Positions 1 to 64,000 of a stretch of DNA of 64,000 bases are shown here, piece after piece. This DNA is from Chloroflexota bacterium (GTDB lineage Bacteria > Chloroflexota > UBA6077 > FW602-bin22 > JACPRP01). The stretch lies in contig JAMCWX010000018.1 in assembly GCA_023480885.1 (NCBI GenBank), forward strand, positions 1 to 64,000, read 5' to 3'. The notes under the pieces were generated by a model that was not told the origin of the DNA, ran no database searches, and was given only the letters and a program-made list of their open reading frames with translations. The stretch's first letter is position 1. The number at the start of each line of letters is the position of its first letter. The position numbers were made by a program, and so were the translations under genes.

Positions 1-1103
<1,103 letters not shown>

Positions 1104-1107
1104 GCCC

Positions 1108-3099
<1,992 letters not shown>

Positions 3100-3112
3100 T
3101 GTTGAGCCCCTC

Positions 3113-3140
3113 GTAGAGACGCAGCATGCTGCATCTCTAC
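3113..3140. repeat. 28-bp near-perfect palindrome
   Basis: The two arms, GTAGAGACGCAGCA and TGCTGCATCTCTAC, pair with a single mismatched position. It lies in the 5' leader of uvrB. Palindromes of the type GTAGAGACG...CGTCTCTAC are common dispersed elements in Chloroflexota and cyanobacterial genomes. There is no T-tract, so it is not a classical terminator. Confidence 0.6.
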
Positions 3141-3181
3141 AGGTGACAAGATAGCCGAGCTACCCTGCCAACCAGTCCATA

Positions 3182-3201
3182 CACAGAACAGGCGTTCTGT
3201 G
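3182..3201. promoter_or_regulatory. SOS (LexA) box upstream of uvrB
   Basis: The perfect inverted repeat CACAGAAC-AGGC-GTTCTGTG contains GAAC-N4-GTTC, the core of the Gram-positive type LexA/DinR box. It lies between uvrB and a minus-strand TATAAT (3216 to 3211), just downstream of the predicted transcription start. LexA bound here would block uvrBA transcription. The site and its symmetry are seen directly; LexA binding is inferred. Confidence 0.65.
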
Positions 3202-3245
3202 ACGTTGTAAATTATACTTCAGATTGGGAGGATTTGCTAGGGGGT

Positions 3246-3305
3246 AGGCCCCTCACCCGTCCTTCTGCGGAAGGACGACCTCTCCCGCGGGGCGGGAGAG
3301 GTACC
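3246..3305. repeat. CCCTCACCC / CCTCTCCC hairpin repeat, copy 1
   Basis: This element begins GGCCCCTCACCC and contains two hairpins, TCCTTC(tgcg)GAAGGA and CCTCTCCCGC(gg)GCGGGAGAGG. Related copies occur at 16565-16610 and 44097-44160. It is a REP-like mobile intergenic element, not coding. Confidence 0.6.
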
Positions 3306-3805
3306 ACGCGTTTCCCTACGTCGTTGGCTTTGTTTGGCGATTTCTGTGGCGTGGTTGAATTTGGCTGCAGGGTAAAATGAATCCGCGGCACTGAAGTGCT
3401 CGCGCAAGTCCGCTCGTCTGGCGTTTGGCTTTGTTCGGTGGAATCGGGCAATTGTGTTGACCGTGGTGAAGAGGGCGCGATGGATCGTGCCCCATGCGGT
3501 CGCCGTTGTCGAGTTGTTGCGGTTGACGAGGATTTGAGGGTAGGTTGCCATCTTCAGCATACCTCCATCGATACTGATGTTGGGTACGTTTGCACCACGG
3601 AGGCACAGAGACACGGAGACGTATTGAAGATGAGCAGGATGCATTTTCGCGGGCTCCGATGTCTTCGCAATGAAATATGCCTTCACTATGTACATGCTTT
3701 TTGACCCCCCGAAAATTCAACATTTTGGGGTCGGGAACGTAAATTCTTTGTAAGTTTCTTGGTGATGGGGCGGTAGAGAAGCCAGGGCAGCCATAAACGG
3801 CGAGG
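3304..3805. other. Non-coding stretch with no supported gene
   Basis: About 500 bases downstream of the broken toxin gene. Open frames exist here on both strands, but none has a ribosome-binding site, a recognisable domain or a consistent codon pattern. The only identifiable structure is a copy of the CACGGAG-type dispersed repeat (3593-3620). It is probably decayed accessory DNA. Confidence 0.5.
3593..3620 (+). repeat. ACCACGGAG-type dispersed repeat, copy A
   Basis: This copy reads ACCACGGAGGCACAGAGACA followed by CGGAGAC. The same degenerate unit (R at a few positions) recurs at 6775-6801, inverted at 6817-6842, at 21206-21232 and at 26078-26107. Every copy is in or at the edge of intergenic DNA. 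Confidence 0.75.
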
Positions 3806-4229
3806 TTAGACGACGCTACGAGGCACTCTGTGGCGGTATTCTTGCCCAAGCCGGCGCACCGACGCATAATCTGCTCTGGTGAAAGCTGCCCCGATGGGCT
3901 TGGACATGCCAGTGATGACGACGATTGATGGGCGGTCGAGTCCTGGCGCCTCTCGCTCAAGGATGCAGAAGACGCGATAGAGGCGATGATCAGGGGCCCC
4001 GCGTTCTGGCCTCGTAGAACCCTCTCATCTCACCGTGCATTGCTTCCTACTTCCCGCCGCCGCTAAACTGCGGCGGAGGCGCCTCGGCAACAGCGTCGAT
4101 AATGGCGAACAGGTCCGCGGCAACGGACATAGGGATCTGGTGGAAAAACTCCTCGGCAGGACAGACCCCATTGGGATCGTCATCGGAATGCCGATGGAAA
4201 ACTTTTACATCCCACGGCTCCTCTGGCAC
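3806..4229 (-). pseudogene. Broken RelE/HigB-type toxin (Gp49-like)
   Basis: A GTG at 4229 immediately follows the antitoxin stop and opens a 60-codon frame with the N-terminus of phage-derived Gp49/HigB toxins (SVAADLFAIIDAVAEAPPPQ). It is closed by a TAG at 4047-4049. Reading on, the same frame gives EAMHGEMRGFYEARTRGP. A one-base frame change near 4005-4010 then yields DHRLYRVFCILERE and IVVITGMSKPIGAAFTRADY, ending with TAA at 3806-3808. Both halves match successive parts of one toxin of about 140 residues. One nonsense and one frameshift mutation therefore inactivate it, assuming neither is a sequencing error. The partner antitoxin upstream is intact, so the module can no longer intoxicate but may still repress. 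Confidence 0.7.
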
Positions 4230-4601
4230 TTACACTCCTTTGCGCGACGAGCCGCGACGCTTGAGGGCAGTGGCAGGCACGAGCTCGCTCAATTCTGGCT
4301 TCGCGGGCTTCAACTCGATCTCCAAGCCGAGGGCATCGGCAATGTTCAGCACGGTCCCGAGCGTCGGGTTGCTTTCTTTGGACGAGAAGACGCGGCGAAC
4401 GACCGAGGGCGTCTTGCCAATGCGGCGTGCAAGCTCAGCCTTTGACATCCCTGCTCGCTGCCGCTCGGCGTCGATTTGCAGCAACATTCGCCGTGTCGAA
4501 GCAAGCTCGTGCCTAGTTCGGTCGTATTGCGCCTGGAGCTCAGGGGTATTGACGATTCGCTCTCGCATCTCTGTCCAGCGACCAGTAGTTGTTTTTGGCA
4601 T
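4230..4601 (-). CDS. XRE-family HTH antitoxin of a type II toxin-antitoxin pair
   Basis: A 123-residue DNA-binding protein. Residues about 45-95 form a Cro/CI-type helix-turn-helix (MSKAELARRIGKTPSVVRRV...NPTLGTVLNIADALG), followed by a basic tail. The N-terminal helix (about 1-40) resembles those of HigA-like antitoxins. GGAGG lies 9 bases before the ATG at 4601. The stop codon abuts the GTG of the broken toxin, which is the usual tight coupling of such pairs. It is expected to neutralise the toxin and repress its own promoter; inverted repeats overlapping the predicted -10 at 4641-4673 fit this. With the toxin broken, it may survive only as a regulator or be drifting. Confidence 0.8.
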   Translation of the reverse strand: MPKTTTGRWTEMRERIVNTPELQAQYDRTRHELASTRRMLLQIDAERQRAGMSKAELARRIGKTPSVVRRVFSSKESNPTLGTVLNIADALGLEIELKPAKPELSELVPATALKRRGSSRKGV

Positions 4602-4640
4602 AATCTCGTTCCTCCGAAGAGTCGGGAATGATCCGACTGT

Positions 4641-4692
4641 GTAACATGTATGCTACGCTCACAGGATAGCATAGTTCATCCAGGCGCGTCAA
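4641..4692 (-). promoter_or_regulatory. Promoter and likely operator of the XRE antitoxin gene
   Basis: On the minus strand TTGACG (4692-4687) is followed after 18 bases by TATCCT (4668-4663). A perfect 7-bp inverted repeat, TATGCTA (4649-4655) and TAGCATA (4667-4673), overlaps the -10. An imperfect palindrome GTAACATGTATGCTAC lies at 4641-4656. This layout is typical of antitoxin autorepression. Confidence 0.5.
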
Positions 4693-4751
4693 CTGGTTGT
4701 GGCGGCGATTTAATCGGGATTTCCCTTGGGTTGACCGTTGAAGACAGTGGC

Positions 4752-4806
4752 TGGCGGCGAGCAGGTCCGCGGGCAGAGTCATATGTACTCGTATCGGCGG
4801 GGTCAT
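4752..4806 (-). pseudogene. Truncated RHH antitoxin (stub of a vapB-like gene)
   Basis: The ATG at 4806 starts MTPPIRVHMTLPADLLAA, which matches the first 18 residues of the intact antitoxin at 5840 (MTAPTRAHIILPEDLLAE). The similarity extends about 30 bases upstream of the start in both copies (CTTAACAAAAGGGTG versus CTTTAACGAAGGAGT). It breaks off abruptly at about 4752; the frame continues for 70 unrelated residues. This is a leftover of a duplicated antitoxin gene whose body and toxin have been lost. Confidence 0.6.
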
Positions 4807-4876
4807 ACGTTTTCACCCTTTTGTTAAGGCCATAAGAAGCACAAGGGAACCTTTGCGACCTTTGCGGTTCAATTGC

Positions 4877-4987
4877 ATATTCACCACGGGTTACGCGCCT
4901 CTGCCAGCGCAAGTGGCCAAGCTAGATGCAGAGCAGCTCGCCAAGGTCACCATCGCGGGCCGGCCAGTGACGCCCAGCAGCAAGTAA
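4877..4987 (+). pseudogene. Possible C-terminal remnant of a phosphate-binding protein (PstS-like)
   Basis: A 36-codon plus-strand frame ending in TAA at 4985-4987 reads TTGYAPLPAQVAKLDAEQLA and ends VTIAGRPVTPSSK. The GYAPLP pattern followed by a helix near a C-terminus resembles the ends of PstS-type periplasmic binding proteins. There is no start codon and nothing upstream extends the match. Assignment is weak and rests on pattern memory. Confidence 0.25.
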
Positions 4988-5030
4988 GCTGCATCGTCTG
5001 TCTCATGTCGCGCGGCATTCTTGCAATGCG

Positions 5031-5069
5031 TTTTGTCCTGGACGAGCGCGAGGCTTATCCAGGACAAAA
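5031..5069. repeat. Perfect 12-bp stem-loop
   Basis: TTTTGTCCTGGA (5031-5042) and TCCAGGACAAAA (5058-5069) pair perfectly around a 15-base loop. A second hairpin, CCTTTTCAA/TTGAAAAGG, lies at 5110-5137. Both are downstream of vapC, which ends at 5158. They could protect or end the vapBC transcript, but neither is followed by a T-tract on either strand. Confidence 0.5.
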
Positions 5070-5157
5070 CTGGCGTCCTCAAGGGAACTTCCCCCAATTG
5101 TTCTTAAGACCTTTTCAAGGTCACAACTTTGAAAAGGCCCTGTCTCGTCCATACAGT

Positions 5158-5556
5158 CTAAAGTTTCACTCGGGGCAATGGGAAGAGTGAGACCTCGTCC
5201 ATTGGATAGTCGTCCACATTGCCGGTGACAATGGTTGCCTGGTGGGCATGGGCCGTGGCGGCAACTAATACGTCGGTGGTGGAGAGGGTGATGCCGCGTC
5301 TGGCATTTTTGTAACGCCACTCTCCCGCTTGCTGGGCATCCTCGGGCCCGGTAGACAAGAAAGAGCAAGACATTAGTAGCTTGCGTGCTACGACTCGGTG
5401 CTGGGGCCTGAGCCCAGCGTAGACTTCGGCAATAACCACATCGGACACGCAGAGGTACTCGCCTCGATTATGAAGAGACTGAATCAACGACACGGAAGCT
5501 GGTATCCCGGCGAGGTAATCGATAACTGCATCGGTATCTAGCAAATAGTATCCCAT
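5158..5556 (-). CDS. VapC-family PIN-domain ribonuclease toxin
   Basis: A 132-residue PIN domain, the typical length. The acidic metal-binding residues are in place: D7 (LLDTDAVIDYL), E44 (VIAEVYAGL), D95 (LSTTDVLVAATA) and D115 (TGNVDDYP). VapC toxins cleave specific RNAs and are held inactive by the partner antitoxin. The ATG overlaps the antitoxin stop by one base (TAATG), so the two are translationally coupled. Unlike the neighbouring HigB-like toxin, this gene is intact. Confidence 0.9.
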   Translation of the reverse strand: MGYYLLDTDAVIDYLAGIPASVSLIQSLHNRGEYLCVSDVVIAEVYAGLRPQHRVVARKLLMSCSFLSTGPEDAQQAGEWRYKNARRGITLSTTDVLVAATAHAHQATIVTGNVDDYPMDEVSLFPLPRVKL

Positions 5557-5840
5557 TATCTTGACCGGGGTCCCGCCTTTCGCGCGAGTCGGACATCGTC
5601 CTCCCTGCGCAAGGATCGCACCCAGGCGGATACCCTCTCAGGGGTTTTCCACTCAGGGTAAGACTCCAGGTCAATTGCGCCAGCCGACTCTCGTAAAGCG
5701 GCGGATAAAGCCTCGCGTGATAGCTTCTCTCGAATCGCAGATTCCACAAAATGGCTGCGCTTGCGCTTTCCCGCCACGCGGTCCACCTCGGCGAGCAAGT
5801 CCTCTGGCAGGATTATGTGTGCACGCGTTGGCGCGGTCAT
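5556..5840 (-). CDS. Ribbon-helix-helix (CopG/VapB-like) antitoxin
   Basis: 94 residues. The N-terminal part (TRAHIILPEDLLAEVDRVAG, then RSHFVESAIREKL) is a ribbon-helix-helix DNA-binding fold. The C-terminal half is the toxin-binding tail. GGAG lies about 10 bases before the ATG at 5840. It is coupled by a TAATG overlap to vapC. The expected role is to neutralise VapC and repress the operon from the promoter at 5883-5911. A truncated paralogue lies at 4752-4806. Confidence 0.85.
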   Translation of the reverse strand: MTAPTRAHIILPEDLLAEVDRVAGKRKRSHFVESAIREKLSREALSAALRESAGAIDLESYPEWKTPERVSAWVRSLRREDDVRLARKAGPRSR

Positions 5841-5882
5841 ATGTTCGTACTCCTTCGTTAAAGCCCACTATAAAGCACATAT

Positions 5883-5911
5883 ATGGTACCACGAGAACGT
5901 TCGGCTGTCAA
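5883..5911 (-). promoter_or_regulatory. Promoter of vapBC
   Basis: On the minus strand TTGACA (5911-5906), a 17-base spacer and TACCAT (5888-5883). A small palindrome TGGTACCA overlaps the -10 and is a candidate antitoxin site. Confidence 0.55.
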
Positions 5912-5939
5912 TGGTGATGCCTGGTTGAATGCTAGATCG

Positions 5940-6662
5940 TTACGGGTTCCCGCCTCGCTCTAGCTGCTCGGCGAACTGGTCGGGGAGGTCGCTGTGGCGG
6001 ATGGCGTGGGCTGCCCTGGCTACGTCGTATTCTACGCGTTGAAAGGTCGCTTCGAGTTTCCCATTGGTTGCCTGGATCAGGGCATAGCAGGAACGGGGAT
6101 CGCCGTCTTTGGGCTTGCCGGCAGAACCGACGTTGACGAAGAGGACGCCTTCGACCTCTTTGGTGTAGGGTCGGTGAGTGTGGCCGAAGGCTAACACGTC
6201 GGCGTGGATGGCTTCAGCCAGCCGCTTGAAGCTAGACTGGGGGCGATCTTCGAAAAGGTACTGGTTGATGCGGCGGGGGCTGCCGTGCACCAGGAGGAAG
6301 CGCCGGCCGCCAGCTTCGAACCGTATCTCCCTGGAAAGGCTTCGCAGGAAGGCTTTGTTCTCGGCGGTGACGTGCGATTTGGTCCATTCGAACGAGAGAT
6401 CACCCAGCCGCTTTTCCTCGGGAAGCCGATAGGCGCAGCCGCAGTCGTCGCGGTCGAAGCCCACGCCTTCATCGTAATTACCCATTACCGTGGGGACGCC
6501 CTTTCGGCGGACGAGGTCGATCACCTCGTTGGGGTACGGGGCGTAGCCGACGAGGTCGCCGAGGCAGTAGACATGGTCGACGCGGCGGGTTTCGATGTCG
6601 TTCAGGACGGATTCGAGAGCGGGCAGGTTGCCGTGGATGTCGCTGAAGATGGCTATTTGCAT
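5940..6662 (-). CDS. Metallophosphoesterase, YfcE/MJ0936-type
   Basis: A 240-residue calcineurin-like phosphoesterase. The metal-binding motifs appear in order: SDIHGN (about 7-12), GDLVGYAPYPNE, GNYDE (GNHE variant), VHGSP and FGHTHRPY. Proteins of this family are cytosolic phosphodiesterases acting on small phosphoesters; the true substrate is unknown. A paralogue with the same architecture is at 58118-58846. It lies downstream of acr3 on the same strand, separated by an inverted pair of dispersed repeats, so it need not belong to the arsenic operon. Confidence 0.88.
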   Translation of the reverse strand: MQIAIFSDIHGNLPALESVLNDIETRRVDHVYCLGDLVGYAPYPNEVIDLVRRKGVPTVMGNYDEGVGFDRDDCGCAYRLPEEKRLGDLSFEWTKSHVTAENKAFLRSLSREIRFEAGGRRFLLVHGSPRRINQYLFEDRPQSSFKRLAEAIHADVLAFGHTHRPYTKEVEGVLFVNVGSAGKPKDGDPRSCYALIQATNGKLEATFQRVEYDVARAAHAIRHSDLPDQFAEQLERGGNP

Positions 6663-6774
6663 TTTGTTTCCTCGGTTCTAGAGCGGTTCGGTCACCGCTG
6701 CGCAAGTTTGATGGGCCCTCACCCCGGCCCTCTGGAAGCTATTCATCACTCACAAATCCCTGAGGCCCTTTCCA

Positions 6775-6842
6775 ACCACGGAGGCACAGAGGCACGGAGG
6801 GATGCGAATACATTAGCTCCGTTTCTCCGTGCCTCCGTGGTG
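6775..6842. repeat. Inverted pair of ACCACGGAG-type repeats
   Basis: A forward copy (6775-6801) and a reverse copy (6817-6842) face each other across about 15 bases and can form one long imperfect hairpin. The reverse copy runs into the 3' end of acr3 and supplies its last codons. A partial CCCTCACCCCGGCCCTC motif lies just before, at 6717-6733. Confidence 0.7.
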
Positions 6843-7982
6843 ACGCTCCCGCGCAGATATGGGTAACGCATAGCTCCCAGAGGTAGATGAGACACTGGGG
6901 GGCTCAGCGAACAGGATTTGTTTGAGCCAGAGCGAGACGTAGACTAACCCTATCAGCACCGGCACTTCGATGAGCGGGCCGACTACGGCGGCGAGCGCCT
7001 GGCCGGAGGCGATGCCGAAGACGCCGACGGCCACGGCGATGGCCAGCTCGAAGTTGTTAGACGCGGCCGTGAACGACAGGGTTACGGTTTCCCTGTACTT
7101 GAAGCCTAACTTCCAGGATGCGAAGTAGGAAACGGCGAACATCACGCCGAAGTAGCCCAGCAGCGGGATGGCGATGCGCACGACGTCCAGGGGCAGGCGC
7201 AGGATTACCTCGCCTTTGAGCGAGAACATGACCACTATGGTGAAGAGCAGGGCAAATAGCGCCGTTGGGGCAAGCCGTGGCATGAAACTGCCTTCGTACC
7301 AGTCACGACCCCGCGACTTGATGCCCACGTAGCGGGTAACCATGCCAGCGATCAACGGAATGCCCAGAAAGACTAACACGGAGAGCGCGACGTCCCAAAA
7401 CTCGATGCGGATGGCCTGGGCCGCGCCGAGTCCAAGCCACTGGGGCAGCAAGGTGACGTAGAAGTAGGCGAGCACAGAGAAGAACAGCACCTGGAAGACC
7501 GAGTTGAGGGCGACGAGCACAGCGCAATACTCGCCGTCGCCGCCGGCCAGCATGTTCCAGATGAGCACCATGGCGATGCAGCGAGCCAGGCCCACGATGA
7601 TTAGACCAGTGCGATATTCTGGCATATCAGGCAGCAGGAGCCAGGCGAGGACGAACATGATGAGCGGGCCGACGATCCAGTTCTGGACGAGCGACACGGC
7701 GAACATCTTCCCTGCCTGTCTTACCTTGCCCAGCTCTTCGTACTTCACTCTGGCGAGCACGGGGTACATCATCCAGAGCAGCCCGAGGGCAATCGGCAGC
7801 GAGACGCTGCTGATCCGAGCAGCGTCCAGGATCGTCGCTATATTCGGGTAGACGTACCCCAGGCCAAGCCCGAACGCCATAGCGATGAATATCCAGAGAG
7901 GAAGAAACCGGTCGAGCGTTGATAATCGGCCGATAACATTGCCGGATGGCACTTCGGCCACCTCCGAGTTAGACACGCACAT
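6813..7982 (-). CDS. acr3: Arsenite efflux permease, ACR3 family
   Basis: A 389-residue membrane protein with about ten hydrophobic segments, an arsenite/H+ antiporter of the inner membrane. Family landmarks include the conserved cysteine in [13 protein letters not shown] (about residue 130), needed for As(III) transport in studied ACR3 proteins, and [21 protein letters not shown] near the C-terminus (about 310-330). The ATG at 7982 lies just after the arsR1 stop, so arsR1-acr3 form an operon under the operator at 8394-8421. The final residues ([10 protein letters not shown]) come from an inserted dispersed repeat and are probably dispensable. Confidence 0.93.
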
Positions 7983-7985
7983 TCG

Positions 7986-8381
7986 CTACACCTCTTCTTT
8001 ATTCGGAACACCACGATCTTCCGAATCGCAACAAGCGGCTAGAGTCGCATCTGCCCTAGTGGTATCCAGGATATCACGTAAGGTCGTCTGGAACGCCGCT
8101 ACGCCAACAGGATCGAGTTTGTAGTAAACCCAACGCGCGTCGTGAAGATCACGCCTGTCCTGAACCAACCCCGCCCGCTTCAAGAGTCCCATATGGTAGG
8201 ATACTGTGCCTTGACTGAGGCCAAGCGTCTCGGTCAGGTGGCAAACGCACTGCTCGCGCTCCCGCAGCATCAGGATAATCCGCAGACGCACAGGGTCCGC
8301 CAAAGCCGTCAAGGCCGCCCAAACAGGAGCGTCGACCGGCAGATCCGCCTCCCGCAGGTCCTGCGCCACACGTCCGGCCAA
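7986..8381 (-). CDS. arsR: ArsR-family repressor 1 (of acr3)
   Basis: A winged-helix ArsR/SmtB repressor. It has the metal-binding cysteines EQCVCHL in the recognition-helix region, a second cysteine pair (AACCDSED) near the C-terminus, and the wing DLHDARWVYYKLDP. As(III) binding would release it from the operator. The longest frame begins with a TTG at 8393, directly against the operator. A second TTG at 8381 has GGAGG five bases upstream (8391-8387) and fits better with a transcript starting near 8408, so it is chosen here. The stop is three bases before acr3. Confidence 0.88.
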   Translation of the reverse strand: MAGRVAQDLREADLPVDAPVWAALTALADPVRLRIILMLREREQCVCHLTETLGLSQGTVSYHMGLLKRAGLVQDRRDLHDARWVYYKLDPVGVAAFQTTLRDILDTTRADATLAACCDSEDRGVPNKEEV

Positions 8382-8393
8382 ATTGCCCTCCAA

Positions 8394-8443
8394 CTATAAA
8401 TTGATTGCTATCAATTTATAGTCTATTTCCGTGGTGATGTCAA
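8394..8443 (-). promoter_or_regulatory. arsR1-acr3 promoter with a perfect operator palindrome
   Basis: On the minus strand TTGACA (8443-8438), 17 bases, then TATAAA (8420-8415). The -10 lies inside a perfect inverted repeat with arms CTATAAATTGAT and ATCAATTTATAG separated by four bases (8394-8421). A bound repressor would cover the -10 and the start of transcription. A looser copy of the half-site, GATTGCTATC, lies at about 8510. Confidence 0.8.
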
Positions 8444-8532
8444 GCCTTCAAGTGACTTGTTTGCGCTGTCTGACACAGAGTTTTTCATCACTCAACGTTG
8501 CCCCACCTTGATTGCTATCCAGATTGATTGTC

Positions 8533-9756
8533 TCACGCCTGCTCCTCGGCCTTTCGCTTCGAGTGAGGCGCCAATTCGGGACTCGGCTGCGCCAGCGTGT
8601 CCGAGACGGCGACAAAGGCCGCTAACGCCAGGCCGAGAAGCAGCGCCGACCACAGACCGTAGAAGCTTTCGAACGAGTTCGCCTCCACCAGTCGGCCACC
8701 GATGCCTGTGCCGATGGCTCCCCCACCCATCATACAGAAGGCCACCAACGACATTGCCGTTCCTCGCGCCTTGGCCGCGAACTCGGTGGCCAGCGTCAGG
8801 AGCGTGGAATGCGCGAACATAAATCCTGTGCCGAGCAGCGCGATGGCCAGGACAACGGCGACGAAAGTTCCACCTAACACGAATATCACCCCATCGCCGA
8901 GCGCCGCCAGGAGCAGGCCGATGACCAGTGTCTGTCGCCGTCCGATGCGTCCAGCAATTCCCCCACTCTTACGACCGGCGATGATGGCGGCCAAACCGAA
9001 CGCGGTCATCGTCGCTCCGATGGCCAGGTTGTCCAATCCAAATCGATGGCTGAGATAGGCACCCAGGTAGGAGAAGCTTCCCATAATGAGTATGCCCTCC
9101 ACCAGCACGACCAGGTAAGTACGAAGACTGCGCCCTTGCGTTAACAGATTACGGTACGGGGCTATGATCTCGCTGCGAGGATTGCCCGATACCGCGAGAC
9201 CTCGACTGCGAACGATCAATAGAGCCGTAACAATCGCCGAAAGAGAGGCGTAGGCCAGGAAGACCCCACGCCAGCTCAGGAGGAAGGCGATGGCCCCGCC
9301 GATGCCCATCGAGAGACCCTGTCCCAGGAACGAGATGCCCATAAAGGAGCCAATCGCCCCCTGGCGTTCTTCCATCCTCACCGTGTCGCCTATGAGGGCC
9401 AGGGACACAGGCATGGTGGCGGCGGCGAAGGCCCCGGTGAGAGCCCGGTAGATGGTTAGATCGGTCAGCCCCGCGCCAAGGGCAGTGATGGCGGCCGCGA
9501 TGGTGAACCCGATGAGAGTGAGTCGCATAACGCGGAGCTTGCCGTAGCGATCGGCGAGTGGCCCGTACAGCAACTGGAAAAGGGCGAAGGGAAGCATATA
9601 GGCGGTGATCAGCACCGCGGTACGCACTGGTGAAGCCCCAACGTCGCGGGCGATAGACGGCACGATAGGTGAGACCACCCAGTTGTCAGCCATCACAACA
9701 AAACCGGCGAGCCCCAGGCTGAGGATCAAGGGGGCCGCCTCCGCTCGCGTCTTCAT
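8533..9756 (-). CDS. Major facilitator superfamily exporter
   Basis: A 407-residue protein with about twelve membrane segments and the MFS motif A GPLADRYGKLR (about 65-75), resembling drug/H+ antiporters. It starts four bases after the stop of the thioredoxin-like gene and is the third gene of the permease-trx-MFS operon, downstream of one ArsR2 operator. The context suggests export of a metalloid or a derivative, but the sequence does not show the substrate. The C-terminus is a short charged cytoplasmic tail. Confidence 0.8.
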   Translation of the reverse strand: MKTRAEAAPLILSLGLAGFVVMADNWVVSPIVPSIARDVGASPVRTAVLITAYMLPFALFQLLYGPLADRYGKLRVMRLTLIGFTIAAAITALGAGLTDLTIYRALTGAFAAATMPVSLALIGDTVRMEERQGAIGSFMGISFLGQGLSMGIGGAIAFLLSWRGVFLAYASLSAIVTALLIVRSRGLAVSGNPRSEIIAPYRNLLTQGRSLRTYLVVLVEGILIMGSFSYLGAYLSHRFGLDNLAIGATMTAFGLAAIIAGRKSGGIAGRIGRRQTLVIGLLLAALGDGVIFVLGGTFVAVVLAIALLGTGFMFAHSTLLTLATEFAAKARGTAMSLVAFCMMGGGAIGTGIGGRLVEANSFESFYGLWSALLLGLALAAFVAVSDTLAQPSPELAPHSKRKAEEQA

Positions 9757-9760
9757 CGGC

Positions 9761-10009
9761 CTACCCTCTTGATAAAACAGTTACGATCCACGAAGTGATC
9801 TCAGCCTTCGATGGAATCCGTCCCGCCGACTTCACCTCGCCGTCAATCACAAGCCCAGGTGTGGCCATGATGCCATAGCGCACGATGTCTTTGTAGTCCG
9901 ACACGTGCTGAACCTCAGCCGCAGCGTCCATTTCCGAGACGACTTCTTCGACCAGCGCCTCCAGTTTCTTGCAGTTCGCGCAACCAGAGCCAAGAACCTT
10001 GATGTTCAT
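9761..10009 (-). CDS. Thioredoxin/glutaredoxin-like redox-active disulfide protein
   Basis: A compact 82-residue thioredoxin fold. It has the active site GCANCK (CxxC, residues about 9-14) and the cis-proline region IMATPGLVIDGEV (about 48-60). Small proteins of this type (redox-active disulfide protein 2 group) commonly sit next to DUF318/ArsP-like permeases. It lies between such a permease and the MFS gene. It may reduce a metalloid or a disulfide on the permease; that role is inferred from context. Confidence 0.85.
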   Translation of the reverse strand: MNIKVLGSGCANCKKLEALVEEVVSEMDAAAEVQHVSDYKDIVRYGIMATPGLVIDGEVKSAGRIPSKAEITSWIVTVLSRG

Positions 10010-10044
10010 TGTGTTGTCTCCCGACTAGCATTTATTCAACAGAT

Positions 10045-11097
10045 TTACAAGACAGCGTTGAAAAGATAGCCCACGGCGATGATGCCCGTTCCCACCACGC
10101 CCAGAAAGACAGCGATTAGCTGCCATTTCAGCACGCGGCGCAGGATGATGACCTCAGGGAGGGAAAGAGCGATGACGCTCATCATAAAGGCCAGCACCGT
10201 GCCGAGCGATGCCCCCTTTTCCATCAGCGCCTGCACCACAGGAATGATACCCGCCGCATTTGAGTACATGGGGATGCCCACCAGCACCGCCGCTGGAACC
10301 GACCACCAGGCGCTCTTACCCATGATGCCCGCCATAAAATCTTCCGGAACGTAGCCATGGATAGCCGCACCCACGGCAATGCCGGCGATAACATAGGGCC
10401 AGACCTTGCCCACAATGTCCCGCACCGCCTGGACGGCGTAATCGATTCGATCGGTCCAGGATTGGTGCCCCTCTAACAGTTGGACCTCGCCCATACGAAC
10501 TTGATAAACCCAATCGGCCACCCAGCGTTCGAGGTGCAATCGCCCGATGATCCAACCCGCCGAGATGGCGACGCCGAGCCCGGTGGCGACGTAAAGAGCC
10601 GCAACGCGCCAACCGAACATTCCGAAGAGAAGGGCCAGCGCAACCTCGTTGACCATGGGGGCAGAGATGAGGAAAGAGAAGGTTACCCCGAGGGGAACGC
10701 CCGATTCGACAAAGCCGAGAAAGAGAGGGACTGCCGAGCAAGAGCAGAATGGGGTGACGATGCCGAGGGTCGCGGCCAAGACGTTCCCAATCCCCTCGCG
10801 TCTCCCGCCCAGCGCCTTTCGCGCTCGCTCAGGGGTGAAGAACGAGCGCACAATACCCACGAGGAAGACGATCAGAGAAAGAAGCAAGAGTATCTTCGGC
10901 ACGTCATAAAGGAAGAATCCGACCGCAGAACCGAGATGACTTGCCGGATCCAGCCCGAGCAGGCTGTACGAGACAGCTCCAGATAGAGGTTCGAGGTACT
11001 GATAAGCAGCGACCCAGAGCGCAGCGGCAATGACCAGCTTAACCCAGAGCCATGGCGCTGAAGCTGGCTGTTCTTCCACCTTCGACATTGATCCCAT
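10045..11097 (-). CDS. ArsP/DUF318-type permease
   Basis: A membrane protein of about 350 residues and eight or more hydrophobic segments. It carries the signature TPFCSCSAVPLFLGF (about 110-125), whose cysteines are those used by ArsP to bind trivalent organoarsenicals, and GIPMYSNAAGIIPVVQAL later. The frame could open at a TTG (11112). The ATG at 11097 with GGAG seven bases upstream is preferred; a further ATG lies at 11088. It is the first gene of the permease-trx-MFS operon, and an ArsR2 operator at 11140-11165 lies in its leader. The function could be organoarsenical or other metalloid export. Confidence 0.85.
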   Translation of the reverse strand: MGSMSKVEEQPASAPWLWVKLVIAAALWVAAYQYLEPLSGAVSYSLLGLDPASHLGSAVGFFLYDVPKILLLLSLIVFLVGIVRSFFTPERARKALGGRREGIGNVLAATLGIVTPFCSCSAVPLFLGFVESGVPLGVTFSFLISAPMVNEVALALLFGMFGWRVAALYVATGLGVAISAGWIIGRLHLERWVADWVYQVRMGEVQLLEGHQSWTDRIDYAVQAVRDIVGKVWPYVIAGIAVGAAIHGYVPEDFMAGIMGKSAWWSVPAAVLVGIPMYSNAAGIIPVVQALMEKGASLGTVLAFMMSVIALSLPEVIILRRVLKWQLIAVFLGVVGTGIIAVGYLFNAVL

Positions 11098-11139
11098 CCT
11101 CAATCTCCACAAATCGTAGATGTCTTCAGTGTCTCACAT

Positions 11140-11165
11140 AATATATGCATCTTATTGCATATATT
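11140..11165. promoter_or_regulatory. ArsR2 operator, copy next to the permease gene
   Basis: AATATATGCA-N6-TGCATATATT, a perfect palindrome identical in its arms to the site at 11543-11568. It lies between arsR2 and the permease gene. TATATT inside it could be a -10, but no good -35 is visible. Confidence 0.75.
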
Positions 11166-11178
11166 CGCGCAAAATAGA

Positions 11179-11520
11179 TTAAGCGCACTTTGGGCAGACG
11201 CAACCGCTAACAACTGGTCTCTTCTCGTCAATCAGCAATCCAGAAGCCAACAAGAGGGATCGAACGCGCTGATCGACGATGCGGTAGAAGATGCGCTGGC
11301 CGTCTCGTCGATCTACGACGAGCCCCGCCTGGCGCAATTCAGCCAACTGCTGTGAAATGTAGGGTTGCGGGCGATCGAGGAGAGCGGCGAGATGACAGAC
11401 GCACTCCTCTTCGCGGCATAGCTCAATCAGGAGACGCAGCCGAACTGGGTGCGCCAGTACTTGGAAAAGCTCCAAGGCATCCTCGATGCTACCAGGAACC
11501 CCTGCAGAAACCTCTGTCAT
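11179..11520 (-). CDS. ArsR-family repressor 2
   Basis: A 113-residue winged-helix repressor. It has the ArsR metal site EECVCHLAALL (about 36-46), the recognition helix PQPYISQQLAELRQAGLV, and an extra cysteine cluster at the C-terminus (GCVCPKC). It is only distantly similar to the ArsR1 of this window and has a different operator. Two identical palindromes flank the gene, which suggests autorepression and control of the downstream permease operon. Confidence 0.9.
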   Translation of the reverse strand: MTEVSAGVPGSIEDALELFQVLAHPVRLRLLIELCREEECVCHLAALLDRPQPYISQQLAELRQAGLVVDRRDGQRIFYRIVDQRVRSLLLASGLLIDEKRPVVSGCVCPKCA

Positions 11521-11542
11521 ATGCCCCTTTCCGTTTGCATCA

Positions 11543-11594
11543 AATATATGCAGTCCGTTGCATATATTGTATCTCTCTAAACGGTCGTTGTCAA
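11543..11594 (-). promoter_or_regulatory. arsR2 promoter with ArsR2 operator
   Basis: On the minus strand TTGACA (11594-11589), a 17-base spacer, TACAAT (11571-11566), then the palindrome AATATATGCA-N6-TGCATATATT (11543-11568) over the start of transcription. The same palindrome recurs at 11140-11165. Confidence 0.8.
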
Positions 11595-11678
11595 TACGAG
11601 TCCAATCAAATGTTTCATCAAGAAAAGGCTTGGATTATAATATCTGATAATGTTTGCTGCTTGCGAGGAGTTATCTTG

Positions 11679-12248
11679 ATGAAAAGAACAGTTGATGAAC
11701 TGATAGAGCGTTTGGAGAGCCCGGAGCGACGCCAATTAATGGACCTGGAAGCTGTACTAAGTCGTCTTCCTCTGACGCAATCCCTGGCCGTTGCCGACGT
11801 GGGTTGCGGGACGGGCTATTTCGCATTACCTTTGGGGAGTAAGCTAGCCAACGGGCTTGTCTATGCTATAGATGTCTCTCCCGAGATGTTAGCCGTCGTG
11901 GATAAGAAGATTGCCACCGAGGGCAGGCGGAATATCGACACAGTGAGGTCAGAGGATGGCAAAATACCGCTGTCTGACGAGAGCGTCGATGGCGTGTTGA
12001 CGGCATTTGTGCTGCACGAAGCTGAAAACCTGCCGGCGCTGCTGAAGGAAATTGGCAGGATACTGCGGTCCGATGGGTGGTTAGCTGTGCTGGAATGGAA
12101 GAAGGAAGAGACACCTGTGGGCCCGGCATTGGATGAAAGGCTGGCGCCAGAGGATGTAGCTGGTGAACTCGCGGCGATGGGGATATCTCTCGTCGCTGTC
12201 CATGACATCAACGAGAACTACTATCTAGCATTGTTTGCTCGAAAGTGA
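11679..12248 (+). CDS. Class I SAM-dependent methyltransferase
   Basis: A 189-residue Rossmann-fold methyltransferase. Motif I is VADVGCGTGYFALPLG (about 38-53), followed by AIDVSPEM, a DGVLTAFVLHE acidic segment and a late LAVLEWKKEE strand, all of the UbiE/Methyltransf_11 type. The frame is open further upstream, but GAGGAG eight bases before the ATG at 11679 fixes the start. TATAAT at 11636-11641 is a likely -10. It is divergent from arsR2 and shares the intergenic region containing an ArsR2 operator. It lacks the cysteines expected of the arsenite methyltransferase ArsM, so the substrate is unknown. Confidence 0.82.
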   Translation: MKRTVDELIERLESPERRQLMDLEAVLSRLPLTQSLAVADVGCGTGYFALPLGSKLANGLVYAIDVSPEMLAVVDKKIATEGRRNIDTVRSEDGKIPLSDESVDGVLTAFVLHEAENLPALLKEIGRILRSDGWLAVLEWKKEETPVGPALDERLAPEDVAGELAAMGISLVAVHDINENYYLALFARK

Positions 12249-12400
12249 ATCCACAAGCACAGACCGTAGTAATGTACGCCAGCAGATCCGTTATGCCTTG
12301 ATTGTTTAGCGGTTCGCGAGAGAACTGCGGTATATGGTGACGTCCAGTACGGACCACTTCAGTCAGGGCATCTGCCGTCTGGTATTTGACCTTGAATCCA

Positions 12401-12430
12401 TTGACATAGACTGTTCGGCAGTGCTATATT
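12401..12430 (+). promoter_or_regulatory. Promoter of the riboswitch-modA transcript
   Basis: TTGACA (12401-12406), an 18-base spacer and TATATT (12425-12430). Transcription would begin near 12437, about 15 bases before the riboswitch aptamer. Confidence 0.6.
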
Positions 12431-12452
12431 GCGACCAATTGAATATGTTCAT

Positions 12453-12598
12453 CTCCGAGCCTTCCGTCCTAAGGGCGTGCGCCTATGGACGCTGGAGGCC
12501 GTTCGCCGAAAAGGTGGGCCGCAAAGTAACCTTGCGGTCTCGGGTAGGGAAGGAAACGACCCTGCCTCCGCGTGTTGGGAAAGGAGATGTCGGCTCGA
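12453..12598 (+). ncRNA. Molybdenum-cofactor (Moco) type riboswitch aptamer
   Basis: A structured leader closed by CGAGCC (12456-12461) pairing with GGCTCG (12592-12597). Its 3' half, GGGAAGGAAACGACCCTGCC then TCCGCGTGTTGGGAAAGGAG, follows the order and key bases of the E. coli moaA Moco RNA (GGAAG..GCCUCC..UGGGAAAGG..GGCU). GCAAAG and several GC-rich internal hairpins are present. It is followed immediately by a strong terminator and then by modA, the molybdate-binding protein, a known type of target. The aptamer class is called from recalled consensus and context; a covariance-model search was not possible. Confidence 0.7.
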
Positions 12599-12606
12599 GC
12601 CTAAGG

Positions 12607-12646
12607 CCCGGCTGCTTGTGCTTTCCCACGAGCGGCCGGGTTTTTT
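12607..12646 (+). terminator. Intrinsic terminator, expression platform of the riboswitch
   Basis: A 14-bp stem (12607-12620 with 12627-12640, two G-U pairs) with loop CTTTCC, followed by TTTTTT (12641-12646). It begins nine bases after the aptamer, which implies control by premature termination upstream of modA. Confidence 0.9.
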
Positions 12647-12679
12647 GCTGGCCACGGTTTCGACAGGGGCTGGTTCCGA

Positions 12680-12762
12680 GGGCGAACACAAGGTTCGCCC
12701 CTACGACAATTTCTGTCGTGGCTAGCCTGTTCAACGGCGGGCGAACATGAGGTTCGCCCCTT
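12680..12762 (+). repeat. Two GGGCGAAC...GTTCGCCCC hairpin repeats
   Basis: GGGCGAAC(acaag)GTTCGCCC at about 12680-12703 and GGGCGAAC(atgag)GTTCGCCC at about 12739-12760. They lie between the terminator and modA. A relative lies at 45063-45086. They are small dispersed hairpins and extend the modA leader. Confidence 0.6.
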
Positions 12763-12825
12763 CATGTTTTCGTATCATGCTGTGCGATTCGAAGTTGGCA
12801 ATTTGGTGTGGAGGTTTGGGGTTTT

Positions 12826-13629
12826 ATGCGTCTCGGCAGGATATTGTCTGCGATTATGCTGGTCTTCGTGATTTCGGTCAGCGGTTGCGCTGGGCAGCAG
12901 AAGGTCGAAAACGGCGGGGGCTCGACCGCGAACAAACAGCTTCTGGTGTCAGCGGCCATCAGCCTGAAGGATGCGTTGACTGAGATAAAGCAGGAATTCG
13001 AGAGCGGTCATCCAGGGGTGAAAGTGAATTATAACTTCGGCGCATCGGGTACGCTGCAACTGCAAATCGAACAGGGGGCACCTGTGGACGTTTTCGCGTC
13101 GGCGGGCGCGTCGCAGATGGACAGCCTGCAAAAGAAAGGCATCGTTTTGTCCGACACTCGCCGTGATTTCGCGGGGAACACGGCCGTGCTGGTCGCCCCC
13201 AAGAGTGCAAGCTTGCCAGTGTCATCCTTCTCGGATCTGACCAAGGCTGAGGTGAAACGGATCGCCATCGGCAATCCAGCGACTGTGCCCGCTGGTGACT
13301 ACGCCAAGCAGATACTGGAGAATATGGGCGTATGGGAGGGCATCAAGAGCAAGCTCGTGATGGGCGAAAACGTCAGGCAGGTCCTGACGTACGTGGAGCA
13401 GGGCAACGTCGACGCGGGAATAGTCTACAGCACCGACGCGTCGACTTCCCATGACGTCACGGTGGCTGCCACGGCGCCCGAAGGCTCGTCTAAGCCGATA
13501 GTGTACCCGATCGCGGTTGTGGGGGCCTCGAAGCAGCCTAAAGAGGCTAAGGAATTCGTGGAGTTCGTGTCGGGCCCGAAGGGGCAAGCGGCGCTGGCAA
13601 AGTATGGGTTTTTGGTGGGGAAGAAGTAG
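12826..13629 (+). CDS. modA: Molybdate ABC transporter substrate-binding lipoprotein
   Basis: ModA captures molybdate or tungstate outside the membrane. The 267-residue protein begins with a lipoprotein signal (ILSAIMLVFVISVSGC, lipobox cysteine near residue 20). The ModA core follows: LLVSAAISLKDALTEI, then FGASGTLQLQIEQGAPVDVF and VRQVLTYVEQGNVDAGIVYS. The open frame extends to a GTG at 12808, but the ATG at 12826 with GGAGG upstream gives the signal peptide. It is controlled by the Moco-type riboswitch and terminator. No modB or modC is next to it: the next gene is convergent, so the permease and ATPase must be elsewhere. Confidence 0.93.
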   Translation: MRLGRILSAIMLVFVISVSGCAGQQKVENGGGSTANKQLLVSAAISLKDALTEIKQEFESGHPGVKVNYNFGASGTLQLQIEQGAPVDVFASAGASQMDSLQKKGIVLSDTRRDFAGNTAVLVAPKSASLPVSSFSDLTKAEVKRIAIGNPATVPAGDYAKQILENMGVWEGIKSKLVMGENVRQVLTYVEQGNVDAGIVYSTDASTSHDVTVAATAPEGSSKPIVYPIAVVGASKQPKEAKEFVEFVSGPKGQAALAKYGFLVGKK

Positions 13630-13633
13630 GGCA

Positions 13634-14677
13634 CTAGGCGACGGCTGGCCTTGGTTTGGGGGAGTTGACGACGTTCTGGGGCTGGCCGACAAGGAAGCCC
13701 CCGATGTTGGCGACGGAGATTTCGACTATTCGCTGCAGGGCCTCTTTGCTGTGAAACGCGATGTGGGGTGTGATCACGACGTTCTCGCGGCGGAGAAGCA
13801 CGTGCTGACGCAGGAGCATCCGCAGCTTCTCCTCGGCCGCGGGCGCCGCCAGCAGCGCCCGTTCTTCTTTGATCAATTCCTCACCCTCGATGACGTCTAG
13901 CCCGGCTCCACCGACGATTCCTTCGTCGAGCGCCCAGATTAAGGCATCGGTGTCGACCAGCGCGCCACGAGCAGTGTTGATCAATAACGCTCCCTTTTTC
14001 AGCGTGCTCAGGCGCTCTCTGTTGATAAGATGGTGAGTCTGAGCGGAGTAGGGTGCGTGGAGGGTGATGATGTCCGAGCGCCGCAGCAGGTCCTCGAGCG
14101 GAACGTACTGGAAACCGAGAACCTCGGCCACGAGACGGTTTGGCTTCATGTCGTAGGCGAGAACGTTCATGCCGAAGCCCTTGGCAATCCTGATGACGTG
14201 CAGCCCGATGCTGCCGGCGCCGACGACGCCCAGGGTCTTGTCCTTCAGATCGAACCCCTGGAGTCCCTCCAGCGAAAAGTTTCCCGCCACCGTGCGCACG
14301 TACGCCTTGTGGATGTTTCTAGATAACGACAGAATCAGGCCGAAGGTGTGCTCGGCCACGGTGTTCTCGCCATAGTACGGGACGTTGGACACGACGATGC
14401 CGCGACGATTGCACGTGTCGATATCGACGTGGTCGTAGCCGGTCGAGCGCGTGGCAATCATCTCCAGCGCAGGCATCTCGGCGAGAACGTCGGCGGTCAA
14501 CTGCGAGTGGATGAAGACGGACACGACGCGCGCGTGCCTGGCCTTGTTCACAGAGCGCTTATCGAGTATCTCAGGAAAGAACGCCAGCGTCTGCCCCTTG
14601 AGGGCCTGCGCCGCGTAGTCACGCTCGTATTTCTCTACCTCGAAAAAGACGATGGCTTCGCCTCGGTTTGCAGGCAT
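13634..14677 (-). CDS. D-2-hydroxyacid dehydrogenase, LdhA-like (D-lactate dehydrogenase)
   Basis: A 347-residue NAD-dependent dehydrogenase. The Rossmann motif GVVGAGSIG (about 150-158), the catalytic arginine in NTARGALVDTDA, the glutamate-containing DVIEGEE segment and the catalytic histidine in ITPHIAFHSKEAL are present. NFSLEGLQGFDL matches E. coli LdhA (NFSLEGLTGF), so reduction of pyruvate to D-lactate is likely. GAGGAGG six bases before the ATG at 14677 fixes the start and excludes 21 upstream in-frame codons. It is convergent with modA, separated by only four bases. Confidence 0.88.
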   Translation of the reverse strand: MPANRGEAIVFFEVEKYERDYAAQALKGQTLAFFPEILDKRSVNKARHARVVSVFIHSQLTADVLAEMPALEMIATRSTGYDHVDIDTCNRRGIVVSNVPYYGENTVAEHTFGLILSLSRNIHKAYVRTVAGNFSLEGLQGFDLKDKTLGVVGAGSIGLHVIRIAKGFGMNVLAYDMKPNRLVAEVLGFQYVPLEDLLRRSDIITLHAPYSAQTHHLINRERLSTLKKGALLINTARGALVDTDALIWALDEGIVGGAGLDVIEGEELIKEERALLAAPAAEEKLRMLLRQHVLLRRENVVITPHIAFHSKEALQRIVEISVANIGGFLVGQPQNVVNSPKPRPAVA

Positions 14678-14769
14678 GCCCGCCTCCTCTGCCCCACGAG
14701 ATTTGCCTGGTGGACGGGCCGTGGCACCGTTGGATGTCAAGAGTTTTGCCGGTTATGGCACAGGGCGTG

Positions 14770-14844
14770 CGCAGGGTAAAGCCTGCGGCTACAAAATGTG
14801 CGCGAAAGCGCGCGAGACAATGTGGCCGCAACCTTCAGGTTGCG
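14770..14844. repeat. Two short hairpin repeats in a gene-free stretch
   Basis: CGCAGG(gtaaag)CCTGCG at 14770-14787 and CGCAACCT(tc)AGGTTGCG at 14827-14844. The 340 bases between the dehydrogenase and the mraZ promoter hold no gene I can support. Confidence 0.55.
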
Positions 14845-15016
14845 CGTAACCCTAGCACCCTCGAGGAGATCGTGCTCGACCAAACCGTGATTGCTCGCAG
14901 GTGCTCGCGTCTAACCGCCCATTTAGTGTCGTTGGGTGCAATGTGCGTGCCAGGGGATAGGAAGAATTGGCTATGCGAGTTTCGCGAATTTCCCAATATT
15001 TTCCCCAATAAACCGC

Positions 15017-15078
15017 TTGACAAAATGCTATTATGGTGTAGAATACCTCGTGGTGGGGAAAAGTGGGGTGTGGTGGGG
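15017..15078 (+). promoter_or_regulatory. dcw-cluster promoter with three MraZ boxes
   Basis: TTGACA (15017-15022), a 16-base spacer and TAGAAT (15039-15044). From just past the expected start site, TGGGG occurs at 15054, 15064 and 15074, exactly 10 bases apart. MraZ is known to bind TGGGN repeats with five-base spacers, so this is very probably its autoregulatory operator. Confidence 0.75.
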
Positions 15079-15108
15079 ACAACCTGCTGGAGGCAGCGGG
15101 TTGTCCCC
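15075..15108 (+). other. Leader hairpin overlapping the third MraZ box
   Basis: GGGGACAACCTGCTG pairs with CAGCGGGTTGTCCCC around the loop GAGG (one G-U pair). There is no T-tract. It lies in the mraZ 5' leader and could affect mRNA stability or translation. Confidence 0.6.
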
Positions 15109-15188
15109 AAGTCCTTTCTAGAACCTCTTAGCTCCTACCGTTGAACGTCCCCAGCCAGGAGGCAGGCATCAAAGCCTGGAGTGCCGCG

Positions 15189-15620
15189 ATGTTCATGGGC
15201 GAGTTCGAACATACCGTAGACGATAAGGGCCGGCTGGCGATACCAGCGAAGTTTCGCTCCAGGTTCGCCGACGGCCTTGTTGTAACTCGCGGACTCGACG
15301 GCTGCCTTTTCGTCTTTACGGTCCTGGAATGGACCGCGCTGGCGGACAAGATAGCTAAGCTCCCCATGGCCAATCCTGACGCCCGATCGTTTCAGAGGAT
15401 GATGTTCTCGGGCGCTACGAATTGCCAGCTCGATCAGCAGGGCCGCTTCGTCTTGCCGACGTTTCTGCGCGAGAAGGCGGGCATAAGCAACGAAGCGGTG
15501 ATCATCGGCGTGAACACGCGGCTGGAGATATGGGCCAGGGAGCGCTGGAACGAAATGCGCGACAAGGTAGAGGAAGAAGGCACGTTTATCGCCGAGCACC
15601 TGGCCGGGCTGGGCATCTAG
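15189..15620 (+). CDS. mraZ: Transcriptional regulator MraZ
   Basis: A 143-residue protein of two AbrB-like MraZ domains, each with the DxKGR or DxxGR core: VDDKGRLAIPAKFR (about 10-23) and LDQQGRFVLPTFLR (about 82-95). MraZ forms a ring and represses the dcw operon by binding TGGGN repeats. GGAG seven bases before the ATG at 15189 sets the start and excludes a 16-codon upstream extension. It is the first gene of the cluster; rsmH follows after seven bases. Confidence 0.95.
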   Translation: MFMGEFEHTVDDKGRLAIPAKFRSRFADGLVVTRGLDGCLFVFTVLEWTALADKIAKLPMANPDARSFQRMMFSGATNCQLDQQGRFVLPTFLREKAGISNEAVIIGVNTRLEIWARERWNEMRDKVEEEGTFIAEHLAGLGI

Positions 15621-15627
15621 ACGAGAG

Positions 15628-16578
15628 TTGGACGCGAGAGCCGAACACATACCTGTCCTATACCAGGAAGTGCTCGCGGCGCTGGCCCCGCGAGCGGGTG
15701 GACGTTACATCGATTGCACATTAGGTGGCGGCGGACACGCTCTGGGCATACTGGAGCGGTCGAGTCCAGATGGCAGATTACTCGGAATCGATGCGGACCC
15801 AGAGGCTTTGAAAATCGCGACCGCGCGGCTGGAACCCTACAGGTCGCGATGCATCCTGATCAACGACAACTATATCAACGTCGGCAGGCTGGCCCGCGAG
15901 CGCAACTTCGTCCAGGTGGACGGCGTTCTGTTCGATCTGGGCTTCTCGACGATACAGATTGAGAGCCTGAACCGAGGATTCAGCTTCCGGGTCGATGCGC
16001 CACTGGATATGCGCTTCGATCCTCGCCAGGAGATCACGGCCGAAGACCTGATCAGCACGTCGACAGAGCAAGAACTGGCGGAGATGATCTTCAAATACGG
16101 CGAGGAGCGGCGCGCGAGGGCTGTCGCGAGGGCCATCGTCGCCGAGCGGGCCAGGCGACCGATCGAGACGACGGGGCAGATGACCAGGATCATCGAACGC
16201 GTCGTGCCGAAGCAGGGGAAAATTCATCCGGCGACGCGAACGTTTCAAGCGCTTCGCATAGCGGTCAACCGCGAGCTGGAGAATCTCGAATCGGCGCTAG
16301 GACAGGTGGTGGAACTGCTGGCCCCTGGCGGAAAGCTGGCGGTAATCTCGTTTCATTCCTTGGAAGATCGGCTGGTCAAACAGTTCTTCGCCGCCGAGGC
16401 GCGAGGGTGCATCTGTCCGCCGAGGATTCCAGTTTGCGTTTGCGGCCACAAGGCTCGGCTGGAGATAGCGACGAAAAAGGCGATAGCGCCATCGTCGGAG
16501 GAAGTGCAAAGGAACCCGCGGAGCCGAAGTGCGAAGCTGAGGGTGGCGCGGCGGGTGGGGGTACGGCCCTCACCCTAA
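15628..16578 (+). CDS. rsmH: 16S rRNA m4C1402 methyltransferase
   Basis: RsmH (MraW) N4-methylates C1402 of 16S rRNA. The 316-residue protein begins at a TTG with EHIPVLYQEVLAAL. It carries the SAM motif DCTLGGGGHALGIL (about 29-42), the DLGFST motif, and ISFHSLEDRLVKQFF (about 240-254). The end is odd: the last residues (VRPSP) and the stop codon are supplied by a dispersed CCCTCACCC-type repeat. The native C-terminus may therefore have been replaced, although the catalytic domain is complete. Confidence 0.96.
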   Translation: MDARAEHIPVLYQEVLAALAPRAGGRYIDCTLGGGGHALGILERSSPDGRLLGIDADPEALKIATARLEPYRSRCILINDNYINVGRLARERNFVQVDGVLFDLGFSTIQIESLNRGFSFRVDAPLDMRFDPRQEITAEDLISTSTEQELAEMIFKYGEERRARAVARAIVAERARRPIETTGQMTRIIERVVPKQGKIHPATRTFQALRIAVNRELENLESALGQVVELLAPGGKLAVISFHSLEDRLVKQFFAAEARGCICPPRIPVCVCGHKARLEIATKKAIAPSSEEVQRNPRSRSAKLRVARRVGVRPSP

Positions 16579-16610
16579 CCCTTTCCCAGAGGGAGAGGGT
16601 ACATAGGCTT
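16565..16610 (+). repeat. CCCTCACCC hairpin repeat, copy 2
   Basis: GGCCCTCACCCTAACCC followed by TTTCCCAGAGGGAGAGGGT. It overlaps the rsmH stop codon (TAA at 16576) and separates rsmH from ftsL. Related to 3246-3305 and 44097-44160. Confidence 0.65.
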
Positions 16611-16655
16611 GGGGACAAGGCCCCCGCTGGGGTGGTTGGGTTGGCTACGGGGATA

Positions 16656-17063
16656 ATGCGGGCGATACCGCTGGCTAGACAACGCGGCGAGACGAAATCT
16701 CTCCGCATACCGATGATCTTCATCGTAGCTCTGGGCGTGGCCGGGCTGGTCAGCTTGCTGTATCTTGCCCAAACCAGCACGGTGGCTACTGTCGGATACG
16801 ACATCAAGAGGCTGGAAGACCAGAGGGCCCGGTGGCAGATGAAGAACGCGCAATCGAGAGTCAAGATTGCGGAACTCCAGTCCATAGACCGCATCGAAAG
16901 GGATGCTAAGAGCCGTTTGAACATGGCGCCGCCAACCAAGATCATCTTTGTACCTGTCGAACTCAGCGCCAAGACAACCGTCGGCAGCGAAGCTGCGAGC
17001 TCTCAGGCTCGCGCCGAGGCCGACGCTGGCGCCAAGAGAACGCCGAAGGAAAGTTCACGGTGA
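16656..17063 (+). CDS. FtsL-like division protein
   Basis: A 135-residue bitopic membrane protein: a short basic N-terminus, one membrane helix (about 17-37, IFIVALGVAGLVSLLYLAQ), then a coiled coil (KRLEDQRARWQMKNAQSRVK, about 48-75) and a low-complexity tail. Size, topology and position between rsmH and ftsI match FtsL, which joins FtsB and FtsQ at the septum. FtsL diverges quickly in sequence, so the call rests on architecture and place. The frame is open upstream to 16407 inside rsmH; the ATG at 16656 after GGGGATA is the plausible start. Confidence 0.75.
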   Translation: MRAIPLARQRGETKSLRIPMIFIVALGVAGLVSLLYLAQTSTVATVGYDIKRLEDQRARWQMKNAQSRVKIAELQSIDRIERDAKSRLNMAPPTKIIFVPVELSAKTTVGSEAASSQARAEADAGAKRTPKESSR

Positions 17064-17073
17064 GACGATTACA

Positions 17074-18801
17074 TTGCACGAGCTTGAGGAACGACGTTGG
17101 CGCTTCTATACTCTGTTCACGGTAATTGCCGTTTTTATCCTCATCCTTATCTTCAGGCTGTTCTATCTCCAGGTAATCCAAAACAGCTACTATAGCTCTC
17201 TGGCCAAGAAAGAGCACTGGCGCGAGGAAACGATCCCGGCACAGCGCGGCACGATCTACGACACGAACGGGCACGTGCTGGCCACCAGCGTCGGCTTTGA
17301 ATCGCTCTACGCCATCACGAACCAGATCGCCAGACCAGAGAAGCTCGCTCGGGCGCTGAGCCCCGTCCTGGGGGAATCCGAGACCGAAATCGCGGCAAAA
17401 CTGGCGACGAAGCAGAACGCCCCCACGTTGGTCAAAGCATATCTTCCCGAGGAGCAGGCAGACGCGGTGCGCAAGCTCAACCTGTGGGACGTCTACTTCC
17501 AGCCTGAATTCAAGCGCATGTATCCGGAGGGCAGCATCGCGGCACAGGTGCTCGGCATAGTTGGCCTCGAGTCGCAGGGGCTGACTGGCATCGAGGCGAG
17601 ATACAACGACGTTCTGGCCGGCAAGCCAGGCTCCCTGCTGGCCGAGAGAGACGCCACCGACGACGAGATAGCGCTCAGCGCCAGCACGTACTCGCAGCCG
17701 CACAACGGGGGATCGATCACGCTCACCATCGACCGCTACATACAGAAGCTGGTCGAGCAAGAACTGGAGAAGGCTGTCGGTCAATACAAGGCAGCGGGGG
17801 GCACCATCGTCGTGATGGAGCCGAGAACTGGCGCCATTCTGGCGATGGCAAACCGACCCACGATCGACTTCAACGATCCGAACCTGTTCGCTGCCAGTCG
17901 AACTCCTATGTACAAGAACGCGGCGGTGAGCGATGCCTGGGAGCCGGGCTCGATCTTTAAGATAATCACGATGGCGGCTGGACTGGACACCAAGGCAGTT
18001 ACACCCGATACCTCGTTCAACAATACTGGCAGCTTCGCCTACGGCGGCGGGGTGGTGCGCAACGTGATCACCCGACTGGGGCCAGAGACCATGACCCAAA
18101 CGCTGCAGCGCTCCTCGAACATCGGTGCGGCCTTCGCGAGCACAAGGATGGGAGCGGACGCGTTCTACAGGTACGTCGAGGCCTTTGGCTTCGGGCAGCC
18201 GACGGGGATCGAGCTGCAGGGAGAATCGCCGGGCATATTGCGAACTAACAAGACGGGCAACTGGTATCCATTCGATCTGGCCACAAACGCCTTCGGCCAG
18301 GGCATCTCGGTCACGCCCATCCAGATGGTTACCGCCGTGTCGGCAGCGATTAACGGTGGCATCTTGATGAAGCCGTACGTTGTCAAGGAGGTAGTAACCG
18401 AGAAAGAGCGCCGCGAATATCATCCGACGGTTATCAGGCAGGTGATCTCGCCGCAGACCTCCAAGACGCTAGGTGGTATGCTCGTCTCTGTCGTGGAGCT
18501 TGTCGAGGGCGGACAGGTGAGGCTGGCGAAGGTGCCTGGCTATCATGTTGGGGGCAAAACCGGGACCGCGGAGATACCGACTAAGGAGGGCTATGGCAGC
18601 TCGGCGACGATCGCCTCGTTTGTCGGCTTCGGGCCGGCCGACGACCCGCGCTTCGTTATGCTGGTGAAGATCGATCGGCCCGAGGCGTCGCCCTGGGGCG
18701 AGACCGTGGCCTCGCCAGTTTTCCGGGCTATAGCGGAACAGTTGTTCACGTACATGAAGGTGCCGCCAGCGAGGGCGGTGACGCAGAATCAGGGCGGGTG
18801 A
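17074..18801 (+). CDS. ftsI: Septal penicillin-binding protein (class B transpeptidase)
   Basis: FtsI (PBP3) cross-links septal peptidoglycan. There is a membrane anchor at about 10-32, then RGTIYDTNGHVLATS (dimerisation region). The transpeptidase motifs are SIFK (serine about 293), SSN (about 347) and KTGTAE (about 495). The frame is open to 16948, but that part overlaps ftsL. A TTG at 17074, nine bases after GGTGAG, is the likely start and gives about 575 residues. No murE follows, although ftsI-murE-murF is the usual order. Confidence 0.95.
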   Translation: MHELEERRWRFYTLFTVIAVFILILIFRLFYLQVIQNSYYSSLAKKEHWREETIPAQRGTIYDTNGHVLATSVGFESLYAITNQIARPEKLARALSPVLGESETEIAAKLATKQNAPTLVKAYLPEEQADAVRKLNLWDVYFQPEFKRMYPEGSIAAQVLGIVGLESQGLTGIEARYNDVLAGKPGSLLAERDATDDEIALSASTYSQPHNGGSITLTIDRYIQKLVEQELEKAVGQYKAAGGTIVVMEPRTGAILAMANRPTIDFNDPNLFAASRTPMYKNAAVSDAWEPGSIFKIITMAAGLDTKAVTPDTSFNNTGSFAYGGGVVRNVITRLGPETMTQTLQRSSNIGAAFASTRMGADAFYRYVEAFGFGQPTGIELQGESPGILRTNKTGNWYPFDLATNAFGQGISVTPIQMVTAVSAAINGGILMKPYVVKEVVTEKERREYHPTVIRQVISPQTSKTLGGMLVSVVELVEGGQVRLAKVPGYHVGGKTGTAEIPTKEGYGSSATIASFVGFGPADDPRFVMLVKIDRPEASPWGETVASPVFRAIAEQLFTYMKVPPARAVTQNQGG

Positions 18802-18859
18802 GAAAACTTCGCGCATCGTGGTAGAATAGGGGGAATATATCAGTTGTGGTGGTGCTTAC

Positions 18860-20236
18860 GTGCTGAGAATTAGCGACGTTCTGATTGGCGTGGGGAGCCA
18901 CAATCTGCCTCACGCGGTGTCGCCTGACCTCTGTTTCGCCGACGTGACCAACGATTCCCGCCTGGCCACCAGGGGCGCGCTTTTCGTGGCGCTGCGAGAC
19001 GTGCGCGACGGGCACGATTTCATCCCGGACGCGTATCGCAAAGGGGCTGCCGGCGTGATAGCGGAGAGGCTGATCGATCTGGACGGGTGGCTGGAACGCT
19101 CGGCCAGACGGGATTTCGCCTACATAATCGTCGACGACTGCATCACCGCGCTGCAGAAGCTCAGCGCGTACTGGCGGAGCAAGCACGGCATCCAGGTCGT
19201 CGGCGTGACCGGCAGTGTGGGCAAGACGTCGACCAAGGAGATGATCGCCACCGTTCTGTCGGAGGAGGTCAGGGTGCTTAGCAACGAGAAGAACATGAAC
19301 AACGAGATCGGCCTCCCTCTCAGCCTTCTGCGCCTGGACGACACGCACGAGAAGGCTGTGCTGGAAATGGGCATGTACGACATCGGCGAGATCAACCTCC
19401 TGTGTGCAATCGCCCGGCCACAGATCGGGGTAGTGACCAACGTCAGTCATTCGCACCTCGAACGGCTCTGGACGATCGAGCGCATCGCCCAGGCCAAATC
19501 GGAACTGGTCGAAGCGCTGCCTGACGACGGCATCGCCATCCTGAATGGCGACGACCCACTGGTCAGCCAAATGGCCGCGAAGACCGGCGCCAGCCACATT
19601 TTCTTCGGCACGGGCTCAGAGTGCGACGTTCGTGCCACGCGAATTCGGGTGAATGGGCTCAAAGGGATCAGTTTCGACCTCGTGTACGACGGCAAAACGG
19701 CGAGGGTAAAGACGCCGCTGCTGGGAAGACACACCGTGTATCCTTGTCTGGCAGCCGCCGCGGTGGGCATCGCACAAGGGATGAGCCTCGACGAGATCGC
19801 TCGCGCCCTGAAGAAGGCGCCATCTACCGTGCGACTGCAAGCCTTGCCTGGCAAGAACAGGTCTTCTATACTCGACGACACTTATAACGCGAGCCCTGTT
19901 TCGACAAATGCTGCCCTCGACCTCCTGGCAAAGCTGCGTGGTCGCAGAATCGCGATCCTCGGCGACATGTTCGAGCTTGGCAGCTACGAAGAGCAAGGGC
20001 ATCGCGAGGTGGGAAGGCGGGCAGCACGCTCTGTGGACAGGTTGATCGTGGTGGGCAAGCGGGCACGCTGGATCGGAGACGAGGCGCTGTCGGCTGGCCT
20101 CAAGGCCGTGGAGTTCGCGGAGACGAACGCAGGGGTGTCGATAGAGCTGCAGCCGAACGATTACGTGCTGGTCAAGGGGTCGCGGGGGATGAGGATGGAA
20201 GAGATTGTGGCGAGGTTGGTGGAAGAGGGTGGCTAA
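18860..20236 (+). CDS. murF: UDP-N-acetylmuramoyl-tripeptide-D-alanyl-D-alanine ligase
   Basis: MurF adds D-Ala-D-Ala to the UDP-MurNAc tripeptide. It is 458 residues from a GTG start. Landmarks are the N-terminal substrate domain with TNDSR, the ATP loop GVTGSVGKTSTKEM (about 115-128), NEKNMNNEIGLPLSLL, NVSHSHLE and DDTYNASPVS (about 335-344). All are MurF-specific; the MurE signature for diamino acids is not seen. It overlaps mraY by eight bases. Confidence 0.95.
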   Translation: MLRISDVLIGVGSHNLPHAVSPDLCFADVTNDSRLATRGALFVALRDVRDGHDFIPDAYRKGAAGVIAERLIDLDGWLERSARRDFAYIIVDDCITALQKLSAYWRSKHGIQVVGVTGSVGKTSTKEMIATVLSEEVRVLSNEKNMNNEIGLPLSLLRLDDTHEKAVLEMGMYDIGEINLLCAIARPQIGVVTNVSHSHLERLWTIERIAQAKSELVEALPDDGIAILNGDDPLVSQMAAKTGASHIFFGTGSECDVRATRIRVNGLKGISFDLVYDGKTARVKTPLLGRHTVYPCLAAAAVGIAQGMSLDEIARALKKAPSTVRLQALPGKNRSSILDDTYNASPVSTNAALDLLAKLRGRRIAILGDMFELGSYEEQGHREVGRRAARSVDRLIVVGKRARWIGDEALSAGLKAVEFAETNAGVSIELQPNDYVLVKGSRGMRMEEIVARLVEEGG

Positions 20237-21185
20237 TAACGCAATCTTGCTCGCGCCGATATCGTTCCTGGTGGCCGTGGCGTGGACGCCGTGGTTCATT
20301 GGACAGCTTCGCGCGCACAGGATGGGCAAGCAGATTCGCGTGGACGGGCCCAGCGGGCACATGGTCAAGGCGGGGACGCCGACTATGGGCGGCTGGGTAA
20401 TGGTGGGGACCACGGCGGTCCTGACGATGGCATTCATACGCGAGTGGGCAATCGCGCTGCCGCTGTTGATGGCCATTCTAGGCTTCGCCGTCTACGGCAC
20501 CGTGGACGATTTCGCCAATCTGCGATCCAAGGAGGGCCTGGGCCTGAGGGTCCGTTTCAAGTTCCTGTGGCACAATGGCATCGCACTGGCCATTGCGGCT
20601 GCGCTGTACTTCGTGTCGGGCGCGCAGACGGTCTCCGTGCCCTGGCTGGGAAGTTTTCAGATCGGCTGGTGGTTCATTCCCCTGGCGATGGTCACGATTT
20701 TCGCTACGACCAGCGGCGTGAACGAGACCGACGGGCTCGACGGCCTGGCCGGAGGGACAACGGCTATCGCGTACGGCGCGTTTCTAGCCATCGCCTTGCT
20801 GAACGGACAGAGCGCGGTGGCGGCGTTTTGCGCGATAATGATCGGCACCATTATGGCCTTTCTGTGGTTCAACGTGCACCCCGCCAGCGTCTTCATGGGC
20901 GATACGGGATCGCTGGCGCTGGGCGCTGGATTGGCAGTTGTGGCCCTGCTCACGGGGTGGGTCTTGCTGCTGCCCGTCGTCGGCATGGTGTTCGTCGTGG
21001 AGTCGCTGTCGGTGATGCTACAGGTGGCCCATTTCAAGGCGACGAAAGGCAAGCGCATTTTCAAGATGAGCCCGTTGCACCATCATTTCGAGCTCAGCGG
21101 CTGGGAAGAGGTGCAGATCGTGCAGCGCTTCTGGCTGGTTGGAGCGCTGGCCGCGGTGGTGGGTATAATCCTTGCAGAGGTGTAA
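20229..21185 (+). CDS. mraY: Phospho-N-acetylmuramoyl-pentapeptide transferase
   Basis: MraY transfers phospho-MurNAc-pentapeptide to undecaprenyl phosphate to make lipid I. It is 318 residues with about ten membrane helices. Catalytic landmarks are TPTMGG, DDFANL, the loop NETDGLDGLAGG, FMGDTGSLALG and MSPLHHHFEL. A GTG at 20229 overlapping murF is the best start; the open frame reaches 20205. It ends the first contiguous block of the cluster: 185 bases with a dispersed repeat separate it from murD. Confidence 0.96.
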   Translation: MANNAILLAPISFLVAVAWTPWFIGQLRAHRMGKQIRVDGPSGHMVKAGTPTMGGWVMVGTTAVLTMAFIREWAIALPLLMAILGFAVYGTVDDFANLRSKEGLGLRVRFKFLWHNGIALAIAAALYFVSGAQTVSVPWLGSFQIGWWFIPLAMVTIFATTSGVNETDGLDGLAGGTTAIAYGAFLAIALLNGQSAVAAFCAIMIGTIMAFLWFNVHPASVFMGDTGSLALGAGLAVVALLTGWVLLLPVVGMVFVVESLSVMLQVAHFKATKGKRIFKMSPLHHHFELSGWEEVQIVQRFWLVGALAAVVGIILAEV

Positions 21186-21205
21186 GAGACAATGGGTTGC
21201 GGGCT

Positions 21206-21232
21206 CACCACGGAGACACAGAGACACGGAGG
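21206..21232 (+). repeat. ACCACGGAG-type dispersed repeat, copy C
   Basis: CACCACGGAGACACAGAGAC followed by ACGGAGG, in the mraY-murD gap. Confidence 0.75.
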
Positions 21233-21370
21233 GGAAACCGATTTATCCCCTCTCCCTAAGACGCATAAGTCACATTACGGGTTGAAGGACGTTGCCAAGG
21301 CCAGATACCAGCGGGGGACAAGCCCCCCGCGCTACGTTGCGTCGACACACCTCTAGGAGCAGGGTGAGGG

Positions 21371-22783
21371 ATGAGTCTGTCGAAGGATAAGGTTTTCACA
21401 GGCAAGAGGGCTGTCTTGATCGGGTTGGGCACGCGCACGCACGTTAGCCTGGCGCGCTATCTGGTCAGGCGGGGAGCTGCCGTGACGATCAGCGATGCCA
21501 AGCAGGAGGAACGGCTGCGGGAGGAGATCGCGCTGCTGGGGGACCTTCCGGTAAGGCTTTCGCTGGGTGGGCATCGCGCCGAGGACGTGCTGGACGCCGA
21601 CGTCATCTTCGTGACGCCCGGGGCGCCGCGCGAGCTGCCAGTCCTGGTCGAGGCGCAGAAGCGGGGCATTCCGATCAGCAGCGAGATCGAGCTGCTCCTG
21701 GAAATATGCCCTGCCTCGGTCGTGGGCATCACAGGGAGCAGCGGAAAGACGACCACGACGACGCTGGTTGGCGAGATATTGAAGGCCGACGGACGCAAGG
21801 TGATGGTGGGGGGCAACATCGGAGTGCCGCTGATCGAGCGGATCGACGAAATGGACACGGAAACCTGGGTGGCGCTGGAACTCAGCAGCTTCCAGCTCGA
21901 ATACGCCAGGAAAAGCCCGAAGATCGCCGCGATCCTCAACGTCACGCCGAACCATCTCGACAGGCACCATACCTTCGAGAACTACCTCGAAGCGAAGAAG
22001 AACATCATCCACTACCAGGGTCCCGCCGATTACGCCGTGTTCAACCTGGACGATCCGGCATCCTGCGGCGTCGCGTCCGAAGCGATTGGCCGAGTTCTGC
22101 TGTTCAGCCGCCAGAGCGAGGTGCGCGAAGGGGCGTACCTTCGCGACGGAACGATTCACGTGAGGCTGGGCGGGCTGGACAGAGAGGTGTGCCAGGTCGG
22201 CGAACTGAAGCTTCCTGGCGAGCACAACGTCGAGAACGCTCTCGCCGCCGCCGCCATCTCGACGGCCGCGGGGGCTCTTCCGAAGAGCATAGCCGCGGTG
22301 CTGACGAGCTTCGCAGGCGTGGAGCACAGGCTGGAACTGGTGCGGGAAATCGACGGCATCAAGTTCTACAACGATTCGATCGCGACGTCGCCCGAGCGAG
22401 CCATCGCGGGCCTCCTGTCCTTCGAACAACAGGTGATCCTGATCGCCGGCGGCAAGAGCAAGCATCTGCCGTTAGACGAGCTGATTCGTACGATGAGGCG
22501 TAAGGTGAAGTATCTGGTGCTTGCCAGCGAGCTGGGCCTGGAAATAGAGCAGGCTCTGGCAGGCGCCGACGAGGATGGAGTCATTCCGAGGTGCCATTTC
22601 GCCACTCTGGGCGAAGCTGCGCTGAAAGCGGCTGAGGTGGCGCGGCCTGGAGACATCGTCTTGATGTCGCCGGGGGGAACTAGCTTCGACGAGTTCAAGG
22701 ATTTCGAGGAGCGGGGGCAGTATTTCAAGAAGCTGGTGCAGGCGCTGTCCGGGAAAGCGCCTGGTGAGGACGACCAGAAATGA
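21371..22783 (+). CDS. murD: UDP-N-acetylmuramoylalanine-D-glutamate ligase
   Basis: MurD adds D-glutamate to UDP-MurNAc-L-Ala. The 470-residue protein has a Rossmann-like UDP-binding N-domain (VLIGLGTRTHVSLARYL), the ATP loop GITGSSGKTTTT (about 119-130), TPNHLDRH and FYNDSIATSPERAI (about 335-348). AGGAG lies upstream of the ATG. Its last bases overlap the ftsW start (ATGA), so the two are coupled. Confidence 0.95.
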   Translation: MSLSKDKVFTGKRAVLIGLGTRTHVSLARYLVRRGAAVTISDAKQEERLREEIALLGDLPVRLSLGGHRAEDVLDADVIFVTPGAPRELPVLVEAQKRGIPISSEIELLLEICPASVVGITGSSGKTTTTTLVGEILKADGRKVMVGGNIGVPLIERIDEMDTETWVALELSSFQLEYARKSPKIAAILNVTPNHLDRHHTFENYLEAKKNIIHYQGPADYAVFNLDDPASCGVASEAIGRVLLFSRQSEVREGAYLRDGTIHVRLGGLDREVCQVGELKLPGEHNVENALAAAAISTAAGALPKSIAAVLTSFAGVEHRLELVREIDGIKFYNDSIATSPERAIAGLLSFEQQVILIAGGKSKHLPLDELIRTMRRKVKYLVLASELGLEIEQALAGADEDGVIPRCHFATLGEAALKAAEVARPGDIVLMSPGGTSFDEFKDFEERGQYFKKLVQALSGKAPGEDDQK

Positions 22784-24012
22784 GCATGCGCTTTCTGAGC
22801 AAGGCATATAAGAATCAGTTTCAAGGCAAGGGACATCCCGATTACGCGCTGATGGGCATCATCGCCATATTGCTGGTGCTGGGAGTGGACATGGTTTACA
22901 GCGCCAGTTTCGTCATCGCTCACAACAGCCCGCTGTACCACAGCGATACTTATTTCCTCGTTCGACAGATGCTGTGGGTGGGGATAGGCGTAGTGACCAT
23001 GTTGGTGCTGATGCAGGTCGATTATCACAAGTATCAGCGATTCACCGTGCCGGGGATGGTCGTCATCATTTTGCTGCTCTTCGTCGTCATCGCCACCAGG
23101 CTCGGGCACAGCGCCTATGGCGCGCAAAGGTGGTTGAGCCTGGGTCCGCTACCCGCGATTCAGCCGAGCGAATTCGCGAAGCTGGTGCTGATTCTGTATC
23201 TCTCTAACTGGCTGTCGCGCCGAGGCGAGCGGCTGAAGGACCTGTCCAACGGCACAATTCCCTTCGCCATTATGCTCGGCCTGATCACGGGCCTGGTGCT
23301 AATGCAGCCCGACCTGGGCAGCGCCTTCGTCATCGCCCTCAGCGCAGTTTGCCTGTTCTTCATCGCCGGAGCCGACCTGAAGCATTTCATCGCCGGCGGC
23401 ATCGCGGGAACGATCGCGCTGGTAATGCTGGCTTTGACGGAAGCGTATCGCTCACAGCGCATCGCGGCCTTTCTCGACCCGGAACAGGACCCGCTGGGGG
23501 TCGGCTGGCACATCATCCAGAGCAATATCGCCCTCGGCTCGGGCGGCATCTTCGGATTGGGGCTTGGCGCCAGCAGGCAGAAGTTCTATTACCTGCCCAG
23601 CGCGCATACAGACGCGATCTTCGCGGTCATCGGCGAGGAGCTGGGACTGCTGGGAACGATGGCCGTGATCGGATTGTTTGCGCTCCTGGCCTATCGCGGC
23701 TACAAAGCGACGATGAAAGCGCCGGATTCGTTCGGCATGTTGCTGGCGGCGGGGATCACTTCGTGGATAACGTTCCAGGCGCTGCTGAACATCGCCGTGG
23801 TGACCTCGACGGTGCCATTCACGGGCATTACCCTGCCTTTCGTCAGCTACGGCGGCTCGTCGATGCTGGTTTCCTTTGCCGCCATCGGCATTCTGTTGAA
23901 CGTATCGAGACATCAAGTGGGATTCGTGCCGGAGAAGAATCGCAACAAGGGGGCCGAGCCAGCGATCAAAAGCGTGAGAGCGCGAAGCGCGCACCTAAGC
24001 CAGGCGGAGTAG
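22780..24012 (+). CDS. ftsW: Peptidoglycan glycosyltransferase of the SEDS family
   Basis: FtsW polymerises lipid II at the septum together with FtsI. It is 410 residues with about ten membrane helices. SEDS landmarks are GAQRWLSLGPL...QPSEFAKLVLILYLS (about 113-140), QPDLGSAFVI, the loop SAHTDAIFAVIGEELG (about 274-290) and PFVSYGGSSML (about 348-358). Position next to murD and ftsI supports FtsW rather than RodA. murG, usually next, is missing. Confidence 0.95.
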   Translation: MSMRFLSKAYKNQFQGKGHPDYALMGIIAILLVLGVDMVYSASFVIAHNSPLYHSDTYFLVRQMLWVGIGVVTMLVLMQVDYHKYQRFTVPGMVVIILLLFVVIATRLGHSAYGAQRWLSLGPLPAIQPSEFAKLVLILYLSNWLSRRGERLKDLSNGTIPFAIMLGLITGLVLMQPDLGSAFVIALSAVCLFFIAGADLKHFIAGGIAGTIALVMLALTEAYRSQRIAAFLDPEQDPLGVGWHIIQSNIALGSGGIFGLGLGASRQKFYYLPSAHTDAIFAVIGEELGLLGTMAVIGLFALLAYRGYKATMKAPDSFGMLLAAGITSWITFQALLNIAVVTSTVPFTGITLPFVSYGGSSMLVSFAAIGILLNVSRHQVGFVPEKNRNKGAEPAIKSVRARSAHLSQAE

Positions 24013-24047
24013 CGAGACAATGTTTCACGAGAGGGGTGGTGGAGGAG

Positions 24048-24677
24048 ATGGAGATTAGCATACCATACATCTACGTGTTGGTGCTGCTGCTGGCAGCGTT
24101 TGGAGTGATGGGATTAGCACGGGGATGGGCACGAGACGCGGCTGCCCTGGCGGGAGTGTTCGTCTCGTGGATGGTGGTGGCGAAGCTCGGAGGGACGATC
24201 CTCGAGTTCGTCAACCGAGTTGCGCGGGCGATACTCTTTCTCACGCAGGGTGGCATCGAGACCGACGACCCGGCGCAGATGGCGGTCAGGCTCAGCAAGG
24301 TGCAGCTCGCCGATTTAGCGCATCCAGACGTGCCTCTGGCCCTGCTTTTCGGGCTCTTCATTCTGATCGTCTATCTTCTGTCGTCGCGCCTAATCGACCG
24401 CCGCACGACCTGGCCAGGGAAAGCGGGCGGCGCCCTTCTCGGCGCTCTGAATGGCTATCTAGTCTCATACGCGATGCTCCAGGCCCCTTCGCCGCGGACG
24501 AATATTCTGACGACGCTGACGTTTCCTGTCAAGGACATCGCGTTATTCCTGGGACAATATCTGGCGGCAGCGCTCATAATAGCGGTGGGCATCGTGATCG
24601 TCTTCGCGCTGTTTAACGGCATTCGAACGGCAAGGAGGTCCGCGGACGCGGGATGGGCACAAAAGAGGAAGGGTTAG
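24048..24677 (+). CDS. CvpA-like membrane protein of unknown role
   Basis: About 209 residues with four hydrophobic segments (about 4-22, 28-45, 100-120 and 165-190), resembling CvpA/colicin V production-type proteins in topology only. It has an RRTTWPGKAGGALLGALNGY loop. The frame is open far upstream inside ftsW; GTG at 24036 or ATG at 24048 are the plausible starts, with purine-rich sequence just before. It overlaps murC by 25 bases, so it is cotranslated with cell-wall genes, in the place where murG normally lies. It has no glycosyltransferase motif and cannot replace MurG. Confidence 0.7.
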   Translation: MEISIPYIYVLVLLLAAFGVMGLARGWARDAAALAGVFVSWMVVAKLGGTILEFVNRVARAILFLTQGGIETDDPAQMAVRLSKVQLADLAHPDVPLALLFGLFILIVYLLSSRLIDRRTTWPGKAGGALLGALNGYLVSYAMLQAPSPRTNILTTLTFPVKDIALFLGQYLAAALIIAVGIVIVFALFNGIRTARRSADAGWAQKRKG

Positions 24678-26059
24678 GAGACCTGCTGCAGGACGTTCGT
24701 CGCATCCACATGATAGGCATAGGGGGTTCCGGCATGAACGCGCTGGCGAAGGTGCTAGCTGAGGCGGGCTACCAGGTATCAGGCTCGGACCTCAGCCTGT
24801 CCAAAACGACAGAAGCGCTTGCCAGCATCGGCATCGAGATCAAGCAGGGCCACGCCGCCGACAACGTCGCCGGCGCCGACCTGGTCGTGATCTCGTCGGC
24901 CATACCGGCGGACAATCCCGAGCTCAGCAAGGCGCGATCCCTTGGACTGCAGGTCGTGAAGCGGGCCGAGCTGCTGAGCGAGCTAACGCGCCGCCAGCGC
25001 AGCATTCTCGTGGCGGGGACTCACGGCAAGACCACCACATCCTCCATGACAGCCTTGCTGTTGGAGCGCGCGGGCCTGGATCCGACGATCATCGTCGGGG
25101 GTGATGTGATCGACCTCGGCACGAGCGCGAAGCTGGGGAAAGGGGATTATCTGGTCGCGGAGGCCGACGAGTTCGACCGCACTTTCCTGAAGCTTTCGCC
25201 CTGGACGGCAGTGATCACCAACGTCGAGGCAGACCATCTGGATTATTACGGGAGCCTGGACGCAATAGTCGAGGCTTTCGATAAGTTCATCGGGATGGTC
25301 CCCGAAGACGGCCACCTCGTCGCCTGCTGGGATGAGCCGCCGCTGCGCAAGCTGGCCCGCAGGCGAGGGCGCGGCGTCGTCAGCTATGGCATCAGGTCCC
25401 AGGCAGATTGGCGCGCTGTGCGGATCAAGCCCAACGTGCTCGGCGGCAACGACTTCGAGGTGCGCCGGCGCGCGGAGCGCGTCGGCAGGTTCTCGCTGCA
25501 AGTGCCCGGCAGGCACAACGTGCTGAACGCGCTGGCGAGCATTGCCGCGGCCTCGTTGGTTGGAGTGGACCTCGATGAGGCCAGAGAAACGCTCGCCGGA
25601 TTCAGGGGCGCCGCCCGCCGCTTCGAGCTGAAAGGAGCGGCGAACGGCATTGTCGTCTACGACGACTACGCGCATCATCCGACGGAGATAGCGGCGACGC
25701 TGAAGGGGGCGAGAGAGAGGCATCCGGGACGCATCTGGGCCGTGTTCCAGCCCCACACGTACAATCGCACCAAGCATCACCTGCTCGGCTTCGCGCGAGC
25801 GCTGGAACTGGCGGACCAGGTCGTAGTGACGGATATCTACATGCCCGCGGGACGCGAGGTCGATACGCTGGGGATATCGGCAAGCGACATCGTGCGAGCG
25901 ATGAACCACGCGGCGGCGCGGCACATACCGAGGCTGGACGAGGTTGTGGCGCACGTCGTGCCGCGGCTGCAGCCAGGCGATATGTTGCTGACCATGGGCG
26001 CCGGGGACGTGAACAAGGTAGCGGTTGCGGTGCTAAAGCGGTTGGGGGAGAAGGGATAG
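24653..26059 (+). CDS. murC: UDP-N-acetylmuramate-L-alanine ligase
   Basis: MurC attaches L-alanine to UDP-MurNAc. It is 468 residues. IHMIGIGGSGMNALAKVL at the N-terminus, the ATP loop VAGTHGKTTTSSM (about 119-131), EADEFDRTFLKL, NVEADHLDYYG and YDDYAHHPTEIAATL (about 341-355) are MurC-type. It starts inside the cvpA-like gene. murB, normally adjacent or fused, is absent. Confidence 0.96.
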   Translation: MGTKEEGLGDLLQDVRRIHMIGIGGSGMNALAKVLAEAGYQVSGSDLSLSKTTEALASIGIEIKQGHAADNVAGADLVVISSAIPADNPELSKARSLGLQVVKRAELLSELTRRQRSILVAGTHGKTTTSSMTALLLERAGLDPTIIVGGDVIDLGTSAKLGKGDYLVAEADEFDRTFLKLSPWTAVITNVEADHLDYYGSLDAIVEAFDKFIGMVPEDGHLVACWDEPPLRKLARRRGRGVVSYGIRSQADWRAVRIKPNVLGGNDFEVRRRAERVGRFSLQVPGRHNVLNALASIAAASLVGVDLDEARETLAGFRGAARRFELKGAANGIVVYDDYAHHPTEIAATLKGARERHPGRIWAVFQPHTYNRTKHHLLGFARALELADQVVVTDIYMPAGREVDTLGISASDIVRAMNHAAARHIPRLDEVVAHVVPRLQPGDMLLTMGAGDVNKVAVAVLKRLGEKG

Positions 26060-26077
26060 GGGGACGCAGGGCGGTGG

Positions 26078-26107
26078 GCACCACGGAGACACGGAGACAC
26101 GGAGAGG
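26078..26107 (+). repeat. ACCACGGAG-type dispersed repeat, copy D
   Basis: GCACCACGGAGACACGGAGA followed by CACGGAGAGG, in the murC-ddl gap. Confidence 0.75.
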
Positions 26108-26144
26108 TGATCTTTCGGGGGGACGCCTGTCCGCCTCTCGTACC

Positions 26145-27269
26145 ATGGAGGCATATACTGTGACACATAAATTACGAGTAGCAGTGATCTTCGGCGGGAG
26201 GAGTGGCGAGCACGAGGTCTCGCTGATGTCCGCCGAATCGGTGATAAACGCGATCGACAAAACCAAGTACGAGGTCGTGCCAATTGGCATAACTAAGGGA
26301 GGGCAATGGTTGGTGTCGGGAGACCCCATGTTGGCGCTTAAGAGCGCGGCGGCATCACCCGCGAAATCGTCCGCGCTGGTGGTCGATCCATCGCAGCGGG
26401 GTCTCATCGCGCTGGAAGTGAACCAGGCATCTGGCGGCGGCCAGAAGCTCGACGTGGTGATCCCTGTGTTGCACGGAACGTATGGCGAGGATGGCACCAT
26501 TCAGGGCCTGCTGGAGATGGCAGACGTGCCTTACGTCGGCGCCGGGGTGCTGGCGTCTGCCGTCGGCATGGACAAGAGCGTGATGAAAGCCGTCTTCGCC
26601 CAAAGAGGAATTCCCGTGCTGGACTTCCTCACGGTCAAGAAGAAGGACTGGCAGCGGGACGCCGAGGGATTGACGCACGAGATCGAACGGCGCATTTCCT
26701 ATCCGTGCTTCGTCAAGCCAGCCTGCGGCGGTTCGAGTGTCGGCATCAGCAAAGTTCACTCACGCGCCGAGCTTGCGCCGGCGATGCGCCTGGCCACCGA
26801 GTTCGACCGCAAGATCGTGGTGGAGAAATCGGCCCAGAACTTCCGCGAGATCGAGATCAGCGTCCTGGGCAACGACGAGCCAATCGCGTCCGTCCCAGGC
26901 GAGATAATTCCGTGCAACGAGTTCTACGACTATCGCGCCAAGTACACGGACGATAGGTCGCAACTGATCATCCCGGCGCGGCTTCCGAACGCGACGGTGA
27001 GGAAGGTCCAACGCCTGGCGGTCGAGGTCTTCAAGGCAGTGGACTGCGCGGGCATGGCACGCGTGGATTTCTTTGTGAGCAAGGACGCCAGCAAGGTTTA
27101 CGCCAACGAGATAAACACGATTCCAGGGTTTACGAAGATCAGTATGTATCCCAAGCTCTGGGAAGCCAGCGGCATAAGCTACGGCGAGCTAATCGACCGC
27201 CTCATCGAGCTTGCCATCAAGCGGCATATGGAGAAGAGACAGCTACGAACGTCGTACGAACTGGAGTAA
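26145..27269 (+). CDS. ddl: D-alanine-D-alanine ligase
   Basis: Ddl makes the D-Ala-D-Ala used by MurF. The 374-residue ATP-grasp enzyme has VIFGGRSGEHEVSLMSA (about 14-30), HGTYGEDGTIQGLLEMA, FVKPACGGSSVGISKV (about 185-200), EFYDYRAKYTDD and ARVDFFVS...NEINTIPGFT near the end. The tyrosine in the omega-loop region (FYDYRAKY) fits a D-Ala-D-Ala rather than a D-Ala-D-Lac ligase. The start could be the ATG at 26145 or a codon a few residues later. Confidence 0.95.
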   Translation: MEAYTVTHKLRVAVIFGGRSGEHEVSLMSAESVINAIDKTKYEVVPIGITKGGQWLVSGDPMLALKSAAASPAKSSALVVDPSQRGLIALEVNQASGGGQKLDVVIPVLHGTYGEDGTIQGLLEMADVPYVGAGVLASAVGMDKSVMKAVFAQRGIPVLDFLTVKKKDWQRDAEGLTHEIERRISYPCFVKPACGGSSVGISKVHSRAELAPAMRLATEFDRKIVVEKSAQNFREIEISVLGNDEPIASVPGEIIPCNEFYDYRAKYTDDRSQLIIPARLPNATVRKVQRLAVEVFKAVDCAGMARVDFFVSKDASKVYANEINTIPGFTKISMYPKLWEASGISYGELIDRLIELAIKRHMEKRQLRTSYELE

Positions 27270-27272
27270 GAC

Positions 27273-28082
27273 TTGCCACGCCGGATAGGGACAACACGAG
27301 GCACTCTGCATCGGCGGCCCAGGAAAAGAATAAGCCTTCCTACCGATATGTCTTTTCTCGGGCGCAAGTGGTCCAAGCGCTTCGGGGTCTGGGCACGCGA
27401 CAAGCTGTTGTTTATTCTCGTTCTCGTCTTTCTTTTGTGGCTCGGGTTTTACTTTACGACGTCGCCCGACTATCGCGTAACAGAAATCACGGTGACGGGC
27501 AACGTGCTCACCGCCTCGGAGGATTTAGTATCAGCGGCAGGCGTGCGCAATCAGCCTATCCTGTTGCTGAACCACAAGAAAGCGGAGGAATCCATTCTAA
27601 AACTGAGGGCGGTGAAGTCGGCCGAGGTTCGCTCCGAATTCCCGAATCACGCGTCGATCAGGGTGATCGAGCGAACCGCGGAGTACATCTGGAAGGTGAA
27701 AGACACCTTGTATCTGGCCTCAGACGACGGTATCATAGTGGGTACGACGCCGACGGCGAACCAGATGGTCGCGCTGGTAGACGTCGACGGCACGCCGACA
27801 AATGTTGGGGGCCAGGTAGATGCCGATGCGCTCCACGCGGCGAAGGCGCTTTCCTCGCTTCTGCCGCGAGAGATGTCGATAACGCCAGCCTACTTCGAGT
27901 ATTCGCGCTCGGAGGGGGTCGTGTTGCCCACGGACTTTGCGGGGCGCGTCGTCTTTGGTAAAATGGAAGACCTCGAAGACAAAGTGGCGACGTTCAAGGC
28001 GCTCAAGCAGGCGTTTCAAGAGAAAAACTTGAAGGTAAAATACGTCGATTTGCGCTTTAAGGATAAGCCCTATTTCCGGTAA
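27273..28082 (+). CDS. ftsQ: Cell division protein FtsQ/DivIB
   Basis: A bitopic divisome protein of 269 residues: a basic cytoplasmic N-terminus, one membrane helix (about 47-66, LLFILVLVFLLWLGFYF), a POTRA domain beginning YRVTEITVTGN (about 71-81), then the FtsQ beta domain. It links FtsL-FtsB with the other division proteins. A TTG start with GGAG six bases upstream fits. It is closely spaced to ddl. Confidence 0.88.
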   Translation: MPRRIGTTRGTLHRRPRKRISLPTDMSFLGRKWSKRFGVWARDKLLFILVLVFLLWLGFYFTTSPDYRVTEITVTGNVLTASEDLVSAAGVRNQPILLLNHKKAEESILKLRAVKSAEVRSEFPNHASIRVIERTAEYIWKVKDTLYLASDDGIIVGTTPTANQMVALVDVDGTPTNVGGQVDADALHAAKALSSLLPREMSITPAYFEYSRSEGVVLPTDFAGRVVFGKMEDLEDKVATFKALKQAFQEKNLKVKYVDLRFKDKPYFR

Positions 28083-28139
28083 AATAGGCATCTGACAGAT
28101 GACGGCCAGCCGTCTAACTAGACAAGGGGCAGAACATCC

Positions 28140-28517
28140 ATGTGGTTGCCAGCACTGGGGCTATTGATTGGCATTTTGATCGGCATCTTCTTTTCGATCG
28201 GTATTCCGACGGAATACGCGCGCTACACGGCAATGGCGATCCTGGCCGCGCTGGACTCGATTCTCGGCGCGGCGCGGGCCGAGCTCGATGGGCAGTATGA
28301 CAACGAGGTATTCATTTCGGGGCTGGTGACCAATGCGCTGCTGGCTGGACTGTTGACTTTTCTTGGCGACAGGCTGGGCGTGGAGCTCTTCATCGCGGGC
28401 ATAGTCGCCTTCGGCGTGAGATTGTTCAACAACCTGGCGATCATTCGGCGGCAGCTCCTGATAAGAGCCAAGCGACGGCGCGAGCTGCGGGCGCGGATGC
28501 AGCAACAAGAGACGTAG
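28140..28517 (+). CDS. sbp: Small basic protein (DUF1290)
   Basis: A 125-residue protein of three hydrophobic helices and a strongly basic C-terminus (RRQLLIRAKRRRELRARMQ). PTEYARYTAMAILAALDSILG is typical of DUF1290 (Sbp), which lies between ftsQ and ftsA or ftsZ in Gram-positives and Chloroflexota. Its role in division is not known. It is separated from ftsA by a promoter. Confidence 0.88.
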   Translation: MWLPALGLLIGILIGIFFSIGIPTEYARYTAMAILAALDSILGAARAELDGQYDNEVFISGLVTNALLAGLLTFLGDRLGVELFIAGIVAFGVRLFNNLAIIRRQLLIRAKRRRELRARMQQQET

Positions 28518-28520
28518 TAC

Positions 28521-28549
28521 TTGTTCGTTATGTTATAAAAGAGTATAAT
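28521..28549 (+). promoter_or_regulatory. ftsA-ftsZ promoter
   Basis: TTGTTC (28521-28526), a 17-base spacer and TATAAT (28544-28549). The leader then forms a hairpin, AGCCACC (28561-28567) with GGTGGCT (28594-28600) and an inner GCTC/GAGC. This would give ftsAZ expression independent of the mraZ promoter. Confidence 0.7.
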
Positions 28550-28633
28550 GTGGCGCAAGAAGCCACCCTAGGCTCGGCTGGTAGAGTGAGCGTGGTGGCT
28601 GGGCATTGCCCTAGAATGGTGGGGGGGACCTAG

Positions 28634-29902
28634 GTGGCCAGAGGCAAGACGATCGTCGCCATCGACGCCGGCACGACCAAGATCTGCACGTTGATCGCGG
28701 AGATCGGCAAAGAAGAAAACATCCACATAATTGGGGTTGGCGTTTGCCCTTCTCGCGGGCTGCGCAAGGGCGTAGTCGTCAACATCGAGGAAGCTGTCGA
28801 ATCTATCGGCACCTCGATCGAGAAGGCAGAACGCGTCTCTGGATACAAGGTCGTCAGCGGCTACGTCGGCATCGGCGGATCCCACGTCGCCGCGCTCAAC
28901 AATCGCGGCGTAATCGCCATCTCCCACAGCGATCGCGCCATTACGCACGAAGATATCGACAGGGCGGTTGAATCGGCGCGAGTGATCAACGTGCCGAGCA
29001 ATCGCGAGATCATCCACTCCATTCCCCGCCAGTTCATCGTCGACGGACAGGAAGGCATCAAGAATCCAGTAGGCATGGTCGGGTTTCGCCTCGACGTTGA
29101 GGCGCATATCGTCACCGGCGCGACGACGGGAATCCAGAACCTGGTGAAATGCGTCCACAGGCTTGGGGTCGAAGTCGACGACGTCGTCCTCGAGCCGCTG
29201 GCCTCTAGCGAGGCCGTGCTGACCGAGGAAGAAAAGGAAATGGGCGTCGTCCTGGCGGATATTGGCGGCGGAACTACTGGCGTGGCCGTATTCGTCGAGG
29301 GAGCGATTGCCCACAGCTCTATCCTTCCCGTCGGCGGCAACCATATAACCAACGACATCGCGGTCGGGCTGCGCACGCCCTTTGCAATGGCAGAGGAGAT
29401 CAAGATCAAGCGCGGCCACGCTCTTTCCAGCCTCATCGATCCGTCGGAAGTGATAGAGATAACGACCTTTGGCAGAAACCAGAGGGAGAAGATTTCGCGA
29501 GCCCAGCTTTGCCAGATAGTCGAGGCAAGGCTCCAGGAGACCTTCGCGCTCCTGCAATCCGAGATCAAGAAGTCGGGCTACGATACGCTCTTGCCGGCGG
29601 GCGTGGTGCTCACAGGCGGCACGTCGGAGATGGCCGGCATCGCCGACCTGGCCAGCGAGATACTGCAGGTGCCCGTGCGCATCGGCTATCCGTATGGCAT
29701 ACAGGGGCTCGTGGACAGCATAGGGGGGCCATCCTACTCGACGGGCATCGGCCTGCTTCTCTGGGGAGCGATGTTCGGGGAACATTCCCCAACGCGAGCT
29801 TTCGGAGGGAAGGTAGCCGCGAAGAAGTCGAATGGCACGGGGCCAGATAGCTCGGGCATGTATGGCAGGGTCCGAGAGTGGTTGAAGACGTTTTTGCCGT
29901 AG
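28634..29902 (+). CDS. ftsA: Cell division protein FtsA
   Basis: FtsA is the actin-like membrane tether of FtsZ. It is 422 residues from a GTG. It has the actin-fold phosphate loops [16 protein letters not shown] (about 8-22) and [15 protein letters not shown] (about 207-221), the adenosine motif [12 protein letters not shown] (about 325-336), and an amphipathic C-terminal helix ([14 protein letters not shown]) for membrane attachment. Confidence 0.96.
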
Positions 29903-29957
29903 GTTGAGAACTCGCACAAGGGGAGCGGTTGATTGTATAGAGGAAGGAGACATTGCG

Positions 29958-31016
29958 ATGGATACTGAGACCAGAACCTATTTCGCCAACATCCGAGTAG
30001 TGGGCGTTGGAGGTGGCGGCAGCAACGCCGTCAACCGCATGATCCAGGCAGAGGTCCAGGGAATCGAATTCATCGCCGTGAATACGGATTACCAGGCGCT
30101 TCAGCGCGCTGATGCTGATAAGAAGATCCACATTGGAGACAAGCTGACCAAGGGTCTCGGCGCGGGTGGCAATCCCATCATCGGGACCAAGTCGGCGGAG
30201 GAGAGCGCCGAGGAGCTTTACGAGGCGCTGAAAGATAGCGACATGGTCTTCATCACGGCCGGCATGGGTGGCGGCACGGGCACCGGCGCGGCGCCGGTGA
30301 TCGCTCAGATAGCCCAGGAACTGGGCGCCCTCACGGTAGCGGTCGTGACCAAGCCCTTCACCTACGAAGGCGCCAAACGGCGTGCCGTGGCCGACGAGGG
30401 GCTCTCCAATTTGAAGGACAAGGTAGACACGCTAATCACAATCCCGAACGACAGACTTCTGCAGGTCGTCGAACGAAAGACCTCGCTGGAAGCCGCCTTT
30501 CGCGTCGTCGACGACGTGCTGCGCCAGGGCATCCAAGGCATTTCCGAGCTGATCACGGTGCCTGGCGTCATCAATCTCGACTTTGCCGACGTCAAGACCA
30601 TTATGGCCCAGGCAGGCTCCGCGCTCATGGCCATCGGGCGCGGCGAAGGAGAAACGCGAGCCACAGACGCGGCCAAGGCGGCTATAGCCAGTCCACTGCT
30701 CGAGGTATCCATCGACGGCGCCAAGGGCGTCCTGTTCAATGTTACTGGCGGGGCAGACCTGACGCTGTTCGAGGTAAGCGAGGCAGCCGACGTTATCTCC
30801 AAGGCCGCGGACCCCGACGCCAACATCATTTTCGGCGCCGTCATCGATCCCAAGCTGCAAAACGAGATAAGGATCACTGTTATCGCCACTGGCTTCGACG
30901 GAAAGATCCCCTCCGTGAAGCCGATTCCGACGGCCACCAAGCTGCGCGAGGTGCCGCTGCAGCAGCCTAGTCAGGGAGACGATCTGGACATTCCGGCGTT
31001 TTTGCGGCGACGGTAA
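29958..31016 (+). CDS. ftsZ: Cell division protein FtsZ
   Basis: The tubulin-like GTPase that forms the division ring; 352 residues. GTP-binding motifs are [14 protein letters not shown] (about 15-28) and the tubulin signature GGGTGTG (104-110). The T7 catalytic loop region ([11 protein letters not shown]) and the conserved C-terminal peptide DIPAFLRRR, which binds FtsA, are present. AGGAAGGAG eight bases before the ATG at 29958 fixes the start. It ends the dcw cluster; the next gene belongs to an accessory region. Confidence 0.97.
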
Positions 31017-31190
31017 TCCGCCACCTGACTATACCCATACACACCCACCGCCTTCGCCCCCAGCGCGGTGATGGCCTCCGGGGTACGATCGCCAAGGTGT
31101 TTTCGCAGGTCGGTAGGATAGACGGGATCCACCGGTCCGAACTGGACGATGAACAGATGCCCGTGTCCAGCTTGACACCCTAGCTATCTA
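31017..31190 (-). pseudogene. Protein-like fragment of unknown family in a 320-base gap
   Basis: A minus-strand frame of about 55 codons reads HLFIVQFGPVDPVYPTDLRK, then HLGDRTPEAITALGAKAVGV and YGYSQVADY. It looks like real protein sequence (ordered hydrophobic and charged pattern, proline turns) but has no start or stop appropriate to a gene and overlaps the ftsZ end. I do not recognise the family. The rest of the gap up to 31338 holds no gene. Confidence 0.3.
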
Positions 31191-31338
31191 GCGTTATTAT
31201 TGCCCCTAGCACACTCTCGTTGCGCGTTCCCGCGCTTTTCGACAGCGCGGACCCGGCCATTGAGCGAGAACTCCGGCAATTGTTTTGAGGGGGACCGATT
31301 TTGCCAACTGGCAACACACCACCCAGGAGGCGGATTCG

Positions 31339-34300
31339 GTGACAATGTCATCTGACCTGACCTTCATTACGAATGAGCCCGGCAATGCACTTAGAGATCG
31401 CTTCGGCGTCTTGCTCCGAGACGATACACGTTTCTTCGACTGCCTGGTGGGGTACTTCTTCGTCAGCGGCTTCTATGAGCTTTACCCTGCCCTGGAGAAT
31501 GTTGAGAAGGTTCGAATACTGGTCGGTCTCCGGACAGACAGGACGGCCTACGAGCTCATCCAGAGAGCCGGCGCGCAGGGCGAACCGCCCTTGTTGTCCC
31601 ACGCCTCGGCAAAAGAACAGGTGTCCAACGACGTGCTTGGCGAAATCGAACGTTCTCCGGACACCGCCGAGATCGAGACAGGCGTTCGCAAATTTGTGAA
31701 GTGGATTCGCTCAGGGAAACTCGAAATCAAAGCTTACCCTTCGGAGAATCTTCACGCGAAGGTCTACATTATGACTTTCGCCGAGGGAGATAGGGATAAA
31801 GGGCGCGTGATAACCGGCTCCAGCAACCTGACCCAGGCAGGGCTGCAGGCGAACCTGGAGTTCAACGTGGAGCTCAAGAACCGCTCTGATTATGATTTCG
31901 CCATCGCCAAGTTCAATGAGCTTTGGGACATGGCGGTGGACGTTTCGGAGCCCTACGACGACGCGATCACGAACCGGTCGCCCTACGCCCAATTCGCCCC
32001 TCACGAGCTGTATCTCAAGTTTCTCTACGAGTATTTTCGCAATGAACTCAGCCGCCCGTCAGAGCTGGACGATGTCTTCGTCCCAACCGGCTTCAAGAAG
32101 CTGAGGTATCAGGAAGAGGCGGTTCTCAACGCCCGCAAGGTCCTCGACGAATACGGTGGGGTATTTCTCGCCGACGTCGTTGGGTTGGGCAAGACATACA
32201 TGTCGGCCCTGCTGGCACAGCAGCTCGATGGCCGCCACCTGGTCATAGCGCCGCCGCAGTTGCTAGATAGAGACAAGAGGGGCTCGTGGCCCAATGTGTT
32301 CGGCGATTTTCAGGTTCGGCAATCGGAATTCGTGTCAATCGGCAAGCTGGAGAGCCTCCTGGAACGCGACATCTCAGAGTACAAGAATGTCTTTATCGAC
32401 GAGTCGCACCGCTTCCGCACGGAGACCACGCAGACCTACGAGACTCTCGCTCAGATCTGTCGGGGCAAACGAGTAATCCTCGTCTCGGCCACGCCCCTGA
32501 ACAACACGCCCGGAGATATTCTCAGCCAGGTCAAGCTCTTCCAAAACGGCAAGGCGAGCACAATTCCCAACCTGCGCAACCCGGAGGCGTTCTTTGCGGG
32601 GCTGAATCGGAAACTCAAAGGTCTGGACAGGCGACGCGACCGCGAGCTTTACTTTCAGACCATTCAAGCCAACGCCAGGGCGACGCGCGAGAGGGTTCTC
32701 AAGTATCTAATGATACGGCGAACGAGAACCGAGATCGAGAGGTACTACGGCGAGGACATGAGGCAACAGGGGATAAAGTTTCCCGAGGTGAAGGACCCCG
32801 AGCCGCTCTTCTACAAGTTCAGCAAGCAGGAGAACGGAATCTTTGACGAGACAGTTCGTCTGCTAGTTTCCGAATTCAAATACTCACGCTACAGACCACT
32901 CACGTATTACCGGGGCAAGAGGGCCGAGCAGGAGATTCAAAGCCAGCGCAACCTGGCCAAGTTCATGAAGATACTCATGATCAAACGCCTCGAGAGCAGT
33001 TTCCACGCGTTCCGATTGACCCTCGACAGGTTCATTCGGTCGTACGAACGGGTGATCGACGAACTTAGGAACGGGAACGTCTACATCAGCAAGAAACACA
33101 TCAACAAGATATTCGAGGCGCTGGAGGAGGATAATCAAGAAGCCATTGAAAGATTGCTGGAAGAGGACAAAGCCGAGAGGCTGAGCGCGAGCGATTTCTC
33201 GGGCGATTTCCAGCGCGACCTCGATAGCGACTACAAGACGCTACTTAGCGTTAAGAAACTCTGGACGAAGGCCCGACGCGATCCGAAATGGGAGTCCTTC
33301 CGTGAAGTCCTCAAGTCGCAACCAGCTTTGAACAAGGGGAAGCTGATCATCTTCACCGAGTCACAGGAGACGGCTGCCTATCTTGCGGACCGAATCAGAG
33401 AAGAGGTCGAGCCCAGGGTAATTCTTTTTTCAGGGCAGGCGAGCGAAGACGCGCACAAGGACGTGATCGCGAACTTCGATGCCAACGCTTTCCACCCGCG
33501 TGACGACTACCGCGTTCTCGTGAGCACGGAGGTCCTCTCCGAAGGCGTTAACCTCCACCGCTCGAACATCGTGATCAATTACGACATCCCCTGGAATCCG
33601 ACCCGCCTCATCCAGCGCGTCGGGCGCGTCAACCGCGTGGACACTAAGTTCGACGAGATCCGCACCTACAACTTCTTCCCCACGGAGGAGAGCAATGACC
33701 TCATCAAGCTAAAGGAAGCGGCGGAAGCGAAGATTCACGGCTTCATCGAAATGCTTGGCGCGGACGCGCGCCTGCTGACCGAGGGCGAGGAGATCAAGTC
33801 CCACGATTTGTTCGCCAGGTTGAACTCCAGAAAGACCATCACAGGCGAGGATGAAGAGGAAGAGAGCGAGCTGGAATATCTGACTGAGATACGAGACGTC
33901 CGCGACAAGAACCCCGAGCTGTTTGCGCGCATCAAGCGCCTGCCGAAGAAGGCTCGCTCGACCAGGCATCTCCCGCTGGCGCCGGATATGCCCGTCAAAG
34001 AGTTTCCGTCGCTGCTGACCTACTTCCGCCAGGGCCGGCTCGACAAGTTCTATGTGGCCCAGCAAGGCGCAACAGAGGCCGCCGAGCTGGATTTTCTGAC
34101 CGCGGTCAAGATTCTCAAACCCGTTGACCCGTCTGAGCAGCGGCAGACAATCCCGCGAGATTTCTATGCCCTGCTCGACAAAAACAAGGACGCCTTCGCC
34201 GCCGACACCAGCCCCGAAAACGACGACGCCATCCCCAGGCACAGAGGCGGCGCGAACGACGCCTATATCCTGAAACGGCTCAAGGCATGGGAAATCCGCC

Positions 34301-34560
34301 AGTATCCGGGCTTCACCGAGGACGACGAAGCGTACATCCAGCGGGTGATCCAGCTTCTGGCCGACGGCGCGCTCCCGAAGCCCACCGCCAGGACGGTCGC
34401 GGAAGCATTGAAGAAGGTGAGCCAACCCCTGAGGGTTCTAGGTGTCCTCAAGCGGGACATCCCCTCGCAGTTCCTTCAGCCCACGCGAGCCCAGCAGACT
34501 TCCCAAACGCTCAGTCCCCGGGAAGTCATCCTCTCATCTTACCTGGTGGAGGAGAAGTGA
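31339..34560 (+). CDS. PLD-type nuclease fused to an SNF2 helicase (candidate defence protein)
   Basis: A 1073-residue protein. The N-terminal part (about 1-210) is a phospholipase D-like domain with one HxK motif, HAKVY (about 138), and GSSNLT (about 160), as in single-HKD nucleases that work as dimers. A superfamily 2 SNF2-type ATPase follows: ADVVGLGKTY (Walker A, about 277), DESHRFR (about 353), SATPLNNTPGD, STEVLSEGVNL and QRVGRVNRVD (motif VI, about 758). The last 240 residues are unassigned. AGGAGG eight bases upstream supports a GTG start at 31339. The stop overlaps the start of an adenine methylase (GTGA), implying one complex: probably ATP-driven DNA translocation plus cleavage guided by methylation. 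Restriction is inferred. Confidence 0.85.
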   Translation: MTMSSDLTFITNEPGNALRDRFGVLLRDDTRFFDCLVGYFFVSGFYELYPALENVEKVRILVGLRTDRTAYELIQRAGAQGEPPLLSHASAKEQVSNDVLGEIERSPDTAEIETGVRKFVKWIRSGKLEIKAYPSENLHAKVYIMTFAEGDRDKGRVITGSSNLTQAGLQANLEFNVELKNRSDYDFAIAKFNELWDMAVDVSEPYDDAITNRSPYAQFAPHELYLKFLYEYFRNELSRPSELDDVFVPTGFKKLRYQEEAVLNARKVLDEYGGVFLADVVGLGKTYMSALLAQQLDGRHLVIAPPQLLDRDKRGSWPNVFGDFQVRQSEFVSIGKLESLLERDISEYKNVFIDESHRFRTETTQTYETLAQICRGKRVILVSATPLNNTPGDILSQVKLFQNGKASTIPNLRNPEAFFAGLNRKLKGLDRRRDRELYFQTIQANARATRERVLKYLMIRRTRTEIERYYGEDMRQQGIKFPEVKDPEPLFYKFSKQENGIFDETVRLLVSEFKYSRYRPLTYYRGKRAEQEIQSQRNLAKFMKILMIKRLESSFHAFRLTLDRFIRSYERVIDELRNGNVYISKKHINKIFEALEEDNQEAIERLLEEDKAERLSASDFSGDFQRDLDSDYKTLLSVKKLWTKARRDPKWESFREVLKSQPALNKGKLIIFTESQETAAYLADRIREEVEPRVILFSGQASEDAHKDVIANFDANAFHPRDDYRVLVSTEVLSEGVNLHRSNIVINYDIPWNPTRLIQRVGRVNRVDTKFDEIRTYNFFPTEESNDLIKLKEAAEAKIHGFIEMLGADARLLTEGEEIKSHDLFARLNSRKTITGEDEEEESELEYLTEIRDVRDKNPELFARIKRLPKKARSTRHLPLAPDMPVKEFPSLLTYFRQGRLDKFYVAQQGATEAAELDFLTAVKILKPVDPSEQRQTIPRDFYALLDKNKDAFAADTSPENDDAIPRHRGGANDAYILKRLKAWEIRQYPGFTEDDEAYIQRVIQLLADGALPKPTARTVAEALKKVSQPLRVLGVLKRDIPSQFLQPTRAQQTSQTLSPREVILSSYLVEEK

Positions 34561-37500
34561 ATCGTAGCCAAGCGTACGACCTAGTCCGCCAGACATTCGC
34601 CCATAAGTTCGACAAGAGCCTCTTCGCGAGGGTCAGCAGGGAGCTCTTGAACCATATGGACGAGTCCAGGGCAAAGTCGTGGAATAGCCAGTACGTGAAG
34701 GACGCCTTCAAGGGACACGTCCAGCGTTACGAACGCCTGGGCACGTACACCTCGCCGAAAAAAGAGAAACTAGACGTCTTGATTGTCTACCTGACCAGCG
34801 AATCCAAGCTCGAGCGCGCCCGCACGGCGATACGCAATTTTGTGGCGGACCACCTGAAAACCCGCGACGAAAAGGACGCCGCCCTCGTGGCGTTCGTCTC
34901 GCCCTCGGAAAGCACCTGGCGGTTCTCTTACATCAAAATGGAATACGCCTCCGTCGAAAAGCCCACCGGCAGAGTCGGCGTCGAAGCGCGCCTGACGCCG
35001 GCGCGGCGCTTTTCCTACATCGTCGGGGAGGGCGAGAGCTGCCACACTGCGCAGACCCGATTCCTGGGTTTGCTTCAAGATACCGCGACCGACCCGACGC
35101 TGGCGGATATCGAGGATGCATTCAGCGTCGAGGCCGTCACCAAGGAGTTCTTCACCAGGTACGCGGAGCTATTCGGGGAGATCCACAAGGCGCTGGACAG
35201 GCTGGTCGTCAATGACGCGACAGTCCGCGACGAGTTCGCGGCCAAGGGCCTCAAGACCGTGGACTTTGCCAAGAAGCTTGTGGGCCAGATCGTGTTCCTG
35301 CACTTTCTCCAAAGGAAGGGCTGGCTTGGCGTCGGCAAGGGGCAGGACTGGGGCAGCGGCCCGCGCGATTTTCTGCGGCGGATGGCCAACGGCGAGTACG
35401 GCAAATACGACAATTTCTACAACGACGTTCTCGAGCCCCTCTTTTACGACACCCTCGCCACCGACCGCGGGCACGAGGCATGGTGCGATCGTTTCCAGTG
35501 CCGCGTCCCCTTCCTCAACGGCGGGCTCTTCGAGCCGCCTGGCGATTATGACTGGCGCAAGACGGACATCATCCTGCCCAACAAATTGTTTACCAACGCC
35601 GAGCACGTGGAGGAGGGCATCAGGGGCACGGGTGTCCTCGACGTGTTCGATCGTTACAACTTCACGGTCAACGAGGCCGAGCCGTTGGAAAAAGAGGTGG
35701 CCATCGACCCCGAAATGCTCGGCAAGGTCTTCGAAAACCTGATCGAAGAAAACAGGCGGAAGGGGCTGGGCGCGTATTACACCCCGCGCGAGATCGTCCA
35801 CTATATGTGCCAGGAAAGCCTCATCAACTACCTGGACACGGCGGTCAACGCGCGCGAGAAATCCCTCGTGCCGGAAAAACCTGAGCAAGGAAAGCTCTTT
35901 GGGGAACCCGAGCCGGTGCAGACCACGCTGAAAACGCCCGCGTATGAGGAAGTTGTTCCCCGTGCCGACATCGAAACCTTCGTCCGCCTGGGCGAGCAAA
36001 TCTCCCACTACGAGGCAGTGGACACCAGGTATCCTGTTAAGATGCCGAAGAGTATCGAACAACACGCACGGTTGATCGACGAGAAGCTCGCCGAGATTAC
36101 CGTTTGCGACCCGGCCGTCGGGTCGGGCGCGTTCCCCGTGGGGATGATGACCGAGATCGTCCGCGCCCGCTGCGCGCTCACGCCCTACTTCAACGACGTC
36201 CACGAGCGCACGCCATACCACTTCAAGCGCCACGCCATTCAGAATTGTCTCTACGGCGTGGACATCGACGCCGGCGCAGTCGAGATCGCCAAGCTGCGCC
36301 TCTGGCTTTCCCTGGTGGTGGACGAAGAGGACGTGAAGCAGATCAAGCCATTGCCGAATCTCGATTACAAGATTGTGACAGGGAACTCGTTGACCGGCGT
36401 GGAAAAGAATCTGTTCAACGTGGACCTTTTCGAACGACTGGAAGACTTGAAGCCACGCTATTTCAACGAGTCAGACAAAACCAGGAAGGGCACGTACAAA
36501 CACGAGATCGATACTTTGATTCATTTGCTTACCAAAGGCAAACAGGCATTTGACTTCGAGGTGTATTTCTCCGAGGTATTCCACCTGAAGCGCGGATTTG
36601 ACGTCATGATTGCCAATCCGCCATATGTTAGTCATGACCAGATAACCGAAGACAAGGACACACTCAGGCGCATTTTCAACGCCTACAATGCCTTCGCTGA
36701 TCTCTACTGCTACTTCCTTGAGCGGGCAGTTGACTTATTGCACCTTGAAGGCACACTAACTTTTATAACTTCGAACTCATACTTGAAGGCGGAGTACGGC
36801 GCTAAACTAAGATCACTTCTCCGCAAGAAAACAACAATTCGACAACTGCTGAATCTTGAGGTATCTCAGATCTTCTCTGACGCAATTGTCAATGTGGCAA
36901 TCCTGGTTGCACAAAAAACGGGCAGCCAAGGTGAAAGGCAAACAGACATGGCGAGGGTTAGCAACAGCACCTGGAACTCAGATGGTTTTCATGAGTTTGT
37001 GCGGTCCCAGTCCTTTTTCATCCCGTTGCAGCACTTTCTTAGCCCCCAGTGGAGCCTGGAAAAACCCGAGATTCTTGCGGTTCGGTCCAAAATCGAGATT
37101 GGGGGCCGCACGCTTAAGCAGATGGGGGCGAAGATCCGGCTTGGGGTGGCAACGGGCTGTAACGATGCCTTCGTTATCGATTCGGCAAAGCGAGAAGAAC
37201 TTATCCTGGAGCAGAAGGCCAGCGCCGACATCATTGTACCTGTTATCAGGGGACGTGACGTGGAGAGATACGGCAACCTCAAACCCAGCCTATTCCTCAT
37301 CGCGGCAAAAAATGGCGTTAATATTATGCGGGACTATCCGGCCATCTATGGACACCTTCATTCGTTCGGAGAGAAGTTCCGGAAGCGCGGCGCACAGGGC
37401 GAGAACTGGTGGAACTTAAGGGCATGTGCCTTCTACGACGACTTTAGCAAGGACAAAATTGTGTGGATGGAACTCAGTGATAAAGCGCGGTTTACCAAGT

Positions 37501-37874
37501 GCCAAGCGGGTGTCTGGTGCCTCAACTCCGCGTACTTTTTGTTACCTCCACACGCATGCTCCGCGAACTACCTTCTCGCAATTCTTAACTCTCGAGCAAT
37601 CTACTTCTACTTCAAGCTGATCGCGCAGACCAGCGGCATGGGTGTACCACGATGGATTAACCTGTATGTGGAGCAGTTTCCAATCCCGAACGCAGCCCCT
37701 CAGATCAGGACGAAACTAGAGGATATGGTTGAATGTATCCTTTCACAAAAGCAGAGCAATCCCAAGGCCGGCACGTCGGCGCTAGAGCAGGAAATTAATG
37801 AGGCTATTTACCGGCTCTATGGTCTTACCGATGAGGAAATCGCCATCGTGGAAGAATCGACCCGTACGACGTGA
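34557..37874 (+). CDS. Eco57I-type adenine-specific DNA methyltransferase with target-recognition domain
   Basis: 1105 residues from a GTG with GGAGGAG upstream. The N-terminal 400 residues are alpha/beta with no clear PD-(D/E)xK nuclease that I can see. The methylase core has AYYTPREIVHYM (about 408), the SAM motif VCDPAVGSGAFPVGM (about 516-530), YGVDIDAGAVEIAKLRLWLSL, and the catalytic NPPY (about 687). The C-terminal 270 residues hold the recognition domain (VIRGRDVERYGNL, GVPRWINLYVEQFPIP). Base composition falls sharply just after NPPY. It is coupled by a four-base overlap to the PLD-helicase. The pair resembles a split type ISP or IIG restriction system. PglX and DrmMI are relatives, but no BREX or DISARM partners are present. 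Confidence 0.87.
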   Translation: MNRSQAYDLVRQTFAHKFDKSLFARVSRELLNHMDESRAKSWNSQYVKDAFKGHVQRYERLGTYTSPKKEKLDVLIVYLTSESKLERARTAIRNFVADHLKTRDEKDAALVAFVSPSESTWRFSYIKMEYASVEKPTGRVGVEARLTPARRFSYIVGEGESCHTAQTRFLGLLQDTATDPTLADIEDAFSVEAVTKEFFTRYAELFGEIHKALDRLVVNDATVRDEFAAKGLKTVDFAKKLVGQIVFLHFLQRKGWLGVGKGQDWGSGPRDFLRRMANGEYGKYDNFYNDVLEPLFYDTLATDRGHEAWCDRFQCRVPFLNGGLFEPPGDYDWRKTDIILPNKLFTNAEHVEEGIRGTGVLDVFDRYNFTVNEAEPLEKEVAIDPEMLGKVFENLIEENRRKGLGAYYTPREIVHYMCQESLINYLDTAVNAREKSLVPEKPEQGKLFGEPEPVQTTLKTPAYEEVVPRADIETFVRLGEQISHYEAVDTRYPVKMPKSIEQHARLIDEKLAEITVCDPAVGSGAFPVGMMTEIVRARCALTPYFNDVHERTPYHFKRHAIQNCLYGVDIDAGAVEIAKLRLWLSLVVDEEDVKQIKPLPNLDYKIVTGNSLTGVEKNLFNVDLFERLEDLKPRYFNESDKTRKGTYKHEIDTLIHLLTKGKQAFDFEVYFSEVFHLKRGFDVMIANPPYVSHDQITEDKDTLRRIFNAYNAFADLYCYFLERAVDLLHLEGTLTFITSNSYLKAEYGAKLRSLLRKKTTIRQLLNLEVSQIFSDAIVNVAILVAQKTGSQGERQTDMARVSNSTWNSDGFHEFVRSQSFFIPLQHFLSPQWSLEKPEILAVRSKIEIGGRTLKQMGAKIRLGVATGCNDAFVIDSAKREELILEQKASADIIVPVIRGRDVERYGNLKPSLFLIAAKNGVNIMRDYPAIYGHLHSFGEKFRKRGAQGENWWNLRACAFYDDFSKDKIVWMELSDKARFTKCQAGVWCLNSAYFLLPPHACSANYLLAILNSRAIYFYFKLIAQTSGMGVPRWINLYVEQFPIPNAAPQIRTKLEDMVECILSQKQSNPKAGTSALEQEINEAIYRLYGLTDEEIAIVEESTRTT

Positions 37875-38193
37875 CTGCAGAAGAACTTCTTTTCCGCTGA
37901 CCCGCCTAGTACTTTGGGCCTCCCCTGTCCAGCCCAGTCGCTATCTCAGGAAACAGCCAGTTGATTGATTCGTTGGACGCCCATGGCAGACCTGGGCCAG
38001 CCCTTCGCACGAAGCGTTCCCCACATTCCGCTACCGCAGTATACTCATCGCCAGCAGACCGGCGCGAGAATAGTTTGGTTATCATACCCGTCCTTGTCCG
38101 CCACGGGCCTCGGTAGTAGAATAGATATTACAGGGTTGAACGGCCCTTCGTGCAAAGGCGATAGCGGCGCTAGCGCCAGGGGAAACGGTACCT
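37875..38193 (+). other. Gene-free gap after the methylase
   Basis: 319 bases with no supported gene or terminator. TAGAAT near 38118 could be the -10 of the next gene. Confidence 0.4.
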
Positions 38194-39219
38194 ATGTCGG
38201 AGAGCATCCAGGACATACTGTTTGTGGAGCTTGTCGGCGGCATCGGCGACCTGCTTATCGCGCTGCCGGCCATTCACGCCACAGCCCGCTCCCATCCCGA
38301 TGCGCGCCTGAACGTCCTGACCTTCCCCGCGCACGCCGAGCTGATCGAGAAAGACCCGCTCATCGCGCGCATCTTCACGACGCCGCCTGAGGGCGGCTCA
38401 CGGGATTACCTCTCTCAAACCGAAACCCTGCGCGACGTGCTCGCGAGCGAGCGTTTCGACGTCGTCGTCTCCGACGCATCCTATGGCGGCATCGACCGCC
38501 TGGTGGAAGGCAGCGGCGCAAGGCGCAAAGTATCACACCTTCGGCAACGATCCTCCGGAGAAGAATCGATCGAGGAGCGATTGGTCTCGCTCCTCGTCGA
38601 CGAGGGCCTGGTCGACGCCGCTTTTCGCGGACTGATCGGGCGCATAGCGCTTAGCAGCGACGAGCGGCTATGGGCCAGGGTATGGCTGTGCAACAACCTG
38701 CCGGGACGAAAACGCAGCGCGGTCATTCATCCAGGGGCAGGAATGGCCATCAAGCGCTGGCCGACCGAACGCTTCGTTAGCCTAGGCAAGTGGCTGGCGC
38801 AAGAGGCTGAGCTTAATGTCATCATCTCGGCTGGCGACGAGAACCGTCTGGCCGAGGAGATCGCGCTCGGCGTCGGCGCCGACGCCTTCATACTGCCGAA
38901 GACCGGCCTCAGGAAGTTCGCCGCCATGGTTGCGGAGGCGGTCGTCTTCGCCTCAGTCGATACGGGGCCCGCTCGCGTTGCCGCGGCTGTGGGCACTTAC
39001 GCCATCGTCCTGTTCGGTCCCAGTTGGGCTGGCCTGTACGGTCTTCGCGAGTCCAGCGTCAACCTCCAGTCGCCGAGACCATGCCCAGAGCGAATGCGAT
39101 TCAATTTCGCCGAGCAGAGCTGCTGGCAAAGCGGCGTATGCATTTACCCCGAGATCCGATCGTGCGTCGAGGATATAGGGGTGGAGATGGTGGTGAGCGA
39201 GATACGGAAGGTTTTGTGA
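38194..39219 (+). CDS. Glycosyltransferase family 9 (heptosyltransferase-like)
   Basis: A 341-residue GT-B glycosyltransferase of the ADP-heptose:LPS heptosyltransferase family: ILFVELVGGIGDLLIALPAI at the N-terminus (about 8-27), VIHPGAGMAIKRWPTERF (about 177-194), and VFASVDTGPARVAAAVGTYA with VLFGPSW near the C-terminus. It transfers a sugar from a nucleotide donor to a cell-surface glycan. The acceptor is unknown, since a classical LPS is not expected in most Chloroflexota. A cysteine-rich tail (CPERMRFNFAEQSCWQSGVC) is also seen in other GT9 proteins. AGGGGA lies upstream of the ATG. Confidence 0.85.
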   Translation: MSESIQDILFVELVGGIGDLLIALPAIHATARSHPDARLNVLTFPAHAELIEKDPLIARIFTTPPEGGSRDYLSQTETLRDVLASERFDVVVSDASYGGIDRLVEGSGARRKVSHLRQRSSGEESIEERLVSLLVDEGLVDAAFRGLIGRIALSSDERLWARVWLCNNLPGRKRSAVIHPGAGMAIKRWPTERFVSLGKWLAQEAELNVIISAGDENRLAEEIALGVGADAFILPKTGLRKFAAMVAEAVVFASVDTGPARVAAAVGTYAIVLFGPSWAGLYGLRESSVNLQSPRPCPERMRFNFAEQSCWQSGVCIYPEIRSCVEDIGVEMVVSEIRKVL

Positions 39220-39325
39220 GAACAGCCTGCCTGCTTATGTTGAGTGGCAGGGAGACCGAGTTGGATAGCAATACAATCCTTTAATACTCGCCTCCAGGAT
39301 TCTTTCAAACTCCCTCCCAAACCTG

Positions 39326-39379
39326 TTGACAGGCACTAGATTTTGTGCTAAATTGCATACCGGGCACAAGATGTAGTAG
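39326..39379 (+). promoter_or_regulatory. nrdR-nrdJ promoter with two NrdR boxes
   Basis: TTGACA (39326-39331), 17 bases, TAAATT (39349-39354). The spacer contains GCACTAGATTTTGTGC (39333-39348), and GCACAAGATGTAGTAG follows at 39364-39379. Both match the NrdR box (CAC-W-ATATAT-W-GTG) with few mismatches, and their centres are 31 bases apart, about three helical turns, the usual tandem geometry. Confidence 0.8.
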
Positions 39380-39513
39380 TTATGCAAAGTAAGGCGAGGC
39401 ATTCATCTATCTGGGACGTCGTTTCGCACCCTCGAAGCGTCGAATGAGATCGAAGACTCAAGCGAGCGTGCCCACGATACATCACGACGCAACCATAGCA
39501 CCACGCCCAGCCT

Positions 39514-39611
39514 GCTAGGAAGGACATTCTGGGATGCGTTCCCCCGCAATGCCCGGCTCAGGGGCTTGATAACTGAGACGCTAGGAAGGACATTCAAGGA
39601 TGCGTTGCCCC
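39514..39611 (+). repeat. Direct repeat duplicating the nrdR initiation region
   Basis: GCTAGGAAGGACATTC, two differing bases, then GGATGCGTT, occurs at 39514-39540 and at 39580-39606, offset by exactly 66 bases. The second copy contains the nrdR ribosome-binding site and ATG; the first contains an equivalent ATG that opens a short reading frame. Confidence 0.85.
39534..39569 (+). CDS. Short upstream open reading frame (uORF) before nrdR
   Basis: ATG to TGA, encoding MRSPAMPGSGA. It has the same ribosome-binding context (AGGAAGGA) as nrdR, which begins MRCP, because the region is duplicated. If translated it would deliver ribosomes 30 bases upstream of the nrdR start. Function is not established. 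Confidence 0.4.
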   Translation: MRSPAMPGSGA

Positions 39612-40097
39612 TATTGTTCCGATTCGGAGACGCGTGTGACGGACTCCCGCGAAGGGGAGCGGACCGTGAGACGGCGGCGGGAGTGTCTCGCCTGTGGCCG
39701 TCGATTCACCACCTACGAGCGCGTAGAGTCGATCAGCACGTGGGTCGTCAAGAAGGATGGTCGGCGTGAGGCATTCGACGGCCAAAAGCTCATCGAAGGC
39801 ATTCGCAAAGCGTGCGCCAAGCGCCCTGTCGCCACCGAAGTCATCGAAGGTCTCGTCAACGAGGTCGAAAGCGAGCTGCTCAAGCTGGGGCCAGTGGAAG
39901 TGCCGAGCAAGAGTATTGGCGAGATGGTCATACAGAGGCTGCGCGAGATAGACGACGTCGCCTACGTCCGATTCGCCTCGGTTTACCGACAGTTCGCCGA
40001 CGTGGACAATCTCATCGAGGAGATCGAAGATTACAAAGAGTGGAAGAAAAACACAAGCGTTCTGAAACATCAAATGAGCCTGTTGACCCTGGATTAA
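39600..40097 (+). CDS. nrdR: Ribonucleotide reductase repressor NrdR
   Basis: 165 residues: a zinc ribbon ([11 protein letters not shown]...[17 protein letters not shown], about 3-47) followed by an ATP cone (about 50-140) that senses ATP and dATP. NrdR binds tandem boxes and represses ribonucleotide reductase genes. AGGAAGGA lies upstream of the ATG. nrdJ follows after 30 bases, so the repressor and its target share the promoter at 39326-39354 carrying the boxes. Confidence 0.96.
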
Positions 40098-40127
40098 TAT
40101 ATGCATCGAGATGTGAGGAGGGAGTGA

Positions 40128-42392
40128 ATGTCTGAATCGGTCAAGGTTAGCTTGTCTGCCAACGCCATCGCTGTGCTGGAAAGGCGATACCTTAAGAAGG
40201 ATCTCGAGGGTAACCCTATCGAGACGGCCGATGACCTTTTCCGCCGAGTGGCAAGGAACATCGCCTCGGCTGAAATGAAGTACGATCCTCAGGCCGACGT
40301 CGCCGAGGTCGAGGAACAGCTCTACCGAGTAATGGTCAATTTGGACTTCCTCCCGAATTCGCCGACGCTGATGAACGCGGGACGCGAGCTACAGCAGCTC
40401 TCTGCTTGCTTCGTCCTTCCTGTAGACGACTCGATGGAATCGATCTTCGACGCCGTCAAGAACACGGCGCTGATCCATAAAAGCGGCGGGGGCACTGGCT
40501 TCTCCTTCAGTCGCATTCGCCCCGAGAACGACCGCGTGCTCTCGACGGGAGGCATCGCCAGCGGCCCGATCTCTTTCATGAAGGTGTTCGACGCGGCGAC
40601 GGACGCGGTGAAGCAGGGCGGCACCCGGCGTGGGGCCAACATGGCCATTCTCAACGTCGATCATCCCGACATACTGAAGTTCATCAGTTGTAAGAAGAAC
40701 AACGACGTCTTCAACAACTTCAATATCTCGGTGGCGCTGACCGAGGAGTTTATGCGTGCCGTGGAGTTTGACGGCACCTACGATTTGATAAACCCGCGCA
40801 GCGGCGAGGTGGTGGAGACCGTCTCGGCCCGCAGGGTGTTCGACGCCATCGTGGAGATGGCCTGGACCAACGGGGAGCCGGGAATCGTGTTCCTCGATCG
40901 CCTGAATCGCGATAACCCGACGCCGCACATCGGGCGCATCGAGAGCACCAATCCCTGCGGCGAGCAACCGCTGCTGCCTTACGAGTCCTGCAATCTCGGC
41001 TCGATCAACCTTGCCAGGATGGTGACCAAGAAAGACGGCACGGCCATCATCGACTACGCCAAGCTGGGACGGACTGTTCGAACGGCGGCGAGGTTCCTCG
41101 ACAACGTCATCGACATGAACAAATACCCGCTGCCGCAGATCGAAGATATGACGAAGGGCAACCGCAAGATCGGCCTCGGCGTGATGGGCTTCGCCGATAT
41201 GTTGATTCAACTGGGCATCCGCTACGATTCACTGGAAGCTCTCAGGGTAGCCGACGACGTCATGCGCTTCATTCGGGACAGCGCGCGGCAGATGTCGAAG
41301 GAGCTGGCCGAGCAACGTGGCTGCTTCCCCAACTTCCGAGGCAGCGTCTATGATCGCATCGACGGTTCACAAATGAGAAACGCCACCGTCACCACGATCG
41401 CTCCCACCGGAACCCTCAGCATCATCGCGGGCTGCTCGAGCGGCATCGAGCCAATCTTCGCCGTCAGCTACGTGCGCACCGTGATGGACAACGACAAGCT
41501 GATCGAGGTTCACCCGATCTTCGAGGAGCAGGCCAGGCGGGAAGGCTGGTACAGCAAGGAACTGATGGAGAAAATCTCCACGCGTTCGTCGATACAGGAC
41601 GTCGAAGAGATTCCTATGGCCACCAGAAGGATCTTTGTGACGGCCCACGACATCGAGCCTGAATGGCACGTGAGGATGCAGGCGGCCTTCCAGAAGTATA
41701 CCGACAACGCCGTGTCGAAGACGGTAAACTTCAAACGCAGCGCCACCAAGGAAGGCGTCAGGAAGGTGTATATGCTCGCCTATAGCGAGGGATGCAAGGG
41801 TGTGACCATCTATCGCGACGGCAGCAGGGACCAGCAGGTGCTCAGCGTGGGTTCCGGCGAGAAACCCGAGACGAACAAGATCAAAGTGACGCCACGCTCT
41901 CGCCCGACTGTGACCACAGGGCACACGGAGAAGGTCAACACTGGATGCGGCAACCTGTATGTCACCGTCAACTCCGACGAAGAGGGCATCTGCGAGGTAT
42001 TCACGCAGATGGGCAAAGCGGGGGGCTGCGCTTCGGCCCAATCGGAGGCTATCAGCCGCCTGATCTCCCTAGCCTTACGCTCGGGCATCGAGATCGAAGC
42101 CATCGTCAAGCAACTGAAGAGCATTCGCTGCCCCTCCATTTCGATGCGCGGCGGCATAGCGATCCTCTCGTGTCCTGACGCCATTAGCAAGGTGCTGGAG
42201 AAGGACGGCAAGAAGCTCAGCGCTAGCAGCAACGGCCACGACGCGAACAGCAACGGGCACGACGCGGCTCAGATTCAGCTTCCGCTGCCCATCAAGAATC
42301 TCGCGGGCGAATGTCCTGAATGCAGCAGCCTCATCGAGTACACCGATGGCTGCTTCCTCTGCCGCTCGTGCGGCTACTCAAAGTGCGGCTAG
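40128..42392 (+). CDS. nrdJ: Adenosylcobalamin-dependent ribonucleotide reductase (class II)
   Basis: Reduces ribonucleotides to deoxyribonucleotides without oxygen, using a B12-derived radical. It is 754 residues. The N-terminal catalytic barrel has NSPTLMNAGRELQQLSACF (about 77-95), GGGTGFSFSRIRP, the active-site loop STNPCGEQPLLPYESCNLGS (about 275-294) and APTGTLSIIAGCSSGIEP. A TSCPD domain (NTGCGNLYVTV, about 604) follows. A C-terminal zinc-ribbon or redox tail holds CPECSSL and CRSCGYSKC. A glycine-rich NGHDANSNGHDA linker joins them. AGGAGGG lies upstream of the ATG. Confidence 0.97.
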   Translation: MSESVKVSLSANAIAVLERRYLKKDLEGNPIETADDLFRRVARNIASAEMKYDPQADVAEVEEQLYRVMVNLDFLPNSPTLMNAGRELQQLSACFVLPVDDSMESIFDAVKNTALIHKSGGGTGFSFSRIRPENDRVLSTGGIASGPISFMKVFDAATDAVKQGGTRRGANMAILNVDHPDILKFISCKKNNDVFNNFNISVALTEEFMRAVEFDGTYDLINPRSGEVVETVSARRVFDAIVEMAWTNGEPGIVFLDRLNRDNPTPHIGRIESTNPCGEQPLLPYESCNLGSINLARMVTKKDGTAIIDYAKLGRTVRTAARFLDNVIDMNKYPLPQIEDMTKGNRKIGLGVMGFADMLIQLGIRYDSLEALRVADDVMRFIRDSARQMSKELAEQRGCFPNFRGSVYDRIDGSQMRNATVTTIAPTGTLSIIAGCSSGIEPIFAVSYVRTVMDNDKLIEVHPIFEEQARREGWYSKELMEKISTRSSIQDVEEIPMATRRIFVTAHDIEPEWHVRMQAAFQKYTDNAVSKTVNFKRSATKEGVRKVYMLAYSEGCKGVTIYRDGSRDQQVLSVGSGEKPETNKIKVTPRSRPTVTTGHTEKVNTGCGNLYVTVNSDEEGICEVFTQMGKAGGCASAQSEAISRLISLALRSGIEIEAIVKQLKSIRCPSISMRGGIAILSCPDAISKVLEKDGKKLSASSNGHDANSNGHDAAQIQLPLPIKNLAGECPECSSLIEYTDGCFLCRSCGYSKCG

Positions 42393-42410
42393 CTGTGCTA
42401 GAATTAACTG

Positions 42411-44090
42411 ATGATATGGGAAATAAAGGCCGAAGCTAGACGCAAGCTCACAAGAGAACAGGGAACGATTGTCAAAGATTGGGGCGGCAGGATTCCTGTC
42501 GCCCTCGTTTACGCGAACAAGTACAACGTCGGGATGTCCAACCTGGGCTTCCAGACCGTTTACGGAATCCTGAACGCCGACGACCGCACGGTTTGCGAGC
42601 GAGCTTTCTGGGATGGCCAGCTCATGGATGGTTCGGGGAACGCCGTGCTCTCGATCGAGTCACAGCGCGAGCTGTCCGAGTTCGCGGTCGTGGCCTTCTC
42701 GCTCACGTTCGAGCTCGACTACTTCAACGTCGTGGCGATTCTGCGGCAGGCGAAGATACCTCTTCTGGCATCCGAACGTGACGAGAGGCATCCGATCGTA
42801 ATCGCCGGGGGACCGTGTGTCATCGGGAACCCTGAGCCCATCGCCCCATTCTTCGACGCGCTGGCCATCGGCGAAGGCGAAGTTATCGCGCCGCAACTCG
42901 TCGACGCGCTCAGCCAGGGGGCGGACCTGAGCCGGGGCGATTTGCTGGAGAAACTGGCGAATATCCCTGGCGTGTACGTGCCTTCCCTGTACGAGGTGGA
43001 CTATAATGCCGACGGCACGGTCGCTCGCATCGCGCCGAAGGGAGGGCGGCGAGACATCGCTTTTCCAGTTGTCCGCCAGCACGTGCGCAGCCTGGACGAG
43101 TTCCCAGTGCGTTCGGTGGTGCTCACGCCGGATACCGAGCTGGGAGACATGTTCCTGATCGAGATATCTCGCGGCTGCTCGCGAGGATGCCAGTTCTGCC
43201 TGGCAGGATTCGTCTTCTTGCCGGTCCGCGAGCGATCGCTGGAGCAGATCGTCGACCTGGCGCGGGAAGGGTTGCGTTTTCGCAAGCGGATAGGGCTGGT
43301 CGGCGCGGCGACGACGGACTACTCGCGGATGAGCGAGCTAGTGACGCGCCTGCGCGAGATAGGCGCGCAGGTGGCGATTTCGTCGCTGCGCCTGGATTCG
43401 ATCTCCGACGACCTGCTCAAGGCGCTGGTTGAGAGTGGCACGAAGACGATCACGCTCGCCCCCGAGGCTGGATCGGAGCGCATGCGCAAGCTGATCAAAA
43501 AGCGCATCAGCGAGGAGCAAATCTTCCGCGCCGTCGATATGTTGGCGAAATGGAAGATAAGCAGGCTAAAGCTATACTACATGATCGGCCTGCCCAGGGA
43601 AACGATCGAGGATGTGGAGGCTATCGTCAAGCTCACTTTAGAGATGAAGGAAAGGCTGGAACAAAAGCGCGCGAAGGTCAGCATCGGCCTGAACGTAAGC
43701 CCCTTCGTGCCGAAGGCGCAGACGCCGTTTCAGCGCGAATCGATGATGACGGTGCCCGAGATCGAAGACCGCGTACGCCGCGTCAAGCGAGGGCTGCTCC
43801 CGCACAAGGTGCAGGTGCGGACGGAAAGCGCCGAATGGTCGGAAGCGCAAGGGGTATTGGCCAGAGGCGACCGGCGTCTCGCCGGCGTGCTGGCGGCGAT
43901 GGAGAGGAACACGCTGAGCGAATGGCGGCGAGCGCTGGCAGAAGCTGGCCTGTCGGCCGATTTCTACCTGCGCCGTCCTCGGCCCGCCGACGAAGTCCTG
44001 CCGTGGTCGGTCGTCCGCAGCGGCGTGCGGCCAGGCATGCCGGCGCTGGAGTTTCGGCCGATTAAGAGCAGGGCGTTGGCGCAGGAGTGA
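42411..44090 (+). CDS. B12-binding-type radical SAM protein (TIGR03960-like)
   Basis: 559 residues. An N-terminal cobalamin-binding-like domain (VALVYANKYNVGMSNLGFQT, IAGGPCVIGNPEPIAPFFDA) precedes a radical SAM barrel with the cluster motif RGCSRGCQFC (about 254-263), GAATTDYS and TLAPEAGSERMRK. This matches a conserved family of unknown reaction, often encoded near ribosomal or tRNA-modification genes and sometimes paired with a TIGR03936 protein, which is not seen here. A role in RNA modification is a guess. It is 18 bases after nrdJ, so possibly cotranscribed. Confidence 0.85.
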   Translation: MIWEIKAEARRKLTREQGTIVKDWGGRIPVALVYANKYNVGMSNLGFQTVYGILNADDRTVCERAFWDGQLMDGSGNAVLSIESQRELSEFAVVAFSLTFELDYFNVVAILRQAKIPLLASERDERHPIVIAGGPCVIGNPEPIAPFFDALAIGEGEVIAPQLVDALSQGADLSRGDLLEKLANIPGVYVPSLYEVDYNADGTVARIAPKGGRRDIAFPVVRQHVRSLDEFPVRSVVLTPDTELGDMFLIEISRGCSRGCQFCLAGFVFLPVRERSLEQIVDLAREGLRFRKRIGLVGAATTDYSRMSELVTRLREIGAQVAISSLRLDSISDDLLKALVESGTKTITLAPEAGSERMRKLIKKRISEEQIFRAVDMLAKWKISRLKLYYMIGLPRETIEDVEAIVKLTLEMKERLEQKRAKVSIGLNVSPFVPKAQTPFQRESMMTVPEIEDRVRRVKRGLLPHKVQVRTESAEWSEAQGVLARGDRRLAGVLAAMERNTLSEWRRALAEAGLSADFYLRRPRPADEVLPWSVVRSGVRPGMPALEFRPIKSRALAQE

Positions 44091-44096
44091 AGGGGG

Positions 44097-44160
44097 CGCG
44101 GCCCTCACCCTAGCCCCCTCCCAGAGGCATGCGGGGCACCTCTCCCTCTGGGAGAGGTCG
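44097..44160 (+). repeat. CCCTCACCC / CCTCTCCC hairpin repeat, copy 3
   Basis: GCGGCCCTCACCCTAGCCCC, then CCTCTCCCTCTGGGAGAGG, which forms a hairpin. It lies just after the radical SAM gene. Related to 3246-3305 and 16565-16610. Confidence 0.65.
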
Positions 44161-44218
44161 CCCGAACGGAGTAAGGGCGGGTGAGTGTTCGGGCTGGCTG
44201 ATAGGTAGGAGACAGCAG

Positions 44219-45028
44219 ATGCAGAGGACGAAGAAGGGCGATGTCACCTATTGTCGGTTCGATAAGCTGTCGGGATTTCCCGAGGTAGTGCACGGCGTGT
44301 TTGGGCGCGGGGGTGGGGTGAGCCAGGGGTATTTTGCCTCGCTCAACGCGAGCTTCACGATTGGCGACGACCAGGAGGCCGTGGTCGCCAATCGCAGATT
44401 GTTATGTCAAGCGTTGGGGATCCCCTATACTTCGCTGGTCGTGGCCAAGCAGGTTCACGGGACGCACGTGGCCATTATCGACGAGGCGCGCCCCGTGGAG
44501 AGCCCTGAGGAGTGGTACGATCTACTGCCGCCGTCCGACGGAATCGCCACGTCCCTGCGCGGCGTGAACGCGCTGATGACCTTCGCCGACTGCGTTCCCC
44601 TGCTCTTCTTTGACCCGACGCACCAGGCAATCGGCATCGCCCACGGTGGCTGGAAGGGGACCGTGGCGAAGGTCGCCGAGCACATGGTGGAGGAGATGAG
44701 GCTGGCGTTCGCCACGAACCCGGCGCATCTCGTAGTGGCCATCGGCCCTTCCATCGGGCCCTGTTGTTATGAGGTGCGGGAGGACGTTATCTCGGCAGTG
44801 AGACACGCCTTTACGTACGCCGACGACCTGCTCGTAACGCAGCCGAACGGCTCCGTGCACTTCGACCTGTGGGAAGCAAACCGGCGGCAAGCGTTGCGGG
44901 TTGGGGTGCTGCCAGAACACGTGGAGGTTGCCAGGATTTGCACCGCGTGCAACACCGACGTTTTCTTTTCGAACAGGGCAGAAAAGGGTAAGACGGGGCG
45001 GTTTGGGGTCGTGATTGGGTTGCGTTAG
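44219..45028 (+). CDS. pgeF: Laccase-domain protein (YfiH/PgeF; purine nucleoside phosphorylase-like)
   Basis: 269 residues. Zinc-site residues lie in AKQVHGTHVA (about 80-89), TFADCVPLLFFDP (about 120-132) and IGIAHGGWKGTV (about 138-149). The family removes misincorporated L-Ser from peptidoglycan precursors in E. coli (PgeF) and acts on purine nucleosides in LACC1-type members. AGGAG eight bases before the ATG at 44219 sets the start. It is followed by yggS and yggT, a common neighbourhood. Confidence 0.9.
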   Translation: MQRTKKGDVTYCRFDKLSGFPEVVHGVFGRGGGVSQGYFASLNASFTIGDDQEAVVANRRLLCQALGIPYTSLVVAKQVHGTHVAIIDEARPVESPEEWYDLLPPSDGIATSLRGVNALMTFADCVPLLFFDPTHQAIGIAHGGWKGTVAKVAEHMVEEMRLAFATNPAHLVVAIGPSIGPCCYEVREDVISAVRHAFTYADDLLVTQPNGSVHFDLWEANRRQALRVGVLPEHVEVARICTACNTDVFFSNRAEKGKTGRFGVVIGLR

Positions 45029-45062
45029 GTCTAATAGCAGCGACGTATCTGTGCATCCGTAT

Positions 45063-45086
45063 GGGCGACCGGCTGATCGCCCCTAC
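45063..45086 (+). repeat. GGGCGA...TCGCCC hairpin repeat
   Basis: GGGCGA(ccggctga)TCGCCCCTAC in the pgeF-yggS gap, related to the pair at 12680-12762. Confidence 0.5.
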
Positions 45087-45117
45087 ATTGGCATTCAGGC
45101 GGAGGTTAGAACGACGA

Positions 45118-45858
45118 ATGGATGAAGCACAAGAGGTTAAGGAAACGATCAGGCAGAATCTGGCGCGGGTGCAGAATCGCATCGCAAATGCCTGCCAGCG
45201 GGTTGGGAGAAGGCCCGAGGAGGTGACGCTGGTGGCCGTCTCGAAAACGATGCATGCGCAGCGGGTGACGCTCGCCTGTGAGGCAGGAGTTCGCGACCTC
45301 GGCGAAAACCGCGTCCAGGAGGCGGCGACGAAGATTCCGCTGGTCAAGGCAGATGTTACCTGGCACCTGATCGGGCACCTGCAGACCAACAAGGCGAAAC
45401 AAGCCGTCAGCCTTTTCGACGTCATCCACTCTGTGGACAGCGTGAGGATCGCCGAGGCGATCGGCAGCTACGCCATCGCGCTGCGAAAGGAAATGCCAAT
45501 CCTGCTCGAGGTCAACGTGTCTGGCGAGGCGACGAAATACGGCTTCGATCCTGTCGCTCTTCCCGCCGCGGTCGAGACCATTTCTCAGTTGCGGTCCGTT
45601 CGACTCGAAGGATTGATGACCGTTGCACCGATGGTGCGCAACCCAGAGGAAGCGCGGCCTTTCTTCGTCAGGCTAGGAGAACTGCGAGATGAGCTGCGAG
45701 ATCGCTTTCCCGGCGCGATCGGACGGCACCTGTCGATGGGTATGACCGACGACTTCGAGGTTGCCATCGAAGAGGGAGCGACGATGGTCAGGATTGGCAG
45801 AGCGATTTTCGGCGAAAGAAGCGTGCACTTTTCACCTGATTCTGCTACAATTAGTTAG
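45118..45858 (+). CDS. yggS: PLP homeostasis protein, YggS/PROSC family
   Basis: A 246-residue single-domain PLP-binding barrel. The lysine is in LVAVSKTMHAQRV (about 39-51); GENRVQEAATK, HLIGHLQTNKAK, LLEVNVSGEATKYGF and SMGMTDDFEVAIEEGATMVRIG (phosphate-binding end) are family blocks. It buffers pyridoxal phosphate rather than catalysing a known reaction. The ATG at 45118 has GGAGG 12 bases upstream. It continues into yggT. Confidence 0.95.
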   Translation: MDEAQEVKETIRQNLARVQNRIANACQRVGRRPEEVTLVAVSKTMHAQRVTLACEAGVRDLGENRVQEAATKIPLVKADVTWHLIGHLQTNKAKQAVSLFDVIHSVDSVRIAEAIGSYAIALRKEMPILLEVNVSGEATKYGFDPVALPAAVETISQLRSVRLEGLMTVAPMVRNPEEARPFFVRLGELRDELRDRFPGAIGRHLSMGMTDDFEVAIEEGATMVRIGRAIFGERSVHFSPDSATIS

Positions 45859-45894
45859 CTTGCGCTGCGGCGGCGCTGATTTGCCGAATGAGGG

Positions 45895-46167
45895 TTGGCA
45901 TTGGGAACTATGATCGTCGTCCGAAACTTCGTAGACGTTTTGTTTAACGTGCTGATACTGGCCATTCTGGCCAGAGCTATTCTGTCCTGGTTTCGTCTGG
46001 GACCGGATAACCCGCTGATCCAGATCCTTTACGACATCACCGAGCCAATACTGTCACCTCTGAGGCGTGTGATCCCTCCGCTGGGGGGCATGATCGACAT
46101 CACCCCCATTATCGCCCTGTTCCTGCTGCGATTCCTCCAGCAGATGATTATGAGCGGTCTCTATTAG
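45895..46167 (+). CDS. yggT: YggT-family membrane protein
   Basis: 90 residues with two hydrophobic helices and the family core ILSWFRLGPDNPLIQILYDI, TEPILSPLRRVIPPLGGMID. Exact function is unknown; yggS-yggT-yggU neighbours are widespread. The start is uncertain: TTG at 45895, TTG at 45901 (better spaced from GAGGG) or ATG at 45910. Its stop overlaps the convergent yggU stop. Confidence 0.88.
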   Translation: MALGTMIVVRNFVDVLFNVLILAILARAILSWFRLGPDNPLIQILYDITEPILSPLRRVIPPLGGMIDITPIIALFLLRFLQQMIMSGLY

Positions 46168-46445
46168 CCAGCCGTCTTGCTTGAAGCCGCCGCCAGACGG
46201 CTCTTCAACTCGTCGCTGCTTAAACCAGCCACATCCACCAGCTTCTCCCGTCCGGCCTGTCCCGTGACTATCGAGATGTCCGCCTTGCTCACGCGCAGAA
46301 TGCCTGCCAGCAGCGAGACCAGCGCCTTATTAGCCTTGCCCTCGACGGGAGGCGCCGTGAGCCGTATTCTGACGAGGTCGTCTTGAAATCCCACGATCTC
46401 GTTCTTAGAGGCGCCGGGCTGGACCCTGATCTTCAATCTGCCCAT
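46164..46445 (-). CDS. yggU: DUF167 (YggU) protein
   Basis: 93 residues with the DUF167 fold: IRVQPGASKNEIVG (about 6-19), RIRLTAPPVEGKANKALVSL (about 27-46) and ISIVTGQAGREKLVDV. Function unknown. It is convergent with yggT with overlapping stop codons (CTATTAG) and lies just downstream of the deacetylase gene on the same strand. Confidence 0.9.
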   Translation of the reverse strand: MGRLKIRVQPGASKNEIVGFQDDLVRIRLTAPPVEGKANKALVSLLAGILRVSKADISIVTGQAGREKLVDVAGLSSDELKSRLAAASSKTAG

Positions 46446-46447
46446 CG

Positions 46448-47317
46448 CTATTCCCCGAGCAACTCTGGCAAATTGACGATTTGCAGACCCTTCGCGCGAA
46501 GCTCCTTGATAATGGACGGCAGCGCCTGCGCCGTCTTTTCCGTCGAGGCGTGATGCACGACGATGTAGCCAGCCTGAGTATTATCGATCACTCGTTTCCT
46601 GACGCTTTCCGTTGTGCTGTCATCTCGCCAGTCCGTCGAGTCGAGCGTCCAGTAGACGGCTTTATAGCCCTGCTGGGCCAGCACGGCCAGGAGGCGGTTG
46701 TCGTACGCTCCAAGAGGTGGGCGGAAGTACGGCTTGGGGACCACGCCGGCGACCTGCTTAATCGTCTCCTCAGTCCGCGTGAGTTGAGATACGATCTCGG
46801 CATTGCTGATCTCGGTCATGTCAGGATGCGAATACGAGTGGCTGCCGATGGTGTGTCCCTCAGCCACGATGCGTTTGATGAGGGCTGGATTGGCCTCCGC
46901 GAACTTGCCAGTGACGAAGAACGTAGTGTGGATGTGGTTTTCGCGCAGGATGTCGAGCACGGTCGCCGTGCTGCCGGCAGCCGCGCCTGAATCGAACGTC
47001 AGCGTCACCAGGGGCTTCTGCGTGCTGCCACGCACGATAAGCGGAGCCAGCGGGCCGCTGACGACGGCAGGCTTGGGAGCAGAGCTGACAGGCTTTCCAG
47101 TTGGGGTCGGGCTCGGCACAGATTTCGGCGTAGCGGTCGACGTCGCCGTGGCAGTTGGGACCGGAGTGCTCGTCGGCCGCGGGGTAGGGATGTCGGTAGT
47201 CGACGGTGTCGAAGTGAAAGCGACGTGAGGGGTAGGCTGGGCAGATGTTGAGGTACAGGCAACTGATATCGACAGCACCACCAGGAGAACTGTGCAGATG
47301 ATTGTCAGGCGTCTCAT
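46448..47317 (-). CDS. Polysaccharide deacetylase lipoprotein (NodB homology)
   Basis: 289 residues: a lipoprotein signal (VVLSISVAC, cysteine about 21), a Ser/Thr/Pro-rich linker of about 70 residues, then a NodB domain (about 100-285). Motif 1 is TFDSG, not the canonical TFDDG; motif 2 is HSYSHPDM, with both metal-binding histidines; RPPLGAYDNR and the late VHHAS follow. It should act on an extracellular glycan or peptidoglycan. The D-to-S change removes one usual metal ligand, although TFD-x-G variants exist in active relatives. Confidence 0.88.
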   Translation of the reverse strand: MRRLTIICTVLLVVLSISVACTSTSAQPTPHVAFTSTPSTTDIPTPRPTSTPVPTATATSTATPKSVPSPTPTGKPVSSAPKPAVVSGPLAPLIVRGSTQKPLVTLTFDSGAAAGSTATVLDILRENHIHTTFFVTGKFAEANPALIKRIVAEGHTIGSHSYSHPDMTEISNAEIVSQLTRTEETIKQVAGVVPKPYFRPPLGAYDNRLLAVLAQQGYKAVYWTLDSTDWRDDSTTESVRKRVIDNTQAGYIVVHHASTEKTAQALPSIIKELRAKGLQIVNLPELLGE

Positions 47318-47391
47318 TCGACGTGACCTCCAAGAGCATAGTATCTTATGGGGTTGTGCACGTCAAGTTGGACGAGTGCCAGCCAATCCCA

Positions 47392-47556
47392 TTATTTCAC
47401 TTCCCGGTGCTCGGTGGTTTTTCGGCAGTACGGACAATACTTCTTCAGCTCAAGACGCCCTGGATGGGTTTTCACGTTCTTCTCCAGCCAGTAGTTGCGA
47501 TTCTTACAAACAGCGCAGGCCGTGGGCACCAATACGCGCACTGCCTTTCTTGCCAT
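47392..47556 (-). CDS. rpmG: Ribosomal protein L33
   Basis: A 54-residue zinc-ribbon protein of the large ribosomal subunit: MARKAVRVLVPTACAVCKNR at the start and LKKYCPYCRKTTEHREVK at the end, with both CxxC pairs intact (the zinc-binding C+ type). GGAGGTG five bases before the ATG. No secE, nusG or tRNA gene was found beside it, although these are frequent neighbours. Confidence 0.95.
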   Translation of the reverse strand: MARKAVRVLVPTACAVCKNRNYWLEKNVKTHPGRLELKKYCPYCRKTTEHREVK

Positions 47557-47677
47557 CAGCCACCTCCTCTTTCAAGCAGATCGTTCGTGTACACGCCGCA
47601 AGGGTTATGCCAGGTGTTGGGCCAGGTAGAGTGGGACAACGGGGCTTGGAAAGGCCATGATAGCTAGCTAACTTGCC

Positions 47678-47707
47678 TTGATTTTTTTCGGCACGCTGTG
47701 CTATAGT
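47678..47707 (+). promoter_or_regulatory. Promoter of the ABC transporter operon
   Basis: TTGATT (47678-47683), 18 bases, TATAGT (47702-47707), upstream of the GTG at 47750. Confidence 0.5.
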
Positions 47708-47749
47708 CACCCATTGACTGACTAGACGGCTTCCGAGGAGGATTGTACG

Positions 47750-48691
47750 GTGATTCAGGTTGACAAACTGACCAAGTACTACGGCGAACGCGCCGTGATC
47801 ACCAACATCAGTTTCGACGTGCGGACGGGAGAAATCCTGGGCTTCCTGGGTCCGAACGGCGCAGGGAAGACGACGACGATGCGGATTCTTGCCGGATTCA
47901 TGCCCGCGAGCGGCGGCACGGCAAAGATAGCAGGTTACGACGTGCTCCGCCAATCGCTGGAGGCCAGGAGGAACATAGGATACCTGCCAGAGAACGTTCC
48001 GCTTTACCCTGACATTACCGTGGCCTCTTATCTCGACCTGATGGCCAAGCTGCGAGGTGTCTCTGGAAAGCGCAAGGCAGCGCGCGTGGCAGAGGTGATG
48101 GAAATCTGCCGGATTCGCGATGTCGCCGATAAGCTGATCGGCAAGCTATCGAAAGGATACAGGCAGAGAGTTGGCCTGGCCCAGGCCCTCGTTCACGACC
48201 CCAAGGTGCTTATACTTGACGAGCCCACGGTCGGCCTCGATCCGAAGCAAATCATCGAGACGAGACAGGCGATCAAACGGCTTGGCGGAGACCACACCAT
48301 TATCCTCAGCACGCACATCCTGCCAGAAGTGAGCATGACCTGCTCCAGAGTAGTGATCATCAACGAAGGGAAAGTCGCCGCGGTGGACACGCCTGAGCAG
48401 CTTACCCGCCGATTGCAGGGGACCGAAAGGATCGAGCTTGAAGTTCGAGGATCGAATGGCTCAATCGTCAACTGCCTCCGCGCCGTACAGGGCGTCTTGA
48501 GGGTGGACACTTCCGACGTCGACGGCCGCCAACTATTCCTCGTCGAGTGTGCCAGCGGCGCGGATATCAGGGCGCAACTATCCGCAGCCATCGTTCACGG
48601 GGGCTTCGACCTGCTTCACCTGAGCAGCGTAGGGATGAGCCTCGAAGAGATATTCCTCAAGCTGACCACGAAGGAGGACATAGCCGCGTAA
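47750..48691 (+). CDS. ABC transporter ATP-binding protein, GldA/CcmA type
   Basis: 313 residues. Walker A GPNGAGKTTTMR (about 39-50), signature LSKGYRQRVGLAQ (about 134-146), Walker B VLILDEPTVGLDP (about 154-166) and the switch histidine in LSTHILPEV are present. A C-terminal regulatory extension of about 90 residues follows. With the next three genes it forms a gliding-type (gldA-gldF-gldG) exporter. In Bacteroidota this supports gliding; in other phyla the cargo is unknown. AGGAGG lies nine bases before the GTG start. Confidence 0.92.
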   Translation: MIQVDKLTKYYGERAVITNISFDVRTGEILGFLGPNGAGKTTTMRILAGFMPASGGTAKIAGYDVLRQSLEARRNIGYLPENVPLYPDITVASYLDLMAKLRGVSGKRKAARVAEVMEICRIRDVADKLIGKLSKGYRQRVGLAQALVHDPKVLILDEPTVGLDPKQIIETRQAIKRLGGDHTIILSTHILPEVSMTCSRVVIINEGKVAAVDTPEQLTRRLQGTERIELEVRGSNGSIVNCLRAVQGVLRVDTSDVDGRQLFLVECASGADIRAQLSAAIVHGGFDLLHLSSVGMSLEEIFLKLTTKEDIAA

Positions 48692-49401
48692 TGAGAAACG
48701 TATTGACGCTGACCGAAAAAGAACTAAGAACGTATTTTGTATCGCCGCTGGCGTACGTCGTGATAGCCGCGTTTTTGGTGGTCACGGGAGTGTTCTTCGC
48801 GGGGATTTTCATCGGCTCGCATCAGGCAACTATGGAGTATACGTTCCAGAACATGAGCGTAATCTTGCTCCTGGTGTCTCCGATGCTGGCGATGCGTCTG
48901 TTGTCCGAAGAGCAACGTTCTGGCACCATCGAGCTTCTGTTGACTTCGCCAGTGCGAGACATAGAGGTTGTTTTGGGCAAGTTCTTCGCAAGCCTGGTCT
49001 TCCTGGTGACGATGCTGGGCCTCACGCTGTATTACGTGCTCCTCCTGACGAGGTTCGGCAGCCCCGAAGCGGGCCCGATCCTGTCGGGCTATCTGGGGAT
49101 ATTCCTATTGGGCGCGGCCTTCCTGGCCATTGGATTGTTCACCTCATCGCTGACTTCCAACCAGGTCGTCGCAGCCTTCTTGACCATCGCGATTCTGCTA
49201 GTTCTCTGGGTACTGGACGCTCTGACGTCGATGTTCGGCTCGTCGGCATCAGCCGTGCTCAGCTACTTATCGCTGTCCAAACACATCAGCGACCTGCCTA
49301 AAGGGCTGATCGATACGAAGGATCTCATCTATTTCCTCAGTCTGATCGTGGCCTGCATCTTTCTGACGACGAGATCGCTAGAGGCGAGGAGGTGGAGATA
49401 A
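48691..49401 (+). CDS. ABC transporter permease, GldF type (ABC-2)
   Basis: 236 residues with six membrane helices. EKELRTYFVSPLAYVVIAAF at the N-terminus and LLSEEQRSGTIELLLTSPV (about 70-88) are ABC-2/GldF signatures. It starts within the ATPase stop (TAATG overlap), so translation is coupled. Confidence 0.9.
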   Translation: MRNVLTLTEKELRTYFVSPLAYVVIAAFLVVTGVFFAGIFIGSHQATMEYTFQNMSVILLLVSPMLAMRLLSEEQRSGTIELLLTSPVRDIEVVLGKFFASLVFLVTMLGLTLYYVLLLTRFGSPEAGPILSGYLGIFLLGAAFLAIGLFTSSLTSNQVVAAFLTIAILLVLWVLDALTSMFGSSASAVLSYLSLSKHISDLPKGLIDTKDLIYFLSLIVACIFLTTRSLEARRWR

Positions 49402-50960
49402 TGTTACAGAGGGTATCGAACCGCCTTCCCGCAATCGCCGGCGGCCTTGGAGCAGCCAGCCTTGTAGTAGGTCTTGGCGCCTATCTGGTAACTGGGCAAT
49501 TCGATCGGCAGGTGCTTATTCTGCTGGCTATTGGCGTGGCGCTACTGCTGATCGCCGCCTCGTATTATCCCCAGGAACTTCTGGCGATGTTACGAGGACG
49601 GTCTGTAAGATATGGCTCCAACACGTTCGCCACAATCGTCATTTTCCTGGCCATCCTTTCGCTGATCAACTTCTATTCCATCAACCACTCCTACCGCTGG
49701 GACCTGACAGCGTCAAAGAAGTTCACGCTCTCGCAGCAGACGTTGAACATCTTGAACAAGCTGCAGGCACCGATGAAGCTCACAGCTTTCTACGCCAGTG
49801 GAACTTCTGCAGATTACGAGGATTTACTCAAGCAGTACAAGAGCGCATCGGACAAAATCGACTATCAGTTTATAGACCCTGACCGCATGCCGGCTGTTGC
49901 CCGCCAATACAAGATCCAGCAATACGGCACGACCGTCATCGAGTATCAGGGCAAGCGGCAAGACGTGACCGGCTTTGGCGAGCAGGACCTCACCAGCGCC
50001 ATTCTGAAACTGACCAGCGAGAAGACGAAGAAGATATACTTCCTCGCCGGACACGGCGAATTGAACGTAGATAGCTTTGACGGGCCGGGCGGAGCGCAAA
50101 TAAAGCAGGCGCTACAGGCTGAGAACTACGATGTCACAGTCCTCAACCTGGCGGCCAAAGGCTCTGTTCCCGACGATGCCGACGTCCTCGTCGTAGCGGG
50201 CGCGAAGAACCAGTTCCTCGACGACGAGAAGAAAGCGTTGAAGGAGTACCTCGACAAAGGCGGCAAGGCGCTGATTATGGTCGATCCCCATGGATCGCCC
50301 AGCGTCACCGAAGTGCTCAAAGACTGGGGCATCGAAGTAGGCAACGGCGTCGCGGTCGACCCCGCTAGCTCTATAGCGAACCAGCCGCAGGTGCCCGTGG
50401 TGATGCAATACAACTTCAACCAGATCACCAAGGATATGACTCAGCAAATGACCATGTTCCCATTGGCCACCTCGATCACTGTGCAAAAGGACCTGCCCAA
50501 AGGCGAGACGACAGCGCCGCTGTTCCAGACGACCGACAAGGCCTGGCTGGAAACCGACCAGAAGGTCATCAAGTTCGACGAAGGGAAGGACGTGAGGGGT
50601 CCGTTGACCCTGGCCATGACGGTGCAGATGGGCGAAACGAGCCCGAAACAAAACCCGCAGAGTGCCGCGAAGGACGAGGCGCAGAAGCCGAAGACTCGCA
50701 TGGTCGTCATTGGGAACTCAGCCTTCGCCAGCAACGATCTGGCCAAGGAGCCTGCGCTCGCCAACAAACATCTCTTCACGAACGCCGTCAACTGGCTGGC
50801 AGAGGACGAAGACCTGATCAGCATCGGTCCGAAGGAGCCGGCGATGAACCAGACATTCCTGACGGGGGCTCAGGAAAGCTTCGTGTTCTATAGCAGCGCG
50901 GTGTTCCTGCCTCTCCTGGTGATCATCGCTGGTGTGGCCGTGTGGTGGAACAGGAGGTAA
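49401..50960 (+). CDS. GldG-family auxiliary protein
   Basis: 519 residues: three hydrophobic segments in the first 110 residues, a large extracytoplasmic ABC-type_uncharacterised domain (about 110-480) with YDLT-like SYRWDLTASKKFTLSQQT and FLAGHGELNVDS, and a C-terminal membrane helix (VFLPLLVIIAGVAVWW). It is the substrate-side partner of GldA-GldF. The ATG at 49401 overlaps the permease stop (TAATG); AGGAGG lies eight bases upstream. Confidence 0.88.
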   Translation: MLQRVSNRLPAIAGGLGAASLVVGLGAYLVTGQFDRQVLILLAIGVALLLIAASYYPQELLAMLRGRSVRYGSNTFATIVIFLAILSLINFYSINHSYRWDLTASKKFTLSQQTLNILNKLQAPMKLTAFYASGTSADYEDLLKQYKSASDKIDYQFIDPDRMPAVARQYKIQQYGTTVIEYQGKRQDVTGFGEQDLTSAILKLTSEKTKKIYFLAGHGELNVDSFDGPGGAQIKQALQAENYDVTVLNLAAKGSVPDDADVLVVAGAKNQFLDDEKKALKEYLDKGGKALIMVDPHGSPSVTEVLKDWGIEVGNGVAVDPASSIANQPQVPVVMQYNFNQITKDMTQQMTMFPLATSITVQKDLPKGETTAPLFQTTDKAWLETDQKVIKFDEGKDVRGPLTLAMTVQMGETSPKQNPQSAAKDEAQKPKTRMVVIGNSAFASNDLAKEPALANKHLFTNAVNWLAEDEDLISIGPKEPAMNQTFLTGAQESFVFYSSAVFLPLLVIIAGVAVWWNRR

Positions 50961-50963
50961 CTT

Positions 50964-51605
50964 ATGAGCTACAAGACGACGCTGATCCTTCTAGCCATAC
51001 TTGTCGCGGTCGGATTGGGCGTATACTGGCAAGATATTCGGCCTGGTCCCAAGAAAGAAGAAGCCAAGCCGACGCAAGTGTTCAATTTCAAGTCCAACGA
51101 CGTCAATGCGCTGGACGTTACGTATCAGGGCAAGACGACCGAGCTTCACAAGGAAAGCGAATCGCAGTGGAAGTTAAAGAAGCCTGAGGAGAGCGACGCG
51201 GACTACTGGAACGTGGAAGGGATGGTCGCGCGCCTGGGCACCTTAAACGCGAATCGGGTTTTGACCGAGACGACGGGGAACCTTGCCGACTACGGGCTCA
51301 ACCAGCCTATTGCCGAAGCCACGATCGGCCTCGCAGATGGCAAACAGAGCAAGTTCATCGTCGGGGACAAGTCACCCGATGGGTCAGCCTATTACGTCAA
51401 GCGAGATGATTCGGATACTATCTTCCTGGTATCCACGTCTTTCATCAGCGACGTAGTGAAGCTGGCGACAAATCCGCCAAAGGCAAAACCCACGCCGACG
51501 CCGGCCCCGCCAACGGCGACGCCGGCACCCGCGCAGGCGACGCCAACGCCGGCCCAGGCGACGCCGGCACCGGCAGGAGCGACACCGAGCCCCGCCGGCC
51601 AATAA
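50964..51605 (+). CDS. DUF4340 protein with a Pro/Thr/Ala-rich tail
   Basis: 213 residues: an N-terminal anchor helix (TTLILLAILVAVGLGVY), a DUF4340 domain (about 30-165, TTELHKESESQWKLKKPEE, ADYGLNQPIAEATIGL), and a 50-residue tail of TPTPAPP and ATPAPAQ units. DUF4340 genes regularly follow gldG-like genes, so it is the fourth member of this operon. The tail may cross the cell wall. The repeats (GCGACGCC-type units) could vary in length between strains. Confidence 0.85.
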   Translation: MSYKTTLILLAILVAVGLGVYWQDIRPGPKKEEAKPTQVFNFKSNDVNALDVTYQGKTTELHKESESQWKLKKPEESDADYWNVEGMVARLGTLNANRVLTETTGNLADYGLNQPIAEATIGLADGKQSKFIVGDKSPDGSAYYVKRDDSDTIFLVSTSFISDVVKLATNPPKAKPTPTPAPPTATPAPAQATPTPAQATPAPAGATPSPAGQ

Positions 51606-51641
51606 CCAGGTTCTGGAATCGATCGAGAAGGAGGGCCGACA

Positions 51642-52286
51642 GTGGAGATAAGCTGGTTGGGACATTCTTGTTTCAGGATAAAGAGCAAGGACGCGACGAT
51701 CATCACGGACCCGTACGACAAGTCCGTGGGTTACCAGATGGGACGAGTAAGCGCCGACATCGTCACGGTGTCCCACGACCACTTCGACCACAATAACGCG
51801 GCCGCAATTGGCGGCGATCCGAAGATCGTGAAGGGACCGGGGGAGTACGAGATCAAGGGAGTGATGATCACCGGCGTCCGGACCTTCCACGATTCTGAGG
51901 GCGGCAAGAAGCGAGGCAAGAACACCGTCTACCTCATCGAGGCCGACGACCTGGTGGTCTGCCATCTCGGCGACCTGGGGCAGGTGTTATCTGCCGAGCA
52001 GGCCGAGGAGATGAACAACGCGGACATCTTGATGGTCCCGGTCGGCGGGAACTACACCATCAACACCGCTCAAGCCGCCGAGGTGATATCCCTCATCGAG
52101 CCGAAAATCGTCATTCCGATGCACTATAAGACAGACGTGGTCAAGCTAGAAATCGATCCGGTAGATAAGTTCTGCCGCGAGATGGGCATCAAATCGCCCC
52201 AACCCCAGCCCAAGCTAGTGATAAACAGGAGCTCCTTGCCAGCGGAATCACAGGTGGTTCTCCTGGATTATCGCAAGGGCTCTTAG
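51642..52286 (+). CDS. MBL-fold metal-dependent hydrolase (UPF0173-like)
   Basis: 214 residues, GTG start. It has the beta-lactamase-fold metal motif SHDHFDHNN (about 44-52, HxHxDH type), LGHSCFRIK at the N-terminus, HLGDLGQVL and IPMHYKTD near the end. A cytosolic hydrolase of unknown substrate. It is convergent with rho: the stop codons overlap by four bases. Confidence 0.88.
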   Translation: MEISWLGHSCFRIKSKDATIITDPYDKSVGYQMGRVSADIVTVSHDHFDHNNAAAIGGDPKIVKGPGEYEIKGVMITGVRTFHDSEGGKKRGKNTVYLIEADDLVVCHLGDLGQVLSAEQAEEMNNADILMVPVGGNYTINTAQAAEVISLIEPKIVIPMHYKTDVVKLEIDPVDKFCREMGIKSPQPQPKLVINRSSLPAESQVVLLDYRKGS

Positions 52287-53533
52287 AGGATGTCCTTGGT
52301 CAGCGTCGTCAGGAAGTCGCGGTTGTTGGGCGTCTTTGCCATCCTGGTGAGCATCAACTCGACACCCTCGGTGCCGCCGATCGCGCTGACCATCCGCCGA
52401 AGCGTCCAGACCTGACGCAGCGTGGCCTCGTCCAACAGCAACTCTTCGCGGCGAGTGCCAGAGCGAGCGATGTCGATCGCCGGGAAAATGCGCTTTTCCG
52501 CGAGCTTTCGGTCCAGCACCAGCTCCATGTTGCCCGTGCCCTTGAACTCTTCGTAGATGACGTCGTCCATTCGGCTGCCTGTGTCCACCAGACAGGTCGC
52601 CATGATCGTCAGGCTCCCGCCCTCCTCTATGTTGCGAGCAGCGCCGAAGAATCGCTTTGGGGGGTAGAGGGCGACAGGATCGATGCCACCCGATAGCGTG
52701 CGGCCGCTGGGCGGCACTACCAGGTTGTAAGCGCGGGAAAGACGAGTGATGCTGTCCATCAGGATCACGACGTGCCGGCCGCACTCGACCAGCCGCTTCG
52801 CTCGCTCGAGAGCCATCTCGGCCACACGCGTATGATCTTCGACAGGCTCGTCGAAAGTGGAGCTTACGACCTCCGCCTTCACCGATCGCTTAACGTCTGT
52901 CACTTCTTCTGGCCGCTCGCCAATAAGCAGGACCATTAAGTGAACGTCGTTGTAGTTGGAGGTAATGCCGTTGGCGATGTGCTTCAAGACAGTAGTCTTG
53001 CCCGCCTTGGGGGGAGACACGATCAATCCACGCTGTCCTCGTCCGATGGGCGAGACCAGGTTGATGATTCTCTGAGTAACATTGATCGGCGCCGTCTCCA
53101 GGTTAAGCATATCACGCGGGAAGATTGGCGTCAGGGTATCGAAGTGAGGTCTTCGCTTGGCAATCTCGGGATCGAGGCTGTTGACCGCCTCCACCCGCAA
53201 GAGGCCAAAATACTTCTCATTCTCCTTTGGCGGGCGTATCTGCCCCGTCACCATGTCGCCGGTGCGAAGACCGAAGCGACGTATCTGCGACTGCGAAACG
53301 TAGACGTCGGACGGACCTGGCAGGAAACGCTCCTTGCGCAGGAAGCCGAAGCCGTCCTCCACGATCTCGAGCACGCCTTCTCCGAACAGAAAACCCTGCT
53401 GTTCAGTTTGGGCCTGCAGGAGACGCAGAACCAACTCCTGCTTCTTCAAGGCGCTGTAGCCTGTGATGCCAAGCTCTTTAGCCATGTCCTGAAGTTCATC
53501 GCGGGTTTTCATTTCAAGTTCAGCGATATTCAC
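52283..53533 (-). CDS. rho: Transcription termination factor Rho
   Basis: An RNA-dependent hexameric helicase that ends transcription; 416 residues, close to the normal length. An N-terminal helix bundle (about 1-45), an RNA-binding cold-shock-like domain (GFGFLR...[15 protein letters not shown], about 60-90), Walker [11 protein letters not shown] (174-183), the [12 protein letters not shown] motif and the Q/R-loop region near [11 protein letters not shown] are present. The GTG start is preceded by GGGAG at a spacing of six. Confidence 0.97.
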
Positions 53534-54007
53534 CTATAACTCCCTAATAGTTAATTAGAATCAGGCTAATGTGTTTCTTAATGAGAGATTTATGTTACGC
53601 CACCGTCGACCAGAACGAGCAAGAATTGAGCCCAGTTGCGCCGTCGATGGATCACCGAAGCATACTGTAAGTGCTGCTCATATTAACAACGTGATTCTGG
53701 GAAGATTATTATCGGTTTTGTTCCGACGAATGCACCAGTCATTAGATAGTGGCGAGCCGTAAATGGTTCCTCAGTGGAGAGATGCGTAAAGGCTTCCTAG
53801 CATAGCGCCCCAAAGCGCGTAACTGATGATCTTGTGGGGAACTACTGCCACGACTCCAGGGTCGCGCTCTGAGGAGAAGCGATCCAGCGAAGGTACAGCT
53901 CCATGCTCACTTCAGAGCATAATTATATCATATCGTGTCAAGAGGGTGCAAAGCGAGCGAGCGCATAAGCCCTGACTGAGTGTTGTACGCGTGCTTGGGC
54001 GAATGCG
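53534..54007. other. 474-base gap with no supported gene
   Basis: No reading frame with a ribosome-binding site or recognisable product. The part from about 53750 to 53920 is GC-rich with several short inverted repeats and could encode a structured RNA, but it matched no family I know. The edges are AT-rich (ATAATTATATCATATC at about 53920). Confidence 0.35.
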
Positions 54008-54499
54008 TTAGTCCAGATCTAACTCCGCTTTGCACTGATTACACTTCATCGCACCGCGAAAAACTCTATTGCCGCATTCGGGACATATATAGCGCGCCTC
54101 TTCGTCTCGAATCCATTTCTCAGTCCCGAACTCTCGTCGATATGGGACAGCTCGGAGAATAACCTTCTTGCCAACAGTCATAGGGAATTCGTCAATGTGG
54201 CGACAGGGAAAATCATCGCATTGATGACACCCGGTGAATCCTCTCTCGCTTGTGCATTTCCTGATCTCACACTGGCGACAATGCATAAACTGCTCATCCG
54301 ATAAGCAGCCACGGCACCGAATGCCTTCTACTGACAAGGCTTCGCAATTAGGGAGTGCGCCCTTGCCGGAAGTTCCTCCCTTGTACAGACTTACCAGCCG
54401 CTCCTTCAGTTTGATGTTGTTGTCGCGGTGTGCAATGTAGATAGCACAGACACCGCAATAAAGGCCACAAGGGGAAATGAGATTGGAATTTGTCTCCAT
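54008..54499 (-). CDS. DUF3795 cysteine-rich protein with a C-terminal zinc ribbon
   Basis: 163 residues. The DUF3795 pattern PCGLYCGVCAIY (about 10-21), RCRGC, CRQCEIRKC, GCHQCDDFPC appears in order. A zinc ribbon YICPECGNRVFRGAMKCNQC sits at the end. Probably metal- or cluster-binding; function unknown. GGAGG ten bases before the ATG at 54499 sets the start. Confidence 0.82.
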   Translation of the reverse strand: METNSNLISPCGLYCGVCAIYIAHRDNNIKLKERLVSLYKGGTSGKGALPNCEALSVEGIRCRGCLSDEQFMHCRQCEIRKCTSERGFTGCHQCDDFPCRHIDEFPMTVGKKVILRAVPYRREFGTEKWIRDEEARYICPECGNRVFRGAMKCNQCKAELDLD

Positions 54500-54620
54500 A
54501 GCTCTTGTCCCTCCAACCCTAAACTCAGACTTTCTTTGCCATTCGGGCAATGCTTCTCCAATTCCAGGAGAGTGTAATGCGGTTAAACCTTGCAGAAAAG
54601 AAGGGGAAATACCCCCCCGT

Positions 54621-55274
54621 TTACCGTCGCTCGTTGAACCTGGCCCAGTCCTCCAGGAACTTCTTTACGCCCACATCCGTCAAGGGGTGCTGGATCATCT
54701 GCAAGAGAACTTTGTAGGGCACGGTTGCGATGTGCGCACCAACCTTTGCGGCGGCGATAACGTGCAGCGGGTGCCGGATGCTGGCAGCGATCACCCGCGT
54801 TTCAATACCGTAACGACTGTAGATATCGACGATATCGGCAACCACTTCCATTCCATCGTGTCCAACGTCGTCGAGTCGACCGACGAAAGGACTGACGAAG
54901 GTCGCGCCGGCCAGAGCGGCCAGCAGCGCCTGATTGGCTGAGAAGCACAGAGTGAGGTTGGTCTTTACCCCTTCCTGCGACAGCTTCTTGGTTGCCTGGA
55001 GGCCCGTCTCGGTGATGGGGATCTTGATGGCCACGTTGGGGGCCCAGGTGGCGATTTGCATTGCCTCGCGAATCATCCCTTCGGCTTCAAGGCTGGTGAC
55101 CTCGGCGCTCACTGGCCCATCGACGATGGAACAGATCTCTCGCACAGCCTCCTCGAAACCGATGCCGGTTTCCTTGGCCATCAGCGTAGGATTGGTCGTG
55201 ACGCCACTGATGACGCCGAGCCTCGCGGCACGTTTGATCTCGTCGATATTCGCTGTATCCAGGAAAATCCTCAT
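54621..55274 (-). CDS. fsa: Transaldolase-like fructose-6-phosphate aldolase
   Basis: A 217-residue TIM barrel of the small transaldolase (TalC/FSA) group. [41 protein letters not shown] with the Schiff-base lysine (about 85), and [20 protein letters not shown] followed by SPFVGRLDD are family blocks. It works in the non-oxidative pentose phosphate pathway or as an aldolase; the two cannot be told apart here. It is downstream of pyrG on the same strand. GGAG lies ten bases before the ATG; a longer open frame to 55460 overlaps pyrG and is not used. Confidence 0.93.
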
Positions 55275-55312
55275 TTTGTCAGCACTCCGATAGGAATTAG
55301 TCTGGCGGCAAA

Positions 55313-56953
55313 CTACGCGAGCATCTGCTCCAGCGGCAGCGGACGCTGGTCGCCATCGTGAAGCGTCTGTTTGGCCGCGCCGATGAAATCGCGGAAAAGC
55401 GGGTGCGGCCGCGTCGGACGAGACTTGAACTCGGGATGGAACTGGCAGCCAACCATCCACGGATGGTCGGCTATCTCGACTATCTCGACGAGCTTGCCAT
55501 CCGGCGATAAGCCTCCGATAACCAATCCCGCGCCGGTAAGCAGATTGCGATATTCGTTGTTGAACTCGAAGCGGTGCCGATGTCGTTCGTGGATGACCTG
55601 CTGGCCATAGGCATTGGCCGCCTTAGTGTCGGGTACGAGCAAGCAAGGATAAGCACCAAGGCGCATCGTGCCACCCTTCTGCGACACATCCCGCTGCTCG
55701 GCCAGCATATCGATCACAGGATACGCCGTGCGGGGCTCGAACTCGGTGCTATTGGGCTCGTCGTTGCCGACGACACTGCGCGCCAGCTCGATGACCATCA
55801 CGTGCATCCCTAGACAGAGGCCGAGATACGGGACCTTGTTAAGCCGGGCATACCGAGCGGCCTTTATCTTTCCCTCGATGCCACGATAGCCGAAGCCGCC
55901 TGGAACGAGGATGCCGCTGACGTCCCGCAGCTCATTCTCGCCACCTTCCTGCTCGAGCACCTCCGCGTCGACCCACTTGACCACGACATCGCGATCGTTA
56001 TGAACAGCAGCGTGAGCGAGCGATTCTCGAACGGATAAGTAGGCGTCCTGTAACTCGACGTACTTGCCCACCAGGGCAATTCTGACCTCGCTCTTGGGCC
56101 GCTTGATCTTCTCGACCAGGTTGCGCCAATCGGCCAGATCCGGCTTGTTCGGCAGTCCCAGCTTCTCGGCGATGAAATCGCCCAGCGACTCGACCTCAAG
56201 CAGCAGCGGCACTTCGTATATCGTCTCCGCTGTAGGTAGCGCGATCACGGCCCGCTTCTCGACGTCGCAGAACAAGCCGATCTTCTCTTTGAGGTCGTCA
56301 TTCACTGGATGATCGGAGCGGCAAACGATGACATCGGGCTGGATGCCGATGCTGCGAAGCTCTTTGACGCTGTGCTGAGTAGGCTTGGTCTTGAGCTCTC
56401 CTGTGGCAGAGATATACGGCAGAAGGGTCACATGGATGTAAAGGGCATTCTGGTATCCGACTTCACGATGCATCTGGCGGATAGCTTCGAGGAATGGCAG
56501 GCTCTCGATATCGCCCACGGTGCCACCGACTTCCACGATGACGGCCTGCGCTCCCGTTTGCTTGGCCACCCGCTGGATTCGCTGCTTTATCTCGTTGGTG
56601 ACGTGCGGCACGACCTGAATCGTGCCTCCCAGGAAATCTCCCCTGCGCTCCTTATTGATGACGGAGGTATAGACCTGCCCCGTGGTCACGTTAGATGCCT
56701 TCGTCAGGTTCACGTCGATGAAGCGTTCGTAGTGTCCCAGATCGAGGTCGGTTTCGGCACCATCCTCAGTGACGAAGCACTCGCCGTGCTGATAGGGGTT
56801 CATAGTTCCGGGGTCGACGTTGAGGTAAGGGTCGAGCTTCATGGCGGCGACAGAGATGCCACGGCTCTTGAGCAGGGTACCGATAGAGGCGACGGTGACC
56901 CCTTTTCCGACTGAGGATACTACTCCTCCTGTAACGAAAATGTACTTGGCCAT
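55313..56953 (-). CDS. pyrG: CTP synthase
   Basis: Makes CTP from UTP with glutamine; 546 residues, normal length. The synthase domain opens [20 protein letters not shown], with [16 protein letters not shown] and [20 protein letters not shown]. The glutaminase domain has [13 protein letters not shown], the nucleophile C380 in GLCLGMH and the CQFHPEF triad block. The residue four after the nucleophile is His384, where nearly all CTP synthases have Gln (CLGMQ). The ATG at 56953 gives the standard start; the open frame to 57046 is not used. Confidence 0.96.
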
Positions 56954-57152
56954 CGTCTGACCCTCCTCACTCCTCACCTTGCAAGCGCCAGGCGGCACCA
57001 CGTGCTCTACCAACCTGATCGTGTACCGCCAGCCAAACCACATCATATTCTACCAGATTTGGCGAACATTTTCTAACGTTTTGCGCCTACCGGTGGAATT
57101 TCCCATTATCGGGAGGGGATGGTATAATAACCGCCGAGGTGGAAACCGAAAG

Positions 57153-57758
57153 ATGGATTTTCTGTCCCTTCCCGCGTTGACAATCGACTGGCAGACCGAG
57201 CTGACCACGACGATCATCCCCGTGACCATAAAGGTTGCGGTTAGCGTTGTGGTATTGCTGCTCACGCTGCACCTCGCGGGCCGCGCGCGCAGAGCATCGC
57301 AGAAGAGCCTGACGCGAACAAAGGCCGATCCGAGCATCGTCGTCTTCATCGGCAGGCTCGCTCACATCGGCGTCCTGGCTGCTGGAACCGTGATAATACT
57401 GGGCATAATGGGCATCAGTTGGACAGCTCTGCTGGCCGTGGTCGGTGCCATAAGCCTGGCCATAAGCCTGGCGATTCAGGACGTGCTCAAGAACTTCGTG
57501 GCCGGCCTTTATCTGCTGATCGAGCGACCTTTCAGAGTGGGCGAGACTATCAAGATCAAGGACTTCGAAGGGAAGGTGGAGGATATCGGCATCCGGACGA
57601 CGATTCTGCGCACGGGAGACGGGCTACAGGTAGTAGTGCCCAACGCCATCGTCTTCACCGAGGTGGTCGTCAATATCAGTGGCGAGGTGCCTACTCTCCG
57701 ACCACTTGAACCTGCACCTCACGGCGCCGAGGTCGATTATCGAAATCCACAAGGATGA
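57153..57758 (+). CDS. Small MscS-type mechanosensitive channel, C-terminally short
   Basis: 201 residues. Membrane helices lie at about 20-42, 63-85 and 88-115. The pore helix region GISWTALLAVVGAISLAISL and the beta-domain start ERPFRVGETIKIKDFEGKVE, VPNAIVFTEVVVNIS are MscS signatures. After VNIS the sequence departs from the family. The last 25 residues are read antisense through the end of yjbQ, so the usual alpha/beta C-terminal cage domain is missing. It could be a truncated gene or a naturally minimal form. TATAAT at 57123 may be its promoter. Confidence 0.8.
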   Translation: MDFLSLPALTIDWQTELTTTIIPVTIKVAVSVVVLLLTLHLAGRARRASQKSLTRTKADPSIVVFIGRLAHIGVLAAGTVIILGIMGISWTALLAVVGAISLAISLAIQDVLKNFVAGLYLLIERPFRVGETIKIKDFEGKVEDIGIRTTILRTGDGLQVVVPNAIVFTEVVVNISGEVPTLRPLEPAPHGAEVDYRNPQG

Positions 57759-58107
57759 TCTGCTGCCAGGTTCCGAGGCTCAGCTTCCCGCTCTGCAACG
57801 GGACGACGAGGGAGGGCCCCATCATCGTGGCCCGAATATGCGAGAACCCGTTGCCGTCGCCCCAACGCGCATCGTGGTTGTAGGGAACGTTGCTAGGAAT
57901 GAGTTTTTCCAGGGTGCGCTGAAGATCGGCGACGAGCCCCGGCTCGAACTCCATGGTCGAAACTCCCGCCGTCGATCCCCTGACGAACACCGTCACGAGG
58001 CCGTTGCGAATCTTCGAGGCAGCGACTTCCAGCTCCACTTTGTCAGTTATGTCGACGACGTCACAATATCCCTTGGATTGTACCGCGAAGGAAGCAGAAA
58101 CGACCAT
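57691..58107 (-). CDS. YjbQ/UPF0047 family protein
   Basis: 138 residues: VDITDKVELEVAASKIRNGL, FVRGSTAGVSTMEFEPGLVAD and HDARWGDGNGFSHIRATMMG followed by LGTWQQIILVDFDNRPRRRE are the family blocks. Members have weak thiamine phosphate synthase activity; their true role is unclear. Its 3' end overlaps the 3' end of the short mscS by 68 bases on the other strand. Confidence 0.92.
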   Translation of the reverse strand: MVVSASFAVQSKGYCDVVDITDKVELEVAASKIRNGLVTVFVRGSTAGVSTMEFEPGLVADLQRTLEKLIPSNVPYNHDARWGDGNGFSHIRATMMGPSLVVPLQSGKLSLGTWQQIILVDFDNRPRRREVQVQVVGE

Positions 58108-58117
58108 TCAGTACTCC

Positions 58118-58846
58118 TCACCAACCGTAGCTCAGGCGCATCCAAAGACGGGCAGGCAGACTCGCCTGCTGCATCTTGCGCTGAGTTTTCGCGATGTCGT
58201 AAGCCACGCGCCTGTGGGTAAAGGTTCGCCGGTCGAGGTCGAGCACGACGTATCGAGCATCGGCCACGCCATCGCGCGGCTGGCCCACGCTGCCAGGGTT
58301 GATTATCAGGCGCTGATTGCCCAATGGGAAAGGCCGCTCGTAAGATGGATCGAGGGTCGCGCACGTGCGCGCCGTCGCCGCGCAGGAGAATATCACGGGC
58401 ACGTGGGTGTGCCCGACGAAGCAGTATGCCGTGGTAAAGTGGTCGAGGCTTGCCTCCGCAGCGCTGGAGTAGATTATATACTCCCAGATTGGATCCCGCG
58501 GACTTCCGTGGGCGAGAGTGAAGCCATTTCTTTCGAGCTTCGTCGGCAGATCCTCTAGAAATCGCCAGTTGGCTGGAGCCAACTGCTGCGCGGTCCATTC
58601 GGCAGCCGCCTGGGCATCGGGATTGAAGTCTTCCGTGCCGATGCGACCGATGGCTGCCCAGTCGTGATTTCCTGCGATACAGCAGTGATCGAAGCTGCGT
58701 AGATGATCGATGCATTCGTTGGGATCGGGTCCGTAGCCGACGACATCGCCAAGACACCACACCTCATCTACGTCCACGAAGTCGGCGGTAACGGCCTCGA
58801 AGGCAGCCAGGTTCGAATGTATATCTGAGACGACGGCAACCCGCAT
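58118..58846 (-). CDS. Metallophosphoesterase, YfcE-type (second copy)
   Basis: 242 residues with the calcineurin-like motifs SDIHSNL, GDVVGYGPDPNE, GNHDW, AHGSPRDP and GHTHVPV in order. Clearly a paralogue of the protein at 5940-6662 (same loops, similar length), but with the canonical GNHD where the other has GNYD. Substrate unknown. Ten bases upstream of yjbQ on the same strand. Confidence 0.9.
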   Translation of the reverse strand: MRVAVVSDIHSNLAAFEAVTADFVDVDEVWCLGDVVGYGPDPNECIDHLRSFDHCCIAGNHDWAAIGRIGTEDFNPDAQAAAEWTAQQLAPANWRFLEDLPTKLERNGFTLAHGSPRDPIWEYIIYSSAAEASLDHFTTAYCFVGHTHVPVIFSCAATARTCATLDPSYERPFPLGNQRLIINPGSVGQPRDGVADARYVVLDLDRRTFTHRRVAYDIAKTQRKMQQASLPARLWMRLSYGW

Positions 58847-59070
58847 TAGGTTTCCCTTTCAGGATAAGCCGGATTTCGTGGAAGTATAGCACGGCGAGAG
58901 GGATTTGTTCAAAGGGCGATAGCTCGGAGGCGGACAGCATCACAGAGGTACGGAGAGGAGCGAACGCGCGGTGGCATTTTTGAAATACTGAGTGTATAAT
59001 CTGAACAACAGGCTGCCGACTTACATAGCCGCAAAGGATGCGTTTCGCCAGCGGGCAGTGAGGGAGCAAG

Positions 59071-59586
59071 GTGGCTCAAGAGAGCACAGCCGCCATCGAG
59101 ATCATCAGCCACAGTCCTGCCGAGACTCGTCGCATAGGGCGCCATCTTGGCAAGCTCCTACAACCAGGCGATCTGCTTCTGCTGGAAGGTCCATTTGGGG
59201 CGGGGAAGACAGTGCTGACCCAGGGGATCGCCAAAGGGGCGGGCGTCGAGGAGGTGGTCAGCAGCCCTAGCTTCACGCTGATAAACGAGTATCAGGCAGG
59301 AAAAGCACCCAGGCAGGTTCGCGTATATCACGCGGACCTGTACCGCATCCACGGCGCCGACGAAGCGCTGGCATTGGGCCTCGACGAGTATCTGGCTGGT
59401 CGAGGCATATTTATTGCGGAGTGGCCAGAGAACGTGGCCGAGGTTTGGCCGAGCGAGCGATTATGGATTCGCTTGCGTCTGGGGAAGGGCGACGAGCGCA
59501 TAATCGATCTCGACGCACAGGGTATGAGATACGTCCAGTTGCTAGGGGAACTGGAACGAGAACTTCGAAGGGAAGCGAAGGGATGA
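59071..59586 (+). CDS. tsaE: tRNA threonylcarbamoyladenosine synthesis ATPase
   Basis: TsaE is the ATPase partner of TsaB-TsaD in making t6A37 of tRNA. It is 171 residues, GTG start. Walker A GPFGAGKTVLTQGIAKG (about 41-57), SSPSFTLINEY, VYHADLYR and FIAEWPENV are typical. It overlaps tsaB (ATGA). tsaD is not in the window. Confidence 0.95.
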   Translation: MAQESTAAIEIISHSPAETRRIGRHLGKLLQPGDLLLLEGPFGAGKTVLTQGIAKGAGVEEVVSSPSFTLINEYQAGKAPRQVRVYHADLYRIHGADEALALGLDEYLAGRGIFIAEWPENVAEVWPSERLWIRLRLGKGDERIIDLDAQGMRYVQLLGELERELRREAKG

Positions 59587-60293
59587 TTCTGGCCATAGAT
59601 ACGTCCACCTCCATTTCTACCATCGCACTGTTCGATGTGGACGTGCACGCCGAACTAACGTGGATAGCGGACCAAAAGCACACGACTGAGCTACTGCCAG
59701 AGATCGGGCGCTTGCTGCAGCGGTGTGGCCTCAAGGCCGACCAGTTGAACGGGATTGTCGTGGCATTGGGGCCAGGGAGCTTCAACGGCCTGCGCGTTGG
59801 GTTGAGCACCGCGAAAGGCTTATGCCTGGCTCTGAGGATACCGATAGTGGGCGTTGGCACGCTGGAGGCGCTGGCCTACCAATACGCGCTGGCGAAGCTT
59901 CCAGTCCGACCGATCACCGACGCAGGCAGAGGCGAGCTGAACACGGCGCTGTATGAGATGAGAGATCGTACGTGGGTCGAACTAGAAGCACCGTGGATTG
60001 GCGGCATTGACGAAATCAGGCGTCGGATTTCGGCGCCGACGCTGGTATGCGGCGATACAAGAAAGGAAGCGGTGGTTCATCTGTGCCACGAGCTTGGCGG
60101 GCTTATCACAGAGCCCGCAGCGGCAGGATCGTTGCGACGCGCTGGATATCTGGCCGAGCTTGGCGGCAGGAAGCTGCGCGCAGGGAAGACTGACGATCTC
60201 GCTTCGCTGCAGCCAATATACCTGAGGAAACCAGCGATCACAGGGAGCACGCGGACCGATGCGCTTGCAGTTCGGCACCCCGTTGGCGGTTAA
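59583..60293 (+). CDS. tsaB: tRNA threonylcarbamoyladenosine synthesis protein TsaB
   Basis: A 236-residue inactive ASKHA-fold homologue of TsaD: MILAIDTSTSISTIALFD at the start, LLPEIGRLLQRCGL, VVALGPGSFNGLRVGLSTAK (about 60-79) and YLRKP near the end. It forms the scaffold of the t6A complex. The ATG overlaps the tsaE stop, so they are coupled; the longer open frame upstream is not used. Confidence 0.94.
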   Translation: MILAIDTSTSISTIALFDVDVHAELTWIADQKHTTELLPEIGRLLQRCGLKADQLNGIVVALGPGSFNGLRVGLSTAKGLCLALRIPIVGVGTLEALAYQYALAKLPVRPITDAGRGELNTALYEMRDRTWVELEAPWIGGIDEIRRRISAPTLVCGDTRKEAVVHLCHELGGLITEPAAAGSLRRAGYLAELGGRKLRAGKTDDLASLQPIYLRKPAITGSTRTDALAVRHPVGG

Positions 60294-60402
60294 CATAGCA
60301 ACCAACTTGCAGAAACTGGTCGATCTGGAGGATAATCGAATAGTAGACAGCTGTTCGATGCGCGTTGTGCTTCGAGGTCCAGCGTGAGGGAGGCAAGAGC
60401 GA

Positions 60403-61113
60403 TTGCCGTACATAGTACGACCTATGGAGATCGACGACATACCTGAGGTAACGGCGATTGAGCGGCAGTGCTTCAGCATGCCCTGGCCGGCTAACGCCTA
60501 CCGTCGGGAACTGAGAGACAACAGGTTGAGCCGGTATATCGTCGCGGAGTGGGTGGAGAACGAGGAAGCCCGTGAGTGGCAGAAGAGCGCTCTCGCGCGG
60601 AAACAACAACTGCACGAGACAGCGGCCAGGGGAAAATCACCTGTCAGGAGGGCGCTGGAGCATCTTTTTCAAGGGTTGACAAGGCCAGAACAGGAGCCTC
60701 GGACGGTGAAGCTGGCCGGGTACGCGGGGCTCTGGCTGATGCTCGACGAGGCTCACGTGACGACGATCGCAGTCAGGCCGTCTCTAAGAGGCCAGGGTCT
60801 TGGCGAGCTGCTTTTCGTCGGCCTCACAGACCTTGCTATGGCCCTCGGCGCCAGGTACTTGACGCTCGAGGTCAGGGTCAGCAATATTGTGGCTCAAAAC
60901 CTCTACAAGAAGTACGGGTTCCACGAGGAAGGCATCCGCAAGCGTTATTACAGCGACAACAGCGAAGACGCTTTGATTATGTGGAGTGAACCGCTGGGGT
61001 CAGCTTCCTTCCAGAACAGATTGGCCGACCTGAAATCGGCGCTGAACAAAAAGCTGGCGAAGGCAAAGCCTTTGCGAACAGAACAGGCAGAAGACAGCAC
61101 AGCAGCTATGTAG
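60403..61113 (+). CDS. rimI: RimI-type ribosomal-protein N-acetyltransferase with an insertion
   Basis: GNAT acetyltransferase in the usual place after tsaB. EIDDIPEVTAIERQCF (about 9-24), VTTIAVRPSLRGQGLGELLF (acetyl-CoA loop R-G-Q-G-L-G, about 118-137) and NIVAQNLYKKYGFHEEGIRK (about 165-184) are RimI-like. It is 236 residues instead of about 150: a charged segment of about 60 residues (roughly 50-110) is inserted between the first strands, and there is a basic tail. TTG start with GGGAGG upstream. Confidence 0.85.
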   Translation: MPYIVRPMEIDDIPEVTAIERQCFSMPWPANAYRRELRDNRLSRYIVAEWVENEEAREWQKSALARKQQLHETAARGKSPVRRALEHLFQGLTRPEQEPRTVKLAGYAGLWLMLDEAHVTTIAVRPSLRGQGLGELLFVGLTDLAMALGARYLTLEVRVSNIVAQNLYKKYGFHEEGIRKRYYSDNSEDALIMWSEPLGSASFQNRLADLKSALNKKLAKAKPLRTEQAEDSTAAM

Positions 61114-61139
61114 TAACAAAACACGGGGCGAGGAGTGGG

Positions 61140-63992
61140 ATGTCTGAACTATTAGTCGTTTTCGATGGCAACGCGTTGCTTCACCGCGCCTTCCACGCCC
61201 TGCCCCCGCTGACCACCTCTAAGGGCGAGCTTGTCAACGCCGTCTACGGCTTCGCCTCGATGCTGCTTAAGGCGATGAACGAGCTCAAGCCGCGATACGC
61301 CGCGGTGACCTTCGACAAGGCAGCGCCCACGTTTCGGCATAAGGAGTTTGAAGAGTACAAGGCGCATCGCCCGAAGGCGCCTGAGGCCCTGTACGAGCAA
61401 CTCGAGCGCATCAAACAACTGGTCGAGATACTCAACTTACCTGTTTTCGAAGTCGATGGTTACGAAGCCGACGACGTGCTGGGAACGCTGGCAAAGCAGG
61501 CATCTGAGCAGCACGTGGAGACGGTAATTGTGACGGGAGACTCTGACGCCCTGCAACTGGTTAGCGAGGACGTCAGGGTGCTCGTACCTGGCAAAGTGTT
61601 CGCGAACACGATCATCTACGACAAAAAAGCCGTGCGGGAGAAGTACGGGCTGGAGCCGAAGCAACTGGCCGATTTCAAAGGACTGAAGGGCGACCCCTCG
61701 GACAACATTCCCGGCGTGCCGGGCATTGGCGAGAAGACCGCGACGAAACTCTTGAGCCGGTTTGGCTCGGTCGAGGAGGTTTACGCTCACCTCGACGAGG
61801 TGGACAGCAAGACACGTAAGCTTCTCGAAGAGCACCGCGATCAGGCGATGCAGAGCAAGCGGCTCGCAACCATCGTCACCGACGTGCCCATCGAGCTCGA
61901 CCTCGACAAGTGTCGCGTCGGGACGTACGACCGCAGCAGAGCCGTCTCGCTATTGCGCGAGCTGGAGTTCCGCAGCCTGTTGGGCAGATTGCCTGAGCTA
62001 CGAGTCGAGGCCCGCGCAACACAAGCCGTGCGAACCGAGACAGATGGCTCCGGTTCGCGGGCGGTTCAGATGAATCTCTTTGGCACGCTGGGCAACAAGG
62101 GAAGCGAACCTACAGCCGTCGACGATCCGCAGGTTACCACTTCGGCTCATTCGCCGTCGGCAGCGGCGACGTGTTCTACAATCTCGACCAAGGAAGCGCT
62201 GGAGGAACTGGTAAGAAGAATTCATCCCGGCTCAGCCATCACATTCGACGTGGAGACGACCCACAAAGACGCGATGCGTGCGGCGCTCGTAGGCATAGCG
62301 ATTTCGCTGGATCCAGAGCACGTCTTCTACATTCCGGTCGGCCACAGAGAGACGCTGCAGGGCGATGCAGCGGAGAATATGAGCCAACTTCCTCTCGATC
62401 TTGCTCTGAACACGTTGAGGCACATTTTCGAGGATCCGGCAATCGAGAAGCTCGCCCACAACGGGAAATATGATATCACGGTGCTCGAACGCAACGGCGT
62501 AGTCGTGGCGGGGCTATCGTTCGACACGATGATCGCGGCCTATCTGGTCGACCCGTCTCAGCGAGCGCTGAACTTGAAGGATCTTGGCTTATCGAAGCTA
62601 GGCGTCGAAATGACGCCGATAGAAGCGCTGATTGGCAAGGGGAAGTCACAGATCACGATGGCAGAGGTGCCGATCGAGCTTGCGGCCAAATACTCCTGCG
62701 GCGACGCGGAAGTGACCCATCGACTGGCACAGGTGTTGGAGCCACAGCTCAAGGAGGCTGACCTCTGGAAGCTGTTCGTCGACGTGGAGATGCCGCTGGT
62801 GCCAGTGCTGGCAAAAATGGAGCAGCACGGAGTGGCGATCGACGTCCAATTCCTGCACGGCCTTTCAGCAGAGCTTCACGCAAAACTGTTGGAGTTGGAA
62901 CAGCGCATTCACGATAGCGTGGGCCACAAGTTCAACATCAACAGCACACAGCAACTGGGGAAGATACTCTTCGAGGAGTTGCGACTGCCGACGTCGCGAC
63001 GTACGAAGACGGGCTTCAGCACGGAAGCCGATGTCCTGGAGGATCTGAGAGGCACCCATCCCGTCGTAGAGCTCGTGCTAGAATACCGTCAGTTGACGAA
63101 GATGAAGTCGACCTACGTCGACGCGCTGCCGTTGATGATCAATCCGCTAACTGGGCGTTTGCACACGTCGTTCAACCAGACGGGAACGATTACAGGCAGG
63201 CTCAGCTCCAGCGAGCCTAACCTGCAGAACATCCCGATTAGAACCGACCTTGGGCGAAAGGTTCGAGGTGCCTTCACCACCGGCGAGGCGGAGAGCGTGC
63301 TGCTGAGCGCGGACTATTCGCAGGTCGAGCTGCGCATTATGGCCCACATCTCCCAGGATAGACGGCTGCTCGAAGCATTCGCGGCCGACGAAGACATTCA
63401 CGCGGCGACGGCGACCGAGATTTTCGGAGTGCCGCTGGACAGGGTAACGGCGCAACAGCGCCGCGTCGCGAAAGTAGTGAATTTTGGCATTATCTATGGC
63501 ATTAGCGACTTCGGGCTGGCCGCAGGAGCAGGCTTGTCCAGACGTGATGCCTCCATATACATCGACAAGTACCTGGGTAGATATGGAGGCGTGAGCAAGT
63601 ACATCGAGGATACCAAGCGCCAGGCGGAGGAGCGGGGATATGTCACCACGATCCTCGGTCGAAGGCGATACTTGCCAGAGATAAACGTGGACCATCGCGT
63701 GGCAAGACAGGCAGCCGAGAGGATGGCAATCAACATGCCTATCCAGGGTACGGCAGCAGATATCATCAAGATCGCGATGATCAGATTGGACCGGGCGATG
63801 ACGAAGCGGCGGCTGCGCAGCAAGATGATCCTCCAGGTTCACGACGAGCTGGTGTTCGAAGTGCCCAGGCACGAACTCGAAGAGATGCGCGAGCTGGCGA
63901 TCGAGATAATGGAGAACGCGATGCCGCTGGCCGTGCCGCTGAAAGTGGACGTCAAGGTAGGCGTTAACTGGAACGAGATGGAGGAATGCTAG
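61140..63992 (+). CDS. polA: DNA polymerase I
   Basis: 950 residues with all three domains. The 5' nuclease (about 1-290) has VVTGDSDALQL-type acidic residues and GLKGDPSDNIPGVPGIGEKT. The 3'-5' exonuclease (about 340-530) keeps its catalytic acids: FDVETT (about 369), HNGKYD and YSCGDA, so proofreading is likely. The polymerase has motif A DYSQVELR (about 727), motif B RRVAKVVNFGIIYG (phenylalanine at the sugar-selecting position) and motif C VHDEL (about 900). It fills repair gaps and removes primers. Confidence 0.97.
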   Translation: MSELLVVFDGNALLHRAFHALPPLTTSKGELVNAVYGFASMLLKAMNELKPRYAAVTFDKAAPTFRHKEFEEYKAHRPKAPEALYEQLERIKQLVEILNLPVFEVDGYEADDVLGTLAKQASEQHVETVIVTGDSDALQLVSEDVRVLVPGKVFANTIIYDKKAVREKYGLEPKQLADFKGLKGDPSDNIPGVPGIGEKTATKLLSRFGSVEEVYAHLDEVDSKTRKLLEEHRDQAMQSKRLATIVTDVPIELDLDKCRVGTYDRSRAVSLLRELEFRSLLGRLPELRVEARATQAVRTETDGSGSRAVQMNLFGTLGNKGSEPTAVDDPQVTTSAHSPSAAATCSTISTKEALEELVRRIHPGSAITFDVETTHKDAMRAALVGIAISLDPEHVFYIPVGHRETLQGDAAENMSQLPLDLALNTLRHIFEDPAIEKLAHNGKYDITVLERNGVVVAGLSFDTMIAAYLVDPSQRALNLKDLGLSKLGVEMTPIEALIGKGKSQITMAEVPIELAAKYSCGDAEVTHRLAQVLEPQLKEADLWKLFVDVEMPLVPVLAKMEQHGVAIDVQFLHGLSAELHAKLLELEQRIHDSVGHKFNINSTQQLGKILFEELRLPTSRRTKTGFSTEADVLEDLRGTHPVVELVLEYRQLTKMKSTYVDALPLMINPLTGRLHTSFNQTGTITGRLSSSEPNLQNIPIRTDLGRKVRGAFTTGEAESVLLSADYSQVELRIMAHISQDRRLLEAFAADEDIHAATATEIFGVPLDRVTAQQRRVAKVVNFGIIYGISDFGLAAGAGLSRRDASIYIDKYLGRYGGVSKYIEDTKRQAEERGYVTTILGRRRYLPEINVDHRVARQAAERMAINMPIQGTAADIIKIAMIRLDRAMTKRRLRSKMILQVHDELVFEVPRHELEEMRELAIEIMENAMPLAVPLKVDVKVGVNWNEMEEC

Positions 63993-64000
63993 GTGCCGGA
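63993..64000 (+). CDS. First codons of a next gene, possibly mutM (formamidopyrimidine-DNA glycosylase)
   Basis: GTG CCG GA directly follows the polA stop. Fpg/MutM proteins begin MPELPEVE and mutM often follows polA, so this may be its start. Eight bases cannot prove it. Confidence 0.3.

Follow-up and report, generated by a model that had tools for sequence, protein, structure and literature searches.

Restriction systems of the CglI/NgoAVII kind include a cognate methylase. In these systems a PLD nuclease works with an SF2 helicase-like ATPase and cutting is ATP-dependent; the R protein carries the PLD domain together with a B3 recognition domain, the H protein is a separate ATPase, and the complex has the composition R2H2, according to excerpts of two accounts (PMC5737866, PMC7913695). 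The Type IV enzyme SauUSI, as described in the available part of the second account, holds an N-terminal PLD domain and an SF2 ATPase in one chain, dimerizes via its PLD domains, has its own SRA recognition domain and cleaves methylated DNA (PMC7913695). An HKD-SNF2 helicase is accompanied by an N6-methylase in type 2 of the DUF499-centred BREX-related (BR/Hma) systems, for which a restriction-modification-like role has been proposed; in the portion of the source drawn on here, BR/Hma systems contain a DUF499 ATPase and usually DUF3780 as well (PMC12839542). Type ISP enzymes unite an Mrr-family nuclease, an SF2 motor, a methylase and a recognition domain in one chain (extract of PMC4666363). 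DISARM class 1, with DrmD and DrmMI, and ARMADA have adjoining genes for an SNF2/RapA-like helicase and an N6-methylase, to which they add YprA-type helicases and other genes (PMC12458937, in part).

The locus described here lies in a stretch of 64,000 nucleotides from a Chloroflexota bacterium (hereafter the window) and consists of two overlapping genes (Table 1). On sequence features it is proposed, with a probability of roughly 0.7, to be a two-gene restriction-modification system, in which the PLD/SNF2 protein would cleave foreign DNA, either at the sites that the methylase is predicted to read and protect or past them. The original prediction, of an overlapping gene pair with a PLD-like domain joined to an SNF2 ATPase, agreed with the reanalysis in coordinates, lengths and frames; the helicase stop and the methylase start share four nucleotides (GTGA), and AGGAGG at 31325-31330 precedes the helicase GTG start. 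The motifs it had named are present, HAKVY at residue 139 and GSSNLT at residue 160 of the helicase and DPAVGSGAF at residue 518 and NPPY at residue 687 of the methylase, and PLDc_2, SNF2-rel_dom and Helicase_C all score above the Pfam curated cut-offs at which domains were called.

Table 1. Features of the two-gene locus, with positions in the window and residues of the respective protein.
Feature	Residues	Position	Strand	Details
PLD-SNF2 helicase-nuclease gene	1,073 aa	31339..34560	+	GTG start; ORF and translation
Single PLD (HKD-type) nuclease domain	54-196	31498..31926	+	PLDc_2 36.9 bits, cut-off 27
PLD motifs		HAK 31753-31761; GSSNLT 31816-31833	+	H139, K141 invariant in alignment
SNF2-type RecA domain 1	256-468	32104..32742	+	ResIII, SNF2-rel_dom (Pfam)
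Helicase ATPase motifs		Walker A VVGLGKT 32176-32196; DESH 32398-32409	+	
RecA domain 2 (Helicase_C)	663-767	33325..33639	+	73.1 bits, cut-off 23.5
C-terminal alpha+beta region	869-1073	33943..34557	+	RapA-like (weak)
Eco57I-type N6-adenine methylase gene	1,105 aa	34557..37874	+	GTG start; ORF and translation
N-terminal alpha+beta domain, proposed helicase-docking domain	1-180	34557..35096	+	
Helical spacer	181-400	35097..35756	+	Mostly helical in predicted model
Methyltransferase core		36108..36875	+	DPAVGSGAF 36108-36134; NPPY 36615-36626
Eco57I domain of methylase	563-773		+	Pfam 132.5 bits, cut-off 25.3
TaqI-like target-recognition domain	895-1043	37239..37685	+	TaqI_C 53.3 bits, cut-off 26.5

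Conservation counts are based on a single scan, of which the 80 top-scoring loci were taken, and are for that reason biased to close relatives. The helicase alignment held 75 proteins (74 relatives and the window) and the methylase alignment 52 (51 and the window), with both proteins available in 50 loci including the window; structure prediction used 70 of the 73 length-filtered helicase rows, window included, and, for the methylase, every row but one that failed the length filter (51 of 52). The PLDc_2 match forms one stretch only, and within the PLD region H139 and K141 are identical in 75/75 helicase proteins, as are G160, S161, S162 and N172, with E174 in 74/75. The closest solved structure for this domain is 7clg_A (E 0.0059, residues 126-206), which we take to be that of SauUSI. 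The motor is equally well kept, Walker A residues D279 to T286 each being identical in 75/75; SNF2-rel_dom matches residues 319-468, and a QRVGRVNR motif stands at residue 759 within RecA domain 2. The top PADLOC model for the protein is C3a139 'HKD+Snf2' (residues 38-799, E 2.3e-46). Sub-threshold matches were obtained with a DrmD model that has a curated cut-off (145.7 bits, cut-off 610) and with the PADLOC models of DrmD, BrxHI and HmaA, and PbeA matched best over residues 29-309 (60.8 bits, E 2.4e-17), well under C3a139. No B3 or SRA recognition domain was matched by Pfam in the helicase-nuclease.

The methylase is matched over residues 1-1102 by the PADLOC family REase_MTase_IIG PDLC03596 (E 7.4e-288). 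Its residues D518, P519, A520, G522, S523 and G524 are each present in 52/52 aligned proteins, and N687 and P688 in 51/52, the remaining row being gapped. The helicase spacer family MmeI_hel was matched in 2/51 methylase members (best E 0.0035). For residues 1-400 of the window's methylase there was no Pfam match at E <= 0.1, and the predicted model (pLDDT 85) found no Foldseek match at E <= 0.001. The earlier statement that this protein shows no PD-(D/E)xK nuclease holds by Pfam, by Foldseek at that threshold and by the alignment, where a conserved E-x-K was not found in the N-terminus (E82 in 33/52, K84 in 8/52); the N-terminus might still hold a degenerate fold of this type.

Similar pairs had been expected in many genomes, and loci related to this one are indeed spread over many bacterial phyla and also occur in archaea. 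Of 60 loci whose sequence runs on for 2 kb or more past the helicase, 59 have the methylase downstream on the same strand, which speaks against the homologues being seldom neighbours. This count required a helicase frame ending in a stop (five of the 80 loci, with open frames, were excluded, and L052 was kept despite a broken frame). L096 is the one locus of the 60 with no methylase, and in L060 just a C-terminal part of this protein is encoded. Among 400 sampled genomes of the phylum, the methylase N-terminal domain (residues 1-200, E <= 1e-15) was found in five genomes, all with the helicase adjoining, and none was found lacking a neighbouring helicase at this threshold; the helicase, at 56% identity or more, was found in six, the sixth reaching a contig end. 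No Pfam family recurred as a third gene, none occurring in more than two of 100 flanking ORFs of at least 120 aa (E <= 1e-8, 25 loci). Relatives are few in plasmid and phage collections; the plasmids yielded seven records (28-35% identity, E <= 1e-60) and the phages three (24-27% identity, E <= 1e-30).

In paired loci the genes are at most about 1.9 kb apart; of the 66 loci that have a methylase, 39 keep the two genes within 153 bp of each other and 25 have a gap of more than 300 bp between them. The Pfam gap scan covered 13 of these 25 loci, plus L060 and L079, and all 13 scanned gaps above 300 bp contain an accessory gene (Fic, AbiEii, HepT-MNT, AlbA_2 and others); among the 12 loci outside the scan, the gaps of L061 and L081 contain no 100-aa ORF on the same strand. 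Slot genes in many relatives are of toxin type.

Across the 50 loci, median pairwise identity is 61% in the PLD and RecA regions, 57% in the methylase core and 49% in the helicase C-terminus, and 22% in the methylase recognition region (1,020 alignable locus pairs). The TaqI_C domain falls inside this hypervariable region, residues 760-1090. Where RecA identity reaches 72% or more and the recognition region can be aligned (69 locus pairs), the recognition regions are less than 30% identical in 61 pairs. Because this region of the methylase is hypervariable and the helicase-nuclease has no such region in the 50 loci, the simplest reading is that one recognition domain would serve both modification and restriction; the argument is indirect, as the helicase C-terminus could itself touch DNA with a degree of specificity. 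Across loci, methylase residues 1-180 and the helicase core vary together in identity (Mantel r 0.75, against 0.37 for the methylase core and 0.16 for the recognition region), also in the 21 loci with the genes more than 500 bp apart (r 0.77), a trend that gene linkage could partly explain. Since the N-terminal domain was found in the 400 genomes only beside the helicase, and the two diverge in parallel, this domain is likely to be a docking domain for the helicase.

In the proposed mechanism the methylase would read the target site and protect self DNA by methylation, and its N-terminal domain would dock the PLD-SNF2 protein, giving one recognition domain for both activities. An unmethylated site would switch on ATP hydrolysis and movement along DNA, two PLD domains would then pair into one catalytic centre for cleavage, as they do in SauUSI and BfiI, and a methylated site would fail to start hydrolysis, motion and cutting. 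The accessory gene of the slot may provide a second line of defence. The original prediction of a split restriction-like machine in which the PLD domain cuts is consistent with the 59/60 pairing and the PLD residues kept in 75/75 proteins, and with a methylase that has no conserved nuclease signature and is alone in carrying a hypervariable recognition domain. The system would thus work as an ATP-dependent form of restriction-modification that cleaves unmethylated sites. That it represents a further class of ATP-dependent restriction, with an SNF2 motor and built-in PLD domain, recognition borrowed from a swappable methylase through docking by a fold with no match, and a toxin or accessory slot exchanged in each lineage, is a tentative proposal given slightly less than an even chance.

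The pair is flanked by ftsZ and a glycosyltransferase-9 gene (38194-39219), with nrdR beyond, among cell-wall, cell-division and nucleotide-reductase genes (Pfam). Of 53 relatives in which both genes were found, eight have ftsZ and nrdR 19 to 621 bp apart, against 8,587 bp here (match to match); the two are far apart on one contig in five (G013, G033, G047, G049, G055) and on separate contigs in 40, so the junction is not kept phylum-wide. It is likely that the pair lies in DNA inserted between ftsZ and nrdR. The slot originally described, from ftsZ to the glycosyltransferase gene, is present, but the added DNA probably extends further, since by the spacing comparison the glycosyltransferase-9 gene would belong to it too. 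The proposed mechanism is independent of the insertion. As for enrichment in defence islands, the 100 ORFs nearest to the pair in 25 loci matched 168 PADLOC families and 50 distant ORFs from these loci matched 29, a difference that is suggestive only because these are counts of families rather than genes, from overlapping models and unequal ORF sets. In the window itself ten scanned proteins gave no PADLOC match at E <= 1e-15, which with the housekeeping neighbours counts against a defence island here.

The methylase could alternatively be a complete Type IIG enzyme with an unrecognised N-terminal nuclease, the PLD-SNF2 protein being an accessory processing or remodelling factor. Its full-length filing as Type IIG by PADLOC would lead one to expect a nuclease in its own chain, but this reading is unlikely given an N-terminus with no conserved catalytic E-x-K, no Foldseek match at E <= 0.001 and no occurrence apart from the helicase in 400 genomes, and given PLD residues that are invariant. 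An exclusion mechanism like that of DISARM or BREX, in which the methylase marks self DNA and the SNF2 motor stops unmarked phage DNA from being replicated or packaged, with no specific cutting, would suit the sub-threshold resemblance of the helicase to DrmD, BrxHI and HmaA. It would also suit a C-terminus that is weakly RapA-like, as in the BREX-type helicases of the part of the source available (PMC12839542). Without cutting, an invariant PLD site would be difficult to account for; in addition, no neighbour family recurs among the flanking ORFs of 25 loci, and the search of the 80 loci gave no DUF499. The exclusion reading is accordingly judged improbable.

It is very improbable that the pair serves abortive infection or genome housekeeping and has no restriction function, although its place here among cell-division and nucleotide-reductase genes, and the toxin-type slot genes of many relatives, would agree with such a role. 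The helicase has a patchy spread (6/400 phylum genomes at 56% identity or more), the pair was probably inserted between ftsZ and nrdR, which lie close together in 8/53 relatives, and its recognition domain is hypervariable. Patchy spread, insertion and a hypervariable recognition domain are usual in restriction-modification.

If the restriction-modification reading is true, a widespread restriction system of many bacterial phyla and archaea lies hidden in databases as two unlinked entries, 'helicase-related protein' or 'HKD+Snf2' on the one hand and 'Type IIG' on the other. It would bring PLD chemistry together with an SNF2 motor and one recognition domain used by both activities, in a way unlike Types I, III and ISP, CglI and SauUSI, and would make it possible to test directly how a motor-nuclease finds its start site when it has no recognition domain of its own. 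Its many natural recognition-domain variants on one conserved motor would be suited to studies of DNA specificity, and the variable slot is a place to seek more defence genes. No description of the pair as one unit was found in the literature examined, which took in few subscription journals and had REBASE outside its scope; in PADLOC output C3a139 and PDLC03596 are separate, unlinked entries.

Compared with known systems, the pair resembles DISARM class 1 and ARMADA in its neighbouring helicase and N6-methylase genes, but it stands alone, has its own PLD domain and scores far under the DrmD cut-off. DrmA, DrmB and DrmC are not among its neighbours (ftsZ, glycosyltransferase-9, nrdR) or the ten PADLOC-scanned window proteins, and no YprA-family helicase is among the Pfam-named window neighbours. 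PbeABCD is hinted at by the PbeA match, but the named neighbours are not of the PbeB, PbeC or PbeD kind. Unlike in Type I systems, the recognition domain (TaqI_C) lies within the methylase chain and there is no separate HsdS among neighbours such as ftsZ and the glycosyltransferase gene. The Type IIG model matches the methylase in full, yet no nuclease domain was found by Pfam or Foldseek. As in Type ISP, a nuclease, an SF2 motor, a methylase and a recognition domain occur together, but here in two chains from overlapping genes, and with PLD in place of an Mrr-family nuclease (none by Pfam).

The HKD-SNF2 helicase and N6-methylase of type 2 BR/Hma systems are both present, but no DUF499 was found near the pair, which is therefore not a DUF499-centred "BREX-related" system. 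DUF499 had no match in genome G000 (88.7% complete) or in the 80 loci (tblastn with 24 proteins from DUF499 loci; flanks up to 10 kb, some contigs short); DUF3780 had none in G000, and control genomes likewise gave no match. Among 20 DUF499 loci, none of which looked type 2, ten had helicase matches of 71-92 bits that never covered the PLD region, and there was no methylase match and no close relative of either protein. With CglI/NgoAVII the pair shares a PLD nuclease coupled to an SF2 ATPase, but here these form one chain with no B3 match (Pfam), and the sole recognisable recognition domain is that of the methylase. With SauUSI it shares the fusion of an N-terminal PLD domain to an SF2 ATPase, but it has a partner methylase (59/60 loci) and no SRA match (Pfam). 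CglI/NgoAVII and SauUSI are closer mechanical precedents than the systems with which the locus was originally compared, and the type 2 helicase of DUF499-centred systems is the closest described PLD-SNF2 fusion.

The original prediction of an overlapping gene pair, a PLD-SNF2 helicase-nuclease followed by an adenine methylase, was borne out, with both genes intact and overlapping by four bases. Pfam models above curated cut-offs assigned a PLD domain, an SNF2 ATPase and a helicase C-terminal domain to the first protein, and an Eco57I methylase and a TaqI-like specificity domain to the second. Neither protein reached the cut-off of an NCBIfam model, the top models being DrmD for the helicase (145.7 bits against 610) and BREX_1_MTaseX for the methylase (86.1 against 500). 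The top PADLOC models were 'HKD+Snf2' (C3a139) and, with a match spanning the full length of the methylase, REase_MTase_IIG.

Features of the window and of two helicase loci elsewhere (L096, L060)
Feature	Coordinates	Strand
ftsZ-nrdR interval, window	31017-39599	
Short coding-like stretch, window	31017-31180	minus
PLD-SNF2 helicase gene, window	31339-34560	
Eco57I-type methylase gene, window	34557-37874	
Glycosyltransferase-9 gene, window	38194-39219	
Helicase locus without methylase	L096:3366-7235	
Bro-N gene and methylase piece	L060:13186-14729	

Scanning one genome per species for helicase relatives gave at least 577 stretches, of which the best 80 were retained; by record titles these belong to Chloroflexota, Verrucomicrobia, Planctomycetota, Proteobacteria, Nitrospirota, Bacteroidota, several candidate phyla and archaea. 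Within this best 80, 75 loci contain a stop-terminated helicase frame, and a same-strand methylase relative lies downstream in 59 of the 60 having at least 2 kb downstream. Among the 66 loci with a methylase, it is within 153 bp of the helicase in 39, the gap exceeds 300 bp (reaching about 1.8 kb) in 25, and two (L060, L062) have no match to the methylase's first 100 residues. When 400 evenly sampled genomes of the phylum were searched, the N-terminal domain of the methylase (residues 1-180, a proposed helicase-docking domain) turned up in 5 (E <= 1e-15) and the helicase, at 56% identity or more, in 6; the helicase adjoins in all five, and the sixth helicase stops at a contig edge. By gene neighbourhood the two genes form one unit. 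No Pfam family occurred more than twice at E <= 1e-8 among 100 ORFs around 25 loci, so no conserved third component is seen.

The sole exception of the 60, L096, has ample room behind its helicase, which is followed by a 263-aa ORF and a DegT/DnrJ-type gene. At L060 the helicase is followed by a Bro-N gene and by no more of the methylase than a C-terminal piece; this locus has possibly decayed. Of 20 loci retrieved for more distant PLD-SNF2 helicases (L182-L201, ~26-34% identity by tblastn), 13 have distant methylase relatives nearby, upstream or downstream, and DUF499 gave a single weak partial match (59 bits, L186); these loci represent a wider clade of such systems.

Genes in the space, or slot, between helicase and methylase were scanned at 13 of the 25 gap loci (L029, L040, L045, L047, L048, L057, L069, L080, L084, L085, L093, L098, L100), and at every one of them a Pfam family or more passed its cut-off, the families being DUF4062, Bro-N, AbiEii, Fic, NYN, Schlafen AlbA_2, DUF3800, PIN, DUF559, TumE, and HepT with nucleotidyltransferase (HepT-MNT). 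Two other small slot ORFs (L084, L100) had no Pfam match. Bro-N and AlbA_2 genes are also immediately behind the helicase in L060 and L079, and the window's pair has no slot gene. The slot appears to be exchangeable, accommodating many different accessory genes.

The window's genome (3.09 Mb, 76 contigs, 88.7% complete) contains one helicase match. The pair is bordered on one side by Mur ligase, D-Ala ligase, FtsQ-type, FtsA and FtsZ genes and on the other by glycosyltransferase-9, NrdR and ribonucleotide reductase genes, some of these names being presumed from Pfam domains. Both ftsZ and nrdR were found in 53 of 60 relatives searched; measured match to match, they are 19 to 621 bp apart in eight (G003, G004, G009, G032, G034, G044, G046, G053), far apart on one contig in five, and on different contigs in 40. 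The window's spacing is 8,587 bp, and the interval holds the glycosyltransferase-9 gene and the pair. G004, of the same order, has ftsA-ftsZ-nrdR-reductase-radical SAM collinear with the window; neither the pair nor the glycosyltransferase gene is present there. In G001, of the same family, DNA similarity ends five bases past the ftsZ stop, and no nrdR was found there. Together, the spacing, collinearity and similarity break are therefore most simply read as an older ftsZ-nrdR junction at which the pair and glycosyltransferase gene are additional DNA. Between ftsZ and the helicase gene, the coding-like stretch of ~50 codons looks like a gene remnant.

With respect to cutting, the PLD-motif residues H139 and K141, like N172 and the GSS in GSSNLT, are identical in 75 of 75 proteins. 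The nearest solved structure to the PLD domain is 7clg (E 0.0059, the alignment covering the HAK and GSSNLT motifs), which we take to be SauUSI. As SauUSI is described as a PLD-SF2 enzyme that dimerizes via its PLD domains (PMC7913695), the single PLD domain here would, by analogy, need a dimer. A model of methylase residues 1-400 (pLDDT 85) gave no significant match in a fold search with this N-terminus, and an E-x-K there is not conserved among aligned relatives; residues 1-180 may have the fold of a nuclease in degenerate form, or some other fold.

Site recognition was approached by pairwise identity across 50 loci. Over 1,225 pairs each, the PLD and RecA regions had a median of 61%, the methylase core 57% and the helicase C-terminus 49%; in the recognition region, methylase residues 760-1090, the median was 22% over 1,020 alignable pairs. 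There are 69 pairs of loci whose RecA regions are at least 72% identical and whose recognition regions can be aligned, and in 61 of these pairs the recognition regions are less than 30% identical; for L086 and L098 the values are 89% (RecA) and 24%. The motor-nuclease has no comparably variable part, and the simplest reading is that it would borrow specificity from the methylase. Types I, III and ISP likewise take specificity from the methylase side.

Comparative evidence supports the original prediction of a split restriction-like system with the PLD domain as cutter. We rate the pair as a probable variant of ATP-dependent restriction-modification, and the literature searched contains no description of the two-gene system. 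An HKD-SNF2 helicase and N6-methylase are also described for DUF499-centred BREX-related type 2 systems (PMC12839542; PMC7641849). DUF499 was found neither in the window's genome nor in the best 80 of at least 577 loci, and 20 DUF499 loci of relatives held no close relatives of the pair, which argues for a different system, the compared loci being apparently without a true type 2 helicase. CglI and NgoAVII are described with PLD domain and ATPase as separate chains (PMC5737866, PMC7913695), whereas here they are one chain, and PbeA is described as an HKD-SF2 helicase of ABC-ATPase systems (PMC10853773). An SNF2-methylase pair is common to the window, DISARM class 1 and ARMADA, the latter two containing one, as described, inside larger systems (PMC12458937).
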